This document shows positions 1-64,000 of a stretch of DNA of 64,000 bases, piece by piece. Source of the DNA: Streptomyces sp. CB01249 (GTDB lineage Bacteria; Actinomycetota; Actinomycetes; Streptomycetales; Streptomycetaceae); NCBI RefSeq assembly GCF_001905735.1, contig NZ_LISW01000002.1, positions 904,426-968,425 of the forward strand, given 5' to 3'. The notes under the pieces were generated by a model that had not been told where the DNA came from, ran no database searches, and saw only the letters and a program-made list of their open reading frames with translations. The position numbers and the translations under genes are program-made. The stretch's first letter is position 1. The number at the start of each line of letters is the position of its first letter.

Positions 1-812
1 GCGAGCTGATCGGTAACGTCTCGCTGCGCGTCCTGGACACCGAGCGCCCCGACGCCTGGGAGGTGCAGGGCCGCGGTGAGCTGGCGCTGGCCATCCTGGT
101 CGAGCAGATGCGCCGCGAGGGCTTCGAGATGACCATCGGCAAGCCCCAGGTGGTCACCAAGGACGTCGACGGCAAGACCCACGAGCCCGTCGAGCGCATG
201 ACGATCGACGTGCCCGAGGAGCACATGGGCGCCGTCACGCAGCTCATGGGCGTCCGCAAGGGCCGCATGGACAACATGTCGAACCACGGCTCCGGCTGGG
301 TCCGCATGGAGTTCGTCGTCCCGTCCCGCGGCCTCATCGGCTTCCGTACGGAGTTCCTGACGAACACCCGCGGTACGGGTATCGCGCACTCCATCCACGA
401 GGGCCACGAGCCGTGGTTCGGCACCCTGACGACTCGTAACAACGGTTCGCTGGTCGCCGACCGCGCCGGTGCCGTCACCGCCTTCGCGATGACGAACCTC
501 CAGGAGCGCGGCGTGCTGTTCACCGACCCCGGTACCGAGGTGTACGAGGGCATGATCGTCGGCGAGAACTCGCGCGCCGACGACATGGACGTGAACATCA
601 CCAAGGAGAAGAAGCTCACGAACATGCGGTCCTCGTCGGCCGACTCCTTCGAGGCGATCGTCCCGCCGCGCAAGCTCTCGCTGGAGCAGTCCCTGGAGTT
701 CTGCCGCGACGACGAGTGCGTCGAGGTGACCCCGGAGGCCGTCCGCATCCGCAAGGTCGTCCTCGACCAGAAGGAGCGCAACCGCAGCGCGTCGCGCGCC
801 AAGCACGGCTGA
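1..812 (+). CDS. typA: GTP-binding protein TypA/BipA, C-terminal part
   Basis: The 3' end of a typA/bipA gene, truncated by the left window edge; the reading frame enters at base 3 and 269 residues are visible. TypA is a ribosome-associated translational GTPase of the elongation factor family used in stress adaptation and 50S assembly. The visible part starts near [18 protein letters not shown] and carries the EF-G-like domain V and the TypA-specific C-terminal domain ([44 protein letters not shown]). The G domain lies outside the window. A strong terminator follows 62 nt after the stop, so it is transcribed separately from the peptide importer downstream. Confidence 0.95.
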
Positions 813-874
813 GCCGGCGCCGGTAGGCGATTTCCGGCCGACGATCCGTCAGCGCAAGGCATTGCCGTAGCCCA

Positions 875-901
875 GGGCCCTCACAGACACTGTGGGGGCC
901 C
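875..901 (+). terminator. terminator of typA
   Basis: GGGCCCTCACAG, a 3-nt ACA loop and CTGTGGGGGCCC pair over 12 bp with one G-U pair. It lies between the typA stop and the next operon. No T-run follows, as is usual in Streptomyces. Confidence 0.8.
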
Positions 902-1273
902 TCGGTCATGGTCAACCGGTTTTAGGCTTGTCTGACCAGCATGTGAGACAAATGCGTCCGATTATCGGAGGTTGCTCTCCGAAACATGTGTTAACAGTCC
1001 GTTTCGGGGGTGTCTGTCTGGGATCGCTTTGTCCGGATTTTGGTCCGCGCAAGGGTCGGATGTTGTCAAACCGAGACCCTTTAAGTGTGGTTTACAGCCC
1101 AGTCGTACTTAATAGTTGGCTCCATTGAGCTCGGGTCAATGGGTCACGCACTGTGGGGAGTGCGCCGACTCACGAGCACACTAAGGGCACTGAAACGATC
1201 ACCGTCAGGGGTGTCGGTGTATCAACCCAGTGCCCTTCTTGTAGTCAAAAGTGGACTCATGAGGAGGAAACCC
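902..1273 (+). promoter_or_regulatory. upstream region of peptide importer locus A
   Basis: This 372-nt stretch has no convincing gene and is less GC-rich than its surroundings (for example around 1080-1120), as expected of a promoter region. I cannot assign a clear -35/-10 pair. It holds the inverted repeat listed at 1183-1237. The ribosome binding site GAGGAGG is at 1261-1267, 6 nt before the chosen start. Confidence 0.5.
1183..1237 (+). promoter_or_regulatory. long-loop inverted repeat in the leader of locus A
   Basis: AAGGGCACTG at 1183-1192 and CAGTGCCCTT at 1228-1237 are perfect 10-bp complements around a 35-nt loop, ending 36 nt before the start codon of the binding-protein gene. It could be an RNA hairpin in the 5' leader or a protein site. 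The perfection of the arms is seen; the function is inferred. Confidence 0.45.
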
Positions 1274-2914
1274 ATGCGTGGTGCCAAGAGCGCCAAGTGG
1301 GTCGCGGGAGCGGCCATCATCGCCCTGGCTGCGACTGCCTGCGGTGGCGGCGACGACGATGCCGACAAGGGCAGCAAGACCGCCAAGGGCGCGGTGAACC
1401 CGGACGGCATCTTCTCCGTCGAGGTCGGCGAGCCGCAGAACCCGCTGCAGCCGGCGAACACGATGGAGTCGAACGGCAGCATCGTCACCGACGCGATCTT
1501 CTCGCAGCTGGTGGACTACGACGCCTCCGGCAAGCTTGAGATGATCAACGCCGAGTCCGTCGACACCAAGGACTCCAAGCTCTGGACGGTCAAGCTCAAG
1601 AAGGACTGGAAGTTCCACGACGGCACCCCCGTCACGGCCGAGTCCTACATCAAGGCCTGGAACTGGGCCGCCAACATCAAGAACGACCAGACCAACGCGT
1701 CCTGGTTCGGCGACATCAAGGGCTACGCGGACGTCCACCCGGACGACGCGAAGGCCAAGCCGAAGTCGGACACCATGTCCGGTCTGAAGAAGGTGGACGA
1801 CTACACGTTCACCATCGAGCTCAACGCCCCGCTGCCGTACTTCTCGTACAAGCTCGGCTACACGGTCTTCTCGCCGCTGCCCGAGTCCTTCTACGCGGAC
1901 CCGAAGGCCGCCGGTGAGAAGCCGGTCGGCAACGGCGCGTACAAGTTCGTCAGCTGGGACCACAAGAAGCAGATCAAGGTCGTCCGCAACGACGACTACA
2001 AGGGTCTCGACAAGGCGAAGAACGGTGGTGTGATCTTCAAGAACTACACCACCCTCGAGACCGCCTACGAGGACCTGAAGTCCGGCAACGTCGACGTGCT
2101 CCGCCAGATCGGCCCGAAGGACCTCCCGGTCTACCGGTCCGACCTCGGCGACCGCGCCGTGGACAAGGCGTACTCCGCCATCCAGACGATCGCCGTCGCG
2201 TTCTACACCGACCAGTGGAAGAACATCGACCCGAAGGTCCTCCAGGGCCTGTCGATGGGCATCGACCGCGACACGATCACCAAGACCGTGCTCCAGGGCA
2301 CCCGCGAGCCCGCCACCGGCTGGGTCGCCAAGGGTGTGCTCGGCTACCAGCCGAACGCCACCGGTGACGTCACCAAGTACGACCCCGCCCAGGCCAAGAA
2401 GCTCATCAAGGAAGGCGGCGGCGTTCCGGGCAACAAGATCTCGATCCAGTTCAACGCCGACGGCGGCCACAAGGAATGGGTCGAGGCGGTCTGCAACAGC
2501 ATCAAGCAGTCCACCGGTGTCAACTGCACCACCGACTCGAAGGCCGACTTCCAGGCCGATACCAACGCGCGTGACGACAAGCAGGTCAAGTCCCTGTACC
2601 GCTCCGGCTGGGTGCTCGACTACCCGGTGAACGCCAACTTCATCTCGGACCTGTTCCGTACCGGCGCCGCGGGCAACCAGGGCGACTTCTCGAACAAGGG
2701 CCTGGACGCGGAGATCAAGAAGGCCGACTCCGCCGCCTCCCTCGAGGACTCCGTCGCCGCGTACCAGAAGATCGAGAAGGAGCTGGTGAACTACATGCCC
2801 TCCATCCCGCTCTGGTACTACAAGGTCAACGCCGGCTACTCGGAGAAGGTCCAGAACGTCGACTACGCGCAGGACGGCGACCCGATCCTGACGCAGGTCG
2901 AGGTCAAGAAGTAA
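1274..2914 (+). CDS. oligopeptide ABC importer, solute-binding lipoprotein (locus A)
   Basis: A 546-residue family 5 (DppA/OppA type) extracellular binding protein that would deliver peptides to the permease encoded next. The N-terminus is a Sec lipoprotein signal (MRGAKSAKWV, hydrophobic stretch, LAATACGGG) with the lipid-bearing Cys near residue 23. Typical family stretches follow (WKFHDGTPVTAESYIKAWN, PVGNGAYKFVSW, LSMGIDRDTI, PSIPLWYY). The ATG at 1274 is chosen because GAGGAGG at 1261-1267 is well spaced; an in-frame ATG at 1259 overlaps that site. It is a close paralogue of the gene at 14019. It is first of five genes and separated from the permease gene by a hairpin. Confidence 0.93.
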   Translation: MRGAKSAKWVAGAAIIALAATACGGGDDDADKGSKTAKGAVNPDGIFSVEVGEPQNPLQPANTMESNGSIVTDAIFSQLVDYDASGKLEMINAESVDTKDSKLWTVKLKKDWKFHDGTPVTAESYIKAWNWAANIKNDQTNASWFGDIKGYADVHPDDAKAKPKSDTMSGLKKVDDYTFTIELNAPLPYFSYKLGYTVFSPLPESFYADPKAAGEKPVGNGAYKFVSWDHKKQIKVVRNDDYKGLDKAKNGGVIFKNYTTLETAYEDLKSGNVDVLRQIGPKDLPVYRSDLGDRAVDKAYSAIQTIAVAFYTDQWKNIDPKVLQGLSMGIDRDTITKTVLQGTREPATGWVAKGVLGYQPNATGDVTKYDPAQAKKLIKEGGGVPGNKISIQFNADGGHKEWVEAVCNSIKQSTGVNCTTDSKADFQADTNARDDKQVKSLYRSGWVLDYPVNANFISDLFRTGAAGNQGDFSNKGLDAEIKKADSAASLEDSVAAYQKIEKELVNYMPSIPLWYYKVNAGYSEKVQNVDYAQDGDPILTQVEVKK

Positions 2915-2939
2915 TCACACCGACGTAGTCCGCGCGCAC

Positions 2940-2972
2940 GCGCGGGACCGACACAGAAGGACGGTCCCGCGC
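2940..2972 (+). terminator. intra-operon hairpin after the binding-protein gene
   Basis: An 11-bp perfect stem (GCGCGGGACCG, 11-nt loop, CGGTCCCGCGC) in the 168-nt gap between the binding-protein and permease genes. It probably acts as a partial terminator or as a 3' mRNA stabiliser, giving more binding protein than permease. Equivalent hairpins follow the other two binding-protein genes. Confidence 0.65.
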
Positions 2973-3082
2973 CTGCCGCACGCAGTGGCCGGGGGGCCCT
3001 TCCACGCAACCGATTCACCCTCAGGGGTAGTCGGCGCGGGGGAGGGCCCGTCGGCTGCCGCCGCCTATTACATGGAGGCATG

Positions 3083-4015
3083 ATGGGGCGCTATGTCGCA
3101 CGACGACTGCTCCAGATGATCCCGGTCTTTCTCGGGACAACGCTGCTGATCTTCCTGATGGTCTACACGCTGCCCGGCGACCCCGTGCGCGGGCTCTTCG
3201 GGGACAAGGGGGCCGATCCGGCCACTCTGGAAGCGATGCGGCACAAGCTCGGACTGGACCAGCCGATTCTGGTGCAGTACTGGGACTACATGAAGGGCAT
3301 GGTCTTTCATGGGGACTTCGGCAACCAGATAGCCAGCGGACGCCCCGTCACCGACGTGCTCGGCGACGCCTTCCCGGTCACCCTGCGACTGGCGGGCATG
3401 GCGTTCGTCATCGAGATCATCCTCGGCATCGGCCTGGGCATGGTCGCGGGTCTGCGGGCCGGCCGGCTGGCCGACAACGTGGTGCTGATCCTGACGCTGC
3501 TGATCATCTCGATCCCCGTCTTCGTGCTGGCGCACATCGTGAAGTCCGTCTTCGCCGACCAGCTGGGGCTGATCTCGCCCAACGTCTCGAACGAGGCGAC
3601 CTGGAGCGAGCTACTGACCCCGGCCATCGTGCTCGGCTCGCTCTCCCTCGCGTACGTGGCGCGACTGACCCGTACGACGATGGCCGAGAACCTGCGGTCC
3701 GACTACATGCGTACGGCCGTCGCCAAGGGACTTCCCAAGAGCCGCATCATCGGTGTGCACCTGATGCGCAACTCGATGATCCCCGTCATCACCTTCCTGG
3801 GCACCGACCTGGGCGCCCTGATGGGCGGTGCGGTCGTCACCGAGTCCGTCTTCAACGTCAAGGGCATCGGCGGCACCATCGTCGAGTCGATCACCCGGCG
3901 TGAAGGCACCACCCTGGTGGGCCTCGTCACCATCCTGGTGCTCGTCTACCTGTTCATGACCCTGATCGTCGACCTGCTGTACGCGGTCCTGGACCCGAGG
4001 ATCCGTTATGCCTGA
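3083..4015 (+). CDS. peptide ABC importer permease, DppB type (locus A)
   Basis: A 310-residue inner-membrane permease. It starts MGRYVARRLLQMIPV with a first membrane helix (FLGTTLLIFLMVYTL) and has the DppB/OppB features: the periplasmic segment after helix 1, the cytoplasmic EAA loop (YMRTAVAKGLPKSR), ALMGGAVVTESVF, and the C-terminus LLYAVLDPRIRYA. The second of two adjacent ATGs is preferred because GGAGG at 3074-3078 is then 4 nt away, not 1 nt, and because the paralogue at 15751 starts with the same MGRYV. The stop overlaps the next gene by 8 nt, so translation is coupled. Confidence 0.92.
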   Translation: MGRYVARRLLQMIPVFLGTTLLIFLMVYTLPGDPVRGLFGDKGADPATLEAMRHKLGLDQPILVQYWDYMKGMVFHGDFGNQIASGRPVTDVLGDAFPVTLRLAGMAFVIEIILGIGLGMVAGLRAGRLADNVVLILTLLIISIPVFVLAHIVKSVFADQLGLISPNVSNEATWSELLTPAIVLGSLSLAYVARLTRTTMAENLRSDYMRTAVAKGLPKSRIIGVHLMRNSMIPVITFLGTDLGALMGGAVVTESVFNVKGIGGTIVESITRREGTTLVGLVTILVLVYLFMTLIVDLLYAVLDPRIRYA

Positions 4016-4955
4016 CGTGACCAAGACCGCACCCGCGCCCGAGGACGTCCACGGCCCCGTCACGGACCCGACCTCCGTGGTGAAGGCCGCCAAGGCGCGC
4101 AGCCTGTGGGGCGACGCCTGGGCCGACCTGCGTCGCAACCCGTACTTCCTGGTGTCGTCCGTCCTCATCGTCATCCTCCTGGTGATAGCCGTCTTCCCCG
4201 GCCTGTTCACCGGGGCCTCGGCGACCCACGCGGACCTCGGGAAGCACTTCCTGAAGAAGCCCGAGCTGAGCAAGATCGGCTCGGAGGGCTGGCTCGGATA
4301 CGACGGGCAGGGCCGCAGCGTCTACGCCCGCGTCATCTACGGCACCCGCGCCTCGATCACCGTCGGCGTCTGCGTCACCGTGCTGGTGACCGTGTTCGGC
4401 GGCCTCATCGGCATGCTGTCCGGTTTCTTCGGCGGCTGGGTCGACGCGATCCTCTCGGGCTTCACCAACATCTTCCTGGGCCTGCCCTTCCTGCTCGGCG
4501 CGATGGTTGTGCTCCAGTCCTTCAGCGAGCGCAAGGTGTGGGTCGTCGTGCTCGCCCTGGCGTTCCTCGGCTGGACGCAGATCGCCCGTGTCATGCGTGG
4601 CGCGGTGATGACCGTCAAGGAGGCCGACTACGTCCAGGCGGCCCGGGCGCTCGGTGCGAGCACCACCCGGATCATGTTCCGGCACATCCTGCCGAACGTG
4701 ATGGCGCCGGTGATCGTCGTCGCCACCATCTCGCTGGGTGTGTACATCTCGGCCGAGGCGACCCTGTCGTACCTGGGCCTCGGTCTCGCCGACCCGACCA
4801 TCTCGTGGGGCATCGACATCTCGACGGGCTCGAACCAGATCCGGGTGGCCCAGCACATCCTGATCTACCCGTCGATCATGCTCAGCATCACCGTTCTGGC
4901 GTTCATCATGCTCGGCGAAGCCGTCCGCAACGCCCTCGATCCGAAGTCGCGATAG
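4008..4955 (+). CDS. peptide ABC importer permease, DppC type (locus A)
   Basis: A 315-residue second permease subunit. It has the DppC-type cytoplasmic N-terminus with SLWGDAWADLRRNP, a first membrane helix, the conserved GYDGQGRSVYARVIYGTR segment, the EAA loop (DYVQAARALGASTTRIMFR) and LPNVMAPVIVVATISLG. It ends AVRNALDPKSR. With the preceding protein it would form the channel. The ATG overlaps the end of the previous gene, and the ATPase gene follows after 10 nt. Confidence 0.92.
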   Translation: MPDVTKTAPAPEDVHGPVTDPTSVVKAAKARSLWGDAWADLRRNPYFLVSSVLIVILLVIAVFPGLFTGASATHADLGKHFLKKPELSKIGSEGWLGYDGQGRSVYARVIYGTRASITVGVCVTVLVTVFGGLIGMLSGFFGGWVDAILSGFTNIFLGLPFLLGAMVVLQSFSERKVWVVVLALAFLGWTQIARVMRGAVMTVKEADYVQAARALGASTTRIMFRHILPNVMAPVIVVATISLGVYISAEATLSYLGLGLADPTISWGIDISTGSNQIRVAQHILIYPSIMLSITVLAFIMLGEAVRNALDPKSR

Positions 4956-4965
4956 GAGGGCGAAC

Positions 4966-6024
4966 GTGGCCACCATCAACAAGACCGCCGAAGTCCCGTC
5001 CGCACGCCGGGGTGACGACCACGTCGGTCCCCTGCTCGAAGTCCGTGACCTGCACGTGGAGTTCCACACCCGCGACGGTGTGGCCAAGGCGGTCAACGGG
5101 GTCAACTACAGCGTGGACGCCGGCGAGACCCTCGCCGTCCTCGGCGAGTCCGGTTCCGGCAAGTCCGTGACGGCGCAGGCCATCATGGGCATCCTCGACA
5201 TGCCGCCCGGCAAGATCCCGCAGGGCGAGATCCTCTTCCGCGGCCAGGACATGCTCAAGATGTCCAACGAGGAGCGCCGGAAGATCCGCGGCCAGAAGAT
5301 CGCCATGATCTTCCAGGACGCGCTGTCCTCGCTGAACCCGGTCCTCACCGTCGGCTACCAGCTCGGCGAGATGTTCCGGGTCCACCAGGGCCTGTCCAAG
5401 AAGGAAGCCCGCGCCAAGGCCATCGAGCTGATGGACCAGGTGAAGATCCCGGCCGCCGCGGCCCGGGTCTCGGACTACCCGCACCAGTTCTCCGGCGGTA
5501 TGCGCCAGCGCATCATGATCGCGATGGCGCTCGCCCTGGAGCCGGACCTGATCATCGCGGACGAGCCGACCACCGCGCTCGACGTGACCGTCCAGGCCCA
5601 GGTGATGGACCTGCTCGCGGAGCTCCAGCGCGAGTACAACATGGGCCTGATCCTGATCACCCACGACCTGGGTGTCGTCGCGGACGTCGCCGACAAGATC
5701 GCCGTGATGTACGCGGGCCGGATCGTCGAGACCGCCCCGGTGCACGAGATCTACAAGCGCCCCGCGCACCCGTACACCAAGGGTCTGCTGGCCTCGATCC
5801 CGCGCCTGGACCAGAAGGGCCAGGAGCTCTTCGCGATCAAGGGCCTGCCGCCCAACCTGCTGCACGTGCCGTCGGGCTGCGCGTTCAACCCGCGCTGCAC
5901 CATGGCCCAGGACATCTGCCGTTCGGACATTCCGGCCCTCCAGCCGGTGACCGAGCAGGACGGCACCGAGCTGGCCGGCCGCCGCAGCGCCTGTCACTTC
6001 TGGAAGGAGACGATCCATGGCTGA
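4966..6024 (+). CDS. peptide ABC importer ATPase, DppD/OppD type (locus A)
   Basis: A 352-residue ABC ATPase. It has Walker A GESGSGKS, the Q loop in [12 protein letters not shown], signature FSGGMRQR, Walker [13 protein letters not shown], and the switch His in [11 protein letters not shown]. The C-terminal oligopeptide-transporter extension has the Cys-containing segment CAFNPRCTMAQDIC, usual in DppD/OppD. The GTG start has GGAGG 8 nt upstream. It should pair with the next ATPase to drive import. It overlaps the next gene by 8 nt. Confidence 0.93.
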   Translation: MATINKTAEVPSARRGDDHVGPLLEVRDLHVEFHTRDGVAKAVNGVNYSVDAGETLAVLGESGSGKSVTAQAIMGILDMPPGKIPQGEILFRGQDMLKMSNEERRKIRGQKIAMIFQDALSSLNPVLTVGYQLGEMFRVHQGLSKKEARAKAIELMDQVKIPAAAARVSDYPHQFSGGMRQRIMIAMALALEPDLIIADEPTTALDVTVQAQVMDLLAELQREYNMGLILITHDLGVVADVADKIAVMYAGRIVETAPVHEIYKRPAHPYTKGLLASIPRLDQKGQELFAIKGLPPNLLHVPSGCAFNPRCTMAQDICRSDIPALQPVTEQDGTELAGRRSACHFWKETIHG

Positions 6025-7162
6025 CATCTCGAAGGAGTCCGTGGACGCCACCCCCAACGTCTCCGAGGTGGAGACCGTCGACGCGGCGAGCGAGGCGGAG
6101 GCCGTAGCCGCCATCGACGCGCCCGTGTCGCAGGGGGAGCCGATCCTCCAGGTGCGCAACCTCGTCAAGCACTTCCCGCTGACGCAGGGCATCCTCTTCA
6201 AGAAGCAGGTCGGCGCCGTCAAGGCCGTCGACGGCATCTCGTTCGACCTGTACGCGGGCGAGACGCTGGGCATCGTCGGCGAGTCCGGCTGTGGCAAGTC
6301 CACCGTCGCCAAGCTGCTGATGACGCTGGAGCGGGCCACCGCCGGCGAGGTCTTCTACAAGGGCCAGGACATCACCAAGCTGTCCGGCCGCGCGCTGAAG
6401 GCCGTCCGCCGCAACATCCAGATGGTGTTCCAGGACCCGTACACCTCGCTCAACCCCCGTATGACGGTGGGCGACATCATCGGCGAGACGTACGAGATCC
6501 ACCCCGAGGTGGCCCCCAAGGGCGACCGGCGGCGGCGTGTCCAGGAGCTCCTGGACGTCGTCGGCCTCAACCCGGAGTACATCAACCGGTACCCGCACCA
6601 GTTCTCCGGCGGTCAGCGCCAGCGCATCGGCATCGCCCGCGGCCTCGCGCTCAACCCGGAGATCATCATCTGCGACGAGCCGGTCTCCGCGCTCGACGTG
6701 TCGGTGCAGGCGCAGGTCGTCAACCTGATGGAGAAGCTCCAGGACGAGTTCAACCTGTCCTACCTCTTCATCGCGCACGACCTGTCGATCGTCCGGCACA
6801 TCTCGGACCGGGTCGGCGTCATGTACCTCGGCAAGATGGCCGAGATCGGTACGGACGTCCAGATCTACGACCACCCGACGCACCCCTACACCCAGGCGCT
6901 GCTGTCGGCCGTCCCGGTTCCCGACCCGGAGGCCCGCGAGGGCCGCGAGCGGATCATCCTCTCCGGTGACGTCCCCTCGCCGGCCAACCCGCCGTCGGGC
7001 TGCCGCTTCCGCACCCGCTGCTGGAAGGCCCAGGACAAGTGCGCCACCGAGGTACCGCTCCTCGCGGTCCCCGAGCGCTTCAAGACCTCGAAGACGCCGG
7101 CCGCCCACGAGTCGGCCTGCCACTTCGCGGAGGAGAAGGACGTGGTGCACGCGGCCTCGTAA
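6017..7162 (+). CDS. peptide ABC importer ATPase, DppF/OppF type (locus A)
   Basis: A 381-residue ABC ATPase. An acidic leader of about 40 residues precedes LQVRNLVKHFPLTQG. Walker A is GESGCGKS, then [17 protein letters not shown], signature FSGGQRQR, Walker [13 protein letters not shown] and switch [10 protein letters not shown]. The C-terminal oligopeptide extension ([15 protein letters not shown]) is present. It is the last gene of locus A, with a perfect terminator 20 nt after the stop. Its core closely resembles the ATPase at 18622, which marks loci A and C as duplicates. Confidence 0.93.
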   Translation: MADISKESVDATPNVSEVETVDAASEAEAVAAIDAPVSQGEPILQVRNLVKHFPLTQGILFKKQVGAVKAVDGISFDLYAGETLGIVGESGCGKSTVAKLLMTLERATAGEVFYKGQDITKLSGRALKAVRRNIQMVFQDPYTSLNPRMTVGDIIGETYEIHPEVAPKGDRRRRVQELLDVVGLNPEYINRYPHQFSGGQRQRIGIARGLALNPEIIICDEPVSALDVSVQAQVVNLMEKLQDEFNLSYLFIAHDLSIVRHISDRVGVMYLGKMAEIGTDVQIYDHPTHPYTQALLSAVPVPDPEAREGRERIILSGDVPSPANPPSGCRFRTRCWKAQDKCATEVPLLAVPERFKTSKTPAAHESACHFAEEKDVVHAAS

Positions 7163-7181
7163 CACCGCGCGCACAACAAAT

Positions 7182-7213
7182 GGCGCCCCGGAACCGATCG
7201 GTTCCGGGGCGCC
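7182..7213 (+). terminator. terminator of peptide importer locus A
   Basis: A 32-nt perfect palindrome (arms start GGCGCCCCGGAACC, centred on GATC) followed by TTT. It is symmetric, so it may also stop transcripts arriving from the minus-strand operon. Confidence 0.88.
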
Positions 7214-7360
7214 TTTCCCGTGTACCGGGAACCGGGCTCGCAGGGTGCTCGGGTCAATGGGCCGTTGCGTGCCCGGTTCCCCCGGCCGGAGCCGTACGGG
7301 GGGCGGGGACCGGTCGGGTCCCGCGCCGGGCGTACGGCCCCGGGGCCGAGGCGAGGGGTG

Positions 7361-8491
7361 TCAGCCTCGCGCCTCGCGGTCTTCGGACCCGCCGTCCTTC
7401 TCCAGGCTCCCGGCGGGCCTCGCGTCCTCCTTGCCGAGGCTCTTGGCGGGCCTCGCGTCCGCCGTACGGGCCTGCGGGACGGCGGCCACCGACTGGGTGT
7501 CCTCCGGGTAGTGGCAGGCCGTCAGGTGGCCCTCACGGCTGCTGGAGACCCGGACCAGCGGGGGCGCCTCGCTCGCGCACTTGTCCGTTGCCTTCCAGCA
7601 CCGGGTGCGGAAGCGGCAGCCCGAGGGCGGGTTGACGGGGGACGGGACGTCACCGGTGAGCCGGATGCGGTCACGGGCCGGGGTGTCGTCCGCGGTGGCC
7701 TCGGGCACGGCGGAGAGCAGCGCCCGGGTGTAGGGGTGACGCGGATTCCCGTACAGGTCGTCGCGGTCCGCGATCTCCACGATCCGGCCGAGGTACATCA
7801 CGGCCACGCGCTGCGAGAAGTGCCGTACGACCGCCAGGTCGTGGGCGATGAACAGGAAGGCGATCCCCAGCTCCTTCTGGAGCTTCTGCAGCAGGTTGAC
7901 CACCTGCGCCTGGATCGACACGTCCAGCGCCGACACCGGCTCGTCCGCCACGATCAGCTTCGGCTCCAGGGCCAGCGCGCGGGCGACCCCGATGCGCTGG
8001 CGCTGACCGCCGGAGAACTCGTGCGGGAAGCGGTTGTAGTGCTCCGGGTTGAGCCCGACCGTCTCCAGCAGCTCCCGCACCCGGGCCTCGCGGCCGCCGG
8101 GCGGCTCGATGCCGTTGACCTCCATCGGCGCCGACACGATCTTGCCGACCGTCTGGCGCGGGTTCAGCGAGGCGTACGGGTCCTGGAAGATCATCTGGAT
8201 CTCGGAGCGGACCGGCGCCAGCTGCTTGCGCCCGGCGTGCGTGATGTCCTGCCCGCGGTAGGTGATCCGGCCCGCGGTCGGTTCGAGGAGCCGGGTGACC
8301 AGCCGGCCCGTGGTCGACTTGCCGCAGCCGGACTCACCGACCAGGCCCAGGCTCTCGCCCTCGGCGACGGTGAAGTCCAGTCCGTCCACGGCCTGGACGG
8401 CCCCGACGGTCCGCCGGATCGGGAAGCCGCCCTTGATCGGGAAGTGCTTGGTGAGTCCGGAGACGTCCAGGAGGGGATCGGTGCTGCTCAT
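7361..8491 (-). CDS. bldKE: oligopeptide ABC importer ATPase, OppF type (BldKE-like)
   Basis: A 376-residue ABC ATPase, last gene of the minus-strand importer. It starts MSSTDPLLDVSGLTKHFPIK and has Walker [23 protein letters not shown], signature FSGGQRQR, Walker [13 protein letters not shown] and switch IAHDLAVVRH. The oligopeptide extension ([14 protein letters not shown]) is followed by an unusual charged tail with the near-repeated words ARPAKSLGKED and ARPAGSLEKDG. No clear ribosome binding site precedes the start; the upstream gene ends 26 nt away, so reinitiation is possible. The bldK name rests on gene order, which matches S. coelicolor bldKA-E. Confidence 0.78.
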   Translation of the reverse strand: MSSTDPLLDVSGLTKHFPIKGGFPIRRTVGAVQAVDGLDFTVAEGESLGLVGESGCGKSTTGRLVTRLLEPTAGRITYRGQDITHAGRKQLAPVRSEIQMIFQDPYASLNPRQTVGKIVSAPMEVNGIEPPGGREARVRELLETVGLNPEHYNRFPHEFSGGQRQRIGVARALALEPKLIVADEPVSALDVSIQAQVVNLLQKLQKELGIAFLFIAHDLAVVRHFSQRVAVMYLGRIVEIADRDDLYGNPRHPYTRALLSAVPEATADDTPARDRIRLTGDVPSPVNPPSGCRFRTRCWKATDKCASEAPPLVRVSSSREGHLTACHYPEDTQSVAAVPQARTADARPAKSLGKEDARPAGSLEKDGGSEDREARG

Positions 8492-8517
8492 GGTGGGAAA
8501 GTCCCGTCTCTTGTACG

Positions 8518-9543
8518 TCAGTTGGCCCGGGTGCCGGCGAAGTCGGTGAAGAACTCCACGCGCTGCTCCGGGGTCAGGTGGCAGGCCGCCCCGCGCCCGG
8601 ACACCAGGTCCAGCGGAGGCTGCTGGGCCGAGCAGCGGTCGCCGCCGACCTGCTCGGTGAACGAGCACCGCGGGTGGAAGCGGCAGCCGCTCGGCGGGTT
8701 GAGGAGGCTCGGCGGGGTACCCGGGATCGGCGAGAGCGGCACGTCCACCGGGCCTTCGAGGGTGGGCATCGAGCCCAGCAGCCCCCAGGTGTACGGGTGC
8801 TGGGGCGTGCGCAGCACCTCCTTCTTCGTACCCCGCTCCACACAGCGCCCGCCGTACATCACGAGGACGTCGTCCGCGATGTCGGCGATGACGCCCAGGT
8901 CGTGGGTGATGAAGATGATCGAGGTGCCGAACTCCTGCTGGAGGTCCTTGAGCAGGTCCATGATCTGGGCCTGCACGGTGACGTCCAGCGCGGTCGTCGG
9001 CTCGTCCGCGATCAGCAGCGCGGGGTCGCAGACCAGCGACATGGCGATCATCGCGCGCTGGCGCATACCGCCGGAGAACTGGTGCGGGTAGTCGTCCACG
9101 CGCAGGTTCGGCTGCGGGATGCCCACCTTGGTGAGCATCTCGATCGCCCGCGCCCGGGCCTCCTGCTTGGAGGCGCCGGTGTGCTTGCGGAACGTCTCGC
9201 CGATCTGCTTGCCGATCGTGTGGTACGGCGACAGCGAGGCCAGGGCGTCCTGGAAGACCATGGCCATCTTGTTGCCGCGCAGCCGCTCCAGCTCCCGCTC
9301 GGAGGCGGACAGCAGGTCCTGCCCGTCGAGCAGGATCTCGCCCTCGATCTCGGTGTGGTCGGGGTGGTGCAGCCCGAGGATCGCCAGGTTGGTGACGGAC
9401 TTGCCGGAGCCGGACTCGCCGACGATGCCGAGGGTCTTGCCGCGCTCCAGGTCGAAGGAGAGCCCGTCGACGGCCTTGACCATGCCGTCTTCGCTGGAGA
9501 AGTGCACGCGCAGGTCGCGTACGGAGAGGAAGGGGGTGCTCAT
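8518..9543 (-). CDS. bldKD: oligopeptide ABC importer ATPase, OppD type (BldKD-like)
   Basis: A 341-residue ABC ATPase starting MSTPFLSVRDLRVHF. Motifs in order: Walker [26 protein letters not shown], signature [13 protein letters not shown], Walker [13 protein letters not shown], switch ITHDLGVIAD, and the oligopeptide extension with Cys residues (CRFHPRCSF). It sits 11 nt after the permease gene and 26 nt before the partner ATPase gene, fourth in the five-gene minus-strand operon. It should energise peptide uptake with its OppF-type partner. Confidence 0.8.
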   Translation of the reverse strand: MSTPFLSVRDLRVHFSSEDGMVKAVDGLSFDLERGKTLGIVGESGSGKSVTNLAILGLHHPDHTEIEGEILLDGQDLLSASERELERLRGNKMAMVFQDALASLSPYHTIGKQIGETFRKHTGASKQEARARAIEMLTKVGIPQPNLRVDDYPHQFSGGMRQRAMIAMSLVCDPALLIADEPTTALDVTVQAQIMDLLKDLQQEFGTSIIFITHDLGVIADIADDVLVMYGGRCVERGTKKEVLRTPQHPYTWGLLGSMPTLEGPVDVPLSPIPGTPPSLLNPPSGCRFHPRCSFTEQVGGDRCSAQQPPLDLVSGRGAACHLTPEQRVEFFTDFAGTRAN

Positions 9544-9554
9544 GGGGTCTCTCC

Positions 9555-10535
9555 CTAGGCGAGGCGGACGCGTGGGTCGATGAGGGCGTAGACGGCGTCG
9601 ACGATGATGTTGAAGAGGACGATTGCCGCCGCCGCGACCAGGACGACGCCGAGGATCATCGGCAGGTCGTTGTCGTAGACCGCCTTGATCGACAGGGCGC
9701 CGATGCCGTGCAGACCGAAGGTCTTCTCGGTGATGATCGCGCCGCCGAGCAGCAGGCCGAGATCGAGTCCGAAGATGGTGACGATCGGGCCCATCGCGCC
9801 GCGCCAGGCGAACCGGAAGAAGACGGTGCGCCGGGACAGGCCCTTGGCCCGGGCGGTGCGGACGTAGTCCTCGCTCATCGTCTCCACGAGCTGGGAGCGG
9901 GTCATACGCGTGTAGTTGGCGGTGAAGATCAGCGCCAGCACCATCCAGGGCAGCAGCAGTCCGGCGAACCAGCCGGCCGGGTCCTGGGTGAACGCGACGT
10001 CCTTGGGACGGCTGAGGATGTGCCACTGGTCGCTCAGGTAGTACATGGCGACCACGCCGACGATGTAGATCTGCATCGAGGAGCCGATCAGGGACGCCGA
10101 GGAGGCGACCTTGTCCAGCGCCTTGCCCTGCTTCACGGCGGCCAGCATGCCGGTGCCCACACCGAAGAGCACGAAGACGACCGCGCTGCCGACGGAGAGG
10201 GAGAGCGTCGTGGGGAGGCGGTCCATGATGGTGGCGAGGACCGGCTCGCGGTTGCGGAACGAGTAGCCCAGGCACGGCGCGGGGCAGTGGCCGAACGAGC
10301 TGTAGTCGCGTCCGACGAACACGCCCTCCAGCCAGTGCCAGTACTGCACGGGCAGCGGGTCGGCGATGCCGAGGTTCTGCTTGACCAGCGCCAGCGTCTC
10401 CGGCGTGCAGATCTTGCCGCAGGCCGCGCGCGCGGGGTCGCGGGGCGCGACGTAGAAGAGGACGAAGGTGATGGCACTGATGATCAGCAGGATGACCAGT
10501 GCGCCGATTGCCCGGCGGATGAGGAAGCGGAACAT
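9555..10535 (-). CDS. bldKC: oligopeptide ABC importer permease, DppB type (BldKC-like)
   Basis: A 326-residue permease starting MFRFLIRRAIGALVILL. It has a first membrane helix, the family periplasmic segment, the EAA loop (DYVRTARAKGLSRRTVFFR), LGLLLGGAIITEKTF and the C-terminal DAVYALIDPRVRLA. Its external segment is Cys-rich compared with the locus A and C permeases (ARAACGKIC and HCPAPC), so extracytoplasmic disulfides are possible. It follows the lipoprotein gene after an 86-nt gap with a hairpin. This places the DppB-type permease third in the operon, the position of bldKC. Confidence 0.78.
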   Translation of the reverse strand: MFRFLIRRAIGALVILLIISAITFVLFYVAPRDPARAACGKICTPETLALVKQNLGIADPLPVQYWHWLEGVFVGRDYSSFGHCPAPCLGYSFRNREPVLATIMDRLPTTLSLSVGSAVVFVLFGVGTGMLAAVKQGKALDKVASSASLIGSSMQIYIVGVVAMYYLSDQWHILSRPKDVAFTQDPAGWFAGLLLPWMVLALIFTANYTRMTRSQLVETMSEDYVRTARAKGLSRRTVFFRFAWRGAMGPIVTIFGLDLGLLLGGAIITEKTFGLHGIGALSIKAVYDNDLPMILGVVLVAAAAIVLFNIIVDAVYALIDPRVRLA

Positions 10536-10580
10536 GGCGATGGATTTCCCTGGCAGACGCCGACGAGGGGGAGGGGAGCG

Positions 10581-10607
10581 GGCGGGGCGCCGCAGGGGCG
10601 CCCCGCC
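10581..10607 (-). terminator. intra-operon hairpin after the lipoprotein gene
   Basis: An 11-bp perfect stem (GGCGGGGCGCC, 5-nt loop, GGCGCCCCGCC) in the gap between the lipoprotein and permease genes of the minus-strand importer. It is a likely partial terminator or mRNA 3' stabiliser that raises lipoprotein over permease. Confidence 0.65.
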
Positions 10608-10621
10608 TCGGGGGGTGTCGG

Positions 10622-12409
10622 CTACGCCTTCACGAAGAGCTTGTAGAAGATGGCCGAGGAGTACTGCGGGTGGAACATGGCCCCGCCGACCTTCGAGCCG
10701 TACAGGTAGAAGCGGCGCTGGAACGTCTCGGGGATGATCGGCGCCTCCTCCGACATGATCCGCTTGTCGAGCGCGGCCCACTGCTTGCCGGCCTCGACCG
10801 GGTCCGCGATGGTGACGTTCTTCTTGATGGCCTCGTTGACCCAGTCGACGTTCAGCTGCGAGATGTTGTTCGCGCCGTCCGCGATGGTGCCGCCGTCGAA
10901 CAGCGGCTGCACCAGGGTGTAGCCGGTCGGCCAGTCCGGGGCCCAGCCGAACCACATCACGTCGAACTTGTTGTCGATCTTCTGGACGCCGTCGTAGTAG
11001 CTGGTGGACTCCAGCGGCTTGAGGACGGGCTCGAAGCCGGCGGCCTTGAGGGCGTTCTCGATGACGACCTTGGTCTTGTCGTAGGTGTTGCTCTGCGGGA
11101 AGGCGTAGACGATCTTCTGACCCTCCTTGCCCGCCTCCTTCAGCAGCGCCTTCGCCTTCTCCGGGTCGCCCTGCGGCTTCTTCAGCTTGCCGTAGACGTC
11201 GTCCTTGGCGTAGCCCAGGATGTCGGGGCTCAGGATGGACGTGGCGTAGTCACCGGCCGAGGGACCACCGTAGATCTTGCGGATCTGCTCCAGCGGCCAC
11301 GCGTGGATCAGGGCCTGGCGCACCTTCAGGTCGGTGATGCGCTTGGTGTTGATCGCGTAGTAGTAGAGGCCGGTGAGCAGACCGTTGAAGGTGCGCTTCT
11401 TCAGCTCGGGGTCGGTCAGGACCTTCTGGATGCGCTCGGCCGGGACACCGCTGTACGCCATGACGGCGTACTGGTCGTCGCCGGAGTCGGCGATCAGCCG
11501 GTCGGTGGCCTGGAGCGACTCGGGGCCGAACTCGTAGACGATGCTGTCCGGGTACGCGTTGCGGATCGCGTCGTTGTTCGGGTCCCAGTGCTCGTTGCGG
11601 ACCAGGGTCATCGACTTGTCGACGGAGTGCGACTTGATGCGGTACGGGCCGCAGGACACCGGGTCCTTGTCGTACTTCTCCTTGCTGTCGCCCTTGACCG
11701 GGACGGCACCGTAGGAGCTCATCGCCAGGGTGAAGTTGAAGTCCGGGCGGGCCTCGGCGAGCTTGAAGGTGATGCTCTTCGCGGCCTTGTCGACCACGAC
11801 CGAGTCGAGGTGCTTGCCGCTGAACGGGCCCTTGTACTTGCCGCGGAAGTCGGTGGTGCCGGTGAGCGCCTGCTGGGCGTAGCCCGCGCCCTCGGTGGTG
11901 AAGCTGGCGAAGCCGCGCTCGATGCCGTGGCGCACGTCCTCGACGGTGAGCTCCTTGCCGTCCTCCCACTTGAGGTTGTCCTTGAGCGTGAACGCCCAGG
12001 TCTTGCCGCCGTCCTTGGTGGTGCCGGCGTCGGTGGCGAGGTCGCCGACGAGCTTCATCGAGCCGTCGGAGGCGATCTTGTAGCCGGTCAGGCAGCGGAT
12101 GAAGAGGTCACCGACCGCGGAGTTCCACGAGAAGTAGATGCGCTGCGGGTCCAGGTGCGAGAAGTCGTCCGGCGCGATGCCGCGGATCGTCCCGCCCTTC
12201 TTGGCGCCCGGGATCTCCGGAGCGGCGCCCGTGGAGTCCTCCTTGGTGCCAACGACCACCGAGCCGGTGTACTTGTCGGTGCCGCCGTGGCCCTTGCTCT
12301 TGTCGCCCTTGCCGGCGGTGGAGCTGCCGCTGCTGCAGGCGGTGAGCACCATCGTGCCGCCGGCCGCGACCGACGTGGCGATGACGAAGTTTCTGCGGGA
12401 GAGAGACAT
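10622..12409 (-). CDS. bldKB: oligopeptide-binding lipoprotein (BldKB-like), Tat-type signal
   Basis: A 595-residue family 5 solute-binding protein. The N-terminus reads MSLSRRNFVIATSV and leads to VLTACSS, so it joins a twin-arginine motif (SRRNF) to a canonical lipobox, with Cys near residue 25. The binding proteins of loci A and C have Sec-type signals. Family segments include WKFTLKDNLKWEDGKELTVED-like sequence around residues 120-140 and SCGPYRIKSH. BldKB of S. coelicolor is a lipoprotein of about 600 residues that binds the extracellular peptide needed for aerial growth. The ribosome binding site AGGAAG is just upstream of the ATG. Confidence 0.8.
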   Translation of the reverse strand: MSLSRRNFVIATSVAAGGTMVLTACSSGSSTAGKGDKSKGHGGTDKYTGSVVVGTKEDSTGAAPEIPGAKKGGTIRGIAPDDFSHLDPQRIYFSWNSAVGDLFIRCLTGYKIASDGSMKLVGDLATDAGTTKDGGKTWAFTLKDNLKWEDGKELTVEDVRHGIERGFASFTTEGAGYAQQALTGTTDFRGKYKGPFSGKHLDSVVVDKAAKSITFKLAEARPDFNFTLAMSSYGAVPVKGDSKEKYDKDPVSCGPYRIKSHSVDKSMTLVRNEHWDPNNDAIRNAYPDSIVYEFGPESLQATDRLIADSGDDQYAVMAYSGVPAERIQKVLTDPELKKRTFNGLLTGLYYYAINTKRITDLKVRQALIHAWPLEQIRKIYGGPSAGDYATSILSPDILGYAKDDVYGKLKKPQGDPEKAKALLKEAGKEGQKIVYAFPQSNTYDKTKVVIENALKAAGFEPVLKPLESTSYYDGVQKIDNKFDVMWFGWAPDWPTGYTLVQPLFDGGTIADGANNISQLNVDWVNEAIKKNVTIADPVEAGKQWAALDKRIMSEEAPIIPETFQRRFYLYGSKVGGAMFHPQYSSAIFYKLFVKA

Positions 12410-12483
12410 GGCTTCCTGCTCTGGTCGAGTGGAGAAACGATGGATCCGGGTGGGCCCCGTCGCCCGTCCGGAGTACGGCGGAT

Positions 12484-13512
12484 TCAGCGCTTGGTCTTGG
12501 GGTCCAGTGCGTCGCGCACGGAGTCGCCGAGGAGGTTGAAGGCGATCACGAAGATCACCATCGACGCGCCGGGGAAGAGCATGAACGTGATGTCGCTCTG
12601 GTAGACGTCCGAGCCGCGCTGGATCATCACGCCCCAGTCCGGGGTCGGTGAGGTCAGCCCGACGCCGAGGAAGGCGAGACCCGCTTCCGCCGTCACGTAC
12701 GCGGGCAGCGCGAGCGTGGCCTGGATCAGGATCGGCGTCCAGAGGTTGGGCAGCAGTTCCTTGAAGATGATCCGCGCCGGGGACGCGCCGGTGACCTTGG
12801 CGGCCTCCACGAACTCGCGTTCGCGCAGGGCCAGCACCTCACCGCGCAGCAGACGGGCGATGGAGGCCCAGCCGAAGGCGGTCATGACCGAGATCAGGGT
12901 GACCACGGTCAGCCAGACCGGAGTGTTCTCCTCCGGGTCGACCAGGATCGAGAGCAGTACGGGCCAGAAGGCGATGAAGAAGAGCGTGGACGGGAAGGCC
13001 AGCAGGATGTCGATGACCCGGCCGACCAGGTAGTCCGTCTTGCCCCCGAGGTAGCCCGCGGTGATGCCGATCGCGATGCCGATCACGGTGACGAGCAGCG
13101 TGGTGGCGGCGGCGATGAGCAGGGAGTTGCGGATGCCGTAGAGCAGGAAGGTGAAGACGTCCCGGCCGAGGCCGGGCTCGATGCCGAACCAGAAGTCGCC
13201 GCTGATGCCGCCGTTGGGAAGGACCGGGGAGCCGAAGTCGTCCAGCAGGCTGGTGTCGTTCTGCCCGTACGTCGTGTACGGGTCCTTTCCGTACAGCTTC
13301 GCGATCAGCGGGGCGGCAATGCCCACCACGAAGAAGAAAATGACCACATACGCGGAAATCACGCCGGTGCGGTCCCGCTTGAAGCGCCGCCAGGCGAGCT
13401 TTCCGGGCGACCGGCCGTCGCCTCCCTTGCCGGAGGCGGTCTCGGGCGGAAGGGCCGCCGTCACATCCGCCGCCTCAAGAGGGGCTGCTGCGTTCGAGGT
13501 TGGAATCGTCAT
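12484..13512 (-). CDS. bldKA: oligopeptide ABC importer permease, DppC type (BldKA-like)
   Basis: A 342-residue permease and first gene of the minus-strand importer. A cytoplasmic N-terminus of about 60 residues ends in KLAWRRFKRDRTGV, then the first membrane helix. Conserved parts are FWFGIEPGLGRDVFTFLLYG, the EAA loop (EFVEAAKVTGASPARIIFK), LLPNLWTPILIQATLALP and the end SVRDALDPKTKR. The ATG at 13512 is chosen for AGGAG 6 nt before it. Having a permease before the lipoprotein gene is the diagnostic bldK order. The promoter must lie in the 506-nt divergent region shared with locus C. Confidence 0.8.
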   Translation of the reverse strand: MTIPTSNAAAPLEAADVTAALPPETASGKGGDGRSPGKLAWRRFKRDRTGVISAYVVIFFFVVGIAAPLIAKLYGKDPYTTYGQNDTSLLDDFGSPVLPNGGISGDFWFGIEPGLGRDVFTFLLYGIRNSLLIAAATTLLVTVIGIAIGITAGYLGGKTDYLVGRVIDILLAFPSTLFFIAFWPVLLSILVDPEENTPVWLTVVTLISVMTAFGWASIARLLRGEVLALREREFVEAAKVTGASPARIIFKELLPNLWTPILIQATLALPAYVTAEAGLAFLGVGLTSPTPDWGVMIQRGSDVYQSDITFMLFPGASMVIFVIAFNLLGDSVRDALDPKTKR

Positions 13513-14018
13513 GGTGCTCCTGGCCCGGAGGGTCGAAGGACTCCGCAGGGCACACCCACGGGCTACCCGGACTTTTTCAACGCAATTCACGCAGGGTCAA
13601 TGAATGTCGAGCCGCCTTGGTCTGCTCTTTGGCCCCTTGACTCATCCATGACCTTTGCATGGCGAGTCCTTTGCCTTGCGTTTACTCGTTCCAAGGCATA
13701 TTGCTCTGCAATTCAATGCAATCCGGGCATTGAGTCCGATATCCGGGCGGCATTGTCTCGGAATTCGTACATCCGGATGTGGCGCTATGCGGCCGATGCC
13801 GGTTTGTTGCCCCGTCGTTACCGCTTCGCCGCTCGTCAGAGGGGGTGGGGGTGCCCGGCGGAGTGTCGTGTACGCGTCCGGAATCCGGTGTCCGGGGGTG
13901 TTCGCCGGCGTCCGGACGGTCGCCGCCATGCCCGAATGGGGGGAGTAGATATGCGTACGCCCCGTTCTGAGGTGATATTTGACCTCACGTAAGCCGGAGC
14001 ACAATGAGGAGGCACTCC
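13513..14018 (+). promoter_or_regulatory. divergent promoter region between bldK-like operon and locus C
   Basis: This 506-nt stretch is clearly AT-richer than its neighbours, above all 13560-13780, and I find no credible gene in it. It must hold the promoters for both peptide importers. A perfect 12-bp palindrome ACATCCGGATGT lies at 13769-13780, a possible -10 (TAGATA) at 13946-13951, and the inverted repeat described at 13968-13987 near locus C. Confidence 0.6.
13968..13987 (+). promoter_or_regulatory. operator-like inverted repeat before locus C
   Basis: TGAGGT-N8-ACCTCA is a perfect inverted repeat with two-helical-turn geometry, 31 nt upstream of the binding-protein start and just after a possible -10. 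Its placement suits a repressor site or a leader hairpin. Confidence 0.45.
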
Positions 14019-15650
14019 ATGCGCGGAGCCACACACGTCAAGTGGGCCGCATGTGCGGCGGCCGTCGCCCTGGCGGCGACGGCCTGCGGCGGGGGCGACA
14101 GCGGTGGCGGTGGAGGTGGCGCCGACGGGATCGTCAGCTCGTCCTGGGGTGACCCGCAGAACCCGCTGGAGCCGGCCAACACCAACGAGGTGCAGGGCGG
14201 CAAGGTCCTCGACATGGTCTTCCGGGGTCTGAAGAAGTACGACCCGAAGACCGGCGAGGCCACCAACATGCTGGCCGAGAAGATCGAGTCCAAGGACAAC
14301 CAGAACTTCACCGTCACGGTGAAGGACGGCTGGACCTTCAGCAACGGCGAGAAGATCACCGCCAACTCCTTCGTGGACGCCTGGAACTACGGCGCCCTCC
14401 TGAAGAACAACCAGAAGAACGCCTACTTCTTCGGCTACATCGACGGCTACGACAAGGTGCACCCGGAGACCGGGAAGGCCACCGCCACCAAGCTGTCCGG
14501 CCTCAAGGTCGTGGACGACAAGACCTTCACGGTCAAGCTGTCGCAGAAGTTCTCGCTGTGGCCCGACACCCTCGGCTACCCGGCCTTCGCGCCGCTCCCC
14601 AAGACCTTCTTCACCGACCACGCCGCCTGGTTGTCCAAGCCCATCGGCAACGGTCCGTACACCATCGACAAGTACACCAAGGGCTCCTCGATGAGCCTGC
14701 GCAAGTGGGACGACTACCCCGGGGACGACAAGGCGCAGAACGGCGGCATCGACCTCAAGGTCTACACCGACAACAACACCGCCTACACCGACCTGACGGC
14801 CGGCAACCTCGACCTCGTGGACGACGTGCCCGCCTCGCAGCTCAAGAACGTCAAGGCGGACCTCGGCGACCGCTACATCAACACCCCGGCCGGCATCATC
14901 CAGACCCTCGCCTTCCCGTTCTACGACAAGAACTGGAACACGGCCGGCGCGGTCAAGGTCCGCCAGGGCCTCTCGATGGCGATCAACCGCCCGCAGATCA
15001 CCGACCAGATCTTCCAGAAGACCCGCACCCCGGCGTCCGACTGGACCTCCCCGGTCCTCGGCGCGGACGGCGGCTTCAAGAAGGGGCTCTGCGGCAAGGA
15101 GTGCACGTACAACGCCGCCGAGGCCAAGAAGATGATCGAGGACGGCGGCGGCATCCCCGGCGGCCAGCTCAAGATCTCGTACAACGGCGACACCGGCTCC
15201 CACAAGGAATGGGTCGACGCCGTCTGCAACAGCATCAACAAGGTCATGGGCAACAACAAGGCGTGCGTGGGCGCCCCCGTCGGCACCTTCGCCGACTTCC
15301 GCAGCCAGGTCTCCCAGCAGAAGCTGCACGGCGCCTGGCGTGCGGGCTGGCAGATGGACTACCCGCTCATCCAGAACTTCCTGCAGCCCGTGTACTACAC
15401 CAACGCCTCGTCCAACGACGGCAAGTGGAACAACAAGCAGTTCGACGACCTCGTGGACAAGGCCAACGCCGAGTCCGACAAGGCCAAGGCCGTCTCCACC
15501 TTCCAGGACGCCGAGAAGGTCATGGTCCAGCAGATGCCCGTCATCCCGCTCTGGTACCAGAACGGCAGCGCCGGCTACTCGGAGAACGTCACCAACGTCT
15601 CGCTGAACCAGTTCAGCGTCCCGGTGTACGAGCAGATCAAGGTCAAGTAA
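14019..15650 (+). CDS. oligopeptide ABC importer, solute-binding lipoprotein (locus C)
   Basis: A 543-residue family 5 binding protein, paralogue of the gene at 1274. It has a lipoprotein signal (MRGATHVKWAACAAAVALAA, then TACGGG) followed by a Gly-rich linker. Shared stretches include WGDPQNPLEPANTNEVQGG, KPIGNGPYTIDKY and VIPLWYQN. The ATG at 14019 is chosen for AGGAGG at 14007-14012; as in locus A, an in-frame ATG (14004) overlaps that site. A large hairpin follows immediately after the stop. Confidence 0.92.
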   Translation: MRGATHVKWAACAAAVALAATACGGGDSGGGGGGADGIVSSSWGDPQNPLEPANTNEVQGGKVLDMVFRGLKKYDPKTGEATNMLAEKIESKDNQNFTVTVKDGWTFSNGEKITANSFVDAWNYGALLKNNQKNAYFFGYIDGYDKVHPETGKATATKLSGLKVVDDKTFTVKLSQKFSLWPDTLGYPAFAPLPKTFFTDHAAWLSKPIGNGPYTIDKYTKGSSMSLRKWDDYPGDDKAQNGGIDLKVYTDNNTAYTDLTAGNLDLVDDVPASQLKNVKADLGDRYINTPAGIIQTLAFPFYDKNWNTAGAVKVRQGLSMAINRPQITDQIFQKTRTPASDWTSPVLGADGGFKKGLCGKECTYNAAEAKKMIEDGGGIPGGQLKISYNGDTGSHKEWVDAVCNSINKVMGNNKACVGAPVGTFADFRSQVSQQKLHGAWRAGWQMDYPLIQNFLQPVYYTNASSNDGKWNNKQFDDLVDKANAESDKAKAVSTFQDAEKVMVQQMPVIPLWYQNGSAGYSENVTNVSLNQFSVPVYEQIKVK

Positions 15651-15706
15651 GGGACGGAGCCGGGCGACCGTGCGGTGACGCACCGGCCGCCCGGCTTCCC
15701 CGTCCC
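15651..15706 (+). terminator. large hairpin after the locus C binding-protein gene
   Basis: It starts at the first base after the stop codon. GGGACGG and AGCCGGGCG pair with CGCCCGGCT and CCGTCCC with one unpaired base between arms on the 3' side, and the loop can fold CGGTG/CACCG. It is much stronger than usual mRNA structure and lies between binding-protein and permease genes, as in loci A and B. Confidence 0.7.
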
Positions 15707-15750
15707 CCCGACTCCTCAGCCTCCGTCCCCCGCGACCCCCGGAGCCCTTC

Positions 15751-16674
15751 ATGGGACGTTATGTGATCCGGCGGCTGCTGCAGATGATCCCGGTCTTCTT
15801 CGGCACCACGCTGTTGATCTTCCTGATGGTGAACGTGATGGGTGACCCCATCGCGGGTCTCTGCGGCGACCGCCAGTGCGACCCGGCGACCGCCGCCCAA
15901 CTCCGCACGGAATTCGGCCTCGACAAGCCGGTGTGGCAGCAATACCTCACCTACATGGGCAACGTCTTCACCGGCGACTTCGGCACCGCGTTCAACGGGC
16001 AGAAGGTCACCGAGCTGATGGGCACCGCCTTCCCCATCACCATCCGCCTCACCCTCGTCGCGATCGTCTTCGAGATCGTGATCGGCATCAGCCTCGGCGT
16101 GGTCACGGGGCTGCGCCGGGGCCGGCCCGTCGACACCGCCGTCCTCATCCTGACGCTGGTCGTGATCTCCATCCCGACCTTCGTCACCGGTCTGCTGCTC
16201 CAGCTGCTCCTGGGCGTCGAATGGGGCGTCATCAAACCGTCCGTCTCGCCCGAGGCCCCCCTGAACGAGCTGATCATCCCGGGCCTGGTGGTCGCCTCCG
16301 TCTCGCTGGCGTACGTCACCCGGCTCACCCGGACCTCGATCGCCGAGAACACCCGCGCCGACTACGTCCGCACCGCGACCGCCAAGGGTCTGCCCCGGCG
16401 CCGCGTGGTCATCCGCCACCTGCTGCGCAACTCGCTGATCCCCGTCGTCACCTTCATCGGTACGGACGTGGGTGCCCTGATGGGCGGGGCGATCGTCACC
16501 GAGCGGATCTTCAACATCCACGGCGTCGGCTACCAGCTCTACCAGGGCATCCTGCGCCAGAACTCGCAGACCGTCGTCGGCTTCGTCACCGTCCTGGTGC
16601 TGGTCTTCCTGGCGGCCAACCTGATCGTCGACCTCCTCTACGCCGTACTCGACCCGAGGATCCGCTATGCCTGA
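15751..16674 (+). CDS. peptide ABC importer permease, DppB type (locus C)
   Basis: A 307-residue permease starting MGRYVIRRLLQMIPVFFGTT, near-identical in its first helix to the locus A permease. It has the EAA loop (DYVRTATAKGLPRRRVVIR), ALMGGAIVTERIF and the end LLYAVLDPRIRYA. Its first periplasmic part carries GLCGDRQCDP, a close Cys pair absent from the locus A copy. It overlaps the next gene by 8 nt, exactly as in locus A. Confidence 0.92.
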   Translation: MGRYVIRRLLQMIPVFFGTTLLIFLMVNVMGDPIAGLCGDRQCDPATAAQLRTEFGLDKPVWQQYLTYMGNVFTGDFGTAFNGQKVTELMGTAFPITIRLTLVAIVFEIVIGISLGVVTGLRRGRPVDTAVLILTLVVISIPTFVTGLLLQLLLGVEWGVIKPSVSPEAPLNELIIPGLVVASVSLAYVTRLTRTSIAENTRADYVRTATAKGLPRRRVVIRHLLRNSLIPVVTFIGTDVGALMGGAIVTERIFNIHGVGYQLYQGILRQNSQTVVGFVTVLVLVFLAANLIVDLLYAVLDPRIRYA

Positions 16675-17641
16675 GCAGACACCGGACGAGGCGATCTCGG
16701 CCGCCGGAGCCGGCGGGCCCACGGACCTCGCGCTCGCGGAGGGCGACAGCCTGGAGAAGACCCCCGGCGGCCCGGACGGCACCGGCCCGGACACCAAACC
16801 GCAGAGCCTGTGGTCCGACGCCTGGCGCGACCTGCGCCGCAACCCGGTCTTCATCATCTCCGCGCTGATCATCCTGTTCCTGGTGGTCATCTCGATCTGG
16901 CCGCAGCTCATCGCCTCCGGCGACCCGCTCGACTGCGACCTCGGCAAGGCCCAGCAGGGCTCCCAGCCCGGCCACCCCTTCGGCTACGACGGACAGGGCT
17001 GCGACGTCTACACCCGCGTCGTCTACGGTGCCCGCAACTCCGTCACCGTCGGCATCTGCTCCACCGTCGGCGTCGCCCTGATCGGCAGCGTCCTCGGCGG
17101 CCTCGCGGGGTTCTTCGGCGGCTGGTGGGACGCGCTCCTGTCCCGGCTCACCGACATCTTCTTCGGCATCCCCGTCGTCCTCGGCGGCCTGGTCTTCCTC
17201 TCCGTGGTGACCAGCTCCACCGTCTGGCCGGTGATCGGCTTCATCGTCCTGCTCGGCTGGCCGCAGATCGCCCGCATCGCCCGCGGCTCCGTCATCACCG
17301 CCAAGCACAACGACTACGTGCAGGCCGCCCGGGCCCTCGGCGCCTCCAACGGCCGGATGATGCTGCGCCACATCGCGCCGAACGCCATCGCCCCGGTCAT
17401 CGTCGTCGCGACCATCGCGCTGGGCACGTACATCTCGCTGGAGGCGACCCTGTCGTTCCTCGGCGTGGGACTGAAGCCGCCCGCCGTCTCCTGGGGCATC
17501 GACATCTCCGCCGCGTCCCAGTACATCCGCAACGCCCCGCACATGCTCCTCTGGCCCGCCGGCGCGCTGGCGGTGACGGTGCTGGCCTTCATCATGCTCG
17601 GCGACGCGGTGCGCGACGCCCTCGACCCCAAGCTGCGCTGA
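16667..17641 (+). CDS. peptide ABC importer permease, DppC type (locus C)
   Basis: A 324-residue permease with a cytoplasmic N-terminus of about 55 residues ending SLWSDAWRDLRRNP. It then shows the first membrane helix, HPFGYDGQGCDVYTRVVYGA, the EAA loop (DYVQAARALGASNGRMMLR), APNAIAPVIVVATIALG and the end AVRDALDPKLR. The ATG overlaps the previous gene, and the ATPase gene follows after 13 nt. Confidence 0.92.
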   Translation: MPEQTPDEAISAAGAGGPTDLALAEGDSLEKTPGGPDGTGPDTKPQSLWSDAWRDLRRNPVFIISALIILFLVVISIWPQLIASGDPLDCDLGKAQQGSQPGHPFGYDGQGCDVYTRVVYGARNSVTVGICSTVGVALIGSVLGGLAGFFGGWWDALLSRLTDIFFGIPVVLGGLVFLSVVTSSTVWPVIGFIVLLGWPQIARIARGSVITAKHNDYVQAARALGASNGRMMLRHIAPNAIAPVIVVATIALGTYISLEATLSFLGVGLKPPAVSWGIDISAASQYIRNAPHMLLWPAGALAVTVLAFIMLGDAVRDALDPKLR

Positions 17642-17654
17642 GGAGTCCGCTGCC

Positions 17655-18632
17655 ATGTTGCTCGAAGTGCGCGATCTGCACGTGGAGTTCCACACCCGGG
17701 ACGGGGTCGTGAAGGCCGTCAACGGGGTCAACTACTCGGTGGCCGAGGGCGAGACGCTCGCGGTGCTCGGCGAATCCGGCTCCGGCAAGTCGGTCACCGC
17801 GCAGGCGGTCATGGGCATCCTCGACATGCCCCCGGGGAAGATCCCGCAGGGCGAGATCCTGTTCAAGGACCGCGACCTGCTGAAGATGAAGAAGGAGGAG
17901 CGCCGGAAGATCCGCGGCCAGGAGATGGCCATGATCTTCCAGGACGCGCTGTCCTCCCTCAACCCCGTCCTGACCGTCGGCGAGCAGCTCGGCGAGATGT
18001 ACGTCGTGCACCGCGGGATGTCCCGCAAGGACGCGAAGGCCAAGGCCATCGAGCTGATGGACCGGGTCCGCATCCCGGCCGCCAAGGAGCGGGTCGGCAA
18101 CTATCCGCACCAGTTCTCCGGCGGGATGCGCCAGCGCATCATGATCGCGATGGCGCTCGCCCTGGAGCCCTCCCTGATCATCGCGGACGAGCCGACCACC
18201 GCCCTTGACGTCACCGTCCAGGCCCAGGTGATGGACCTCCTCGCGGAGCTCCAGCGCGAGCTGAACATGGGCCTGATCCTCATCACCCACGACCTCGGCG
18301 TGGTCGCGGATGTCGCCGACAAGATCGCCGTGATGTACGCGGGCCGCATCGTGGAGACCTCGCCCGTGCACGACATCTACAAGGCCCCCGCCCATCCGTA
18401 CACCAAGGGCCTGCTCGCCTCGATCCCGCGCCTGGACCAGAAGGGCCAGGAGCTGTACGCGATCAAGGGCCTGCCGCCCAACCTGCTGCACATCCCGCCC
18501 GGCTGCGCCTTCAACCCGCGCTGCCCGATGGCCCAGGACGTCTGCCGCACCGACGTGCCGCCGCTGTACGACGTGGCCGAGCACCGACAGAGCGCCTGCC
18601 ACTTCTGGAAGGAGACGCTCGATGCACGCTGA
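17655..18632 (+). CDS. peptide ABC importer ATPase, DppD type (locus C)
   Basis: A 325-residue ABC ATPase starting [20 protein letters not shown]. It has Walker [21 protein letters not shown], signature [13 protein letters not shown], Walker [13 protein letters not shown], switch [11 protein letters not shown] and the Cys-containing extension [14 protein letters not shown]. It lacks the roughly 20 extra N-terminal residues of the locus A copy but is otherwise very close. It overlaps the partner ATPase gene by 11 nt. Confidence 0.92.
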
Positions 18633-19926
18633 CCACTCGGGGCGCAAGGAAGCGCGCGAGGAGGGCGAGACCGCGCGGACCCTGCTGTCCAAGTCGCGCC
18701 AGGAGAGCGCGTACGCGGGCGGCGAACCGATCCTGGAGGTGCGCGACCTCGTCAAGCACTACCCGCTGACCCAGGGCATCCTCATCAAGAAGCAGGTCGG
18801 CGCGGTCAAGGCCGTGGACGGGGTCACCTTCGACCTCGGGGCCGGCGAGACCCTGGGCGTCGTGGGGGAGTCCGGCTGCGGCAAGTCGACGGTCGCCCGG
18901 CTGCTCGTGCAGCTGGAGAAGCCGACGTCCGGCGCCATCCGCTACAAGGGCGAGGACATCACCAAGCTGTCCGGCCGCGCGCTGAAGGCCGTCCGCCGCA
19001 ACATCCAGATGGTGTTCCAGGACCCCTACACCTCGCTCAACCCGCGCATGACGGTCGGCGACATCATCGGGGAGCCGTACGAGATCCACCCGGAGGTCGC
19101 CCCGAAGGGCAGCCGGCGCCGCAAGGTGCAGGAGCTGCTGGACGTCGTCGGGCTCAACCCGGAGTACATCAACCGCTATCCGCACCAGTTCTCCGGCGGC
19201 CAGCGCCAGCGCATCGGCATCGCCCGCGGCCTCGCGCTCAACCCGGAGATCATCGTCGCCGACGAACCGGTCTCCGCGCTCGACGTCTCCGTCCAGGCCC
19301 AGGTCGTCAACCTGCTGGACCGGCTGCAGGCCGAGTTCAACCTGAGCTACGTGTTCATCGCGCACGACCTCTCCATCGTGCGGCACATCTCCGACCGGGT
19401 CGGCGTGATGTATCTGGGCAGGTTCGTGGAGATCGGCACCGACGCGGAGATCTACGACCACCCCACGCACCCGTACACGCAGGCGCTGCTCTCCGCCGTG
19501 CCGGTGCCGGACCCGGCGGCGCGGGAGTTCCGCGAGCGGATCATCCTGCACGGCGACGTGCCCTCGCCCGCCAACCCGCCCTCCGGCTGCCGCTTCCGCA
19601 CCCGCTGCTGGAAGGCCCAGGAGCGGTGCGAGCTGGAGGTGCCGCTGCTGGCGGTCCCGGCGGTCTTCCAGGACGTGGACACTCCGGCCCAGCACCCCTC
19701 CGCCTGCCACTTTGCGGAGGAGAAGCGGGTGGTCCCGCCGGAGGGCACCCTCGACGCGGTGCCGGGGGAGGGCGGCCAGGAGGAGGCGGCCGCGCGGGCG
19801 ACGGAGGCGGCGGAGGCCACGGGCGCCACGGAGGCCACGGAGGCCACGGAGGCCGCCGAGCAGCCGGGAGCGGCGGACCGCGACGAGGGCCCGCCCCCGC
19901 CGTCCGGGAGCAGCCGGGCCGTCTGA
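18622..19926 (+). CDS. peptide ABC importer ATPase, DppF type, with low-complexity tail (locus C)
   Basis: A 434-residue ABC ATPase with Walker [26 protein letters not shown], signature FSGGQRQR, Walker [13 protein letters not shown] and switch [10 protein letters not shown], plus the oligopeptide extension ([14 protein letters not shown]). About 55 residues beyond the locus A copy form an Ala/Glu/Thr-rich tail ([18 protein letters not shown]) that ends in [11 protein letters not shown]. The tail DNA is a 9-bp tandem repeat (GCCACGGAG) near 19817-19856, so it probably grew by slippage. It is the last gene of locus C; I see no strong terminator right after it. Confidence 0.92.
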
Positions 19927-20105
19927 CGCGGCGTTAACACACGGGCAACCTCCCCGATATACGGACGCGGCATCATCGACAACGTACGGCCGTGCGGGTG
20001 CCGTGGAACCGGCCGGTGGGGTGTGACGCCCCCCGGCCGGTCGCCGTACGGACGGCGGCGCAGGCCCTCTTGTCCGGAGGGCGGACGCACGGAAGTATCG
20101 CCGGT

Positions 20106-21152
20106 GTGATACTGACCCGCGGAGCAAGAGCCACCGGAGCCGTCCTGTCCGCCGTGCTCGCGGTGATCGTCGCGTGCTGGCTGATACGGGATGTCGATGC
20201 GATCGGTTTCGGCCAACTGTGGCGTTACTGGTCCGGGTTGTACGACACCCGCATGCGGACCGCCCCCACCACCTCGGGCACGGACCTCGTCCTCTTCGTG
20301 GTGTACGTGGCCGTCGCCGTGGCCGCCCTCCGCGCCGCGTCCGCCGCGTCCGCGCTCGTCGTCGCCGGGGTGGTCACCCTCACCGTGCGGCTCCCCGGAC
20401 TCTGGACCATCGGCAGCCGCCGGATGGAGGCCGCGTACTCCGACGACCTGCGCTCACGGGCCCTGATCTGCGCCTTCGTCGCCGTCGCCGCGGCCGCCGC
20501 GATGATCATCACCGCCGGAGCGGGCCGCCGCCCGCCCGCCGACTCCTACGAGCGGACGCCGGCGGGACCGGGCCCCGGCGCGGGCGTCCTGGCGTTCCTG
20601 GCGCTGTGCGCGGCCGGGGCGGTGCTGATCGCCTGGGAGATCCGCCAGCTCGTCCGGGACCCGGAGTTCTTCCCCGACTGGTACGTGGGCGGTGACCGCA
20701 TCGCGCAGTACCTGACCGGTCCGCCGCCGGGCTGGGCCACCGTGATGCTCGCCCTGCTCTGCGTGTTCGCCGGGATCAGCGCCGTGGCCCGGGCCCCGCA
20801 CGCCCGCCCGTTCGGCCTGGTGGCCGCGGCGGTGCTGCTGCCCGGCGGGGTGTTCGGGGTGGTCCGGATCGTGCACTACGACATGCTGGACCACTTCGGC
20901 GACCTGCCGACCGAGCTCCAGCTCAGCCTGCTCAGCTCGTTCTTCCAGGTACTCGCCGCCGTGGCCGCGCTCATCGCCCTCGCCGTGCCGGGCCCGGTCC
21001 GCGCCCCGGGCCAGGACCCCTGGACCGGCACCGGCCCTGGCTGGGGCCCCACACCGGCCACGCCCCCGCACCACCCCGGCTACGGCTACCCGCAGGGCGG
21101 CGGCGGCTTCGGCCCGCCCCCGCCGCCCTCGCAGCCGCCGCCCGGCTGGTAA
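20106..21152 (+). CDS. multi-pass membrane protein, unknown function
   Basis: A protein of about 348 residues that I do not recognise. It begins VILTRGARATGAVLSAVLAV and has several hydrophobic stretches (AVLSAVLAVIVACWLI, VLFVVYVAVAVAALRAASAA, a stretch near GVLAFLALCAAGAVLIAW, LVAAAVLLPGGVFGVV, VLAAVAALIALAVPG), so about seven membrane helices. A disordered Pro/Gly tail of about 50 residues ends GFGPPPPPSQPPPGW. The GTG at 20106 with GGAAG upstream is a better start than in-frame codons nearer 19992. It converges with no gap on the S9 peptidase gene. Confidence 0.7.
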   Translation: MILTRGARATGAVLSAVLAVIVACWLIRDVDAIGFGQLWRYWSGLYDTRMRTAPTTSGTDLVLFVVYVAVAVAALRAASAASALVVAGVVTLTVRLPGLWTIGSRRMEAAYSDDLRSRALICAFVAVAAAAAMIITAGAGRRPPADSYERTPAGPGPGAGVLAFLALCAAGAVLIAWEIRQLVRDPEFFPDWYVGGDRIAQYLTGPPPGWATVMLALLCVFAGISAVARAPHARPFGLVAAAVLLPGGVFGVVRIVHYDMLDHFGDLPTELQLSLLSSFFQVLAAVAALIALAVPGPVRAPGQDPWTGTGPGWGPTPATPPHHPGYGYPQGGGGFGPPPPPSQPPPGW

Positions 21153-23291
21153 CTACGACGCCTCCCGCAGCCCCAGCGACCGCTTCAGGAAGTCCACCTG
21201 GAGCAGCAGCAGGTTCTCGGCCACCTTTTCCTGCGGGGTCATGTGGGTCACCCCGCTCAGCGGCAGTACCTCGTGCGGCCGGCCCGCGGCGAGCAGCGCC
21301 GAGGACAGTCGCAGGCTGTGCGCGACGACCACGTTGTCGTCCGCGAGACCGTGGATGATCAGCATGGGCCGCACCTGCTCGGCCGCGCCCGACAGGCCCG
21401 CGTCGGTGACCAGCGAGTTGTGCGCGTACACCTCCGGGTTCCGCGCCGGATCGCCCAGGTAGCGCTCGGTGTAGTGGGTGTCGTAGAGCCGCTGGTCGGT
21501 CACCGGGGCGCCGACCACCGCCGCGTGGAAGACGTCGGGCCGCCGCAGCGCGGCCAGCCCGGCCAGGAAGCCGCCGAACGACCAGCCCCGGATGGCCACC
21601 CGGTCCAGATCCAGCGGGAAGCGCTCCGCGAGCGCGTGCAGGGCCTCCACCTGGTCGTCGAGGCTGAGGGCCAGGTTGTCCTTGACCGCCTTCTCCCAGG
21701 CCGGTGAACGACCGGGCGTGCCGCGTCCGTCCGCGACGACCACCGCGAAGCCCTGGTCCGCGAACCACTGCGAGGTGAGATGCGGATTGTGGGCGGCCGC
21801 GACCCGTCGGCCGTGCGGTCCGCCGTACGGGTCCATGAGGACCGGAAGCGGACCATCCGATTCCGAGTATCCGGTGGGGAGCAACACGGCGCACGGAATC
21901 CGCCGTGCGCCCCCTTCGGTGAACACCGGCCGCGCGGTCAGCACCGGGCGCTCCGCACGGTTCTCCACGACGGCGATCTCCTTGCCGTCCCGCAGCACCC
22001 GCGCCACCGCCCCGGGCCGCTCCGGCGTCGCCGAGACCAGCACCGTCACCCGGCCCGACCGGACCGCCGTGTGCACGCCGACGCCCTCGGAGACCCGCTC
22101 GACGCCCAGCTCGTTGACCCGGTACACATGGGTCTCGCCGGTCTCCGGCTCGGCCGCCTCCTCGCCCGCCGACGCCGACACCAGGACGTCGGAGTCCCCG
22201 ATGTCCAGCACCGACTGGATGTGCAGCCGGCTCCTGGTCAGCGTCCGGTCGCCGACCGCGAGCCGCCGCGCCCCGCCCTCGTCCGTGATCCGCACGAGCC
22301 GCCCGTCCGGCGCCCACGCGGGCACCCCGGAGAACAGCTCCAGCCAGACCGGGTCCTCGTCCGCGTGCACGGTCCGGGTCGCCCCGGTCTCCGGGTCCAC
22401 CGCCAGATACAGCTGGCTCTGCTGGTCCCGGGCCTGGACGAGGAGGAGCGGAGCCCCGTACGAGGACCAGTGCACCCGCGCCAGATAGGGGAACCGGGCC
22501 CGGTCCCACACCACTTCGGTGCGCTTGCCGTCCAGGTCCAGGACATGGAGCCCCACCTCCGCGTTGGGCGTGCCCGCCGCGGGGTAGGCGACCTCGGCCG
22601 GCTTGCGGTCGGGGTGCGCGGGGTCCGCGATCCACCACCGCTGGATGGGGCTGTCATCGGCCCGGGTCACGAGCAGCCGGTCCGATTCCGGCGACCACCA
22701 GAAGCCCTGGAAGCGGTGCATCTCCTCGGCGGCGATGAACTCCGCGAGCCCGTACGTGACATGGCCGTCCTCCGGCTCGGCGAGCGCCCGGTCCGCCGCG
22801 CCGTCCACCCCGACCACGCGCAGGGCACCCTTGGACACATAGGCGACGTGTCGCCCGTCCGGGGAGGGGCGCGGATCGATCACCGGGCCGGGAACGGGCA
22901 GCGCGCGCGCCGTGCCCGCGCCCAGATCGGCGACGTACACCTTCCCCGAGAGCGCGAACGCGGCCAACTCGGCGGCCCCGTCCAGCGCGTAGCCCACGAT
23001 CCCCGAGGAGCCCTCGCGGCTGCGCTCCCGCCGGGCGCGCTCCTGCGCCGACAGACGCTCCTGTGAACCGCCCAGCAGCGCCCGCGGATCGGCCACCAGG
23101 CGTTCTCGCGGCCCGGAGGCCTCGTCCAGGTCCAGCGCCCAGAGCTGCCCCGAGCGGTCCGTACCCGAACCCGAGCGCAGGTAGACCACGCGTCCACCGT
23201 CGGGTGACACCGTGAACGCACGCGGTGCCCCAAGGGTGAATCTCATGGTCCGGGCCTGCTGGAGCGGAAACGTGATCTCTGACGAAGTCAT
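21153..23291 (-). CDS. S9 family serine peptidase (prolyl oligopeptidase / dipeptidyl peptidase IV-like)
   Basis: A 712-residue two-domain peptidase. The N-terminal two thirds match a beta-propeller (FTVSPDGGRVVYLRSGSG, PRPSPDGRHVAYVSKG, FWWSPESDRLLVTRADD). The C-terminal alpha/beta hydrolase has the nucleophile elbow GWSFGGFLAG (Ser in GxSxGG), Asp in HGLADDNVV and His in LSGVTHM. EEMHRFQGFWWSPES is a DPP IV-like Glu-containing stretch that binds the peptide N-terminus. No signal peptide is visible, so it is probably cytoplasmic and could trim imported peptides; the three importers nearby support this only by context. Confidence 0.9.
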   Translation of the reverse strand: MTSSEITFPLQQARTMRFTLGAPRAFTVSPDGGRVVYLRSGSGTDRSGQLWALDLDEASGPRERLVADPRALLGGSQERLSAQERARRERSREGSSGIVGYALDGAAELAAFALSGKVYVADLGAGTARALPVPGPVIDPRPSPDGRHVAYVSKGALRVVGVDGAADRALAEPEDGHVTYGLAEFIAAEEMHRFQGFWWSPESDRLLVTRADDSPIQRWWIADPAHPDRKPAEVAYPAAGTPNAEVGLHVLDLDGKRTEVVWDRARFPYLARVHWSSYGAPLLLVQARDQQSQLYLAVDPETGATRTVHADEDPVWLELFSGVPAWAPDGRLVRITDEGGARRLAVGDRTLTRSRLHIQSVLDIGDSDVLVSASAGEEAAEPETGETHVYRVNELGVERVSEGVGVHTAVRSGRVTVLVSATPERPGAVARVLRDGKEIAVVENRAERPVLTARPVFTEGGARRIPCAVLLPTGYSESDGPLPVLMDPYGGPHGRRVAAAHNPHLTSQWFADQGFAVVVADGRGTPGRSPAWEKAVKDNLALSLDDQVEALHALAERFPLDLDRVAIRGWSFGGFLAGLAALRRPDVFHAAVVGAPVTDQRLYDTHYTERYLGDPARNPEVYAHNSLVTDAGLSGAAEQVRPMLIIHGLADDNVVVAHSLRLSSALLAAGRPHEVLPLSGVTHMTPQEKVAENLLLLQVDFLKRSLGLREAS

Positions 23292-23455
23292 GCGCCGAAC
23301 CTATCGACCCACGCCCGTCCGTGCGCCCCTCGTGCTGCTGTGCCCCGAACAATGCGTTGCCACGGATAGTTATGATCCGTAGCGCTCGGTGGGTATGAAC
23401 CTGCTGGCTCCATGCGTGCTGCCCGTCCCGACCGTACAGATGGAGGTGAACCGCC

Positions 23456-23650
23456 GTGGCGCTCTCGATTTCGGCGGTGGTGCTGCTGGCGATCATCGTC
23501 TTCCTGCTGATCCGGAAGTCCGGACTGAAGGGAGGACATGCGGTCGTCTGCGCGCTGCTCGGTTTCTATCTCGCCAGCTCGTCCATCGCACCCACCATCT
23601 CCGAGCTGACGACGAACGTGGCGGGCATGATCGGCGGCATCAAGTTCTGA
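23456..23650 (+). CDS. small conserved membrane protein, unknown function
   Basis: A 64-residue protein with an N-terminal membrane helix (LSISAVVLLAIIVFLLI), a basic turn (RKSGLKGGH) and a second hydrophobic stretch (AVVCALLGFYLASSSIA). The GTG start has the near-perfect ribosome binding site GGAGGTGA at 23442-23449. I recognise it as the kind of short protein kept in many Streptomyces genomes but know no function. Confidence 0.75.
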   Translation: MALSISAVVLLAIIVFLLIRKSGLKGGHAVVCALLGFYLASSSIAPTISELTTNVAGMIGGIKF

Positions 23651-23701
23651 CCGGGCCACCCGTCGGCGGGCGGCCGTCCTGCGGGCTCGTAGGCTGGTGC
23701 C

Positions 23702-24601
23702 ATGACGGACCTTCCCGCCCGGCGGCTGCTCCTGGTGCACGCGCACCCGGACGACGAGTCGATCAACAACGGCGCCACCATGGCCAGGTACGCGGCCGAG
23801 GGCGCCCTGGTCACGCTGGTGACCTGCACGCTCGGCGAGGAGGGCGAGATCATCCCGCCCTCGCTCGCCGGTCTCGCCGCCGACCGCGACGACGCGCTGG
23901 GCCCGTACCGCAGCGGTGAGCTGGCGGCGGCCATGAAGGAGCTGGGCGTCACCGACCACCGCTTCCTCGGCGGCCCCGGCCGCTACCGCGACTCCGGGAT
24001 GATGGGCGCCGAGCAGAACCACCGCCCCGGCGCCTTCTGGTCGGCCGACGTGGACGAGGCCGCCGGACACCTCGCCGACGTCATCCGCGAGGTGCGCCCC
24101 CAGGTCCTGGTGACGTACGACCCCGACGGGGGCTACGGACACCCCGACCACATCCAGGCCCACCGCGTCGCCACCCGCGCCGCCGAGCTGGCCGCCGACG
24201 CCGCGTACCGGCCCGGCTCCGGCGACCCGCACGCCGTCGCGAAGGTCTACTGGAACCGGGTGCCGCGCTCGGTCGCCGAGGAGGGGTTCGCCGCGCTGCG
24301 CGCCGAGGCCCCGGACGCGTTCCCGGGGATCGCCGCGATCGGCGACGTACCGGGCGTGGTGGACGACGACCGGATCACCACCGTGATCGACGGCACCGGC
24401 CACGAGGACGCGAAGACCGCGGCGATGCGGGCGCACGCCACCCAGATCGCCGTCCAGGGGCCCTACTTCGCCCTGTCGAACGACCTGGGGCAGCCCGTGT
24501 TCACCACCGAGTACTACGAGTTGGTCAGCGGCACGCCGGGCGCCCCGGCGGGCGAACGCGAACGGGACCTCTTCGCGGGTGTGCCGGGGGCGGACCGGTG
24601 A
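23702..24601 (+). CDS. mshB: N-acetyl-glucosaminyl-inositol deacetylase MshB
   Basis: A 299-residue LmbE/PIG-L family zinc deacetylase of mycothiol biosynthesis, removing acetate from GlcNAc-inositol. The metal motif [12 protein letters not shown] near residues 14-25 gives His, Asp, Asp, and the second site is in [13 protein letters not shown]. Length is normal. TAGGCT at 23690-23695 lies 6 nt before the ATG with no ribosome binding site, so the transcript is probably leaderless. It overlaps the next gene by 4 nt. Confidence 0.95.
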
Positions 24602-25053
24602 GCGGCAGCAGCAGGGCGCGGGCCGGCGGCGACCGGACGGGCGCACAGAAGAAGGACATTCCGGCCACCGGTCTGGCCGCCCCCCTCAACCCCGCCCGGA
24701 TCGCCGCCCTGTTCGGGCTCGCGGTCCTCGGCGCCGTCGTGGGCATCGCCGGAACGCTGGTCCAGCCCGCCTGGTTCCCCGGCGGACTGCTCATCGCCCT
24801 GGCGGCGGCGGCCGGCCTCTTCTACGGCGGGCGCACCCTGATGGGCACCCAGCCCGGGGCCGTGGCCCCGGCGGCGGGATGGCTGGTTTCGGTCGTCTTT
24901 CTGCTCAGCGGGCGCCCCGAAGGGGACTATGTCTTCGGTGACGCGCTCGGCCTCGGGCTCTTCATGCTGGGCGGAATGGCCATCGCTGTGATCTGTGCCA
25001 CCATGCCGCGATCGTCCGGGCAGCGGGCCGAAAGCGGCCGACCTGCCAAGTAA
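24598..25053 (+). CDS. small multi-pass membrane protein downstream of mshB
   Basis: A 151-residue protein that overlaps mshB by 4 nt (GTGA type), so it is translationally coupled to it. After a polar N-terminus of about 30 residues it has hydrophobic stretches at [50 protein letters not shown] and [15 protein letters not shown], so four membrane helices. I do not recognise a function; the pairing with mshB is commonly seen in Streptomyces. Confidence 0.75.
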
Positions 25054-25217
25054 TGTGCTCCGTCCGATCCCGTAATGCCCCCTGCCCGTCCGGGGGGTGC
25101 GCAGTCGTTTCCCCCGGTCGCGGGGTGTGTACCGGCGGCGGCCAGTATGGTGGTTCGCGCGCCCGGGCTGTGGCACGGGGGAAGCACGGGCGGCGGAGCC
25201 AATCGGGAGAACCTGCT

Positions 25218-27404
25218 TTGAGTCGTGAAACTGACAGTTCGTCCTCCGGGCCCCAGGGTCGCGGGGGAGCCGCGTACCCCTCGGGTACGCCGCCGTACGG
25301 ATCCCGCCAGTATCCGTCGCAGGACGCCTCGGACGGATCCCAGGAGCCCGGCGGGCCGGACCGGCCGGAAGAGCCGAAGACCGAGACGACGCTGACGACG
25401 CGCATCCGGATCAACATCCCGGGGTCGCGCCCCATCCCGCCTGTTGTCATGCGTACGCCCATGAGCGACGCCGAGGGCGAGGGCGAGCGCACCGGCTCGA
25501 CCCCGCGTCCGGGCGCCTCCGCGCCGGGCGGCGCACCGCAGACCCCTCAGGCACCGGCCGCGGAGTCCGGCGAGGACGCGTCCCCGGCGGAGTCCGAGAA
25601 GCCGGCCAAGGAGAAGAGCGGCAGCGACTGGTTCGCCCCGCGCAAGCCCCCGGCGGCCGCGAAGCCGCCGACGGGCGGCGGCCCCGGCGACACGGACGGC
25701 GCGGGCTTCCCGGCGCCTGGTGACGCGGGTGCTCCCAGCGGTGCTGGCGGGCCTGGCGGTGCTGGTGTTACGGGTGGTCCCGGCGGTGCGGGTGCTCCCG
25801 GCGGTGCTGGTGTTACGGGTGGGCCCGGCGGTGTTGGCGGTGCGGGTGGTCCCGGCGCCCCGACGGGTCCCGGTGGCCCCACCGGTCCCGGCACTCCCAG
25901 TGGCCCCGGTGGTCCCGGTCGCGTCTCCCCGCCCTCCGGCCCCCGTACCGACCTGCCGTACTTCTCGGACGGGCCGCAGCGCGACTTCCCGGAGGGCCCC
26001 GGCGAGGGCCCCGGCGGTCCGCGTGCCACCCCCGACCTGGGTGTGCGCACCCCCGGCCCGGCCGGCCCCACCACGGGCCCGGCCGCCGGAAGTTCGCCGC
26101 TCACCCCGAACCTCGACGGCCCCGGCCCCTTCCCGTCGGGCCCCGGCCCCTTCCCGCCGGGCCCCGGTCCGCTCAACACGGGCGGCCCCGGGCAGGGCGG
26201 TTCGCCGCCGCGCATGTCCGACGACACCGCCATCCTCACCCCGCAGTTCGCCCCGCCCCCGGGCGGCCCCGGCGGCAACGTCTCGGGTGACACGCTGAAC
26301 AGCGGCATCCCCGTCGTGCCCGGCGGCCGGAACGTCCCGGGCGACCCGATGGGCACGGGTCCCGGTGGGCCCGGTGGCCCCGGCGGACCCGGAAGCGCGG
26401 CGCCGAAGCCCGCCGCCGCCGCGCCCCGGCCCGCTCCGAAGCCCGCGCCCGCCAAGAAGGGCCGCTCGAAGCTGGTCCTGCTCGGTGTGGCGGTCGTCTG
26501 CCTGCTCGGTGTCGCGTACGGCGCCGGACTCCTGATGAACCACTCCGACGTCCCCAAGGGCACCACCGTCCTCGGCGTCGACATCGGCGGCGGCACCAAG
26601 GAGGACGGCGTCGAGAAGCTGGACGCCGCCCTTGCCAAGCGCGCCGCGACCCCGCTCAAGCTGACCGTGGACGGCAAGGAGACGCAGCTCGCCCCGGACA
26701 AGGCCGGGCTCTCCCTGGACAGCCAGGCCACCGTGCGCGCCGCGGCCGGCAGCGACTACAACCCGGTCTCCGTCATCGGCTCGCTCTTCGGCGGCGAGCG
26801 GACCGTCGAGCCGGTCTTCCCGGTGGACGAGGAGAAGCTGGGCGTCGCGCTCCAGGACCTGGCCGGGGGCTCCGGCACCGTGCGGGACGGCACCATCAAG
26901 TTCGAGCCCGGCAAGGCCGTTGCCGTACCGGGCAAGGCCGGCAAGGCGATCGACGTCAACAAGTCGATGGGCTCCGTCCGGGACGCCTACCGCGCCCAGG
27001 TCGAGACCGGCAGCGCCAGGGCCGTCGAACTGCCCGTCGTCACACGGGAACCCACCGTCACCCAGGCCGAACTGGACCGGGCGATGAAGGAGTTCGCCGA
27101 GCCCGCGATGTCCGGTCTGATCACCATCAGGGCCGGGGGCAAGGAGATCCCGTTCGGCCCGGCGAAGTCGCTGCCGCAGATCCTGTCGATGAAGGCCGTC
27201 GACGGGAAGCTCGTCGACGTCTACGACAAGGAAGCGATCGACCGGCTCTGCGCCGGTGTCTTCGACGGCGTCATGATCACCAAGGGCGACGGCAAGAAGC
27301 ACCAGCTCAGCGCGGACGACGTGGCCTTCGCCATGAAGGGCGCGCTGATGGGGAAGACCCCCGCCGAGCGCACCGTCACCATCGACCTCGACGGCAACGG
27401 CTGA
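25218..27404 (+). CDS. Gly/Pro-rich single-pass protein with peptidoglycan-binding-type repeats
   Basis: A protein of about 728 residues read from a TTG start at 25218, chosen because GGGAGA lies 7 nt upstream; no good ATG/GTG exists near it. Residues 1-415 are low-complexity: an acidic/Ser start, then long Gly-Pro-rich collagen-like runs ([14 protein letters not shown]). A basic segment (APAKKGRSK) and one membrane helix ([20 protein letters not shown], about 417-440) follow. The outer part has two copies of the PG_binding_4-like domain seen near VanW-type proteins ([40 protein letters not shown]). It is probably a cell-wall-contacting protein with a cytoplasmic disordered arm. Confidence 0.75.
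25755..25844 (+). repeat. 45-bp tandem repeat in coding sequence
   Basis: The word GGCGGTGCTGGTGTTACGGG starts at 25755 and again at 25800, so the period is 45 bp or 15 residues (collagen-like [15 protein letters not shown]). Further, more degenerate Gly-Pro copies follow to about 25925. Such repeats change length readily. Confidence 0.8.
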
Positions 27405-27425
27405 CCGGCCCGCACCACAGCCCAC

Positions 27426-27456
27426 CCGCCCCCGACCGGACCCCGGCCGGGGGCGG
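27426..27456 (+). terminator. terminator after the peptidoglycan-binding-type gene
   Basis: CCGCCCCCG-A-CCGG pairs with CCGG-C-CGGGGGCGG around a 3-nt loop, 13 pairs with one mismatch, 22 nt after the stop. Confidence 0.65.
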
Positions 27457-27553
27457 CGGCGTAACCGGGCGAAACCGGACCCCGCCCGGCGCGGCGGCTT
27501 CCCCGCGGCAGACCCCCGTACACCCGCCCCCGTACGCCCGTCACCCCCGGCAC

Positions 27554-27567
27554 ATGACATCTGTCAT
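27554..27567 (+). promoter_or_regulatory. candidate response-regulator operator before the ABC-2/two-component operon
   Basis: ATGACA-TC-TGTCAT is a perfect inverted repeat about 60-73 nt before the ATG at 27627. If that message is leaderless (CAGTCT lies 6 nt before the ATG), the site is centred near -66, normal for an activator. NarL/DesR-type regulators bind short palindromes like this, and such a regulator is the last gene of the operon. Confidence 0.5.
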
Positions 27568-27626
27568 CCCGGATCCACGACCGCTGACCCTGCCGCGCGC
27601 ACCCCCCGGTCCGCCAGTCTTGACGC

Positions 27627-28562
27627 ATGACAACGACAGCCACCGGAGCGACCGCGACGAGGACCGCGGTGGTCAGCTTCGACCAGGTCAGCAAGGTCTA
27701 CGGGGACGTACGCGCCGTCGACGGGCTCACCCTGGACCTGCATCCCGGCGAGACCGTGGCCCTCCTCGGCCCCAACGGCGCCGGCAAGTCCTCCACCCTC
27801 GACCTCCTCCTCGGCCTGCGCACCGCCGACTCCGGCGCGGTCAGCCTCTTCGGCACCAGCCCGCAGGAGGCCATCAAGGCCGGCCGGGTCGGCGCCATGC
27901 TCCAGAGCGGCGGCCTGATGGAGGACGTCACCGTCGAGGAACTGGTCCGGCTCGCCTGCGATCTGCACCCGCGTCCCCACCCGGTCGGCGAGGTGCTGGC
28001 CCGGGCGGGCATCGCGTCGATCGCCGGCCGGATGGTCAACAAGCTCTCCGGCGGCCAGGAGCAGCGCGTACGGTTCGCGCTCGCCACCGCCGGCGCCAAC
28101 GACCTCATCGTCCTCGACGAGCCGACGACCGGCATGGACGTCACCGCCCGCCAGGCGTTCTGGGCCACCATGCGCGAGCAGGCCGAGCAGGGCCGCACCG
28201 TCCTGTTCGCCACGCACTACCTGGAAGAGGCCGACGCGATCGCCGACCGCGTCCTCGTCCTGCACAAGGGCCGCCTGCTCGCCGACGGCACCGCCGCCGA
28301 GATCAAGGCGAAGGCCGGGGCCCGCCGGATCTCCTTCGAGCTGGAGGGCGCGATCGACCAGGCCGCCCTGCGCGCCCTGCCGTTCCTCGCCTCGCTCGAC
28401 GTCAACGGCCGCCGGGTGCGCATCCAGTCCCACAACGCCGACGCGACCGTCCACGCGGTCTACGGCCTCGGCCTCTACCCGCGCGAGCTCGAAGTCGCCG
28501 GACTCGGCCTGGAGCAGGCCTTCGTCGCCATCACCGAGGCCGAGGAGGCCAAGACCTCATGA
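27627..28562 (+). CDS. ABC-2 exporter ATPase
   Basis: A 311-residue DrrA/CcmA-type ABC ATPase. Walker A is GPNGAGKS, signature LSGGQEQRVRFA, Walker B LIVLDEPTTGMD, switch FATHYLEEAD; a C-terminal domain of about 90 residues follows. It should power the ABC-2 permease encoded next, with which it overlaps by 4 nt. It has no ribosome binding site, so it may be leaderless. Four genes (ATPase, permease, kinase, regulator) overlap successively and form one operon; the substrate is not evident and may be a drug, lipid or peptide. Confidence 0.9.
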   Translation: MTTTATGATATRTAVVSFDQVSKVYGDVRAVDGLTLDLHPGETVALLGPNGAGKSSTLDLLLGLRTADSGAVSLFGTSPQEAIKAGRVGAMLQSGGLMEDVTVEELVRLACDLHPRPHPVGEVLARAGIASIAGRMVNKLSGGQEQRVRFALATAGANDLIVLDEPTTGMDVTARQAFWATMREQAEQGRTVLFATHYLEEADAIADRVLVLHKGRLLADGTAAEIKAKAGARRISFELEGAIDQAALRALPFLASLDVNGRRVRIQSHNADATVHAVYGLGLYPRELEVAGLGLEQAFVAITEAEEAKTS

Positions 28563-29299
28563 ACACGCTGATCCGGCTCGAAGTCACCCGCACCCTGCGG
28601 AACAAGAAGTTCATGTTCTTCTCGGTCATCTACCCGTCGGTGATCTACCTGCTGATCTCCGGCACCCAGAACGACACCGACAAGATCCCGCACACGGATC
28701 TGACCCTCCAGTCCTTCTTCATGGTCTCCATGGCCTCCTTCGGCGCGCTGACCGCCGTCCTCATGGGCAACAGCGAGCGCATCGCCAAGGAGCGCGAAAA
28801 GGGCTGGGTGCGCCAGCTGCGGCTGACCGCGCTGCCCGGCCGGGGCTACGTCCTCGCGAAGATCGCCAGCGCCGCCATGGTCACCCTGCCGTGCATCGTC
28901 GTGGTCTTCCTCGTCGCCGCCTCGGTCAAACACGTCCGCTTCGACCTCTGGCAGTGGTTCGCGCTGACCGGCGTCATCTGGGCCGGCTCCCTGGTCTTCG
29001 CCGCGCTCGGCGTCGCCATCGGCTACATCACCAGCGGGGACGCGGTCCGCCCGGTCACGATGATCATCTACTTCGGCCTCTCCATCCTCGGCGGCCTCTG
29101 GATGCCCAGCGCGACCTTCCCGCAGTGGCTCCAGAACATCTCCGAGTGGCTTCCCACGCACGCGTACGCTGCTCTCGGCCAGGCCGTCGAAATGGGCGGC
29201 GCGCCCCACGCCAAGGACGTCGCCGTCCTCTGCGTCTACTTCCTGCTCTTCGCGGGCGGCGCGGCCTGGCTCTACCGGAAGGACACCTTGAAGGCGTGA
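28559..29299 (+). CDS. ABC-2 exporter permease
   Basis: A 246-residue ABC-2 type membrane protein with six hydrophobic stretches, among them FMFFSVIYPSVIYLLIS, a stretch at SFGALTAVLMG, IASAAMVTLPCIVVVFLVA, WAGSLVFAALGVAIGYI, VTMIIYFGLSILGGLW and VAVLCVYFLLFAGGAAWLY. It starts MNTLIRLEVTRTLRNKK and has the ABC-2 loop around KEREKGWVRQLRLTALPG. ATGA and GTGA overlaps join it to the genes on both sides. Confidence 0.9.
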   Translation: MNTLIRLEVTRTLRNKKFMFFSVIYPSVIYLLISGTQNDTDKIPHTDLTLQSFFMVSMASFGALTAVLMGNSERIAKEREKGWVRQLRLTALPGRGYVLAKIASAAMVTLPCIVVVFLVAASVKHVRFDLWQWFALTGVIWAGSLVFAALGVAIGYITSGDAVRPVTMIIYFGLSILGGLWMPSATFPQWLQNISEWLPTHAYAALGQAVEMGGAPHAKDVAVLCVYFLLFAGGAAWLYRKDTLKA

Positions 29300-30474
29300 A
29301 CGACGACGAGATGTCGGTGGGGCTCGGGCGGCCGCCCGCGACCGCCCGGCAGGCCGGGATCAAGCTGCTGTGGATCGGGATCTGGCTCGCCTTCATGAGC
29401 GCGCCGGTCAAGGACCTCGCCGACGGCAACCACACACCGTGGGCGACCGCGCTCGGCGTCCTCGGGCTGCTGGTCTTCGTCGGCGCCTACCTGGTCCTGG
29501 TCTTCCGGCACACGTCGAAGGCGCTCGACCCCTTCCGGGTCCGGGCGTCGATCGCCTTCCTCGGGGCGGTCGCGGTGCTGATGTCGCTGACGTTCGGCAC
29601 GCCGTGGCTGGTCCTCTTCGTGTACGTGTCGGTCTCCGTCGGGGCCACGCTGCCGCTGCGGACCGCGCGCTGGCTGATCCCCGTCGTCACCGCCGTCCTG
29701 GTGGGCGTCGGGGCGACCCTGGAGGACGCGCGCGAGATCATCACCGCCCTGGTCTTCCCGGCCCTGCTGGGCGGGTTCGCGATGACGGGCGTACGGCAGT
29801 TGGTCCGCACCACGATCGAGCTGCGCCAGGCCCGGGCCACCGTCGCGCAGCTCGCCGCCAACGAGGAGCGGCTGCGCCTCGCCCGCGACCTGCACGACCT
29901 GCTCGGCCACTCCCTCTCGCTGATCACCCTCAAGAGCGAGCTGGCCGGCCGGATGCTCCCCGACCGGCCCGAGCTGGCGGCCGCCCAGGTCGCGGACATC
30001 GAACAGGTCAGCCGCCAGGCCCTGGTGGACGTACGCAGTGCCGTCACCGGATACCGCCGCCCGACGCTCCCCGGCGAACTGGCCGGGGCCCGCACCGCGC
30101 TGGCCGCCGCCGGAGTCGACGCCGACGTCCCGGCCGACGTGCCCGAGGGGCTGCCCGAGAAGGCGGAGGAGGTGCTCGCCTGGGGGCTGCGGGAGGCGGT
30201 CACCAATGTCGTACGCCACAGTGGTGCGCGCCGCTGCACGGTGACCCTGACGCCCCGCCAGACGCTGGACGGGCGAGTGCTCGAACTCACCGTCGCCGAC
30301 GACGGCCGGGGCGCCGCCGGAACCGCGCCCGGCAACGGCCTCACCGGCCTCACCGAACGCCTGGCCTCGGTGGACGGCACCCTCACCACCCGGCCCACCC
30401 ACCCCCGTTCGGGCAAAGGCTTCACCATGGTCCTCAGCGTTCCGTTCGAATCCGGCCTAGGATCCGCGGAATGA
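29296..30474 (+). CDS. sensor histidine kinase (NarL-class, DesK-like)
   Basis: A 392-residue HisKA_3 kinase. The first half has about five or six membrane helices with hardly any extracellular domain, as in DesK. The phosphoacceptor helix is ERLRLARDLHDLLGHSLS (His near residue 204), and the HATPase domain has NVVRHSGARRC (N box) and VADDGRGA (G1 box) with GNGLTGLTERL. It starts with GTG overlapping the permease stop and overlaps the regulator by 4 nt. It probably senses a membrane condition or the substrate of the linked exporter. Confidence 0.9.
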   Translation: MNDDEMSVGLGRPPATARQAGIKLLWIGIWLAFMSAPVKDLADGNHTPWATALGVLGLLVFVGAYLVLVFRHTSKALDPFRVRASIAFLGAVAVLMSLTFGTPWLVLFVYVSVSVGATLPLRTARWLIPVVTAVLVGVGATLEDAREIITALVFPALLGGFAMTGVRQLVRTTIELRQARATVAQLAANEERLRLARDLHDLLGHSLSLITLKSELAGRMLPDRPELAAAQVADIEQVSRQALVDVRSAVTGYRRPTLPGELAGARTALAAAGVDADVPADVPEGLPEKAEEVLAWGLREAVTNVVRHSGARRCTVTLTPRQTLDGRVLELTVADDGRGAAGTAPGNGLTGLTERLASVDGTLTTRPTHPRSGKGFTMVLSVPFESGLGSAE

Positions 30475-31082
30475 GCATGATCAGACTTCTCCTCGCGGAG
30501 GACCAGTCCATGGTGCGCGAGGCCCTGGCGGCGCTCCTCGGCCTGGAACCGGACATCGAGGTGGTCGCCCAGGTCGCCCGCGGCGACGAGGTCCTGGCGG
30601 CGGCCCGGGAGCACTCCGTCGACGTGGCCCTCCTGGACATCGAGATGCCCGGCATGACCGGGATCGAGGCGACGGCCCGGCTCCGCGAGACCCTGCCGGA
30701 CGTGAAGGTCGTGGTCGTCACGACGTTCGGCCGGCCCGGTTATCTGCGCCGCGCCATGGAGTCGGGCGCCGATGCCTTCCTGGTCAAGGACGCCCCCGCG
30801 TCCCAGCTCGCGGAAGCGGTACGTAAGGTGCTCGCCGGCGAACGCGTCATCGACCCCGGCCTCGCGGCCGCCGCCCTCGCCGACGGGGCGAACCCGCTGA
30901 CCGACCGCGAACGCGAGGTCCTGCGCACCGCCGCGGACGGCGCGACCAACGCGGAGATCGCCGCCTCCCTCCACCTCTCCCAGGGCACCGTCCGCAACTA
31001 CCTCTCCATGGCCATCCAGAAACTGGCCGCCCGCAACCGCGCCGAGGCGGTCCGCCTGGCACGGGAGAAGGGCTGGCTGTAG
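30471..31082 (+). CDS. LuxR/NarL family response regulator
   Basis: A 203-residue regulator. The receiver domain starts MSMIRLLLAEDQSMVREA with the phosphorylated Asp in VALLDIEMPGMTG (residue 54), the Thr in VVVTTFG, and Lys in FLVKDAPAS. The LuxR HTH follows (NPLTDREREVLRTAADGATNAEIAASL, shown in part). ATGA overlap couples it to the kinase. It probably controls its own operon through the palindrome at 27554-27567. Confidence 0.92.
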   Translation: MSMIRLLLAEDQSMVREALAALLGLEPDIEVVAQVARGDEVLAAAREHSVDVALLDIEMPGMTGIEATARLRETLPDVKVVVVTTFGRPGYLRRAMESGADAFLVKDAPASQLAEAVRKVLAGERVIDPGLAAAALADGANPLTDREREVLRTAADGATNAEIAASLHLSQGTVRNYLSMAIQKLAARNRAEAVRLAREKGWL

Positions 31083-31090
31083 GGCCTGTC

Positions 31091-31116
31091 GTCGCGGCGG
31101 CACCCGCCGCCGCGAC
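31091..31116 (+). terminator. terminator of the ABC-2/two-component operon
   Basis: GTCGCGGCGGC and GCCGCCGCGAC-type arms form an 11-bp stem with a 4-nt ACCC loop, 9 nt after the regulator stop. Confidence 0.8.
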
Positions 31117-31120
31117 CGCG

Positions 31121-31175
31121 TCACCGCCCCGGGGCCACCAGCCCCGCCTCGTACGCGATGATGACCAGCTGCACG
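31121..31175 (-). pseudogene. remnant: C-terminal end of a NarL-type response regulator
   Basis: Read on the minus strand, this encodes VQLVIIAYEAGLVAPGR and a stop at 31121. That is the last part of the NarL/LuxR DNA-binding domain (family pattern VQLV.IAYE.GLV) with nothing of the rest of the protein upstream. I read it as the surviving tail of a deleted two-component regulator. Confidence 0.55.
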
Positions 31176-31302
31176 CCGCCTCCGCGCTGCTCGCCCCGGT
31201 CGCCGCGCTCGCGGGCCTCGCGCTCCACCCGTCGTCGGAGGCGGGCGCCTGGACCGTCTACGCCCTGTGGGCACTGGTCGCGGTGCACCGCCGCGACCAG
31301 TG
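31170..31302 (+). pseudogene. remnant: C-terminal end of a membrane protein
   Basis: One plus-strand frame encodes about 43 residues with a membrane-protein character (ALLAPVAALAGLALHPSS, AWTVYALWALVAVHRRDQ) and a stop at 31300-31302, without a start codon or ribosome binding site. It abuts the regulator remnant at about 31170-31175, so two broken ends meet here. The source gene is not identifiable to me. Confidence 0.4.
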
Positions 31303-31321
31303 AGGGCGGTGGGGCTACGCG

Positions 31322-32251
31322 TTACGCGCCCGGCGTGCCGAAGTAGTGCCCCTGGTCCAGGTCCTCGATGAGCCCGGGTCCGGTCGGCTTCCAGCCGAAG
31401 CGTTCGCGGGTCAGGGCGCTGGAGGCGGGCGAGTCGAGGCTCACCATCCCGGCCAGCCAGCCGAAGTGGCCGGGCGCGTCCTCGGGGGTGACGGAGGCCG
31501 TGGGGACGCCGAGGTGGCGGCCGATGGTCTCGGCGACGGAGCGCAGCACGACGCCTTTCTCGGCCGCCGCGTGCAGCGTGGTGCCGGCGGGGGCCTGCTC
31601 CAGGGCCAGCCGGAACAGGTGCGCGACGTCCTCGCGGTGGGCGGCCGGCCAGCGCTGGGAGCCGTCGCCGATGTAACCGGAGACGCCCTTGGCGCGGGCG
31701 GTGGCGACGAGCGAGGCCACGAAGCCCTGGTCCCCGTCGCCGTGGACCGTCGGGGGCAGCCGGACGACGGACGAGCGGACGTCGCGGGAGGCGAGGGCGA
31801 TCGTCGCCCGCGCGTTGTCCTGGCGTCCGCCCGGGCCGCCGGCCGGCGCGTCCGGATCGGCGCTCCGCCCGTCCTCCTCGGTCGCGACCCGGCCGGGGGC
31901 CAGCCCGAGGAGCCCGGAGGCGATGACGAAGGGCTTGCCGGACCCGGCGAGCGCGTCCCCGAAGGCGTCGATGGCCTTCCGGTCCGCTTCGGTGGCGCCC
32001 TGGAAGTCCCCGGAGAACGCGATGTCGTGCTTGAACGCGAGGTGGAGCACCCCGTCCGCGTCGGCGGCGGCCTCGCGCAGCACGTCCAGGTCGTCCAGCG
32101 ATCCGCGTCGCACCTCGGCCCCGGCGGCGGCCAGCGCCTCGGCCGAGGCATCCGAACGGGCGAGCCCGACAACCTGGTGACCTGCCCCGATGAGCTCGGG
32201 AACGACGGCGGAACCGATCCAGCCGGACGCGCCGGTGATGAATACACGCAT
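31322..32251 (-). CDS. NAD(P)-dependent epimerase/reductase (extended SDR-like)
   Basis: A 309-residue Rossmann-fold enzyme. It starts MRVFITGASGWIGSAVVPEL with the nucleotide motif GASGWIG. ADGVLHLAFKHD and an upstream-looking substrate domain (KPFVIASGLLG, SSVVRLPPTVHG) fit the epimerase/dehydratase family, but the usual YxxxK pair is not obvious, so the activity may be a reductase or an atypical SDR. AGGAGG lies just upstream of the ATG. It is divergent from a TetR gene with two palindromic operators between, and is very likely that regulator's target. Confidence 0.85.
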   Translation of the reverse strand: MRVFITGASGWIGSAVVPELIGAGHQVVGLARSDASAEALAAAGAEVRRGSLDDLDVLREAAADADGVLHLAFKHDIAFSGDFQGATEADRKAIDAFGDALAGSGKPFVIASGLLGLAPGRVATEEDGRSADPDAPAGGPGGRQDNARATIALASRDVRSSVVRLPPTVHGDGDQGFVASLVATARAKGVSGYIGDGSQRWPAAHREDVAHLFRLALEQAPAGTTLHAAAEKGVVLRSVAETIGRHLGVPTASVTPEDAPGHFGWLAGMVSLDSPASSALTRERFGWKPTGPGLIEDLDQGHYFGTPGA

Positions 32252-32309
32252 GAGGAAACCTCCTGGAACAGGCTGACGATCCGGGCGGCGGGAACGCTGC
32301 CGGACCCCT

Positions 32310-32358
32310 GATGTCAGCGACTGTCATCAGCCTACTCCCGATGTCAGTGACTGTCATC
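32310..32358 (+). promoter_or_regulatory. two 19-bp TetR operators, 30 bp apart
   Basis: GATGTCAGCGACTGTCATC (32310-32328) and GATGTCAGTGACTGTCATC (32340-32358) differ at one base and are each imperfect palindromes (GATGnCAGTnACTGnCATC). The 30-bp spacing is close to three helical turns. They fill the gap between the divergent epimerase and TetR genes and run up to the regulator's -10 (TAGACT, 32362-32367). Confidence 0.8.
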
Positions 32359-32373
32359 CCATAGACTCGCCGT

Positions 32374-32946
32374 ATGGGTCGATGGGAGCCGAACGCACGC
32401 GGCAGGCTGGAGCAGGCCGCCATGGAGCTCTACGCCGAGCGGGGTTACGAGCAGACGACCGTGACCGAGATCGCGAAGCGGGCCGGGCTCACGGAGCGCA
32501 CGTTCTTCCGGCACTACGCGGACAAGCGCGAGGTGCTGTTCGCGGGCTCCGCCCTGCTCCAGGAACGCATGGTGAGCGCCCTCGACGGTGCGCCCCCGTC
32601 CGCGCCCCCGATCGACGCGGTGGCGGCGGCGCTCCAGGCGGCCGCGGCCGTGCTGGACGAGCGGCATCCGCAGGCGATGCAGCGGCAGCGGATCATCACG
32701 GCCAACGCGGAGCTCCAGGAACGCGAGCTGGTCAAGCTCGCGTCCCTCGCCTCGGCGATGGGGGAGGCCCTGCGGGCACGCGGCATCAGCGAACCGGCGG
32801 CGAGCCTGGCGGCCGAGGCGGGCATCGCCGTCTTCAAGGTCGCCTTCGTGCGCTGGATCGACACCACCGGGGTGCGCGGCCTGGGCGCGTTCGTCCTGGA
32901 GGGTCTCGCCGGACTCGAATCCCTGATGGCGGGCGGCCGCCCCTGA
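32374..32946 (+). CDS. TetR family regulator
   Basis: A 190-residue repressor. The N-terminal HTH is ARGRLEQAAMELYAERGYEQ-like sequence followed by VTEIAKRAGLTERTFFRHY, the standard TetR helix pair; the C-terminal ligand domain is Ala-rich. TAGACT lies 6 nt before the ATG with no ribosome binding site, so the message is probably leaderless. The two operator palindromes just upstream would give autorepression and control of the divergent epimerase gene. The inducer is unknown. Confidence 0.9.
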   Translation: MGRWEPNARGRLEQAAMELYAERGYEQTTVTEIAKRAGLTERTFFRHYADKREVLFAGSALLQERMVSALDGAPPSAPPIDAVAAALQAAAAVLDERHPQAMQRQRIITANAELQERELVKLASLASAMGEALRARGISEPAASLAAEAGIAVFKVAFVRWIDTTGVRGLGAFVLEGLAGLESLMAGGRP

Positions 32947-32953
32947 CACGACG

Positions 32954-32987
32954 ACGCCCGCCCCGTCGGAAGTGACGGAGCGGGCGT
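32954..32987 (+). terminator. terminator between TetR and the beta-helix gene
   Basis: ACGCCCGC-C-CCGTC pairs with GACGG-A-GCGGGCGT, 13 pairs with one mismatch, 8 nt after the TetR stop and before the convergent gene. Confidence 0.75.
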
Positions 32988-33033
32988 TCTCGCTGAGGAC
33001 TCCGGTGACCGGAGTCCCGTACCTGCCTGCGGT

Positions 33034-34848
33034 CTACGGGAAGGACACGACCTGGGACGGGACGGTCTCCGTACCCGAGGTCGGCGAACCCGTGTCGTTG
33101 ATGACGTGGTTGTACTGGCCCTGGCCGCCGAGCGAGACGACGATCAGGTCGTGGAACTTCACGCCGGCCTTGACCGGGGCCTCGAAGCCGTGGTCCTGGC
33201 GGATGCTCGGGTCGACGTTGAAGTAGCAGTAGCTGCCGAGCCCCCAGCCCTCGTGCGTGTTGACCGAGTCGTCCACCTTGTAGGCCGCGAAGCCCTTGAC
33301 GTCACCGTTCTGGACGGCGTCCTGATTCGGCGCGTCGTAGGCCTTCTCGTTCTGGAAGAAGATCGTCTTGCCGTTCTCGCCGGACCAGCGGACGTCGTAC
33401 TTGTTGAAGTGCTCGACGAAGAGTCCCGTGGCCAGGACGTTGTCGCCGTTGACCTGGAGGCCGTAGTCGGAGCGGTTGGTCTCCCAGCCGATGCCCTCGC
33501 CGTGGTCGGCGCGCCACAGCCAGGTGTGGTCGATGATCGTGTCGTTGCTGTTGATCACCATGCCCGTGGTCGCCTTGCCGGCGCCCGCGCCGCCGACCCG
33601 GACGAACACGTCCTGGACGCTGGTCGGGTTGTCCGCGTGGCTCGCGGACGCACCCTCGGGGCCGACCTCGACCAGGGTGTCGCTGTTGGTGGTGCCGGCG
33701 TCGATGAGCAGCCCGGCCAGCTTCACGCCGTCCACGTCACCGACCTTGAGGGCGGTGACCCCGTTGTCCGGGATGATCGTGGCCAGGCCGAGGCCCAGCA
33801 CGACCGTGTTGGCGCGGTCGATGTTGATCGTCTGGTCGACGTGGTAGATCCCCGGCGTGAACAGCAGGTGCAGGCCCTGGTCCACCGCGGCGTTGATCGT
33901 CTCCGCGCTCGCGCCCGGCTTCACCACGTAGAACTGGTCGAGCGGGATGGACTCGCCCTGCGGGGTGACGTTGGCCCAGGAGACGCCGCGCGCGTTGGTG
34001 CGCTTGGCGGGGACGAACACCTTGTAGTCGTCGCCGTCCAGGTAGAGGAACGGCTTCTCGCGGGAGACCGGGGTGTTTTCGAGGGTGGTGTACGGCGGCT
34101 CGGGGAAGCTCTGCGCCGGAGCACCCTCGACACCCGAGAACGTCATGTTCCAGACGCCGTTGCCCCAGCTGCCGATGGAACTGTCGCGGGTGTACCACTG
34201 CTGCTGCGAGTACGGTCCGACCTGCCCGTCGATCTTGCTGTCGGCGATGTACCCGCCGCTCGCCCAGCCGTACCCGTCGGGGGCGAGGTTGAGGCCGCCC
34301 TTGACGTGCATCCGGCGGAACGGAGCGGCCTGCGAGACGGCCCAGCGGTCGGTGCCGTTGACCGGGTTCAGCGCCAGGTTCTCCGCCGAACGCCAGAAGT
34401 TCTGCGTGGCGTTGCCGTTGAACCAGCCCGCGTCCACGGTGACATCACCGTTGAACGTGGTGTCGTCGGGGTTCAGCCCGAGACCAGCGATCGACGTGTA
34501 GAAGCCGATCTGCGCGTTGATGTTGTCGTACGTGCCCGGCTTGAACATCAGCGCATAGCGGCCGTCGCCGAACTGCGCCGACTCCTGCTTCTTGAAGACC
34601 TCGTCGACCTTGGCCTGGATGTCCGGCGTCGACGGGTCGAACACCATGACGTTGGGCCCGAGATCGCCGCCGCCCTCGACGGCCTGCGCGTCCTGCCCGA
34701 AGGCGGTCTGCGCCGTGGGGACGGCCATGAGCAGCGACACGGCGAACGCGGCGAACCCGAAGGTCCTGCCCCGGCGCCTGCGGCGGGAGGGTGCGGTGGA
34801 GGTGGGTGTGGGGGGTGTGGTGGGGGCTTCCGTGGGGGGAAGGTGCAT
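33034..34848 (-). CDS. secreted right-handed beta-helix protein (GH55/pectate-lyase-like)
   Basis: A 604-residue exported protein. Its signal peptide has a long n-region with an Arg cluster (SRRRRRGRTFG) and the hydrophobic core FAAFAVSLLMAVPTA. The mature part has two halves of beta-helix repeats: NVMVFDPSTPDIQAKVDEVF, then a second half from FYVVKPGASAETINAAVDQG through DNVLATGLFVEHFNKYD. That two-lobed layout resembles GH55 exo-beta-1,3-glucanases, but I cannot confirm the catalytic residues; relatives are often labelled adenylyl cyclase or coagulation-factor-like without evidence. A LacI-type operator upstream favours a polysaccharide target. Confidence 0.65.
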   Translation of the reverse strand: MHLPPTEAPTTPPTPTSTAPSRRRRRGRTFGFAAFAVSLLMAVPTAQTAFGQDAQAVEGGGDLGPNVMVFDPSTPDIQAKVDEVFKKQESAQFGDGRYALMFKPGTYDNINAQIGFYTSIAGLGLNPDDTTFNGDVTVDAGWFNGNATQNFWRSAENLALNPVNGTDRWAVSQAAPFRRMHVKGGLNLAPDGYGWASGGYIADSKIDGQVGPYSQQQWYTRDSSIGSWGNGVWNMTFSGVEGAPAQSFPEPPYTTLENTPVSREKPFLYLDGDDYKVFVPAKRTNARGVSWANVTPQGESIPLDQFYVVKPGASAETINAAVDQGLHLLFTPGIYHVDQTINIDRANTVVLGLGLATIIPDNGVTALKVGDVDGVKLAGLLIDAGTTNSDTLVEVGPEGASASHADNPTSVQDVFVRVGGAGAGKATTGMVINSNDTIIDHTWLWRADHGEGIGWETNRSDYGLQVNGDNVLATGLFVEHFNKYDVRWSGENGKTIFFQNEKAYDAPNQDAVQNGDVKGFAAYKVDDSVNTHEGWGLGSYCYFNVDPSIRQDHGFEAPVKAGVKFHDLIVVSLGGQGQYNHVINDTGSPTSGTETVPSQVVSFP

Positions 34849-34908
34849 GGACGTACGTCTCCTGGGTCTTGGTGCGGGTGACGCGACGAACGGTCCGGTG
34901 AACACTCA

Positions 34909-34920
34909 GAGAGCGCTCTC
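34909..34920 (-). promoter_or_regulatory. LacI-type operator before the beta-helix gene
   Basis: GAGAGCGCTCTC is a perfect 12-bp palindrome with the central CG of LacI-family sites, 61 nt before the start codon. It resembles CebR/CelR boxes (GGGAGCGCTCCC) that control cellulose and other sugar genes in actinomycetes. No LacI gene is in the window, so the regulator would act from elsewhere. Confidence 0.6.
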
Positions 34921-35145
34921 CGGTGGGTGTTGATGGTTCCGCTGTTACCCGGGACACGTCAAGAGGTGTGCATCGGAAGCCTTACGCGAACCGCTCCGTG
35001 CGCAACAAATAATGTCTGCGGCACGGCAATTGACCCGCTCTATGGCCAGTTTGGCGTGCTCTTGCGTTCAGGAACTGGTGGTGGCCGCCCGGGAGCGCGG
35101 GGTGCCCGGCTCTCATCGGCACAACCACCCCGTAGGGTCGTACGG

Positions 35146-35778
35146 ATGACCGAACTCGACGCGACCCGCGCCTACTACGACACCGTCGCCGAGGACTACG
35201 CCGCCCGCGTCCCCGGCCTCTTTGCCGAGGACGTGCCGGGGCGTGCGCTGATCGGCGCGTTCGCGGAGGAGGTCCGGGCGGACGGCGGGCTCCCCGTCGC
35301 CGATCTCGGCTGCGGACCGGGCCATGTGACGGCCCATCTGGCCGGTCTCGGGCTGAGCGTCCACGGCGTGGACGTGTCGCCGCGCATGGTGGACATCGCC
35401 CGGCACCGCCACCCGGAGCTGCGCTTCGAGACCGGAACGATGGACGCGCTCGGACTGCCGGACGGCGGCCTCGGCGGGATCGTCGCCTGGTGGTCCATCC
35501 TGCACACGCCGCCGGATCTGCTCCCGGTCCTCTTCGCGGAGTTCCGCCGCGTCCTGGCCCCCGGCGGCCGGCTGCTGCTGGGGTTCCACGCCGGGAACGG
35601 AGAGCCCTACACCTCGGAGAAGCGTTCCGGCGGATTCGCGTACGCCATCCACCTGCTGTCCACCGACCGGGTTGTCGGACAACTGGAGGAGGCCGGGTTC
35701 ACCCTCACCGCCCGGCTGACCACCCCGGGCACGAGGTGGCCCCAGGTGTGCCTGCTGGCGCGGGCGGCCGGTGCGTGA
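35146..35778 (+). CDS. SAM-dependent methyltransferase
   Basis: A 210-residue class I methyltransferase. Motif I is VADLGCGPGHVTAHL, the acidic end of strand 2 is HGVDVSPRMVDIA, then TGTMDALGLPD and the post-motif FRRVLAPGGRLLLGFH. The N-terminus ATRAYYDTVAEDYA is usual for the Methyltransf_11/25 type that acts on small molecules. TAGGGT lies 7 nt before the ATG with no ribosome binding site, so a leaderless transcript is likely. The substrate cannot be told from sequence or context. Confidence 0.88.
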   Translation: MTELDATRAYYDTVAEDYAARVPGLFAEDVPGRALIGAFAEEVRADGGLPVADLGCGPGHVTAHLAGLGLSVHGVDVSPRMVDIARHRHPELRFETGTMDALGLPDGGLGGIVAWWSILHTPPDLLPVLFAEFRRVLAPGGRLLLGFHAGNGEPYTSEKRSGGFAYAIHLLSTDRVVGQLEEAGFTLTARLTTPGTRWPQVCLLARAAGA

Positions 35779-35836
35779 GAGGTGACCTGGCCGGCACCTT
35801 GGTCAGGTGGGGTGCCGGCCAGGGGCTGTGGGCGCG

Positions 35837-36379
35837 TCAGGCGCGCGTGATGCGGGCGATGGCCTCGACGGTCAGGGCGCGGTCGTGCGGTTCGGTCTCC
35901 AGCGCCCGGTGGATGGAAAGGCCCTCGATCAGCGCGTCGAGCTGACGGGCCGTCGCCGGGTCGAAGTGCCACTCCAGGGCGACCCGGCTGCGGCGCATCC
36001 ACTCGCGGGTCAGCTCGCGGTAGGCGGGCTTGCGGGCGGCGAGGGTGTACAGCTCGTGCGTGAGGACCAGTTCGCGCTGATTGCCGCCGGACAGATGGTG
36101 GACCAGATCGGCGACCGCCTCCCGGGCCTCGTCCTGCGTGGTGGCGGCGCCCAGCCGCTCCTCGAAGACGGCGACGATCCCGCTGGAGAAGCGGGTGAAC
36201 GCCTCCCGCAGCAGCTCGTCCATGCCGGCGAAGTGGTACGTCATCGAGCCGAGGGGCACCCCGGCGCGCGCGGCGACCTTGCGGTGCGAGGTCCCGGCGA
36301 CCCCCTCGGCCGCGATCAGGTCGAGCGCGGCGATGATGATGCGCTCCCGCCGCTCGGGGTCGTTCCGTCCGGTCGCCAC
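35837..36379 (-). CDS. TetR family regulator of the acetyltransferase/MFS pair
   Basis: A 180-residue TetR repressor. The HTH reads TSHRKVAARAGVPLGSMTYHF after RRERIIIAALDLIAAEGVAG (each cited in part). It lies 19 nt downstream of the acetyltransferase gene on the same strand, so both are co-transcribed, and the divergent MFS gene shares their palindromic promoter. The expected circuit is repression of the efflux gene and of its own operon at 36982-37018 until a ligand binds. Confidence 0.88.
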   Translation of the reverse strand: MATGRNDPERRERIIIAALDLIAAEGVAGTSHRKVAARAGVPLGSMTYHFAGMDELLREAFTRFSSGIVAVFEERLGAATTQDEAREAVADLVHHLSGGNQRELVLTHELYTLAARKPAYRELTREWMRRSRVALEWHFDPATARQLDALIEGLSIHRALETEPHDRALTVEAIARITRA

Positions 36380-36398
36380 CTGGGTCCCTGTCTCTCGT

Positions 36399-36977
36399 CT
36401 AGATCGAACGGATCACCCGGGCCGGATTGCCCACGGCGACCACGTTGGCGGGGATGTCCTTGGTGACGACGGCACCCGCGCCGATGACGCTGTTGTCCCC
36501 GATGGTCACCCCGGCCAGCACGATCGCCCCGCCGCCGAGCCAGACATTGTCGCCGATCGTGATGGGCCGCGCCGCCTCCAGCTTGTCCCGGCGCGGCTCC
36601 GGCTCCACCGGATGCGTCGGCGTGAGCAGCTGGACGTTCGGCCCGACCTGGCAGTCGCGGCCGATGGTGATCGGCGCGACGTCCAGCGCGGTGAGGTTGT
36701 AGTTGATGAACGTGTCCTCGCCGACCGTGATGTACGAGCCGTAGTCGACGTACAGCGGCGGCCGGATGTGCGCCCCCGCGCCGAGCCCGCCGAGGAGTTC
36801 GGCGACGACCGGCTGCGCGGCGTCCGGGTCCTCGGTGTAGGCGGCGAGATAGCGGGCGGCCAGCCGCACGGCCCGCTTCTGGGCCTCGACGATCTGCGGG
36901 TCGTCCGCGATGTACAGGTCTCCGGCGAGCATCCGCTCGTGGTTCGTGCGCGGATCGCCCGCGAAGTAGTCCGTCAT
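36399..36977 (-). CDS. maltose/galactoside O-acetyltransferase family (left-handed beta-helix)
   Basis: A 192-residue trimeric hexapeptide-repeat acetyltransferase (Maa/LacA/NodL family) using acetyl-CoA. It has the N-terminal Mac domain (MLAGDLYIADDPQIVEAQ), VDYGSYITVGEDTFINYN, the catalytic His region LLTPTHPVEPEPRRD, and hexapeptide runs (ITIGDNVWLGGGAIVLAGVT) to the end VGNPARVIRSI. TACGCT lies 7 nt before the ATG without a ribosome binding site, so it looks leaderless. Next to an MFS pump and TetR it may acetylate the same sugar or drug the pump exports. Confidence 0.88.
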   Translation of the reverse strand: MTDYFAGDPRTNHERMLAGDLYIADDPQIVEAQKRAVRLAARYLAAYTEDPDAAQPVVAELLGGLGAGAHIRPPLYVDYGSYITVGEDTFINYNLTALDVAPITIGRDCQVGPNVQLLTPTHPVEPEPRRDKLEAARPITIGDNVWLGGGAIVLAGVTIGDNSVIGAGAVVTKDIPANVVAVGNPARVIRSI

Positions 36978-36981
36978 GGGT

Positions 36982-37018
36982 ACGAGCGTACACTCCAGGC
37001 GTACGATCGTACGCTCGT
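36982..37018. promoter_or_regulatory. TetR operator and overlapping divergent promoters
   Basis: ACGAGCGTAC (36982-36991) and GTACGCTCGT (37009-37018) form a 10-bp inverted repeat, and inside it CGTACGATCGTACG (37000-37013) is a perfect 14-bp palindrome. The site covers the -10 of the acetyltransferase gene (minus-strand TACGCT at 36990-36985) and TACGCT at 37010-37015, which may be the -10 of the MFS gene. A bound TetR would shut both. Confidence 0.75.
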
Positions 37019-37073
37019 GGCGCCCGCCACTTTCCGACCGTCGCTTTCCGACCTTCTGACGAGGCCCCGCTGT

Positions 37074-38291
37074 ATGGATGCCGCCACACGCCGCTGGCGT
37101 GCCGCACTGTTCCTCTTCATGCTCGCCGCCGGTACCGGCATGGCCTCCTGGGTCGCGCGCACCCCGGCCGTCCGGGACGGGCTCGACGTGTCCACCGGCG
37201 CGATGGGCCTGGTGCTGTTCGGGCTCTCCACCGGTTCCATGGCCGGTGTCATGGCGTCCGGGCCGCTGGTGCGGCGCCACGGGGGCCGGACGACGATCCT
37301 CGGCGGGGTCGCCCTGATCGTCGCCGGGATGCTGGTCGTCGCGGCCGGCACCGCCCTCTCGCTCGCCCCCGTGGTCTTCGCGGGACTGGCCCTGTTCGGC
37401 GGCGGGATGGGGATGAGCGAGGTGGCGTTCAACATCGAGGGCGCCGCCGTCGAGAGCGCCATCGGCCGGCCCGTCCTGCCGGTGCTGCACGGCTGCTTCA
37501 GCCTGGGCACCGTCGTCGGGGCGCTCCTCGGCATGGCGCTGACGGCGGCCGCGTTCCCCGTCGGCTGGCATCTGACACTCGTCGCGGTGCTGATAGCCGC
37601 GGCCGGTACGCGGTCGGTCCTCGCCATTCCGCCCGGCACCGGCAAGGACGACGCGCCCGCCGCCGACTCCGGGCAGGGCGGCCTGCGCGGCCAGCTGCGC
37701 GTATGGCGCGACCGGCAGCTCGTCCTCATCGGCGTGATCGTGCTGGCGATGGCCTTCGCGGAGGGCGCGGCCAACGACTGGCTGCCGCTGCTCATGGTCG
37801 ACGGGTACGACGTGAGTCCCACGGCGGGCTCGCTGACCTTCTTGGTCTTCGCCGCCTCCATGACCCTGGGCCGGCTCGCCGGCGGCCCCTTCCTGGAGCG
37901 GTTCGGCCGGGCGCTGGTCGTCCGGATCAGCGGCCTGACCGCCGCACTGGGCCTGGCGGTGGTCATCGTCGCCCCGAGCCCCCTGATGGCGGGCGCCGCC
38001 ACGGTGCTGTGGGGGCTCGGCGCCTCGCTCGGCTTCCCGGTCACGGTGTCCGCCGCGGGCGACCACCCGACGGACGCCGCCGCCCGGGTGGCCGCGGTCT
38101 CCACGGCGGGCTACGGCGCCTTCCTGGTCGGCCCGCCCGCCCTCGGCTTCCTCGCCGACCACATCGGCCTGCGCCTCACGATGACCGTGGTCCTCGCGCT
38201 GGTGGCCGTGGCGGCCCTGCTGGCCGGGGCGCTGGGCCCCGGCCGCGCGAGCGACGCGGCCGGGACGGAGGCGGCGCCGGTCGTGCCCTGA
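37074..38291 (+). CDS. MFS transporter
   Basis: A 405-residue major facilitator protein with about 12 membrane helices, starting MDAATRRWRAALFLFMLAAG. The loop between helices 2 and 3 has the MFS-like GPLVRRHGGRTTILGG; the central cytoplasmic loop is PGTGKDDAPAADSGQGGLR; later parts include AEGAANDWLPLLMVDGYDVS and GRLAGGPFLERFGR. It resembles the Fsr/sugar or drug efflux branch. It is divergent from the TetR/acetyltransferase operon and probably its target. It converges with the tRNA synthetase gene after 13 nt. Confidence 0.88.
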   Translation: MDAATRRWRAALFLFMLAAGTGMASWVARTPAVRDGLDVSTGAMGLVLFGLSTGSMAGVMASGPLVRRHGGRTTILGGVALIVAGMLVVAAGTALSLAPVVFAGLALFGGGMGMSEVAFNIEGAAVESAIGRPVLPVLHGCFSLGTVVGALLGMALTAAAFPVGWHLTLVAVLIAAAGTRSVLAIPPGTGKDDAPAADSGQGGLRGQLRVWRDRQLVLIGVIVLAMAFAEGAANDWLPLLMVDGYDVSPTAGSLTFLVFAASMTLGRLAGGPFLERFGRALVVRISGLTAALGLAVVIVAPSPLMAGAATVLWGLGASLGFPVTVSAAGDHPTDAAARVAAVSTAGYGAFLVGPPALGFLADHIGLRLTMTVVLALVAVAALLAGALGPGRASDAAGTEAAPVVP

Positions 38292-38304
38292 GGAGGCCGC
38301 CCCC

Positions 38305-39531
38305 TTACGCCTCCTCGTCCCACAGCGCGGTGCTGTGCGCGGCGGTCAGCGCGGCGATCCGGGACAGCGCCTCCACGGCCGGCATCGGGGCGAGCCGGCG
38401 GCCGTCGCGCAGGCGGAGCGCGACGAGCCCGTCGGCCGCCTCCGCCGCGCCGATCACCACCTGGTACGGCACCAGCCTGGCCTCGCGGATGCGGGCGCCC
38501 AGGCTGCCGCGCTCCCGGCCGCTGACCTCCGCGCGCAGCCCCAGCCCGGCGCACCGCCCGGCCAGCGCCTCCGCGTCCGGGAGTTCGGCGTCGGACACCG
38601 GCAGGACGGCCAGCTGTCGCGGGGCGAGCCAGGCCGGGAAGGCGCCGCCGTGCTGCTCGATGAGGTGGGCCACGGCCCGCTCGACGCTGCCGATGATGGA
38701 CCGGTGCACCATGACCGGGCGGTGCTTCGCCCCGTCGGCCCCGATGTAGTGGAGGTCGAAGCGCTCCGGCTGGTGGAAGTCCACCTGCACGGTCGACAGG
38801 GTGAACTCGCGGCCCGCCGCGTCCTCGACCTGGACGTCGATCTTCGGCCCGTAGAAAGCCGCCTCGCCCTCCGCCGCCTCGTACGGCAGCCCCGACGCCT
38901 CCAGCACCTCGGTCAGCAGCGCGGTCGAGCGGCGCCACAGCTCCGGGGCTGCGACGTACTTGCCGCCCGGCCCCGGCAGCGAGAGCCGGAAGCGGGCCGC
39001 GCGGATGCCCAGTGCCTCGTACGCCCGGAGGATCATGCCCAGCGCCCCGCGCGCCTCGTCGGCGACCTGCTCGACGGTGCAGAAGATGTGCGCGTCGTTC
39101 AGCTGGATGGAGCGCACCCGGGTCAGTCCGCCGAGCACCCCGGACAGCTCCGCGCGGTACATCCCGCCCAGCTCCGCCATCCGCAGCGGCAGTTCGCGGT
39201 AGCTGTGCGCCCGGGAGCGGTAGATCACCGCGTGGTGCGGGCACAGGCTGGGCCGCAGCACCAGCTGCTGTCCCTCGCCCAGGTCCATCGGCGGGAACAT
39301 GTCGTCGCTGTAGTGCGCCCAGTGTCCCGAGCGCTCGTACAGCTCCCGTTTGCCGAGCACGGGCGAGTACACATGGCGGTAGCCCGCCTGCCGCTCGGCG
39401 CCCCGGACGTACTCCTCCAGGGTGTGCCGCAGCTCCGCCCCGTCCGGCAGCCAGTAGGGGAGTCCCGCGCCGATCAGCGGATCGGTGTCGAACAGTTCCA
39501 GCTCGCGGCCGAGTTTGCGGTGGTCGTGCAT
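38305..39531 (-). CDS. short threonyl-tRNA synthetase (catalytic core plus anticodon domain)
   Basis: A 408-residue class II enzyme that starts exactly where the ThrRS catalytic core begins (MHDHRKLGRELELFD). The N-terminal TGS and editing domains of normal ThrRS (about 240 residues) are absent. Motif 2 region is MYRAELSGVLGGLTRVRS. The three zinc ligands are kept: Cys in LRPSLCPHH, His in NDAHIFC and His in VMVHRSI, as is motif 3 (IGSVERAVAHLIEQ). The anticodon-binding domain follows from LAPRQLAVLPV. It would charge tRNA-Thr without proofreading, perhaps as a stress-induced or inhibitor-resistant second copy. GAGGAG precedes the ATG; a Thr leader peptide and terminator lie upstream. Confidence 0.9.
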   Translation of the reverse strand: MHDHRKLGRELELFDTDPLIGAGLPYWLPDGAELRHTLEEYVRGAERQAGYRHVYSPVLGKRELYERSGHWAHYSDDMFPPMDLGEGQQLVLRPSLCPHHAVIYRSRAHSYRELPLRMAELGGMYRAELSGVLGGLTRVRSIQLNDAHIFCTVEQVADEARGALGMILRAYEALGIRAARFRLSLPGPGGKYVAAPELWRRSTALLTEVLEASGLPYEAAEGEAAFYGPKIDVQVEDAAGREFTLSTVQVDFHQPERFDLHYIGADGAKHRPVMVHRSIIGSVERAVAHLIEQHGGAFPAWLAPRQLAVLPVSDAELPDAEALAGRCAGLGLRAEVSGRERGSLGARIREARLVPYQVVIGAAEAADGLVALRLRDGRRLAPMPAVEALSRIAALTAAHSTALWDEEA

Positions 39532-39542
39532 GGCGGTCTCCT

Positions 39543-39600
39543 CGCGTGGGAAGGGCGAGCGACCCCACGCGAAAGCCCCGGGGCACTCGCCCCGGGGCTT
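39543..39600 (-). terminator. attenuator: terminator hairpin and second hairpin before the ThrRS gene
   Basis: On the minus strand AAGCCCCGGGGC-GAGT-GCCCCGGGGCTT (39600-39573) is a perfect 12-bp stem followed by TTTC: a factor-independent terminator 17 nt after the leader-peptide stop and before the ThrRS start. A second stem, CGCGTGGG/CCCACGCG (39571-39543), follows and ends right at the ThrRS ribosome binding site. Together with the leader peptide this is the layout of ribosome-mediated attenuation. I cannot settle the antiterminator pairing by eye. Confidence 0.75.
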
Positions 39601-39616
39601 GTCGGCTGGTCAGCAG

Positions 39617-39670
39617 TCAGCGCGCCGGGACACTCTCCGGCGTCGTCGTGTTCATGGCGGCACGCTGCAT
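39617..39670 (-). CDS. threonine leader peptide (17 residues)
   Basis: MQRAAMNTTTPESVPAR with three consecutive ACG threonine codons (39649-39641). It lies 138 nt upstream of the ThrRS gene on the same strand and ends 17 nt before a perfect terminator stem. GGAACC and a possible -10 (TTAGCG) lie just before the first ATG. The second ATG (39655) would give MNTTTPESVPAR. Stalling at the Thr codons when charged tRNA-Thr is scarce would let transcription continue into the synthetase gene; that mechanism is inferred from the layout. Confidence 0.7.
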   Translation of the reverse strand: MQRAAMNTTTPESVPAR

Positions 39671-39744
39671 GGTTCCGACGCTAACAGCGCCCCGCGCCCG
39701 CACGCATCGGGTTTTCCCTCCCGTACGCGGGGGAAGACCGCCGC

Positions 39745-40452
39745 TCACCCCTTCTTCACCGAGTCCAGGTGCGCGAAGACCACGACGTTGTCCTCGTAGT
39801 CCTTGGCCTTCCGGTCGTAGTTGCCGCCGCAGGTGATCAGCCGCAGCTGCGCGTCCGGGGTGTCGGCGTACACCTTGTCGTCCGGGAAGTCCGCCTTGCT
39901 GAACGTCTCCACGGTGTCCACGGCGAACGTGGCCACCGTGCCGTCGGCGCGGGTGATGTCGACGGTCGCCCCGGGTTTCAGGAAGCGCAGCTGGAGGAAG
40001 ACGGCCGGACCGGTCGTGGTGTCCACGTGGCCCGCCACGATCGACGCCCCCCGTTCGCCGGGCGTCGCACCGTCCTTGAACCAGCCGACCAGGTTCTTGT
40101 CGTTCGGCGGCGGTGCGTCGAGCCGTCCCGAAGTTCCGATGGAGAGCGGGGTGAACGGCGCGTCCACCGCGATCGCCGGGATGCGCAGCCGCGTCGGCAC
40201 CGAGCGCGGCAGCGAGGGCGACTCGCTCGGGGTGGCGTCCGCCGAGGCCGCGGCCGACGGCGACGCGGCGGCGGAGGCGGCGGCCGGCGGCGGGGAGGGC
40301 GCCTTGTCGTCGGCCGGGGATCCGATGGAGTGGTAGATCAGGGTCATGCCGAGACCGGCCGTCGCGAGGGGCCAGAACAGGGCCCGGCCGAGCGAGCCGG
40401 TGCGGGACGCGGCCCCGGGGGAGGGGGTTTCGGTGGTCTGCGGGGCGGCCAT
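39745..40452 (-). CDS. class F-like sortase
   Basis: A 235-residue sortase. A short cytoplasmic N-terminus is followed by one membrane helix (ALFWPLATAGLGMTLIY), a Pro/Ala/Ser-rich linker (about 50-85) and the sortase domain from RLRIPAIAVDAPFTPLSIG. The catalytic His is in IVAGHVDT and the Cys in LRLITCGGNYDR; DNVVVFAHLDSV closes the domain. Class F sortases of actinobacteria often stand alone or with one substrate. The repeat protein encoded just upstream (40574-41305, same strand) ends in a membrane helix and basic tail and is its likely substrate. Confidence 0.88.
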   Translation of the reverse strand: MAAPQTTETPSPGAASRTGSLGRALFWPLATAGLGMTLIYHSIGSPADDKAPSPPPAAASAAASPSAAASADATPSESPSLPRSVPTRLRIPAIAVDAPFTPLSIGTSGRLDAPPPNDKNLVGWFKDGATPGERGASIVAGHVDTTTGPAVFLQLRFLKPGATVDITRADGTVATFAVDTVETFSKADFPDDKVYADTPDAQLRLITCGGNYDRKAKDYEDNVVVFAHLDSVKKG

Positions 40453-40573
40453 GGGGAACGTGCCTTTCGTCCGACGGGGGCGGTACGAGTGAGGGGGACC
40501 GGGGAAACGCGGGCGCCGCGGCCGCCGGCCCCGGAGGGACGGCGACCGCGACGACAGAGGACCGCGGGGCCGG

Positions 40574-41305
40574 TCAGGCCATCGCACCGCCGGACGCCTG
40601 ACGGCGGCGGAGCCGGTACGCGGCCACCCCGGCGCCACCGAGCAGCAGCAGCGAACCGGCGGCCAGACCGCTGCCGGTCATCGCCATCGCGCCGCCACCC
40701 GTGTGCATGCCGCCGTGCGGCTTCTCCTCGTCCTTGTACTTGCCGCCCTCGTCACCGGGCTGCCACTCCGTGACGGTCTGCGCCAGGGCGCCGCCGCCGG
40801 TGTGGACGCCGCCGTGGGGCTTGTCCTCGTCGTCCTTGCTGTACTTGCCGCCTTCGTCGCCCGGCTGCCACTCCTTGGCGAGCGTGTTGGCCAGCGCGCC
40901 GCCGCCCGTGTGGACGCCGCCGTGCGGCTTCTCCTTGTCCTTGTACTTGCCGCCCTCGTCGCCGGGCTTCCACTCCTCGGCGACCGACTTGGCGAGGGCG
41001 CCGCCGCCGGTGTGGACGCCGCCGTGGGGCTTGTCCTCGTCGTCCTTGCTGTACTTGCCGCCCTCGTCGCCCGGCTGCCACTCCTTGGTGACGGTCTTCG
41101 ACAGCGCGCCGCCGCCGGTGTGGACGCCGCCGTGCGGCTTGTCCTTCTTCCACTCGCCGTCGGAGTTGTCGTGCTCGTGGTCGGAGGCGGACGAGCCGCC
41201 GTGCTGCTGGTCGGCGGCGACGGTCATCGCGTAGGCCGAGGGGGAGGTGATGGTGAGGACCGCCGTGACGGCGGCCGCTGCGAACAGGGTGCGGGCAGAG
41301 CGCAT
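40574..41305 (-). CDS. secreted His/Gly-rich tandem-repeat protein with C-terminal anchor
   Basis: A 243-residue exported protein I cannot assign to a named family. It has a signal peptide (cut near SAYA, residue 26), a short acidic/His stretch (ASDHEHDNSDG), then four full repeats of 36, 34, 36 and 33 residues (56-194) and a partial fifth. Each reads KPHGGVHTGGGAL..., then EW.PGDEGGKY and a charged SKDDED or KDKE spacer. The C-terminus has MTGSG, a hydrophobic helix (LAAGSLLLLGGAGVAAY) and RLRRRQ, the pattern of a sortase-anchored protein though LPxTG is not exact. It is 121 nt upstream of the sortase gene on the same strand. Confidence 0.8.
   Translation of the reverse strand: MRSARTLFAAAAVTAVLTITSPSAYAMTVAADQQHGGSSASDHEHDNSDGEWKKDKPHGGVHTGGGALSKTVTKEWQPGDEGGKYSKDDEDKPHGGVHTGGGALAKSVAEEWKPGDEGGKYKDKEKPHGGVHTGGGALANTLAKEWQPGDEGGKYSKDDEDKPHGGVHTGGGALAQTVTEWQPGDEGGKYKDEEKPHGGMHTGGGAMAMTGSGLAAGSLLLLGGAGVAAYRLRRRQASGGAMA
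40691..41140 (-). repeat. tandem coding repeat of about 33-36 codons, 4.3 copies
   Basis: Copies of 108, 102, 108 and 99 bp plus a short fifth. Copies 1 and 3 share the spacer SKDDED, and copies 2 and 4 share the shorter KDKE/KDEE type, so the array may have grown by duplicating a two-unit block. Confidence 0.85.
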
Positions 41306-41536
41306 CTGTACACATTTCCTTTCGTCGCCCCTGCGAGGAGTGACGGCGTGTCGACTCCTGGTGACGCAGTGGCTACGTGATCCACCGTCAGTCCGAACCC
41401 GGGAGCGCGCCATCGGAGAGCGCCGCATTGGGGCTACGGCGTGGGCCCATCGAGTGGCGATGAACGGATAATCACCCGTTGGACGGCATGCCGCGCCCCC
41501 ATGAGGTTTGGGCGCGGCGCCACACCTCCCGCTCCG

Positions 41537-42376
41537 TCAGTTCAGGAGCGCCCGCGCCGCTCGCGCGCTGTTGCGCACCGACTCCGCCACGGCCGGCTCG
41601 ATCTCCTCCACGACCTGCGCGTACTCCTCCATCTCGGCCGCCCCGCGGAGGAACTCGCCCGCGCGCACCAGCAACTGGGCGTGCTCGTAGCGCAGCCTGG
41701 CCGGATGCGAGGGCAGCAGCAGCGACAGCTCGGCCGCCCACAGCGCCACGGCCGTGTGCTCCGGGCGGGCCGCGGCCCAGGCCCGGATGTTGTTCAGGAC
41801 CCGCAGCACGACCTCCAGCGGCCGCGCGGGCTCCAGCGACGAGGGCTCCCACCGCTCCCCGGTCGCGCTCGTCACCATCAGCTCCGCGTCCTGGTCCGTC
41901 AGCGGCCGCCCCCCGGCGAACGGATCGGCGAGCACCCGCTCGGCCGGGTCGCCGAAGCCGACCACGAAATGACCCGGCAGAGCCACCCCGTACACCGGGG
42001 CGCCCGCGCGCCGGGCGACCTCGATCCACACCACCGACAGCAGGATGGGCAGCCCGCGCCGCCGCCGCAGCACCTCGTGCAGCAGGGACGACTCCAGCCG
42101 CTGGTAGTCCGCCGCCGCCCCCTCGAACCCGCACCGCTCACCGAGCAGTTCGGCGAGCGCCGACGCCCAGGCATGGGCCCCGCGCAGCCCGTACGGGAGC
42201 AGTCCGGCGAGCCGGTCCAGCTCGATCTGGGCCTCGTCGATGCCGTGCGCGTCCAGCTCCGGATCCGCCTCCGCCGCCACCAGCAGGCACAGCAGCGCCA
42301 GGTCGGGCCGGTCGGCCCGGGCCTCCTCCGCGAACCGGCGGCGCAGCTCCTCGCGGTCGTTCCCCTCGGGCGCCAT
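41537..42376 (-). CDS. SirB1 family transglutaminase-like protein
   Basis: A 279-residue protein of the SirB1/Transglut_core2 family. The core is EVLRRRRGLPILLSVVWIEV with the GHFVVGF stretch (VYGVALPGHFVVGFG) and LADPFAGGRPLT, followed by TPR-like helices (RALEVVLRVLNNIRAW-like, YEHAQLLVRAGEFLRGA) and a Glu/Ala-rich end. Family members are conserved in bacteria without a settled reaction. Its ATG lies 3 nt after the GNAT gene stop, so both form one operon. Confidence 0.85.
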   Translation of the reverse strand: MAPEGNDREELRRRFAEEARADRPDLALLCLLVAAEADPELDAHGIDEAQIELDRLAGLLPYGLRGAHAWASALAELLGERCGFEGAAADYQRLESSLLHEVLRRRRGLPILLSVVWIEVARRAGAPVYGVALPGHFVVGFGDPAERVLADPFAGGRPLTDQDAELMVTSATGERWEPSSLEPARPLEVVLRVLNNIRAWAAARPEHTAVALWAAELSLLLPSHPARLRYEHAQLLVRAGEFLRGAAEMEEYAQVVEEIEPAVAESVRNSARAARALLN

Positions 42377-42379
42377 CGG

Positions 42380-43378
42380 TCACACCGGCCGGAAGTGGTG
42401 GTAGCGGTGGTGCGTCGCGAAGCCCATCCCGTCGTACAGCGCGCGGGCGCCCTCGTTGTCCGCCTCCACCTGCAGCCAGGCCGCGGACGCGCCCTCGTCC
42501 ATCGCCTGCCGGGCCAGCGCGGTCATCACGGCCGTCGCCAGGCCCCGGCGGCGGTGCTCGGGAGCCACCTCGACGGCCATGAAACCGGCCCACCGCCCGT
42601 CCACCACGCACCGCCCGATCGCGGCGGGCGCTCCGCCCTCCTCGCCGGGCACGGTCGCGAACCACACCGAGGGGCCGCCGTGCAGCACCGCCGTCACCTC
42701 AGGACCCGGCGCCCCCACGCGCTGGTAGCGGGAGAGCCACGCTGTACCGGCCGTACGCTCCAGCCGGACCCGGGACACCTCGGCCGGCAGGTCACCGACC
42801 GGGGCGAGCGCCGCGATCCGCACCTCCGCCGTCACCTCGCGCCGCCAGCCGTGCTCCTCCAGCGCCGCGCACAGTTCCTCCTGCGCGCCCTCGGCGCCGG
42901 TCGCGGTCTGTACGTACGCGGGCAGCCCCCGGTCCGCGTACCACGCGCGGACGCGTCCGAGCGCCGCGTCGAGCGGCATGCCCGGGTCGCCGAGCGGCAG
43001 CACCGAGTTGGCGCGGCGGGTGAATCCGGCGGCGGCGCGCAACTGCCAGTCGCCCAGCGGCTCGCTCTCCACGGGCTGCCAGGCGCGCGCGGTCACCCGG
43101 GCGAGTTCGGCGAAGGAGGCGGCGGGGCCGCGGCGCCGGGCCGGGGCGGAGGGCACGACCTTGCCCGCCACGAGCGAGGACTCCGCGATGCGCACCGACA
43201 CGCCGTTCTTGGGTGTGACGCACAGCACACCGTCGTTCCATGATGTGAGAACGCCGACCGTGTCGGTGAATTTCGCCCCGTCGGAGCCGTCTTCGCCCAG
43301 ACGCCGGACTGATACCCGTTTGCCCACGTCAGCCGGTGCAATTCGGACCTCAAGCCGTCCGCCGATGGTGAATTCCAC
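42380..43378 (-). CDS. GNAT acetyltransferase with N-terminal barrel-like domain
   Basis: A 332-residue protein from a GTG start (coding MEFTIGGRLEVRIAP). Residues 1-75 form a small beta-rich domain (VGKRVSVRRLGE, VGVLTSWNDGVLCVTPKNG). The C-terminal 130 residues are a GNAT domain with the acetyl-CoA loop EHRRRGLATAVMTAL and DNEGARALYDGMGFATHHRYHHF. The substrate is unknown. It is divergent from the ferredoxin gene and starts an operon with the SirB1-like gene. Confidence 0.85.
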   Translation of the reverse strand: MEFTIGGRLEVRIAPADVGKRVSVRRLGEDGSDGAKFTDTVGVLTSWNDGVLCVTPKNGVSVRIAESSLVAGKVVPSAPARRRGPAASFAELARVTARAWQPVESEPLGDWQLRAAAGFTRRANSVLPLGDPGMPLDAALGRVRAWYADRGLPAYVQTATGAEGAQEELCAALEEHGWRREVTAEVRIAALAPVGDLPAEVSRVRLERTAGTAWLSRYQRVGAPGPEVTAVLHGGPSVWFATVPGEEGGAPAAIGRCVVDGRWAGFMAVEVAPEHRRRGLATAVMTALARQAMDEGASAAWLQVEADNEGARALYDGMGFATHHRYHHFRPV

Positions 43379-43495
43379 AGCTCTGTCCGCCCCTCCTGTT
43401 CGGATCGTGCCCGCGAACGGAGATACTAGGTGCGGGCATCGACGACGCCGCGCTCCCGCGCGAGAGCCAACGCCCTACCGAGGAGGAACGACAGC

Positions 43496-43816
43496 GTGAC
43501 CTACGTCATCGCGCAGCCTTGTGTCGACGTCAAGGACAAGGCCTGCATCGAAGAGTGCCCCGTCGACTGCATCTACGAGGGCCAGCGGTCCTTGTACATC
43601 CACCCGGACGAGTGCGTCGACTGTGGAGCCTGCGAGCCGGTCTGCCCGGTGGAAGCGATCTTCTACGAGGACGACACCCCGGACGAGTGGAAGGACTACT
43701 ACAAGGCGAACGTCGAGTTCTTCGACGACCTCGGTTCGCCGGGTGGTGCCTCCAAGCTTGGTCTGATCGAGCGCGACCACGCGTTCATCGCCGCGCTGCC
43801 GCCGCAGAACCAGTAA
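43496..43816 (+). CDS. fdxA: 7Fe ferredoxin FdxA
   Basis: A 106-residue actinobacterial 7Fe ferredoxin. The N-terminal cluster ligands are in CVDVKDKACIEECPVDC and the [4Fe-4S] motif is CVDCGACEPVCPVEA; a C-terminal extension (EWKDYYKANVEFFDDLG) is normal. It carries electrons to enzymes such as P450s. The GTG start has GAGGAGGAA 7 nt upstream. A terminator follows, then dapC, the usual neighbour in actinobacteria. Confidence 0.96.
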   Translation: MTYVIAQPCVDVKDKACIEECPVDCIYEGQRSLYIHPDECVDCGACEPVCPVEAIFYEDDTPDEWKDYYKANVEFFDDLGSPGGASKLGLIERDHAFIAALPPQNQ

Positions 43817-43840
43817 CAGCGCCCCGGCACGTGCGCCGCC

Positions 43841-43871
43841 CGGTCCCGTACGGCTCGCCGCCGTGCGGGAC
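43841..43871 (+). terminator. terminator of fdxA
   Basis: GGTCCCGTACGGC, 5-nt loop, GCCGTGCGGGACC: 13 pairs with one G-U, 25 nt after the stop. Confidence 0.75.
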
Positions 43872-43933
43872 CGCGGTGTTTCCCGCGCCCGCCGGGCCGC
43901 CCGCGTGAACTCCGTACGAGAAAGCAGAGAGCC

Positions 43934-45028
43934 GTGTCCGCAGTCTCCTCCCGCCTCCCGGTCTTCCCCTGGGACAAGCTGGCGCCCTACAAGTCGACGG
44001 CCGAGGCCCACCCGGACGGGATCGTGGACCTGTCCGTCGGGACCCCCGTCGACCCGGTGCCCGAGCTGATCCGGCAGGCGCTCGTCGCGGCTGCGGACAG
44101 CCCCGGCTATCCGACGGTGTGGGGGACCGCCGCGCTGCGCGACGCGCTCACCGGCTGGGTGGAGCGGCGGCTCGGCGCGGTCTCGGTCGCCCATGAGAAC
44201 GTGCTGCCCGTCGTCGGCTCCAAGGAGCTGGTGGCCTGGCTGCCGACCCAGCTGGGCCTGGGCCCCGGCGACAAGGTCGCCTACCCGCGCCTCGCCTACC
44301 CGACGTACGAGGTCGGCGCCCGGCTCTGCGGCGCGGAGCCGGTGGTCTACGACGACCCGACCGAGCTCGACCCGGCCGGCCTGAAGCTCCTCTGGCTCAA
44401 CTCCCCGTCCAACCCGACCGGCCGCGTCCTCGCCAAGGACGAGCTGATCCGCATCGTCGCCTGGGCGCGCGAGCACGGCGTCCTGGTCTTCAGCGACGAG
44501 TGCTACCTGGAGCTGGGCTGGGAAGCGGAGCCGGTCTCGGTGCTCCACCCGGACGTGTGCGGCGGTACGTACGAGGGCGTCGTCGCCGTCCACTCCCTCT
44601 CGAAGCGGTCCAACCTGGCGGGCTATCGCGCCGCGTTCATCGCGGGCGACGCGGCCGTACTGGGCGAGCTGCTGCAGATCCGCAAGCACGGCGGGATGAT
44701 GACGGCCGCACCCGTCCAGGCCGCGACCGTCGCCGCGCTCGGCGACGACACGCACGTCGCCGAGCAGCGCACCCGGTACGCGGACCGGCGCGCCGCCCTG
44801 CGCACGGCCCTGGAGGCCCACGGCTTCCGCATCGAGCACAGCGAGGCGAGCCTCTACCTCTGGGCCACCCGCGACGAACCCTGCTGGGACACCGTGGCGT
44901 ACCTGGCCGAGCTGGGAATCCTGGTCGCGCCCGGCGACTTCTACGGACCGGCCGGCGACCGCTTCGTCCGCGTGGCGTTCACGGCCACGGACGAGCGCGT
45001 GGCGGCGGCGGTCAAGCGCCTCGGCTGA
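43934..45028 (+). CDS. dapC: succinyldiaminopimelate transaminase DapC
   Basis: A 364-residue PLP fold-type I aminotransferase that makes N-succinyl-LL-diaminopimelate in lysine and cell-wall synthesis. It starts MSAVSSRLPVFPWDKLAPYK. The PLP-lysine is in VAVHSLSKRSNLAGYR, and LLWLNSPSNPTGRVL and VFSDECYLELGW contact the cofactor. Location after fdxA and near dapE supports DapC over other aminotransferases. It has a GTG start with GAGAG upstream; a 16-bp terminator follows. Confidence 0.92.
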   Translation: MSAVSSRLPVFPWDKLAPYKSTAEAHPDGIVDLSVGTPVDPVPELIRQALVAAADSPGYPTVWGTAALRDALTGWVERRLGAVSVAHENVLPVVGSKELVAWLPTQLGLGPGDKVAYPRLAYPTYEVGARLCGAEPVVYDDPTELDPAGLKLLWLNSPSNPTGRVLAKDELIRIVAWAREHGVLVFSDECYLELGWEAEPVSVLHPDVCGGTYEGVVAVHSLSKRSNLAGYRAAFIAGDAAVLGELLQIRKHGGMMTAAPVQAATVAALGDDTHVAEQRTRYADRRAALRTALEAHGFRIEHSEASLYLWATRDEPCWDTVAYLAELGILVAPGDFYGPAGDRFVRVAFTATDERVAAAVKRLG

Positions 45029-45042
45029 CCACCGGCGTACGA

Positions 45043-45078
45043 GAGGGCCCCCGGGAGCACGCGCTCCCGGGGGCCCTC
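45043..45078. terminator. bidirectional terminator between dapC and the secreted protein gene
   Basis: A perfect 16-bp stem (arms starting GAGGGCCCCCGGGAGC) around ACGC, in the 66-nt gap between convergent genes, so it can serve both. Confidence 0.9.
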
Positions 45079-45094
45079 ATGCGTGGGGCGGGCC

Positions 45095-45544
45095 TCAGCC
45101 GAGCGGCAGGCCCTGGGTGAGCGCGTCGGTGGGCAGACCGCCCTTGGCCGCGCCGGTGAGGGCGCCGGCGACGTCGGTGCCCTTGGACGAGCCCTTGGAC
45201 GAGCCCTTCGACGAGCTCTTGGTCGCGCTCTTGGCCGTGCCGGAGACCTTCTTCGCGGCGGGGGCGGCCTTGCCGCCGACATCGGTGAGCGTCTTGCCCG
45301 CCACCGGCAGCGCGGTGCCGACGAGCTTGCCGCCGGTCTCGTTCGCCGCACCCGAGGCCGGCTTGGCGGCGCCTTCGACCGTCTTGCCGAGACCGGAACC
45401 CTCGACGCTGGTGAGACCGCCGAGGTCCGGGGCCTGCGGGAGCTCCGCGGCACCCGCGGCACCGGCCGCACCGACCACGGGGGCCGCACCCGCCGCGATC
45501 AGCAGCGCGGTACGGGCGATCCGACGGGTCAGGGGGAGGGACAT
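45095..45544 (-). CDS. small secreted Ala/Gly/Lys-rich protein, unknown function
   Basis: A 149-residue protein with a signal peptide (MSLPLTRRIARTALLIAAGA, cleaved near AGAAGAAE). The mature part is low-complexity and helical-looking, with LPQAPDLGGLTSVEGSGLG, a triple SSKG repeat coded by a 12-bp tandem repeat near 45182-45217, and the end LTQGLPLG. AAGGAG precedes the ATG. I know of similar exported Streptomyces proteins but of no function. Confidence 0.75.
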   Translation of the reverse strand: MSLPLTRRIARTALLIAAGAAPVVGAAGAAGAAELPQAPDLGGLTSVEGSGLGKTVEGAAKPASGAANETGGKLVGTALPVAGKTLTDVGGKAAPAAKKVSGTAKSATKSSSKGSSKGSSKGTDVAGALTGAAKGGLPTDALTQGLPLG

Positions 45545-45858
45545 GATGCTCCTTCGACGGGAGAGGAATTCGGGCTATCCGTGAGCCGGACGCCATGACA
45601 ACCGTCGTGGGGGCGGGTGAGGTTGCGGTGCGGTGACGTAAAGACTGAGCAATGCGTCGGATAATCCTCAGCGGAGGAACCCGGGCAAACGGTGCGCTCC
45701 GCCGTCACCCGGCGAACCGTCACTCCCCTTGCGCCGCAAGGCTCACGGGAGGCGCGCGACCGACCCCCGATGGACCTTCAGGGGGGCGCCGGGGGCGCAC
45801 GACGGTACCCCCGTCCGGGCGACGGCCCGCACGCGTGCGCGGGCGGCCTCGAGCGTGC

Positions 45859-46782
45859 TCAGCTCACCAGGCGGAGCCGTACCTCGTCCGTGTCGGACGC
45901 CTCGCGCTTCGACGCCTCGCGCTCCGTGCGCCAGCCCGAGCCTGCCGCCCAGACCCGGCCCCCGTACGCGACCTGATCGATGCCCAGCGCCTCCGACTGG
46001 GCCACCGCCCAGTGCGCCAGCTCCCAGCCGCGCTGCGGTACGCCGTCCCGGTCGGCGCGGCGGTCCGCCCGCACCGGGACGGTGAGCGCGCCCGAGGCCG
46101 CGGGGCCCGCCGCGGCGGTGCCGGCCGGAAGGACGCCCTCGCCGAACGCGTTCACCAGGGCCGCCCGCACCTTCGTCGCATCGCCCGTCCCGGCGGTGGT
46201 CCGCGGCGGCTCGCAGTCCAGCGCGGCCGGGGTGCGGCCGGTCAGCGCGGCGGCCAGCAGCGCCGCGTCCGGCTCGTGCTTGGCGTACGCCTGCGGGAAA
46301 CCGCTGCGCTGGACGCGCTGCGCGGCCTCGGTCAGCGGCAGCCGCGAATAGCCCGGCACCTTGGCCAGGTGCTCGTAGAACTTCCCGGCCGCGTACACCG
46401 GGTCCATGATCTGCTGCTCGGTTCCCCAGCCCTGCGAGGGCCGCTGCTGGAACAGCCCGAGCGAGTCCCGGTCGCCGTGGTCGAGGTTGTGCAGCGCGGA
46501 CTCCTGCAACGCCGTGGCCAGCGCGATGGTGACCGCGCGCTCCGGCATCCCGCGCCGGGTGCCGACGGCGGAGATCGTCGCGGCATTGGCGGCCTGCTCG
46601 GGCGTGAGCCGGTACGAACCGTCCGCCGACCGCACCGTGCACTGATCGGACCCGCGCCCGCCCGAAACGTACTGAACCGTCAGATAACCGGCCACCGCCG
46701 CGAGCACACCGACGGCCGCCACGATCCGCAGCCGGCGACTGCGGCCGGGACGCCGGGGAGCAGCGGAATCGGTCCTGGTCAC
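45859..46782 (-). CDS. membrane-anchored lysozyme-like protein
   Basis: A 307-residue protein from a GTG at 46782. It has a basic N-terminus ([12 protein letters not shown]), one membrane helix ([20 protein letters not shown]) and an extracytoplasmic domain. [19 protein letters not shown] followed by [14 protein letters not shown] looks like the catalytic-Glu region of lysozyme-like/transglycosylase folds, so it may cut or bind peptidoglycan. A possible -10 (TACCGT) lies 7 nt before the GTG and there is no ribosome binding site, so it is probably leaderless. It is divergent from dapE by only 36 nt. Confidence 0.72.
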
Positions 46783-46818
46783 AGGGCCCACGGTACGCGA
46801 GGCACTAGGCTCGTAGCC
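46783..46818. promoter_or_regulatory. 36-nt divergent leaderless promoters (lysozyme-like gene / dapE)
   Basis: Plus strand: TAGGCT (46806-46811) is 7 nt before the dapE ATG. Minus strand: TACCGT (46795-46790) is 7 nt before the GTG at 46782. Neither gene has a ribosome binding site, and there is no room for normal leaders. The -35 regions would fall around or inside the opposite gene starts; I see no strong -35 match on either side. Confidence 0.6.
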
Positions 46819-47898
46819 ATGGCCGAAAGCATGCTTGACCTCACCCTTGACGGGCCCGCCCTCACCGCCGCGCTCGTGGACTTCCCCTCGGTCAGCGGGG
46901 ACGAGAAGGACCTTGCCGACGCGATCGAGACGGCGCTGCGCGCACTGCCGCACCTGAGCGTCGAGCGGTACGGGAACAACGTCGTGGCCAGGACGGATCT
47001 CGGCCGTTCCGAACGCGTGATCCTGGCCGGGCACATCGACACCGTGCCGATCGCCGACAACGTGCCCTCCCGGCTCGACGCGGACGGCCTCCTCTGGGGC
47101 TGCGGCACCTCCGACATGAAGTCCGGCGTCGCCGTCCAGCTGCGCATCGCCGCCACCGTGCCGGAGCCCAACCGGGACCTCACCTTCGTCTTCTACGACC
47201 AGGAGGAGGTCGCCGCCCACCTCAACGGCCTCGGCCGCATCGCCGACGCCCACCCGGACTGGCTGAAGGGCGACTTCGCCATCCTGCTGGAGGGCTCGAA
47301 CGGCGAGGTCGAGGGCGGCTGCCAGGGCACCCTGCGCGTCTTCCTCCACCTGACGGGCGAGCGCGCGCACTCCGCGCGCAGCTGGATGGGGTCCAACGCC
47401 ATCCACGCCGCCGCCCCGGTCCTCGCCCGCCTCGCCGCGTACGAGCCCCGGCGGCCGGTGATCGACGGCCTGGAGTACCACGAGGGCCTGAACGCCGTAC
47501 GCATCGAGGGCGGCGTCGCCAACAACGTCATCCCCGACGCCTGCACGGTCGTCGTCAACTACCGCTACGCCCCCGACCTCGGTCAGGAGGAGGCCCTGGC
47601 CCACGTCCGCGAGGTCTTCGCGGAGTGCGGCGTCGCGGAGTTCACGGTGGACGACCACTCCGGCGCGGCGATGCCCGGTCTCTCTCACCCGGCGGCCAAG
47701 GCGTTCATGGACGCGGTCGGCGGCGTCGCCCGGCCCAAGTTCGGCTGGACGGACGTGGCCCGCTTCGGCCCCCTCGGCGTCCCCGCGGTCAACTACGGCC
47801 CCGGCGACCCCGTCCTCGCCCACAAGCGCGACGAGCACGTCAAGGTCGAGCGCATCACCCACTGCGAGGAGCGCCTGCGCTCCTGGCTCACCGCCTGA
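46819..47898 (+). CDS. dapE: succinyl-diaminopimelate desuccinylase DapE
   Basis: A 359-residue M20 family zinc enzyme that frees LL-diaminopimelate. Metal and catalytic stretches are [14 protein letters not shown] (His, Asp), [10 protein letters not shown] (bridging Asp), [11 protein letters not shown] (Glu general base) and [15 protein letters not shown]; the last zinc His is in [10 protein letters not shown]. The dimerisation domain includes [19 protein letters not shown] lies 7 nt before the ATG, a leaderless arrangement. It completes the DapC-DapE pair of the succinylase branch. Confidence 0.95.
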
Positions 47899-48006
47899 CC
47901 CACGTCCGACCTTCCGCCTTCCCCTGTCCGTAACCCGTGGCGATCTACGCTGGCGGGAGACGGAGGCGTCGCAGGGCGCCCCCGACGTCGGCGGAGGGAG
48001 CAGGTC

Positions 48007-48792
48007 ATGGGCGACCGCGAGGACGCGCGCATTCCCGAGGGTGCGGAGATTCCCGAGGGCGCGGTACGGCCCGAGGAGCAGCGCCTCGGACCCGTACTGC
48101 GCCGCAGGGACCAGGTGCAGCCCGGCACGACCGATCAGCGGCTGCTGGATTCCGAGGACGACTCCGAGTGGGTGCACACCGACCCGTGGCGGGTGATGCG
48201 CATCCAGTCGGAGTTCGTGGAGGGCTTCGGCGCGCTCGCCGAACTGCCGAGCGCCATCAGCGTCTTCGGCTCGGCCCGTACGCCCGCCGGTGCGCCGGAG
48301 TACGAGGCGGGTGTACGGATCGGCAGGGCGCTGGTCGACGCGGGCTTCGCGGTCATCACCGGGGGCGGGCCGGGCGCGATGGAGGCGGCGAACCGGGGCG
48401 CGCGCGAGGCGAGCGGCATCTCGGTCGGCCTCGGCATCGAGCTGCCCTTCGAGTCCGGGCTGAACCCGCACGTCGACATCGGCGTCAACTTCCGCTACTT
48501 CTTCGTCCGCAAGACGATGTTCGTCAAGTACGCCCAGGGCTTCGTCGTCCTGCCCGGCGGCCTGGGCACCCTGGACGAACTCTTCGAGGCGCTGACCCTG
48601 GTCCAGACGGGCAAGGTCACCCGCTTCCCGATCGTCCTCTTCGGCACGGCGTACTGGGGCGGCCTGGTGGACTGGCTCCGCGACACGGTGGTGGCCCAGG
48701 GGAAGGCGTCCGAGCGGGATCTGTTGCTGTTCCACGTCACGGACGACGTGGACGAGGCGGTGGCGCTGGTGACGAAGGAAGTCGGCCGCTGA
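48007..48792 (+). CDS. LOG family (TIGR00730) phosphoribohydrolase-like protein
   Basis: A 261-residue Rossmann-like protein of the LOG family, once called lysine decarboxylase. It has SAISVFGSARTPAGAP, ITGGGPGAMEAANRGAREA, and the active-site motif PGGLGTLDELFEAL. LOG enzymes release the base from nucleoside monophosphates (cytokinin type). The N-terminal 60 residues are a charged extension. GGAGGGAGC is 6 nt before the ATG. Its place after dapE is conserved in mycobacteria (Rv1202, Rv1205). Confidence 0.9.
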   Translation: MGDREDARIPEGAEIPEGAVRPEEQRLGPVLRRRDQVQPGTTDQRLLDSEDDSEWVHTDPWRVMRIQSEFVEGFGALAELPSAISVFGSARTPAGAPEYEAGVRIGRALVDAGFAVITGGGPGAMEAANRGAREASGISVGLGIELPFESGLNPHVDIGVNFRYFFVRKTMFVKYAQGFVVLPGGLGTLDELFEALTLVQTGKVTRFPIVLFGTAYWGGLVDWLRDTVVAQGKASERDLLLFHVTDDVDEAVALVTKEVGR

Positions 48793-48799
48793 GCGTTAC

Positions 48800-48915
48800 G
48801 GGGGCGCTGCCCCCGTACCCCCGCTCCTCAATCGCCGGAGGGGCTTGATTTTGGCCGCGCGGCCACTTTCAGCCCCGCCGGCGTTTGAGGCGCGGGGTCC
48901 GGGGCGGAGCCCCGG
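48800..48915. repeat. Streptomyces-type intergenic repeat element
   Basis: A set of nested palindromes: GGGGGCGCTGCCCCC (48800-48814), an imperfect inverted repeat with arms CCTCAATCGCCGGAGGGGCT (48826-48845) and AGCCCCGCCGGCGTTTGAGG (48871-48890), and CCGGGGCGGAGCCCCGG (48899-48915). I recognise this sequence type as one scattered in many Streptomyces intergenic regions. It lies between convergent genes and probably also ends their transcripts. Confidence 0.75.
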
Positions 48916-48927
48916 AAACCCCAACCC

Positions 48928-49800
48928 CTACGCCAGCCCCCGCCGCGCGACCGCCGGGGGCCGCCACCCCGCGAGGGAAGCCACCATGTCCAGGACATCC
49001 CGTGTCTCGGCCACCTCGTGGACCCGGTACACCCGCGCCCCCAGCCACGCGGACACCGCCGTCGTCGCCAGGGTCCCGAGGAGCCGTTCCTTCACCGGCC
49101 GGTCCAGCGTCTCGCCCACGAAGTCCTTGTTGGAGAGCGAGACCAGCACCGGCCACCCCGTCTCCGCCATCTCGCCGAGCCGGCGCGTCGCCTCCAGCGA
49201 GTGCCGGGTGTTCTTCCCGAAGTCGTGCCCGGGGTCGATCATGATCCCGTCCGGCCGGACCCCCAGGGACACGGCCCGCTCGGCCAGCCCCACGGTCACC
49301 CGCAGGATGTCGGCCATCACGTCCTCGTACCCCACCCGGTGCGGCCGGGTCCGGGGCTCCGCCCCGCCCGCGTGGGTGCACACCAGCCCCGCCCCGTACC
49401 GCGCCGCGACCTCCGCGAGCTTCGGGTCCACCCCGCCCCACGCGTCGTTCAGCAGGTCCGCCCCCGCCTCGCAGACCGCCTCGCCGACCTCGTGGCGCCA
49501 GGTGTCGACGCTGATGACCACGTCCGGGTGGCGGCGGCGCACCTCGGCGACGAACCCGACCGTGCGACGGGCCTCCTCCTCGGCGGTGACCTCGTCACCG
49601 GGCCCCGCCTTGACGCCGCCGATGTCGATGATCGCCGCGCCGTCGGCCACGGCCCGCTCGACCCGGGCGAGCGCCGGTTCGTCCCGGAAGGTGGCGCCCC
49701 GGTCGTAGAAGGAGTCCGGGGTGCGGTTCACGATCGCCATGATCACCTGCTCGTGCGCCCCGAATTCACGCCGCCCCAGCCGGAGCACACCGCTTGCCAT
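48928..49800 (-). CDS. dihydropteroate synthase paralogue (FolP2-like)
   Basis: A 290-residue DHPS-family TIM barrel. The first signature is IMAIVNRTPDSFYDRG where true DHPS has NVTPDSF; AAIIDIGGVKAGPGDE replaces the usual DIGGESTRPG; SLSNKDFVGETL replaces SRKSFLG; and the end of the barrel is VYRVHEV. The Asp for pterin binding (SVDTW) and LLNDAWGG are present. The position next to LOG and tag matches M. tuberculosis Rv1207, a paralogue reported to lack DHPS activity. AGGAAGGGA precedes the ATG. Confidence 0.88.
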   Translation of the reverse strand: MASGVLRLGRREFGAHEQVIMAIVNRTPDSFYDRGATFRDEPALARVERAVADGAAIIDIGGVKAGPGDEVTAEEEARRTVGFVAEVRRRHPDVVISVDTWRHEVGEAVCEAGADLLNDAWGGVDPKLAEVAARYGAGLVCTHAGGAEPRTRPHRVGYEDVMADILRVTVGLAERAVSLGVRPDGIMIDPGHDFGKNTRHSLEATRRLGEMAETGWPVLVSLSNKDFVGETLDRPVKERLLGTLATTAVSAWLGARVYRVHEVAETRDVLDMVASLAGWRPPAVARRGLA

Positions 49801-49920
49801 CCGTGTCCCTTCCTGTGAATCCGGCCCCGCATCATTCGCCGAGGCCAACAGCCGACACTAACTGTCAGTGCCGCATGGCACGATCGGACCCGGACGAATT
49901 CCGCTCCCGGGGAGATACGC

Positions 49921-50310
49921 GTGTTCTTGTTCTTGCTGCTGGCGATGGTGGTGGTGGTTGCCGCGGTCACCCTCGCGGTGGTCGGTGGAGGCAGGAGCGC
50001 CGTCCTGCAGGACGTGGCGCCCGAGCAGCTGACGGACCCGCTGCCCGCCTCGCGCCCGGTCGGCCGGGCGGACGTCGAGGCACTGCGGCTCCCCGTCGGC
50101 CTCCGGGGCTACCGGATGGCGGAGGTGGACGACGCGCTGGGCCGGCTCGGCGCCGAACTCGCCGAGCGGGACGCGCGGATCGCGGAGCTGGAGTCCGCCC
50201 TGGCCGGTGCGCAGGCGACCAGGACGAGCGGCCCCGACCTGTTCAAGCCCGACCTGTTCAAGGAGGGGCACGACCAGCCGCCCCACGACGACGAGGAGCC
50301 GGGCCGATGA
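49921..50310 (+). CDS. small DivIVA-domain membrane protein
   Basis: A 129-residue protein with an N-terminal membrane helix (FLFLLLAMVVVVAAVTLAVV), a segment LRLPVGLRGYRMAEVDDALGR matching the DivIVA N-terminal motif, a short coiled coil (LAERDARIAELESALAG) and a tail with a repeated DLFK word (PDLFKPDLFKEG). It starts with GTG and overlaps tag by 4 nt. The equivalent in mycobacteria (Rv1209 position) is of unknown role; polar localisation is plausible. Confidence 0.82.
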   Translation: MFLFLLLAMVVVVAAVTLAVVGGGRSAVLQDVAPEQLTDPLPASRPVGRADVEALRLPVGLRGYRMAEVDDALGRLGAELAERDARIAELESALAGAQATRTSGPDLFKPDLFKEGHDQPPHDDEEPGR

Positions 50311-50894
50311 CCGGCGGAGCCGTGGCGGCGGCGGACGGCGGACTGCGCTGCCCCTGGGGCCTGTCCACCGAGGACTACCTCTGGTACCACGACACGGAGT
50401 GGGGCCGCCCGGTCCACGGCGACGACGCCCTGTTCGAGCGGCTGTGCCTGGAGGCGTTCCAGTCGGGCCTGTCCTGGCTGACGATCCTGCGCCGCCGCGA
50501 GGGCTTCCGCAGCGCGTTCGCCGGATTCAGCATCCCGGCGGTCGCCGAGTTCACCGAGGTGGACCGGGAACGGCTGCTGGCCGACGAGGGGATCATCCGC
50601 AACCGCGCGAAGGTCGACGCGACCATGGCCAACGCCCGGGTGCTGGCCGGCTGGGGCACCGGCGAGCTGGACGAGCTGATCTGGTCGTACGCCCCCGACC
50701 CGCTGAGCCGCCCGGCCCCGAAGACCCTCGGGGACGTACCGGCGGTCACCCCCGAGTCCACGGCCCTGGCCAAGGAGCTGAAGAAGCGGGGGCTGCGATT
50801 CATCGGACCGACCACGGCCTACGCCCTGATGCAGGCGTGCGGCCTGGTGGACGACCATCTCGCCGACTGCGTCTCCCGCCCCACCCCCGCGTAG
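50307..50894 (+). CDS. tag: DNA-3-methyladenine glycosylase I
   Basis: A 195-residue Tag enzyme that removes 3-methyladenine from alkylated DNA. The zinc ligands are kept: Cys in LRCPWG, His in YHDTEWGRP, and His and Cys in VDDHLADC. Substrate stretches are EAFQSGLSWLTILRRREGFR and FIGPTTAYALMQACGLV. It is translationally coupled to the DivIVA-type gene by an ATGA overlap. Confidence 0.95.
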   Translation: MTGGAVAAADGGLRCPWGLSTEDYLWYHDTEWGRPVHGDDALFERLCLEAFQSGLSWLTILRRREGFRSAFAGFSIPAVAEFTEVDRERLLADEGIIRNRAKVDATMANARVLAGWGTGELDELIWSYAPDPLSRPAPKTLGDVPAVTPESTALAKELKKRGLRFIGPTTAYALMQACGLVDDHLADCVSRPTPA

Positions 50895-50901
50895 GACCCG
50901 C

Positions 50902-51714
50902 CTACCGCCCGAGGTACTTCGGCTTCTCCTTCGCGAGGAACGCCCGCACCGCGATCCCGTGGTCCTCGGACACCCCCGCCCTGGTCTGGAGCTCGTCCTC
51001 CTTCTCCAGGGCCTCGGCCAGGCTGTGACCCGCGCCGAAGGCGAGCGACTCCTTGAGCGCCGCGTAGGCGACGGTCGGCCCGTCGGCCAGCGCGCGGGCC
51101 ACCGCGGCCGCCTCGGCGGCCAGCTCGGCGGCGGGCACCAGCCTGTTGACGATGCCCAGCTCAGCGGCGTCCCGCGCGGAGATCGAGCGCGGGAAGAGCA
51201 GCAGGTCGGCGGCGCGGCTCTGGCCGATGAGCCGGGGCAGCGTCCAGGACATGCCCGAGTCGGCGGTGAGGGCGACCCCGGCGAACGAGGTGTTGAAGGA
51301 GGCCGTGTCGGCGGCCACCCGGTAGTCGCAGGCCAGCGCGAAACCGAAGCCCGCCCCCGCGGCCGCGCCGTTGATCCCGGCCACGACCGGCTTCGGCATC
51401 TCGGTCAGCGCCCGCACGATGGGGTTGTAGTGCTCCCGCACGGTGCTCAGAGCGTTGCCCTCGCCCGCCGCCTCGGTCTCGGCCAGCTTGGCCAGGTGCT
51501 CCTTGAGGTCCTGCCCGACGCAGAAGGCGCGCTCCCCGGCCGCCGTGAGCAGCACCGCCCGGACGCCGGTGTCGGCGGCGGCGGACCGCAGCGTGTCACG
51601 GAGAGCGACCTTGGCGGCGGTGTTCATGGCGTTCATCGCGTCCGGGCGGTTGATCGTGATCGTCGCGAGCCCGTCGCTGATGTCGTAGCGCACCACGTCG
51701 TCGTGATCGGCCAT
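50902..51714 (-). CDS. enoyl-CoA hydratase/isomerase
   Basis: A 270-residue crotonase-fold enzyme. It has ATITINRPDAMNAMNTAA, the oxyanion-hole segments GERAFCVGQDLKEH and GINGAAAGAGFGFALACDY, and FAGVALTADSGMSWTLPRLIG. The Asp in the last segment is the PaaG/isomerase-type acid; one of the two hydratase Glu residues is not obvious, so an isomerase or ring-opening role is possible. The likely ribosome binding site is AGGGGA. It converges on tag with a 7-nt gap. Confidence 0.88.
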   Translation of the reverse strand: MADHDDVVRYDISDGLATITINRPDAMNAMNTAAKVALRDTLRSAAADTGVRAVLLTAAGERAFCVGQDLKEHLAKLAETEAAGEGNALSTVREHYNPIVRALTEMPKPVVAGINGAAAGAGFGFALACDYRVAADTASFNTSFAGVALTADSGMSWTLPRLIGQSRAADLLLFPRSISARDAAELGIVNRLVPAAELAAEAAAVARALADGPTVAYAALKESLAFGAGHSLAEALEKEDELQTRAGVSEDHGIAVRAFLAKEKPKYLGR

Positions 51715-52029
51715 GAGAGGAGTCCCCTTTGCGTGTCGTTGACCTGCGTGTCCAGGCAAGCATGGCCGACTTCGCCGAAGGCGGACATGTGACCTGCGTC
51801 AAACATTTCCGCGCTGTGGAGGGGCTCAAGGGGCCGGAGTATCCCAGTGAGGTCCCCGAATTGGGTGGTTTTGAGTGAGCGCGTTGCCCAAGAGATGCAG
51901 AGCGATGTTGGTCATCGGGGTCAGTGATGCGGGATAATGGCGTGGAAGCATTGTGTTCGATGCCGGTGAGGCAGCGCCTGTCATGGGGCCGCCGGTTGCG
52001 ATGAGCTGGTTTCAGGAAGGGGAACGAGC

Positions 52030-52197
52030 ATGGCGGCCATGAAGCCGCGGACGGGCGACGGCCCGCTCGAGGTGACAAAGGAGGGGCGGGGCATCGTCAT
52101 GCGAGTTCCGCTCGAAGGCGGCGGTCGGCTTGTCGTGGAGCTGACGCCGGACGAGGCCGATGCCCTCGGCGACGCCCTCAAGCAGGTCGTCGGCTGA
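52030..52197 (+). CDS. DUF3117 small protein
   Basis: A 55-residue protein, MAAMKPRTGDGPLEVTKEGR and so on, ending DALGDALKQVVG. This is the highly conserved actinobacterial DUF3117 family (Rv1211 position in mycobacteria, also just after tag). AGGGGA lies 7 nt before the ATG and a 19-bp terminator follows 17 nt after the stop, so it is a single-gene unit. The sequence GRGIVMRVPLEGGGRLVVEL suggests a small beta-sheet protein; the function is unknown. Confidence 0.9.
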   Translation: MAAMKPRTGDGPLEVTKEGRGIVMRVPLEGGGRLVVELTPDEADALGDALKQVVG

Positions 52198-52214
52198 GCA
52201 GACGCTCATAACTT

Positions 52215-52255
52215 CACCACTGCCCCGGCACGGATTCCGTGCCGGGGCAGTGGTG
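52215..52255 (+). terminator. 19-bp terminator of the DUF3117 gene
   Basis: CACCACTGCCCCGGCACGG, loop ATT, and the exact complement: 19 perfect pairs, the longest perfect stem noted in the window. Confidence 0.92.
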
Positions 52256-52303
52256 CGTCCGGAGCCGGGACACCTCGTACGGCGGGGCGGTCGCGCGTAC
52301 GCC

Positions 52304-52969
52304 TCAGCCGCGCCGGACCGCGCAGAGCAGCCCGTCGCCCACCGGCAGCAGCGTCGCCATCAGCTCCTGGCTCTCGCGGACCGCCCGCAGCAGCTCCCGT
52401 ACGCGCAGCACCTCCGCCGGCTGGGCGGCCGAGTCGACCGTACGGCCGTCCGCGAAGACGCCCTCGAAGCAGACAAGACCCCCAGGTCGCAGCAGGCGCA
52501 ACGATTCAGCGAGGCAGTCGAGGCTCTCCATCCGGTCGCCGTCGCAGAACACGAGGTCGTAGCCGCCGTCCGCGAGCCGGGGGAGCACATCGAGGGCGCG
52601 ACCGGGGATGAAGCGGGACCGGTTGGCCGCGAAGCCCGCCGCCCGGAACGCCTCCCGGGCGAACTGCTGGCGCTCGGGCTCCGGATCGACCGTGGTCAGC
52701 ACCCCGTCCGGCCGCATCCCGTGCAGCAGGTAGATGCCGGACACGCCGGTGCCGGTACCGATTTCCGCCACGGCCTTGGCGTCCGTGGTGGCAGCGAGCA
52801 GGCGCAGGGCGGCCCCGGTGCCTGGCGAGACCGAGCGGAGCCCTGCCTCGCGGGCCCGGTCCCGGGCCCAGCGCAGTGCTTCGTCCTCGGCGACAAAGGC
52901 GTCGGCGAACGCCCAGCTCGTCTGCCGGTTGGCGGTAATGACCCTCTCCTGTCCCCTTAGTTGGCGCAA
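52304..52969 (-). CDS. O-methyltransferase, catechol/caffeoyl-CoA type
   Basis: A methyltransferase of about 221 residues. Motif I is AVAEIGTGTGVSGIYLLHG, followed by GVLTTVDPEPERQQ and YDLVFCDGDRMESLD with the acidic metal-site residues, and LRPGGLVCFEGVFADG. The start is uncertain: a TTG at 52969 (LRQLRGQERVITANRQ) is given, but AGGAG is instead well spaced for an ATT at 52939 (ITANRQTSWAF). It is divergent from the ECF sigma gene, as Rv1220c is from sigE in mycobacteria. Confidence 0.85.
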   Translation of the reverse strand: MRQLRGQERVITANRQTSWAFADAFVAEDEALRWARDRAREAGLRSVSPGTGAALRLLAATTDAKAVAEIGTGTGVSGIYLLHGMRPDGVLTTVDPEPERQQFAREAFRAAGFAANRSRFIPGRALDVLPRLADGGYDLVFCDGDRMESLDCLAESLRLLRPGGLVCFEGVFADGRTVDSAAQPAEVLRVRELLRAVRESQELMATLLPVGDGLLCAVRRG

Positions 52970-53146
52970 CGGTGACTGTATCCGCTGGACCCGGGAACCC
53001 GCAGATGGGACCGGGCGTTGTCCAAAGGTGGGGAGAAGCCCGGTGACGAGGCCCGCCGGTCGGGTCCGTGGCACGGGTCGGCTTCCGGGGATTTCCCCGG
53101 CCCCAGCTGGAAAAAGGCTTATCCGGAGCTAACGGGCGAGGTGGTT

Positions 53147-53914
53147 ATGGTAGGGGCTCCACTGGACACCACCAGAGCCGATAGGGGAGGTGCGGCTGCG
53201 CCTGTGGATCGGGGAGGAGTGCTGCGGCGCTTTCTCAGGTCGGCGGGTGAGCCGAAATCCGTGACCGACATTGCTGACCGTTCTTCCAAAGACTCCGCAC
53301 CGACCGCGACCTTCGCCTCCGATGCGGAATCCCAGGCGTGGACCCCGCCCACATGGGAAGAGATCGTCAGCACGCACAGCGGCCGTGTCTACCGCCTCGC
53401 CTACCGGCTGACGGGAAACCAGCACGACGCGGAAGACCTCACGCAGGAGGTCTTCGTCCGCGTCTTCCGTTCGCTGTCGACCTACACGCCCGGCACCTTC
53501 GAGGGCTGGCTGCACCGCATTACGACCAACCTCTTCCTGGACATGGTCCGCCGCAAGCAGCGCATCCGCTTCGACTCCCTCGGGGACGACGCCGCCGAGC
53601 GGCTGCCCAGCCGTGAGCCCTCGCCCCAGCAGGTCTTCAACGACACCCACTTCGACGCGGACGTCCAGCAGGCGCTGGACACCCTCGCGCCCGAATTCCG
53701 GGCCGCCGTCGTCCTGTGCGACATCGAGGGCCTTTCGTACGAGGAGATCGCGGCGACGCTCGGCGTGAAGCTGGGCACCGTGCGCAGCCGTATCCACCGC
53801 GGGCGCTCCCACCTGCGCAAGGCGCTGCGCCACCGCTCGCCCGAGGCGCGCGCGGAGCAGCGCTCCCTCGCGGGCGCCGGTGCCCTTCTGACCGGGGAGG
53901 GCGGCACGGCGTGA
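53147..53914 (+). CDS. ECF sigma factor (mycobacterial SigE-like locus)
   Basis: A 255-residue ECF sigma factor. An unstructured N-terminus of about 75 residues precedes region 2 ([21 protein letters not shown], with FVRVFRSL) and region 4 ([20 protein letters not shown] then [20 protein letters not shown]). GAGGTGG lies just before the ATG at 53147; an in-frame GTG at 53141 is an alternative. It overlaps the anti-sigma gene by 4 nt. The neighbourhood (methyltransferase divergent; anti-sigma, HtrA, TatB downstream) matches mycobacterial sigE, so an envelope-stress role is likely. This is not the gene named sigE in S. coelicolor. Confidence 0.92.
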
Positions 53915-54891
53915 GCCAAACGGATCCGACCCCTGCGGAACAACACCTGGGGGACCGCCTCGCCGCGCTCGTCGACGGCGAGCTGAAACACGATGCCCGC
54001 GACCGGGTGCTCGCCCATCTCGCGACCTGCGCCAGGTGCGCGGCCGAGGCGGCCGCCCAGCGCCGCCTGAAGAACGTGTTCGCGCAGGCCGCCCCGCCCT
54101 CGCCCTCCGAAGGCTTCCTGGCCCGCCTCCAAGGGCTTCCGGGCGGACCGCCCGGGGGTGACGACGACCGGCAGGGAAGACCCGAGGGCGCCTCCGGGCG
54201 GTTCGGTGACGGACTCTTCCCGGGCACGCGCCCGCCGGGCGGCCGGGCGGACCTCACCACCGCCCCCGGCCCCCTGGACGGCTTCGGCTACCTCCCCGCC
54301 GCCCACGGCGGGGCCACCGCGCTGCCCCCGGCCGGGACGGGCTTCCGCATCCACGAGGTGGGGCGCGAGGGCGACCGCTCGCCGTGGCGGGGCCGGAGGT
54401 TCGCCTTCGCCGCCGCCAGCGCCGTCTCGCTGGCCGCCATCGCGCTCGGCGGCGCCCTCCCGACGACCACCGGCGAGACGCCGACCCGCGCCTCCGGTTC
54501 GGGCAACAGCGTGACCCCGGCGGGCGGCGACGCCCGGACCGGCGCCTCCATCCTCGCCGCCCGGCGGAACGGGTCGGGGCAGGGCATGCGCGCCATGTCC
54601 GGCCAGGCGGACCGCTCGGTCCCCCTCGCGGTGAACACCGTGTCGGCCGGGTTCGCCGCCCCGACGCTGCTGGGCACCGGCCGCCTCTCCGGCAGTCCGT
54701 ACGGGCTGAGCCTGCGCTCCGGCATGTCCGCGATACGCCCCGGTGGGGCCGGCTCGCTGCTGGGCCGCACCCTGGGGAGGCTCGACCCGGTCCAGCCCGC
54801 CCCCGCCCCGCAGCCCTCCCTGCCGCCCACCTCCGCCGCCGCGAAACCGGCGTCCGCCGACCACGGACTGCCCCTCTCGCCCCGTCGCTGA
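53911..54891 (+). CDS. zinc-finger anti-sigma factor, membrane-anchored
   Basis: A 326-residue protein from a GTG overlapping the sigma gene. The N-terminal anti-sigma domain has the ZAS motif in [16 protein letters not shown] (His-x3-Cys-x2-Cys). A Gly/Pro-rich linker follows, then one membrane helix ([20 protein letters not shown], about residues 166-185) and an external tail of 140 residues of low complexity. It should hold the sigma factor at the membrane. It is much longer than the RseA of mycobacteria (about 150 residues), mostly from the linker and tail. Confidence 0.88.
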
Positions 54892-55014
54892 TCCCGCACC
54901 CCGTACGGGATGCGCGGCCCCGGCCCAAACCTGGTTGAATTCCGGCAGGATTTTCGGGAGGGACGCCCCTTCGGGGGCGTGCGGAGGGCCGGTTGCGGCA
55001 GTTGCGGGGAGAAC

Positions 55015-56655
55015 ATGGACGACGGGAAGCCGACCGAGCCCAGGGCGAAGTGGTGGAGCCGGCCCACGGCGGGGCCGGCCACGACCGACGAGGCCCCGGA
55101 ACCCGCGCCTGCCCAGTCGGCCGGGTCGGCTGACGCGCCCGTGTCCGCTGAGGCACCCACGGTGAGCGTGCCCCCGGCGACGCCCGGGGCACCCGAGGCC
55201 CACGACGCCCCCGAGGCGCCCGCGGTGCTCGACGCGCCCCATGACGCACCCGGCGAGGCCCCCGCGCCCCAGCCGCTGCACGAGCCGGACCCGTACGGCA
55301 CCCCGCCCTACGGCGGCCCGGGCCCGTGGGCGCCCGCCCCTCCCGTACAGCGGCCGACGCCCGCGCACGGCACCCCCGTACCCCCGCCGTACGCGGGGAC
55401 GAACGGCGCGGGGATCTCCGTCGCACCCCCGCCCGCTCCGCAGGACCCGCACCCGCCCGCCCCGCAGTGGCAGAGCTACGACCCCTGGGGCGCGCCCCGG
55501 CAGCCGCTCGTCACCCAGCCGGGCCCCCCGCTCCCGGACGGCCGGCGGAAGAACCGGCGCGGCGCGATGCTGGTCGGCGCGCTGATCCTCGCCCTGGTCG
55601 CGGGCGGCATCGGCGGCGGCATAGGCGCGTACATAGAACGCAACGGCGGTCTCACCAGCGTCGAACTGCCCCAGGACGAACGGGACGGCGGCGGCCGGGC
55701 CCCCGACAGCGTGGCCGGTATCGCGGCCAGCGCCCTGCCCAGCGTGGTCACCCTGCATGTCACCGGGGCCACCGAGTCCGGCACCGGCACCGGCTTCGTC
55801 CTCGACGACCGGGGCCACATCCTCACCAACAACCACGTGGTCGCCCCCGCCGGTTCGTCCGGTGAGATCACCGTCACCTTCAGCGGCGGCGAGACCGCGA
55901 CCGCCGAGGTCGTCGGCAAGGACAGCGGCTACGACCTGGCCGTCGTGAAGGTCAGCGGCGTCTCCGGGCTGAAGCCGCTCCCGCTGGGCAACTCCGACAA
56001 CGTCCAGGTGGGCGACCCGGTCGTGGCCATCGGCGCGCCGTTCGACCTGTCCAACACCGTCACCTCCGGGATCATCAGCGCCAAGGACCGCCCGATCACC
56101 GCGGGCGGCGAGAAGGGCGACGGCAGCGACGTCAGCTATGTCAACGCGCTCCAGACCGACGCCCCGATCAACCCGGGCAACTCCGGCGGCCCGCTGGTGG
56201 ACACCGACGCCCATGTCATCGGCATCAACAGCGCCATCCGCGCCGCCGACAGCGGCTCGGCCGGTGAGGGCGGGCAGGCCGGGTCCATCGGCCTCGGCTT
56301 CGCCATCCCGATCAACCAGGGCAAGCTCGTCGCCGAGCAGCTGATCAACACCGGCAAGGCGACCCACCCGGTGATCGGCGTCACCCTCGACATGAAGTAC
56401 ACCGGCGACGGCGCCAAGGTCGGCGGGAGCACGCGGGGGTCCTCGCCGGTCACGGCGGGCGGTCCGGCCGACAAGGCCGGTATCGAGGCGGACGACGTCA
56501 TCACCGAGGTCGACGGGAAGCGGGTGCACAGCGGTGAGGAGCTCATCGTCAAGATCCGCTCGCACCGGCCCGGGGACGATCTCGAACTGACCGTGACCCG
56601 CGGTGGTAAAGACCTGTCCATAACTTTGACGCTGGGCTCGGCAACCGGCACGTGA
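55015..56655 (+). CDS. HtrA/DegP-like membrane serine protease
   Basis: A 546-residue S1C protease. Residues 1-180 are a Pro-rich cytoplasmic arm; a membrane helix follows (AMLVGALILALVAGGIGGGI). The trypsin-like domain has His in ILTNNHVVAPAG, Asp in GYDLAVVKVSG and Ser in INPGNSGGPLVDT. A C-terminal PDZ domain (VIGVTLDMKYTGDG, AGIEADDVITEVDGKRV) recognises unfolded ends. GGGGAGA precedes the ATG. Next to the sigma/anti-sigma pair it is probably both a stress-induced quality-control protease and possibly part of anti-sigma turnover. Confidence 0.93.
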   Translation: MDDGKPTEPRAKWWSRPTAGPATTDEAPEPAPAQSAGSADAPVSAEAPTVSVPPATPGAPEAHDAPEAPAVLDAPHDAPGEAPAPQPLHEPDPYGTPPYGGPGPWAPAPPVQRPTPAHGTPVPPPYAGTNGAGISVAPPPAPQDPHPPAPQWQSYDPWGAPRQPLVTQPGPPLPDGRRKNRRGAMLVGALILALVAGGIGGGIGAYIERNGGLTSVELPQDERDGGGRAPDSVAGIAASALPSVVTLHVTGATESGTGTGFVLDDRGHILTNNHVVAPAGSSGEITVTFSGGETATAEVVGKDSGYDLAVVKVSGVSGLKPLPLGNSDNVQVGDPVVAIGAPFDLSNTVTSGIISAKDRPITAGGEKGDGSDVSYVNALQTDAPINPGNSGGPLVDTDAHVIGINSAIRAADSGSAGEGGQAGSIGLGFAIPINQGKLVAEQLINTGKATHPVIGVTLDMKYTGDGAKVGGSTRGSSPVTAGGPADKAGIEADDVITEVDGKRVHSGEELIVKIRSHRPGDDLELTVTRGGKDLSITLTLGSATGT

Positions 56656-56753
56656 CCGCCACGGGAAGCTACCGTCCGGACAGATAGGCCGGGTACCGTG
56701 TTCGATGTCCGGACCTCATCCGAGCTGGTCGCGGAGAAACGAGGAGCCGCAAG

Positions 56754-57230
56754 GTGTTCAACGACATAGGTGGACTCGAGCTGCTGACGCTCGCGATTCT
56801 CGGCGTGCTCGTCTTCGGGCCGGAGAAGCTGCCCAAGGTCATCCAGGACGCCTCCCGCATGATCCGCAAGATCCGTGAGTTCTCGGAGAGCGCCAAGGAG
56901 GACATCCGCACGGAGCTGGGCCCGGAGTTCAAGGACTTCGAGTTCGAGGACCTCAACCCCAAGACGTTCGTCCGCAAGCAGCTCATGGACGGCAACGACG
57001 ACCTGGGGCTGAAGGAGATCCGCGAGAGCTTCGACCTGCGCAAGGAGATCACCGACGTCACCGACGCGGTGAACGGGCGCTCCACCGCGTCCGTCGAGGC
57101 GAAGACCGGCGTGTCGGGCGGCGCCTCGGTGACGGCCGCGAACGGCTCGAAGGGCGCTCCGGACCTGCTCAAGAAGGGCGAGCAGCCGCCGAAGGACGCC
57201 CCGCCGCCGTTCGACGCGGACGCCACCTGA
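56754..57230 (+). CDS. tatB: Sec-independent translocase protein TatB
   Basis: A 158-residue TatB. The short N-terminal helix MFNDIGGLELLTLAILGVLV with the FGPEKLPKVI hinge is characteristic, followed by the amphipathic helix (DASRMIRKIREFSESAKED) and a charged, Ala/Gly-rich tail. It works with TatA and TatC in exporting folded proteins such as the Tat-type BldKB lipoprotein in this window. It starts with GTG, AGGAG upstream. Confidence 0.95.
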   Translation: MFNDIGGLELLTLAILGVLVFGPEKLPKVIQDASRMIRKIREFSESAKEDIRTELGPEFKDFEFEDLNPKTFVRKQLMDGNDDLGLKEIRESFDLRKEITDVTDAVNGRSTASVEAKTGVSGGASVTAANGSKGAPDLLKKGEQPPKDAPPPFDADAT

Positions 57231-57346
57231 GGGCTGCCAATCCCGGCTCGTCCGGACGGTATGGCTATTCTCCATCTGTCCGGTTGTGAGACGCCCGCGG
57301 GGGGCGGGCCGCTCCGGACCTACGGATCGAGGAGGCGGCCGGGCTG

Positions 57347-58003
57347 ATGGAGACGACGAGTCGGGTGGGCGCACAGGACGCGCCGGACACGGTGGAGGCG
57401 GTCCCGGCGGCCCGGCTCATGGTGGTCGACGGCTATCTGAAGGCCCCGTTCCCCTGGTACGCGCTGGACGAGGCGTTCACCGGTCCGCGGCGGCTGATGC
57501 CGCTGGGCACCGCCGCCGACGGCGAGGTGCAGCACGGCTCCATCGGGCACGGCGACGAGCCGCTGGTCCGGGCCGACTCGGGCGCCGACAAGCAGCGGTT
57601 CGCGGTCGTGGTGACCGTCGCCAGCAGCCCCGTACGGCGCAGCGGTGACGGCACCGGGGTGCTGGAGGCGACGACGGTGTCCTCCGCGGCCTGGCTGGCC
57701 GGTTCCGGGCTGTTGTCCTGCACCTGGCCCCCGCAGCTCGACCACACCCTGCGCGACGACTGGCTGGACCAGCAGACGGAGACCGCGTTCGAGCTCGCCG
57801 ACGATCTGGAGGGCCCCGCCTGGTCGGCGCTGTCCCTGCCGGTCGACGGCGTCCCGGTCCCCTTCCACTACCGCGAGTCCGAGTTCGGCTGGGTGCTCGC
57901 CGGCTCCGCGCCCGGCGGGGTGCACATCGGCGCCTACGGGCGCGGGATGAGCGCGTACGGGCTGGGCTTCTCGGTGGTCAAGGACATCGAGTCGTACGCG
58001 TAG
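57347..58003 (+). CDS. conserved protein of unknown function after tatB
   Basis: A 218-residue soluble protein I cannot name. No signal or membrane helix is visible. Distinct parts are MVVDGYLKAPFPWYALDEAF, a beta-rich middle (RFAVVVTVASSPVRRSGDG), a Trp-containing stretch (WPPQLDHTLRDDWLDQQTE) and VPFHYRESEFGWVLAGSAPG. GAGGAGG is well placed before the ATG. It ends at a bidirectional terminator shared with mrp. Confidence 0.78.
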   Translation: METTSRVGAQDAPDTVEAVPAARLMVVDGYLKAPFPWYALDEAFTGPRRLMPLGTAADGEVQHGSIGHGDEPLVRADSGADKQRFAVVVTVASSPVRRSGDGTGVLEATTVSSAAWLAGSGLLSCTWPPQLDHTLRDDWLDQQTETAFELADDLEGPAWSALSLPVDGVPVPFHYRESEFGWVLAGSAPGGVHIGAYGRGMSAYGLGFSVVKDIESYA

Positions 58004-58014
58004 CGCATGCGACA

Positions 58015-58053
58015 ACGGGGAAGGCCGGGACCCGAGGTCCCGGCCTTCCCCGT
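58015..58053. terminator. bidirectional terminator before mrp
   Basis: ACGGGGAAGGCCGGGACC, loop CGA, and its exact complement: 18 perfect pairs between convergent genes. Confidence 0.92.
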
Positions 58054-58066
58054 ATCCGCGAACGGG

Positions 58067-59200
58067 TCAGAACTTGTTGCGCGGGGTGATGCCCAGCGAC
58101 ATGCCGGAGAGGCCGCGCTGACGGCCGCTCAGCTTGCCCGCGATGGTGCGCAGCGCCTTGCCGGCGGGGGAGTCGGGGTCCGAGAGCACGACGGGCTTGC
58201 CCTCGTCGCCGCCCTCGCGCAGCCGTACGTCGATCGGGATCGCGCCCAGCACCGGCACCTCGGCGCCGACCGTCTTCGTCAGCCCCTCGGCGACCTTGGC
58301 GCCGCCGCCCGAGCCGAAGACGTCGACCATCTCGTCGCAGTGCGGGCACGGCATGCCGGACATGTTCTCGACGACGCCGACGATCTTCTGGTGGGTCTGC
58401 ACGGCGATCGAACCGGCCCGCTCGGCCACCTCGGCGGCAGCCTGCTGCGGGGTCGTGACGACCAGGATCTCCGCGTTCGGCACGAGCTGCGCGACCGAGA
58501 TCGCGATGTCACCGGTGCCCGGCGGCAGGTCGAGCAGCAGCACGTCCAGGTCGCCCCAGAAGACGTCGGCCAGGAACTGCTGGAGCGCGCGGTGCAGCAT
58601 CGGGCCGCGCCAGACCACCGGGGCGTTGCCCGGGGTGAACATGCCGATGGAGATGACCTTCACGCCGTGCGAGGACGGCGGCATGATCATGTTCTCGACC
58701 TGGGTCGGACGGCCGTCCACACCGAGCATCCGGGGCACGCTGTGCCCGTAGATGTCCGCGTCCACGACACCGACCTTGAGCCCGTCCGCCGCCATCGCCG
58801 CGGCCAGGTTCACCGTCACCGAGGACTTGCCGACGCCGCCCTTGCCGGAGGCGACCGCGTACACCCGGGTCAGCGAGCCGGGCTTCGCGAACGGCACCTC
58901 GCGCTCCGCCGTGCCGCCGCGCAGCGAGGCCGCGAGGTCCTTGCGCTGCTCGTCGCTCATCACGTCGAGGGTGACGTCGACCCGAGAGACGCCCTCGACA
59001 CGGGCCACCGCGTCGGTCACGTTCCGGGTGATCGTCTCGCGCATGGGACAGCCGGAGACGGTGAGGTACACCGTGACAGCGACCACACCGTCAGGATCGA
59101 TGTCGACCGATTTCACCATGCCCAGCTCGGTGATCGGGCGGTGGATCTCGGGGTCGTTCACTGTCGCCAGTGCCTCAAGCACCGCGTCTTCCGTAGCCAT
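58067..59200 (-). CDS. mrp: Mrp/ApbC-type Fe-S carrier ATPase
   Basis: A 377-residue protein with an N-terminal MIP18/DUF59 domain (ATVNDPEIHRPITELGMVKS, Cys in TVSGCPMRE) and a P-loop domain: deviant Walker A ASGKGGVGKSSVTVNLA, VVDADIYGHSVPRMLG and LLLDLPPGTGDIAIS. The CxxC that binds the bridging cluster is in MSGMPCPHCDEM. It moves Fe-S clusters to apoproteins. TACCAT lies 7 nt before the ATG and no ribosome binding site is present, so it is probably leaderless. Confidence 0.94.
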   Translation of the reverse strand: MATEDAVLEALATVNDPEIHRPITELGMVKSVDIDPDGVVAVTVYLTVSGCPMRETITRNVTDAVARVEGVSRVDVTLDVMSDEQRKDLAASLRGGTAEREVPFAKPGSLTRVYAVASGKGGVGKSSVTVNLAAAMAADGLKVGVVDADIYGHSVPRMLGVDGRPTQVENMIMPPSSHGVKVISIGMFTPGNAPVVWRGPMLHRALQQFLADVFWGDLDVLLLDLPPGTGDIAISVAQLVPNAEILVVTTPQQAAAEVAERAGSIAVQTHQKIVGVVENMSGMPCPHCDEMVDVFGSGGGAKVAEGLTKTVGAEVPVLGAIPIDVRLREGGDEGKPVVLSDPDSPAGKALRTIAGKLSGRQRGLSGMSLGITPRNKF

Positions 59201-59244
59201 ACGGACGATGGTACGGCGCCTTGCCGTACGCGCGGGTAGCCCTG

Positions 59245-59799
59245 TCAGCGGTCTTCGTCACTCTCGGCCGACAGCAGGGCCCGGCGGTCGTCCAGGTCCT
59301 TCACCAGGTCCTCCAGCTCGGACCGGATCCAGTCCCGGGTGGCGACCTCGCCGAGGCCCATCCGCAGCGCCGCGATCTCCCTGGTCAGGTACTCGGTGTC
59401 GGCGATGGAGCGCTCGTTCTGCTTGCGGTCCTGCTCGTGTGTGACCCGGTCCCGGTCGTCCTGCCTGTTCTGCGCGAGCAGGATCAGCGGAGCCGCGTAC
59501 GACGCCTGGAGCGACAGCATCAGGGTCAGGAAGATGAACGGGTACTGGTCGAACCTCAGGTGCTCGGGCGCGAAGATGTTCCACGCCACCCACACGATGA
59601 TGATCAGCGTCATCCAGACGATGAACCGGCCGGTGCCCAGGAAGCGCGCGATGCGCTCCGAGAACCGGCCGAACGCCTCGGGGTCGTACTCCGGAAGCAG
59701 TCGTCGGCGCGGCGCCTTCGGCTGGTCGAGCCGGTTCCTGGGCGTACGGGTCAGCGCCGTCGAGCCGTTCGACGCGCGGGCGCGGTCGTCACCGGTCAC
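59245..59799 (-). CDS. DUF1003 membrane protein
   Basis: A 184-residue DUF1003 protein. A basic N-terminus is followed by FSERIARFLGTGRFIVWMT, two membrane helices (VWMTLIIIVWVAWNIF and FIFLTLMLSLQASYAAPLIL) joined by APEHLRFDQYP, then AQNRQDDRDRVTHEQDRKQN and a charged coiled-coil tail. It overlaps the MgtE-like gene by 11 nt and is the same operon. The mycobacterial pair Rv1232c/Rv1231c has this order. The function is unknown; the tight coupling suggests magnesium or another divalent ion. Confidence 0.88.
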   Translation of the reverse strand: MTGDDRARASNGSTALTRTPRNRLDQPKAPRRRLLPEYDPEAFGRFSERIARFLGTGRFIVWMTLIIIVWVAWNIFAPEHLRFDQYPFIFLTLMLSLQASYAAPLILLAQNRQDDRDRVTHEQDRKQNERSIADTEYLTREIAALRMGLGEVATRDWIRSELEDLVKDLDDRRALLSAESDEDR

Positions 59800-61063
59800 G
59801 GAGCACCCCCTCGCGGCCGTGGAAGTCCGTCTCCCGCCAGTCCTCCGGCAGCAGGTGGTCCAGCACGTCGTCCACGGTCACCGCGCCCAGCAGCGAACCG
59901 CTCTCGTCCACCACCGGCACCGACACCAGGTTGTACGCCGCCAGATAGCTGGTCACCACCGACAGCGGGGTGTCCGGCTGCAGCGGCACCAGGTCGCTGT
60001 CCAGGAGCGAGCTGACCAGGGTGAACGGCGGGTCGCGCAGCAGCCGCTGGAAGTGCACCGTGCCCAGGTACTTGCCCGTCGGCGTCTCGTCCGGCGACCG
60101 GCACACGTACACCTGTGCGGCCAGCGCCGGGGACAGGTCCGACTGGCGCACCCGGGCGAGCGCGTCGGCCACCGTGGCGTCCGGGCGCAGGATGACCGGC
60201 TCCGTCGTCATGAGGCCGCCCGCGGTGCGCTCCTCGTACGACATCAGCCGCCGCACGTCCGCCGCGTCGCCCGGGCGCATCAGCGTCAGCAGCCGCTCCT
60301 TGTCCTCCTCGGGCAGCTCGGAGAGCAGGTCGGCCGCGTCGTCCGGGTCCATCGCCTCCAGGACGTCCGCCGCGCGCTCCTCCTGGAGCTTGCCGATGAT
60401 CTCCACCTGGTCGTCCTCGGGCAGCTCCTCCAGGACGTCGGCGAGCCGGTCGTCGTCCAGGGCCGCCGCGACCTCCGCCCGGCGCTTCGGGGTCAGGTGG
60501 TGCAGCGCGTTGGCGACGTCGGCGGGGCGCAGCTTCTCGAAGGTGGCGACCAGGGACTCGGCGCCCTGCCCGTGCTCCTCCAGCGAGAAACCCTTCACCG
60601 CCGACCACTCGACGGTCAGCGTCTCGCCCTTGCGGCGCAGCGCCCCGCCCCGGCCCTTGCGGACGAAGTACTTGTCGATCTCCCAGTCGCGGCGGGCGGG
60701 CAGCTGCTGGATGGCCACGTCCAGGATGGTGACCTCCTCGTCCGTCTCCACCAGGCGCACCCGGCGGTCGAGGAACTCGCCGAGCACCAGGCGTTCGGTG
60801 GGCCGCTGTTCGAAGCGCCGCATGTTGACCACGCCGGTGGTGATCACCTGCCCCGACTCCACGCCCGTCACCCGGGTCATCGGCAGGAAGATCCGCCGCC
60901 GGCTCACCACCTCGACCACCATGCCGAGCAGCCGGGGCGGACGGCCGCCGACGCGCAGCATCGCGACCAGGTCGCGGACGCGCCCCACCTGGTCGCCGTT
61001 CGGGTCGAAGACCGGCACACCGGACAGGTGCGAGACGAACACCCGGGGCGTCACCGGTGTCAT
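59789..61063 (-). CDS. MgtE-like magnesium sensor without a channel domain (PRC-barrel, MgtE_N, CBS)
   Basis: A 424-residue soluble protein. Residues 1-150 contain PRC-barrel-like repeats (SGVPVFDPNGDQVGRVRDL), then an MgtE N-terminal domain (VANALHHLTPKRRAEVAAAL, LSELPEEDKERLLTLM) and a CBS pair (GGLMTTEPVILRPDATVADA; LVSVPVVDESGSLLGAVTVD). In real MgtE the CBS pair leads into a five-helix channel; here it ends shortly after LLPEDWRETDFHGREG with no membrane helix. It therefore looks like a Mg-sensing module that acts on a partner, perhaps the overlapping DUF1003 protein. GAGGAGG precedes the ATG. Confidence 0.88.
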   Translation of the reverse strand: MTPVTPRVFVSHLSGVPVFDPNGDQVGRVRDLVAMLRVGGRPPRLLGMVVEVVSRRRIFLPMTRVTGVESGQVITTGVVNMRRFEQRPTERLVLGEFLDRRVRLVETDEEVTILDVAIQQLPARRDWEIDKYFVRKGRGGALRRKGETLTVEWSAVKGFSLEEHGQGAESLVATFEKLRPADVANALHHLTPKRRAEVAAALDDDRLADVLEELPEDDQVEIIGKLQEERAADVLEAMDPDDAADLLSELPEEDKERLLTLMRPGDAADVRRLMSYEERTAGGLMTTEPVILRPDATVADALARVRQSDLSPALAAQVYVCRSPDETPTGKYLGTVHFQRLLRDPPFTLVSSLLDSDLVPLQPDTPLSVVTSYLAAYNLVSVPVVDESGSLLGAVTVDDVLDHLLPEDWRETDFHGREGVLRDR

Positions 61064-61244
61064 CCCGCACCTCCTCGCTCGCCTCCGGACGGCCCCCGGC
61101 CGCCCGCTTCCGACAGTTGTCGCACTGTGATGACGTGATCAGGCTAGCCCGTGCGCACGCGGACCGCCCCGGCTGGCCGTCCGGACGGTTCCGGGCCCGA
61201 TGGCGTAGGCCACCCGGGTACGCTGCCGTCTGCCACCCCCCACC

Positions 61245-62039
61245 ATGGATACGAGAGGCAGTGCGCCTGTGACCTCTTCCGCCCCGGCCGTACGGGCCCG
61301 CCGCCGGAACGCATCCCTCGCCGTCGCGCTGTGCGCGGGGCTGACCGCGGCGCTGACCGCCTGCGGGAGCGAGGACCCGGACGAGGGGACCAACGGCGTC
61401 GGCAAGCTCTCCGCGCCGGAGATCGAGAAGAAGGCGCAGACCGCGACGGACTCCGCCGACGCGGTGCGGCTCGCCGGGACGCTGGTCAGCAAGGGCGGCA
61501 CGTACAAGATCGACATGCGGCTCAAGGACCAGGGCGGCGCGGGCTCCGTCACCTCGAAGAGCAGCACCTTCACGCTGCTGCGGATCGGTGACGAGCTGTA
61601 CCTCAAGGCCGACGCCGGATTCTGGAGCCACGACGAGGAGGGCAAGGCGGACACCGGCAAGGACGGCGCGGCGGCGGCCGGCAAGCTGGAGGGCAAGTAC
61701 GTCAAGGTCCCCGAGGGCGACCCCACGTACAAGCAGCTGAGCGGTTTCACCGACAAGAAGGTGCTGCTCGACGGGATGCTCACGCTGCACGGCGAGCTCA
61801 CCAAGGGCGATCGCGACAAGGTCGGCGGGGTGCGCACCGTGCGGATCATGGGCGGCGAGGGCGCGGGCGGCGCGCTCGACGTGTCGTTGGAGGGCAAGCC
61901 GTATCCGCTGCGCTTCGCCCGGGGCGGCGGCGGGGGTGTGATCACGCTCGCCGACTGGGGCAAGGACTTCTCGCTGAAGGCCCCGCCGAAGGACGAGACC
62001 GTCGACTACGGCAAGCAGCTTCCGAAGACGTCGTCGTAG
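61245..62039 (+). CDS. LppX/LprG-like lipoprotein
   Basis: A 264-residue exported lipoprotein. The signal reads NASLAVALCAGLTAALTACGS with the lipid Cys near residue 41. The mature domain (LVSKGGTYKIDMRLKDQGG, LLRIGDELYLKADAGFW, VRTVRIMGG) fits the half-barrel LppX_LprAFG fold that carries lipids or amphiphiles. The start may instead be the GTG at 61269, since GAGAGG at 61253-61258 is spaced for it and it gives a shorter, more normal signal peptide. Confidence 0.82.
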   Translation: MDTRGSAPVTSSAPAVRARRRNASLAVALCAGLTAALTACGSEDPDEGTNGVGKLSAPEIEKKAQTATDSADAVRLAGTLVSKGGTYKIDMRLKDQGGAGSVTSKSSTFTLLRIGDELYLKADAGFWSHDEEGKADTGKDGAAAAGKLEGKYVKVPEGDPTYKQLSGFTDKKVLLDGMLTLHGELTKGDRDKVGGVRTVRIMGGEGAGGALDVSLEGKPYPLRFARGGGGGVITLADWGKDFSLKAPPKDETVDYGKQLPKTSS

Positions 62040-62044
62040 CGCCG

Positions 62045-62560
62045 CTACGCGCGCAGGGAGCGCTTCAGCAGGCGCGGCAGGCCCGCCGGGACCGGCAGCC
62101 GGGTCGTCGCCGTCGTCGGCAGCGGCGCCGCGGCCCCGGAGGTCTCGGGCAGGTCGGTGCGCGCGTCGAGGGGCGTCAGCCGGACGACGCGGCACTCGCG
62201 CGCCCAGCGGTCCGTCATCCGCTCCGCGTCCGGTGCGTTCAGCCGCTTGCCCTTCAGCTCGGCGACGGCGGCCTCCCACTCCTCGGAGTGCGGGGCGAGC
62301 ACGGTGACCGAGGCGGACCAGGCGACGAGGCGGCCGCCCTTGTCCTTGCTGCGGACGGTCACCTCGGCGGTGGCGCTCTCGGTGAGCCCGGCCGGGAGCG
62401 GCTGCTCGCCGGGGCCGTCGCCGACGAGGTGGGCGGCGCCCTCGTGCCATACGTGCCACAGGGCCCGCGCCGCGCCGGTGGAGCGCACCCAGACGAGGCC
62501 GGACTTCTTCGTGGCCTCCTCGACGAGGGCGGGCCCGAGCAGCGTGTCAGGAGCAGTCAT
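62045..62560 (-). CDS. conserved hypothetical protein
   Basis: A 171-residue soluble protein. SGLVWVRSTGAARALWHVWH and AEVTVRSKDKGGRLVAWSAS look like a small beta-barrel (split-barrel flavin-binding type), then a helical stretch (EEWEAAVAELKGKRLNAPD) and a Pro/Ala tail ending RLLKRSLRA. I cannot assign a function. It converges with the lipoprotein gene after 5 nt and follows corA by 23 nt on the same strand. Confidence 0.75.
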   Translation of the reverse strand: MTAPDTLLGPALVEEATKKSGLVWVRSTGAARALWHVWHEGAAHLVGDGPGEQPLPAGLTESATAEVTVRSKDKGGRLVAWSASVTVLAPHSEEWEAAVAELKGKRLNAPDAERMTDRWARECRVVRLTPLDARTDLPETSGAAAPLPTTATTRLPVPAGLPRLLKRSLRA

Positions 62561-62583
62561 GGAGCAGAGCTTAACGGGGGCGC

Positions 62584-63705
62584 TCAGAGCCATCCGTTGC
62601 GCTTGAGCATGCGGTGGATGGAGAAGCAGACCACCCCGATGAAGCCCAGCACCATCGGATAGCCGTACGTCCAGCGCAGCTCCGGCATGTGGTCGAAGTT
62701 CATGCCGTAGACCCCGCAGATCATCGTCGGCACGGCGATGATGGCCGCCCAGGACGTGATCTTGCGCATGTCCTCGTTCTGCGCGACGGTCGCCTGCGCC
62801 AGGTTGGCCTGGAGGATGGAGTTCAGCAGCTCGTCGAAGCCGATGACCTCTTCCTGGACCCGCACCAGGTGGTCGGCGACGTCCCGGAAGTACTTCTGGA
62901 TGTCCGGGTCGATCAGCCGCATGGGCCGTTCGCTCAGCAGCTGCATCGGGCGCAGCAGCGGGGAGACGGCCCGCTTGAACTCCAGCACCTCGCGCTTGAG
63001 CTGGTAGATCCGTCCGGCGTCCGAGCCGCGCGCGCTTCCCTTGTCCGGGGTGGAGAAGACCTCGATCTCCACCTCGTCGATGTCGTCCTGCACGGCGCCC
63101 GCCACCGCGATGTAGCCGTCGACCACATGGTCGGCGATGGAGTGCAGCACGGCGGAGGGGCCCTTGGCCAGCAGCTCGGGGTCGTCCTCCAGGCGGTGGC
63201 GCAGCGCGCGCAGCGAGCCGTGACCGCCGTGCCGGACGGTGATGACGAAGTCCCGGCCGGTGAAGCACATGACCTCGCCGGTCTCCACGACCTCGCTGGT
63301 CGCGGTCAGTTCGGCGTGTTCGACGTAGTGGATGGTCTTGAAGACGGTGAACAGCGTGTCGTCGTAGCGCTCCAGCTTCGGTCGCTGGTGGGCGTGGACC
63401 GCGTCCTCCACGGCCAGCGGGTGCAGCCCGAACTCCCGGGCGATGCCCGCGAATTCCTCCTCGGTCGGCTCGTGCAGCCCGATCCAGGCGAAGCCGCCCT
63501 TCTCCCGGACCCGGAGCATCGCCTCGCGGGCGGTGCGGCAGGTGCCGTCGGTCTCGGCGAGCCGGCGGCCGTCGCGGTAGACCGCGCAGTCGACCACCGC
63601 GCTGGACGCGGACGGGTCGCGGGTGGCGTCGTAGCTGTTGTGCAGGGGTGCGCTCTTGCGCAGGGAGGGGCGCACGACGGCGCGCAGGTCACGGATCATC
63701 GACAT
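62584..63705 (-). CDS. corA: CorA family magnesium/cobalt channel
   Basis: A 373-residue CorA channel. The cytoplasmic funnel spans residues 1-305 (FAWIGLHEPTEEEFAGIARE, HAHQRPKLERYDDTLFTVFK), followed by the long stalk helix and two C-terminal membrane helices. The selectivity motif GMN is in CGVYGMNFDHMPEL, and the basic end (HRMLKRNGWL) follows helix 2. AAGGAG lies 7 nt before the ATG at 63705. It and the channel-less MgtE-like gene 1.5 kb away form a small Mg-linked neighbourhood. Confidence 0.93.
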   Translation of the reverse strand: MSMIRDLRAVVRPSLRKSAPLHNSYDATRDPSASSAVVDCAVYRDGRRLAETDGTCRTAREAMLRVREKGGFAWIGLHEPTEEEFAGIAREFGLHPLAVEDAVHAHQRPKLERYDDTLFTVFKTIHYVEHAELTATSEVVETGEVMCFTGRDFVITVRHGGHGSLRALRHRLEDDPELLAKGPSAVLHSIADHVVDGYIAVAGAVQDDIDEVEIEVFSTPDKGSARGSDAGRIYQLKREVLEFKRAVSPLLRPMQLLSERPMRLIDPDIQKYFRDVADHLVRVQEEVIGFDELLNSILQANLAQATVAQNEDMRKITSWAAIIAVPTMICGVYGMNFDHMPELRWTYGYPMVLGFIGVVCFSIHRMLKRNGWL

Positions 63706-64000
63706 GGCTGGCTCCTTCACGGAGGGCCGTCGTCGGAGGGCCTGGAACAGCCCGGAATGGGGACGTGGACTCACATCCGCAAAGCGGGCGGCACCGCGGC
63801 GGCACGATGACGGCGTTCGCTACAGACAGGCAAAAAGACGTGCTCTTCCGTCATGCGACATGCCAGGGCCCGACCGGGTGTCAGATCACACGGAGGGGCG
63901 TCCGGTGGAAGAGCGGTTGGTACTGCACGATCGACTCGGATCCACCGCAGCCCCACCTCCTCCTGCCGGTCCCCCGTGGGGGATGACGTAGCGCCGGGAC
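63706..64000. other. right-edge region without a supported gene
   Basis: The last 295 nt hold the upstream region of corA. On the plus strand a 28-codon frame starts with GTG at 63905 behind GGAGGGG and ends at 63991, but its product (VEERLVLHDRLGSTAAPPPP and so on) resembles nothing I know, so I do not call it a gene. Confidence 0.4.

Follow-up and report, generated by a model that had tools for sequence, protein, structure and literature searches.

In the window, i.e. the whole 64,000-nucleotide stretch of Streptomyces sp. CB01249 DNA that we analysed, an intergenic gap of 122 bp separates a minus-strand SDR gene from a plus-strand gene of the TetR family and holds two palindromes, O1 and O2 (Table 1). 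Judging from their uniqueness in the genome, their conservation and the covariation of their letters with residues of the repressor, these are very probably the operators of the adjacent TetR protein, as the sequence-only reading had proposed. We place high confidence in the model as a whole, a self-regulated TetR/SDR switch that would be built like that of Tn10 tet. For the TetR subfamily at large, our data argue for a collinear code, which we consider likely, whereby the letters at half-site positions 4, 6 and 8 follow from residues 46, 42 and 41; specificity would have been switched several times with the twin layout being kept.

Table 1 Features of the divergent TetR/SDR locus in the window, and loci of the split form in other genomes
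Feature	Position or loci	Strand	Sequence or domains	Basis and remarks
Atypical SDR / NAD-dependent epimerase-like protein, 309 aa	31322-32251	-	TGASGWIG, no YxxxK	Epimerase PF01370 match
Shine-Dalgarno of SDR gene	32259-32264	-	AGGAGG	sequence; 7 bases upstream of SDR ATG
Operator O1, SDR-proximal	32310-32328	.	GATGTCAGCGACTGTCATC	19-bp imperfect palindrome
Predicted -10 of SDR gene	32329-32334	-	TAGGCT	sequence; between O1 and O2; conserved spacer
Operator O2, TetR-proximal	32340-32358	.	GATGTCAGTGACTGTCATC	19-bp palindrome
Putative -35 of SDR gene	32352-32357	-	ATGACA	by inference; inside O2 outer arm; 17-bp spacer
Predicted -10 of TetR gene	32362-32367	+	TAGACT	sequence; conserved TAnnnT; ends 6 bases before ATG at 32374
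TetR-family repressor, 190 aa	32374-32946	+	TetR_N + TetR_C_14	Pfam; recognition helix predicted at residues 41-47
Split-form loci	L033, L226, L227, L220, L156-L159			genomes G118, G246, G190, G215

Twin palindromes, predicted promoters and the two proteins

Two near-identical 19-bp palindromes, 30 bp apart and with one mismatch, had been described previously, and we reproduced both the coordinates and the single difference, which falls at position 9. The 30 bp are counted from start to start and leave a gap of 11 bp. Symmetric pairing is found at 8 of 9 positions in O2 and at 7 of 9 in O1, position 5 being a free N in the motif of the sequence-only reading. Scanning the window with up to three mismatches returned two motif matches, against a mean of 0.09 after shuffling, and none of 100 shuffles held two. 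The genome (7,636,948 bases) contains ten sites at up to three mismatches, namely O1 and O2 (0 and 1 mismatches) and eight sites at 3; a reversed pattern, serving as control, gave three. The genome search that had been suggested to define the regulon thus returned the O1/O2 pair as the only sites at up to two mismatches in 7.64 Mb. All eight 3-mismatch sites lie within open frames of high GC3, although high GC3 does not prove coding, and one of them (L176) is 8 bases from its frame edge and could be intergenic. A larger regulon was rejected, given the lack of any other site at up to two mismatches and the placement of these eight, one of them borderline. Downstream of the SDR gene, and on the strand opposite to it, the window encodes an ABC transporter ATPase, a histidine kinase and a LuxR-type response regulator (27627-31082), and this region holds no motif match at up to three mismatches. 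A long minus-strand frame at 33034-34905 (623 aa) also caught our attention; neither Pfam nor NCBIfam gave a match to it at E 0.001.

On the TetR side, the predicted -10 is separated from O2 by a gap of 3 bases, which agrees with the earlier description of a -10 abutting the operator. With the ATG set as +1, O2 spans positions -34 to -16 of the TetR promoter. A TAnnnT hexamer begins at -12 (83 loci) or -13 (60 loci) from the TetR ATG in 143 of 146 E41-class loci, compared to 5% of shuffled flanks; in the remaining loci it begins at -14 (2 loci) or is lacking (1 locus). Six bases from the -10 to the ATG imply a leaderless message, and the TetR transcript is thus probably leaderless, as had been suspected. 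On the SDR strand, a TA-type -10 between the operators lies 17 or 18 bp from O2 positions 2-7 (ATGACA type) in 115 of 128 loci, a set comprising the loci with an SDR gene and an operator spacing of 28-36 bp. Reading TAGGCT (32334-32329) together with ATGACA (32357-32352) places the SDR start near 32322, inside O1, so that O1 is predicted to cover the start of SDR transcription. A strict sigma-70 scan of 32200-32450 found no promoter, and both promoters therefore stand as predictions from conservation. With promoters predicted in this way, O1 and O2 would overlap both of them, in agreement with the claim that the operators occupy the divergent promoter region.

The repressor scores above threshold for the TetR_N helix-turn-helix (51.8 bits; Pfam cut-off 24) and passes for TetR_C_14, the C-terminal domain that it has in common with the mycofactocin regulator MftR (26 bits; cut-off 22.7). 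It was rejected as an MftR itself, since its score of 76.6 for NCBIfam TIGR03968 is far below the cut-off of 224.9. An AlphaFold2 model predicts an all-helical protein of ten helices (mean pLDDT 90.4), in which residues 41, 42 and 46 would sit on the helix formed by residues 41-47. The closest solved sequence is PDB 2dg7, a putative transcriptional regulator (E 9.4e-40).

The divergent gene had been called an epimerase; its orientation relative to the TetR gene stands, while the name is a Pfam label only, the protein being an SDR relative without YxxxK. It carries the TGxxGxxG nucleotide-binding motif, and in an alignment of the window protein with 116 relatives residues T6, G7, G10 and G13 are each conserved to at least 97%. 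In the same alignment, E125 and R143 are invariant after rounding, with column 143 being Arg at a rounded 100%. The catalytic pair YxxxK is absent throughout the window protein. An SDR with the nucleotide-binding motif and lacking YxxxK may use an unusual active site or serve a function other than catalysis. Its best solved match is 8rdg (E 1.3e-8).

Recurrence of the arrangement in other genomes

A TetR scan of genome contigs confirmed 403 relatives, of which the best 80 were used for the following counts. In the 200 bp ahead of the TetR start, two sites with up to four mismatches were found in 74 loci, three in 4 and one in 2; at up to two mismatches, 68 loci held two sites, 7 held one, 3 held three and 2 held none. 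Among these best 80 of 403 loci, successive sites are spaced by 30-33 bp in 76 of 82 cases, the proximal site begins at -33 to -38 in 78 and a divergent SDR gene is present in 74. The twin-operator layout extends to Variovorax (L182, L183) and Deinococcus (L184, L185). Nostoc (L186) and Sinorhizobium (L187) share it but have altered half-sites, and at the Sinorhizobium locus an SDR relative was looked for and not found. On sequence grounds, the TetR/twin-site arrangement is thus one that recurs across several bacterial phyla.

In relatives without this SDR, the divergent frames include zinc-type quinone/alcohol dehydrogenases, F420-dependent oxidoreductases and classical SDRs, as judged by eye and from annotations. 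This TetR subfamily therefore seems often to govern small oxidoreductases. A redox or detoxification role would be the natural guess for the TetR/SDR pair. A second, tandem TetR paralogue lies downstream in L050 (2935-5251), preceded by its own related site pair (2 and 3 mismatches) 31 bp apart. Further motif copies are present upstream and past the TetR 3' end in two mycobacterial loci (L101 at 2641-2689 and 3665-3683; L080 at 2716 and 3665), both of which have no SDR relative; other targets are possible there.

Co-occurrence was assessed in 295 genomes of the genus, with the motif cut at up to one mismatch (62 genomes) and the TetR cut at E <= 3e-55, a value chosen after inspecting the hit list, which retains 59 genomes (86 at 1e-40). 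Motif and TetR were both present in 54 genomes and both absent in 228, with the motif alone in 8 and the TetR alone in 5. Among the motif-only genomes, G010 has a TetR of 53% identity adjoining the sites. G136 (L162) combines the SDR gene with twin sites, i.e. an orphaned operator pair, and a close TetR was not found in this genome (best 37% identity). The other motif-only genomes (G079, G091, G137, G140, G168 and G235) contain isolated sites, and the locus examined (~3 kb or less) has no TetR gene and no SDR gene. Of the TetR-only genomes, G190, G215 and G246 possess twin 2-mismatch sites at a distant SDR gene, and in G112 and G150 residue 41 is non-acidic and the sites are variant.

A split form of the locus occurs in G118, G190, G215 and G246 (Table 1). 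At the SDR gene of these four genomes lie two sites spaced by 32 bp, and the 3-kb locus contains no TetR; the TetR gene sits elsewhere in the same genome with a single degenerate site of 3-4 mismatches. The split loci support an SDR promoter that is covered twice and a TetR promoter that is covered once. They point to the pair of sites acting on the enzyme promoter, and to one degenerate site being what remains at the gene of the regulator itself.

Covariation of repressor residues and operator positions

The TetR loci assembled for this analysis numbered 219 after removal of redundancy, each with 110 bp or more of upstream sequence; a divergent SDR gene is present in 172. Operators were called by a rule that seeks pairs of similar palindromes without preference at half-site positions 5-9, employing filters for palindromy (at least 6), similarity (at least 12) and the outer part (at least 3 of GATG). 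The rule kept 183 loci and dropped 36. Residue 41 fits position 8 in all 183 loci with detected operators: acidic residues go with G8 (147/147), non-acidic ones with C or T (36/36). Likewise, R42 accompanies C6 (162/162) and S or A at residue 42 accompanies G6 (21/21), and T4 is found in the five loci that have N or H at residue 46.

A ranking of residues served as the control for shared ancestry. Without supervision, normalised mutual information over residues 2-164 (163 residues) gave residues 46, 42 and 41 as the best predictors of positions 4, 6 and 8, respectively. When position 8 is scored as G or not, E41 alone makes one error, the Asp, and none if E and D are pooled; by the same scoring, the best residue from 61 on, i.e. 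beyond the DNA-binding domain, makes 19. With all residue types left free, the best listed residue outside this domain is 152 with 14 errors. For position 6, residue 42 makes no error and residue 152, with seven states, makes one. For position 4, where the baseline is 6 errors, residue 46 makes one and residues 6 and 154 two each. As the errors of these rival residues are near those of 42 and 46, positions 6 and 4 are less cleanly separated from shared ancestry. The predicted link between residue 41 and position 8 is thus firm, and those for positions 6 and 4 are less so. In a phylogeny constructed with the DNA-binding domain left out, we counted 10 changes for residue 41 and likewise for position 8, and a single change for residue 42 and for position 6; the well-supported branches carry only one contrast of each kind.

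With the operator rule and the code fixed, we then examined 40 further loci, of which 39 were usable, 25 with operators and 14 without a pair. The prediction held for position 8 in 24 of the 25 and for position 6 in all 25, residue 46 being invariant in these loci. The one miss at position 8 (L303) is a two-two tie. Among the loci without a pair in the first and the later set, many hold single, triple or variant sites by eye. No site was seen by eye in the 95 bases inspected at L301, L302, L306 and L309, though residues 41, 42 and 46 are E, R and R. Five further loci (L320, L327, L328, L331 and L336) show by eye variant or overlapping sites with altered outer half-sites, residue 46 being still Arg. 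In contrast to the window TetR, 2dg7 has an Arg at residue 41, so that by the rule its sites should not have G at position 8. Compared by eye with the alignment, L217 looks like a close relative of 2dg7; it has two GATGNCNC-type sites, also by eye, at a locus rejected by the operator rule. An identification of 2dg7 as SCO0332 was dropped, as the available part of PMC7988172 assigns 2ZB9 to SCO0332. The covariation rule was not found in a search of open-licence literature that is far from complete.

Model of the switch, competing explanations and known systems

In our model, one TetR dimer would bind each 19-bp palindrome. The dimer on O2 would block its own leaderless promoter together with the putative SDR -35, and the dimer on O1 would cover the SDR start site, placing SDR under two sites and tetR under one. 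Release of the repressor would come about through a small molecule, for which a substrate of the oxidoreductase is a plausible candidate. What we read from the DNA are the sites and their conservation, a geometry like that of promoters, the covariation of protein and site, and the genome uniqueness at up to two mismatches; what we infer is that TetR binds this DNA and represses, and with it the promoters, a ligand and the part played by the enzyme.

The residues of TetR itself predict the letters of the sites, and motif and TetR co-occur across genomes. Both observations make it very improbable that the sites belong to a different regulator, with the TetR gene as a bystander, even if such a reading would fit G136, where twin sites are kept at the SDR gene though no close TetR was found. 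We give even less credence to a reading in which the repeats are not protein sites but features of a promoter, an RNA or a repeat element. An arm of O2 does double as a putative -35, as this would have it, but the repeats are palindromic, altered in step with the protein and retained at the SDR gene when the TetR gene relocates.

Even with TetR dimers on both operators, as we favour, it appears doubtful that the two would bind cooperatively on one DNA face and that this accounts for the conserved spacing. The sequence-only reading had placed them on the same helical face and seen in this a sign of cooperative repression. With 10.5 bp to the turn, a spacing of 30 bp comes to 2.86 turns; the shared face thus holds only approximately, and cooperative repression is not supported as stated, since dimers on the same face are compatible with cooperativity and do not show it. 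In its favour, 134 of 146 E41-class loci have a spacing of 30-34 bp, close to three turns, and 5 of 146 have one of 42-44 bp, close to four. Among these five, however, only L045 and L111 are simple pairs, and L171, L236 and L283 have by eye also an overlapping inner site ~13 bp nearer. A Streptomyces precedent exists in the TetR protein CalR3, whose site I needs site II according to the part of PMC5712553 available to us. The twin operators of Tn10, the nearest counterpart that has been characterised, are on the other hand reported as bound without cooperativity in the accessible text of PMC3037858, and the excerpt of PMC11686294 has it that the protein 'binds independently'. The full range of spacings among E41-class loci is 25 to 44 bp and includes the out-of-phase pairs of L163 (36 bp) and L192 (39 bp). 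Moreover, the distances from O2 to the -10 and from the -10 to O1 do not compensate each other (rho +0.23, n=113), so that total spacing seems not to be the thing kept and a spacing maintained by compensation was rejected. Promoter geometry alone can explain the spacing.

The operators of Tn10 tet are spaced in a near-identical manner to O1 and O2. As in tetR-tetA, where the operators overlap the promoters, two palindromic operators lie between a divergent TetR-family repressor and its target, and they would overlap the promoters predicted here. In the available portion of PMC3037858, tetO1 is described as shutting both genes and tetO2 as blocking tetA and merely lowering tetR; our predicted layout is alike in this asymmetry, with the target promoter covered twice and the repressor promoter once. 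The Tn10 operators are given as 15-bp palindromes in the part of PMC3511530 at hand, and tetO2 is drawn with 19 bases in that of PMC11686294. The two systems differ in their target, which is an efflux pump in Tn10 tet and an SDR relative here, and in operator sequence; they presumably differ in ligand, and the tetR start is predicted to be leaderless here.

Among the divergent TetR neighbours surveyed in Streptomyces by Ahn et al. 2012, 154 of 250 encode enzymes, of which 91 are predicted oxidoreductases, 51 of these 91 with a Rossmann fold (PMC3511530, as far as accessible). The window pair belongs to this common divergent TetR/oxidoreductase type. Most of the seven footprinted regulators there, except SCO3367, are unlike the two-region pattern of TetR. 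The window pair is not named in the available part of PMC3511530, nor does 'epimerase' occur in its main text there. Among the titles and abstract beginnings listed in searches of open-licence literature, none named the TetR/SDR pair or its operator, and the operator core strings gave only unrelated papers. With TetR-oxidoreductase pairs being common in Streptomyces (PMC3511530, in part) and twin operators being classical, this kind of system is thus already known, and the recognition code is the interesting part. Taken together, a widespread TetR-oxidoreductase pair, of which we found no characterisation in this literature, gains a defined operator along with a map of its predicted promoters and an explicit rule linking repressor to site. 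If the code holds true, the switches of specificity under a constant layout would make operators readable from the protein sequence; the rule would then allow operator prediction for relatives, and orthogonal repressor-operator pairs could be picked from nature.
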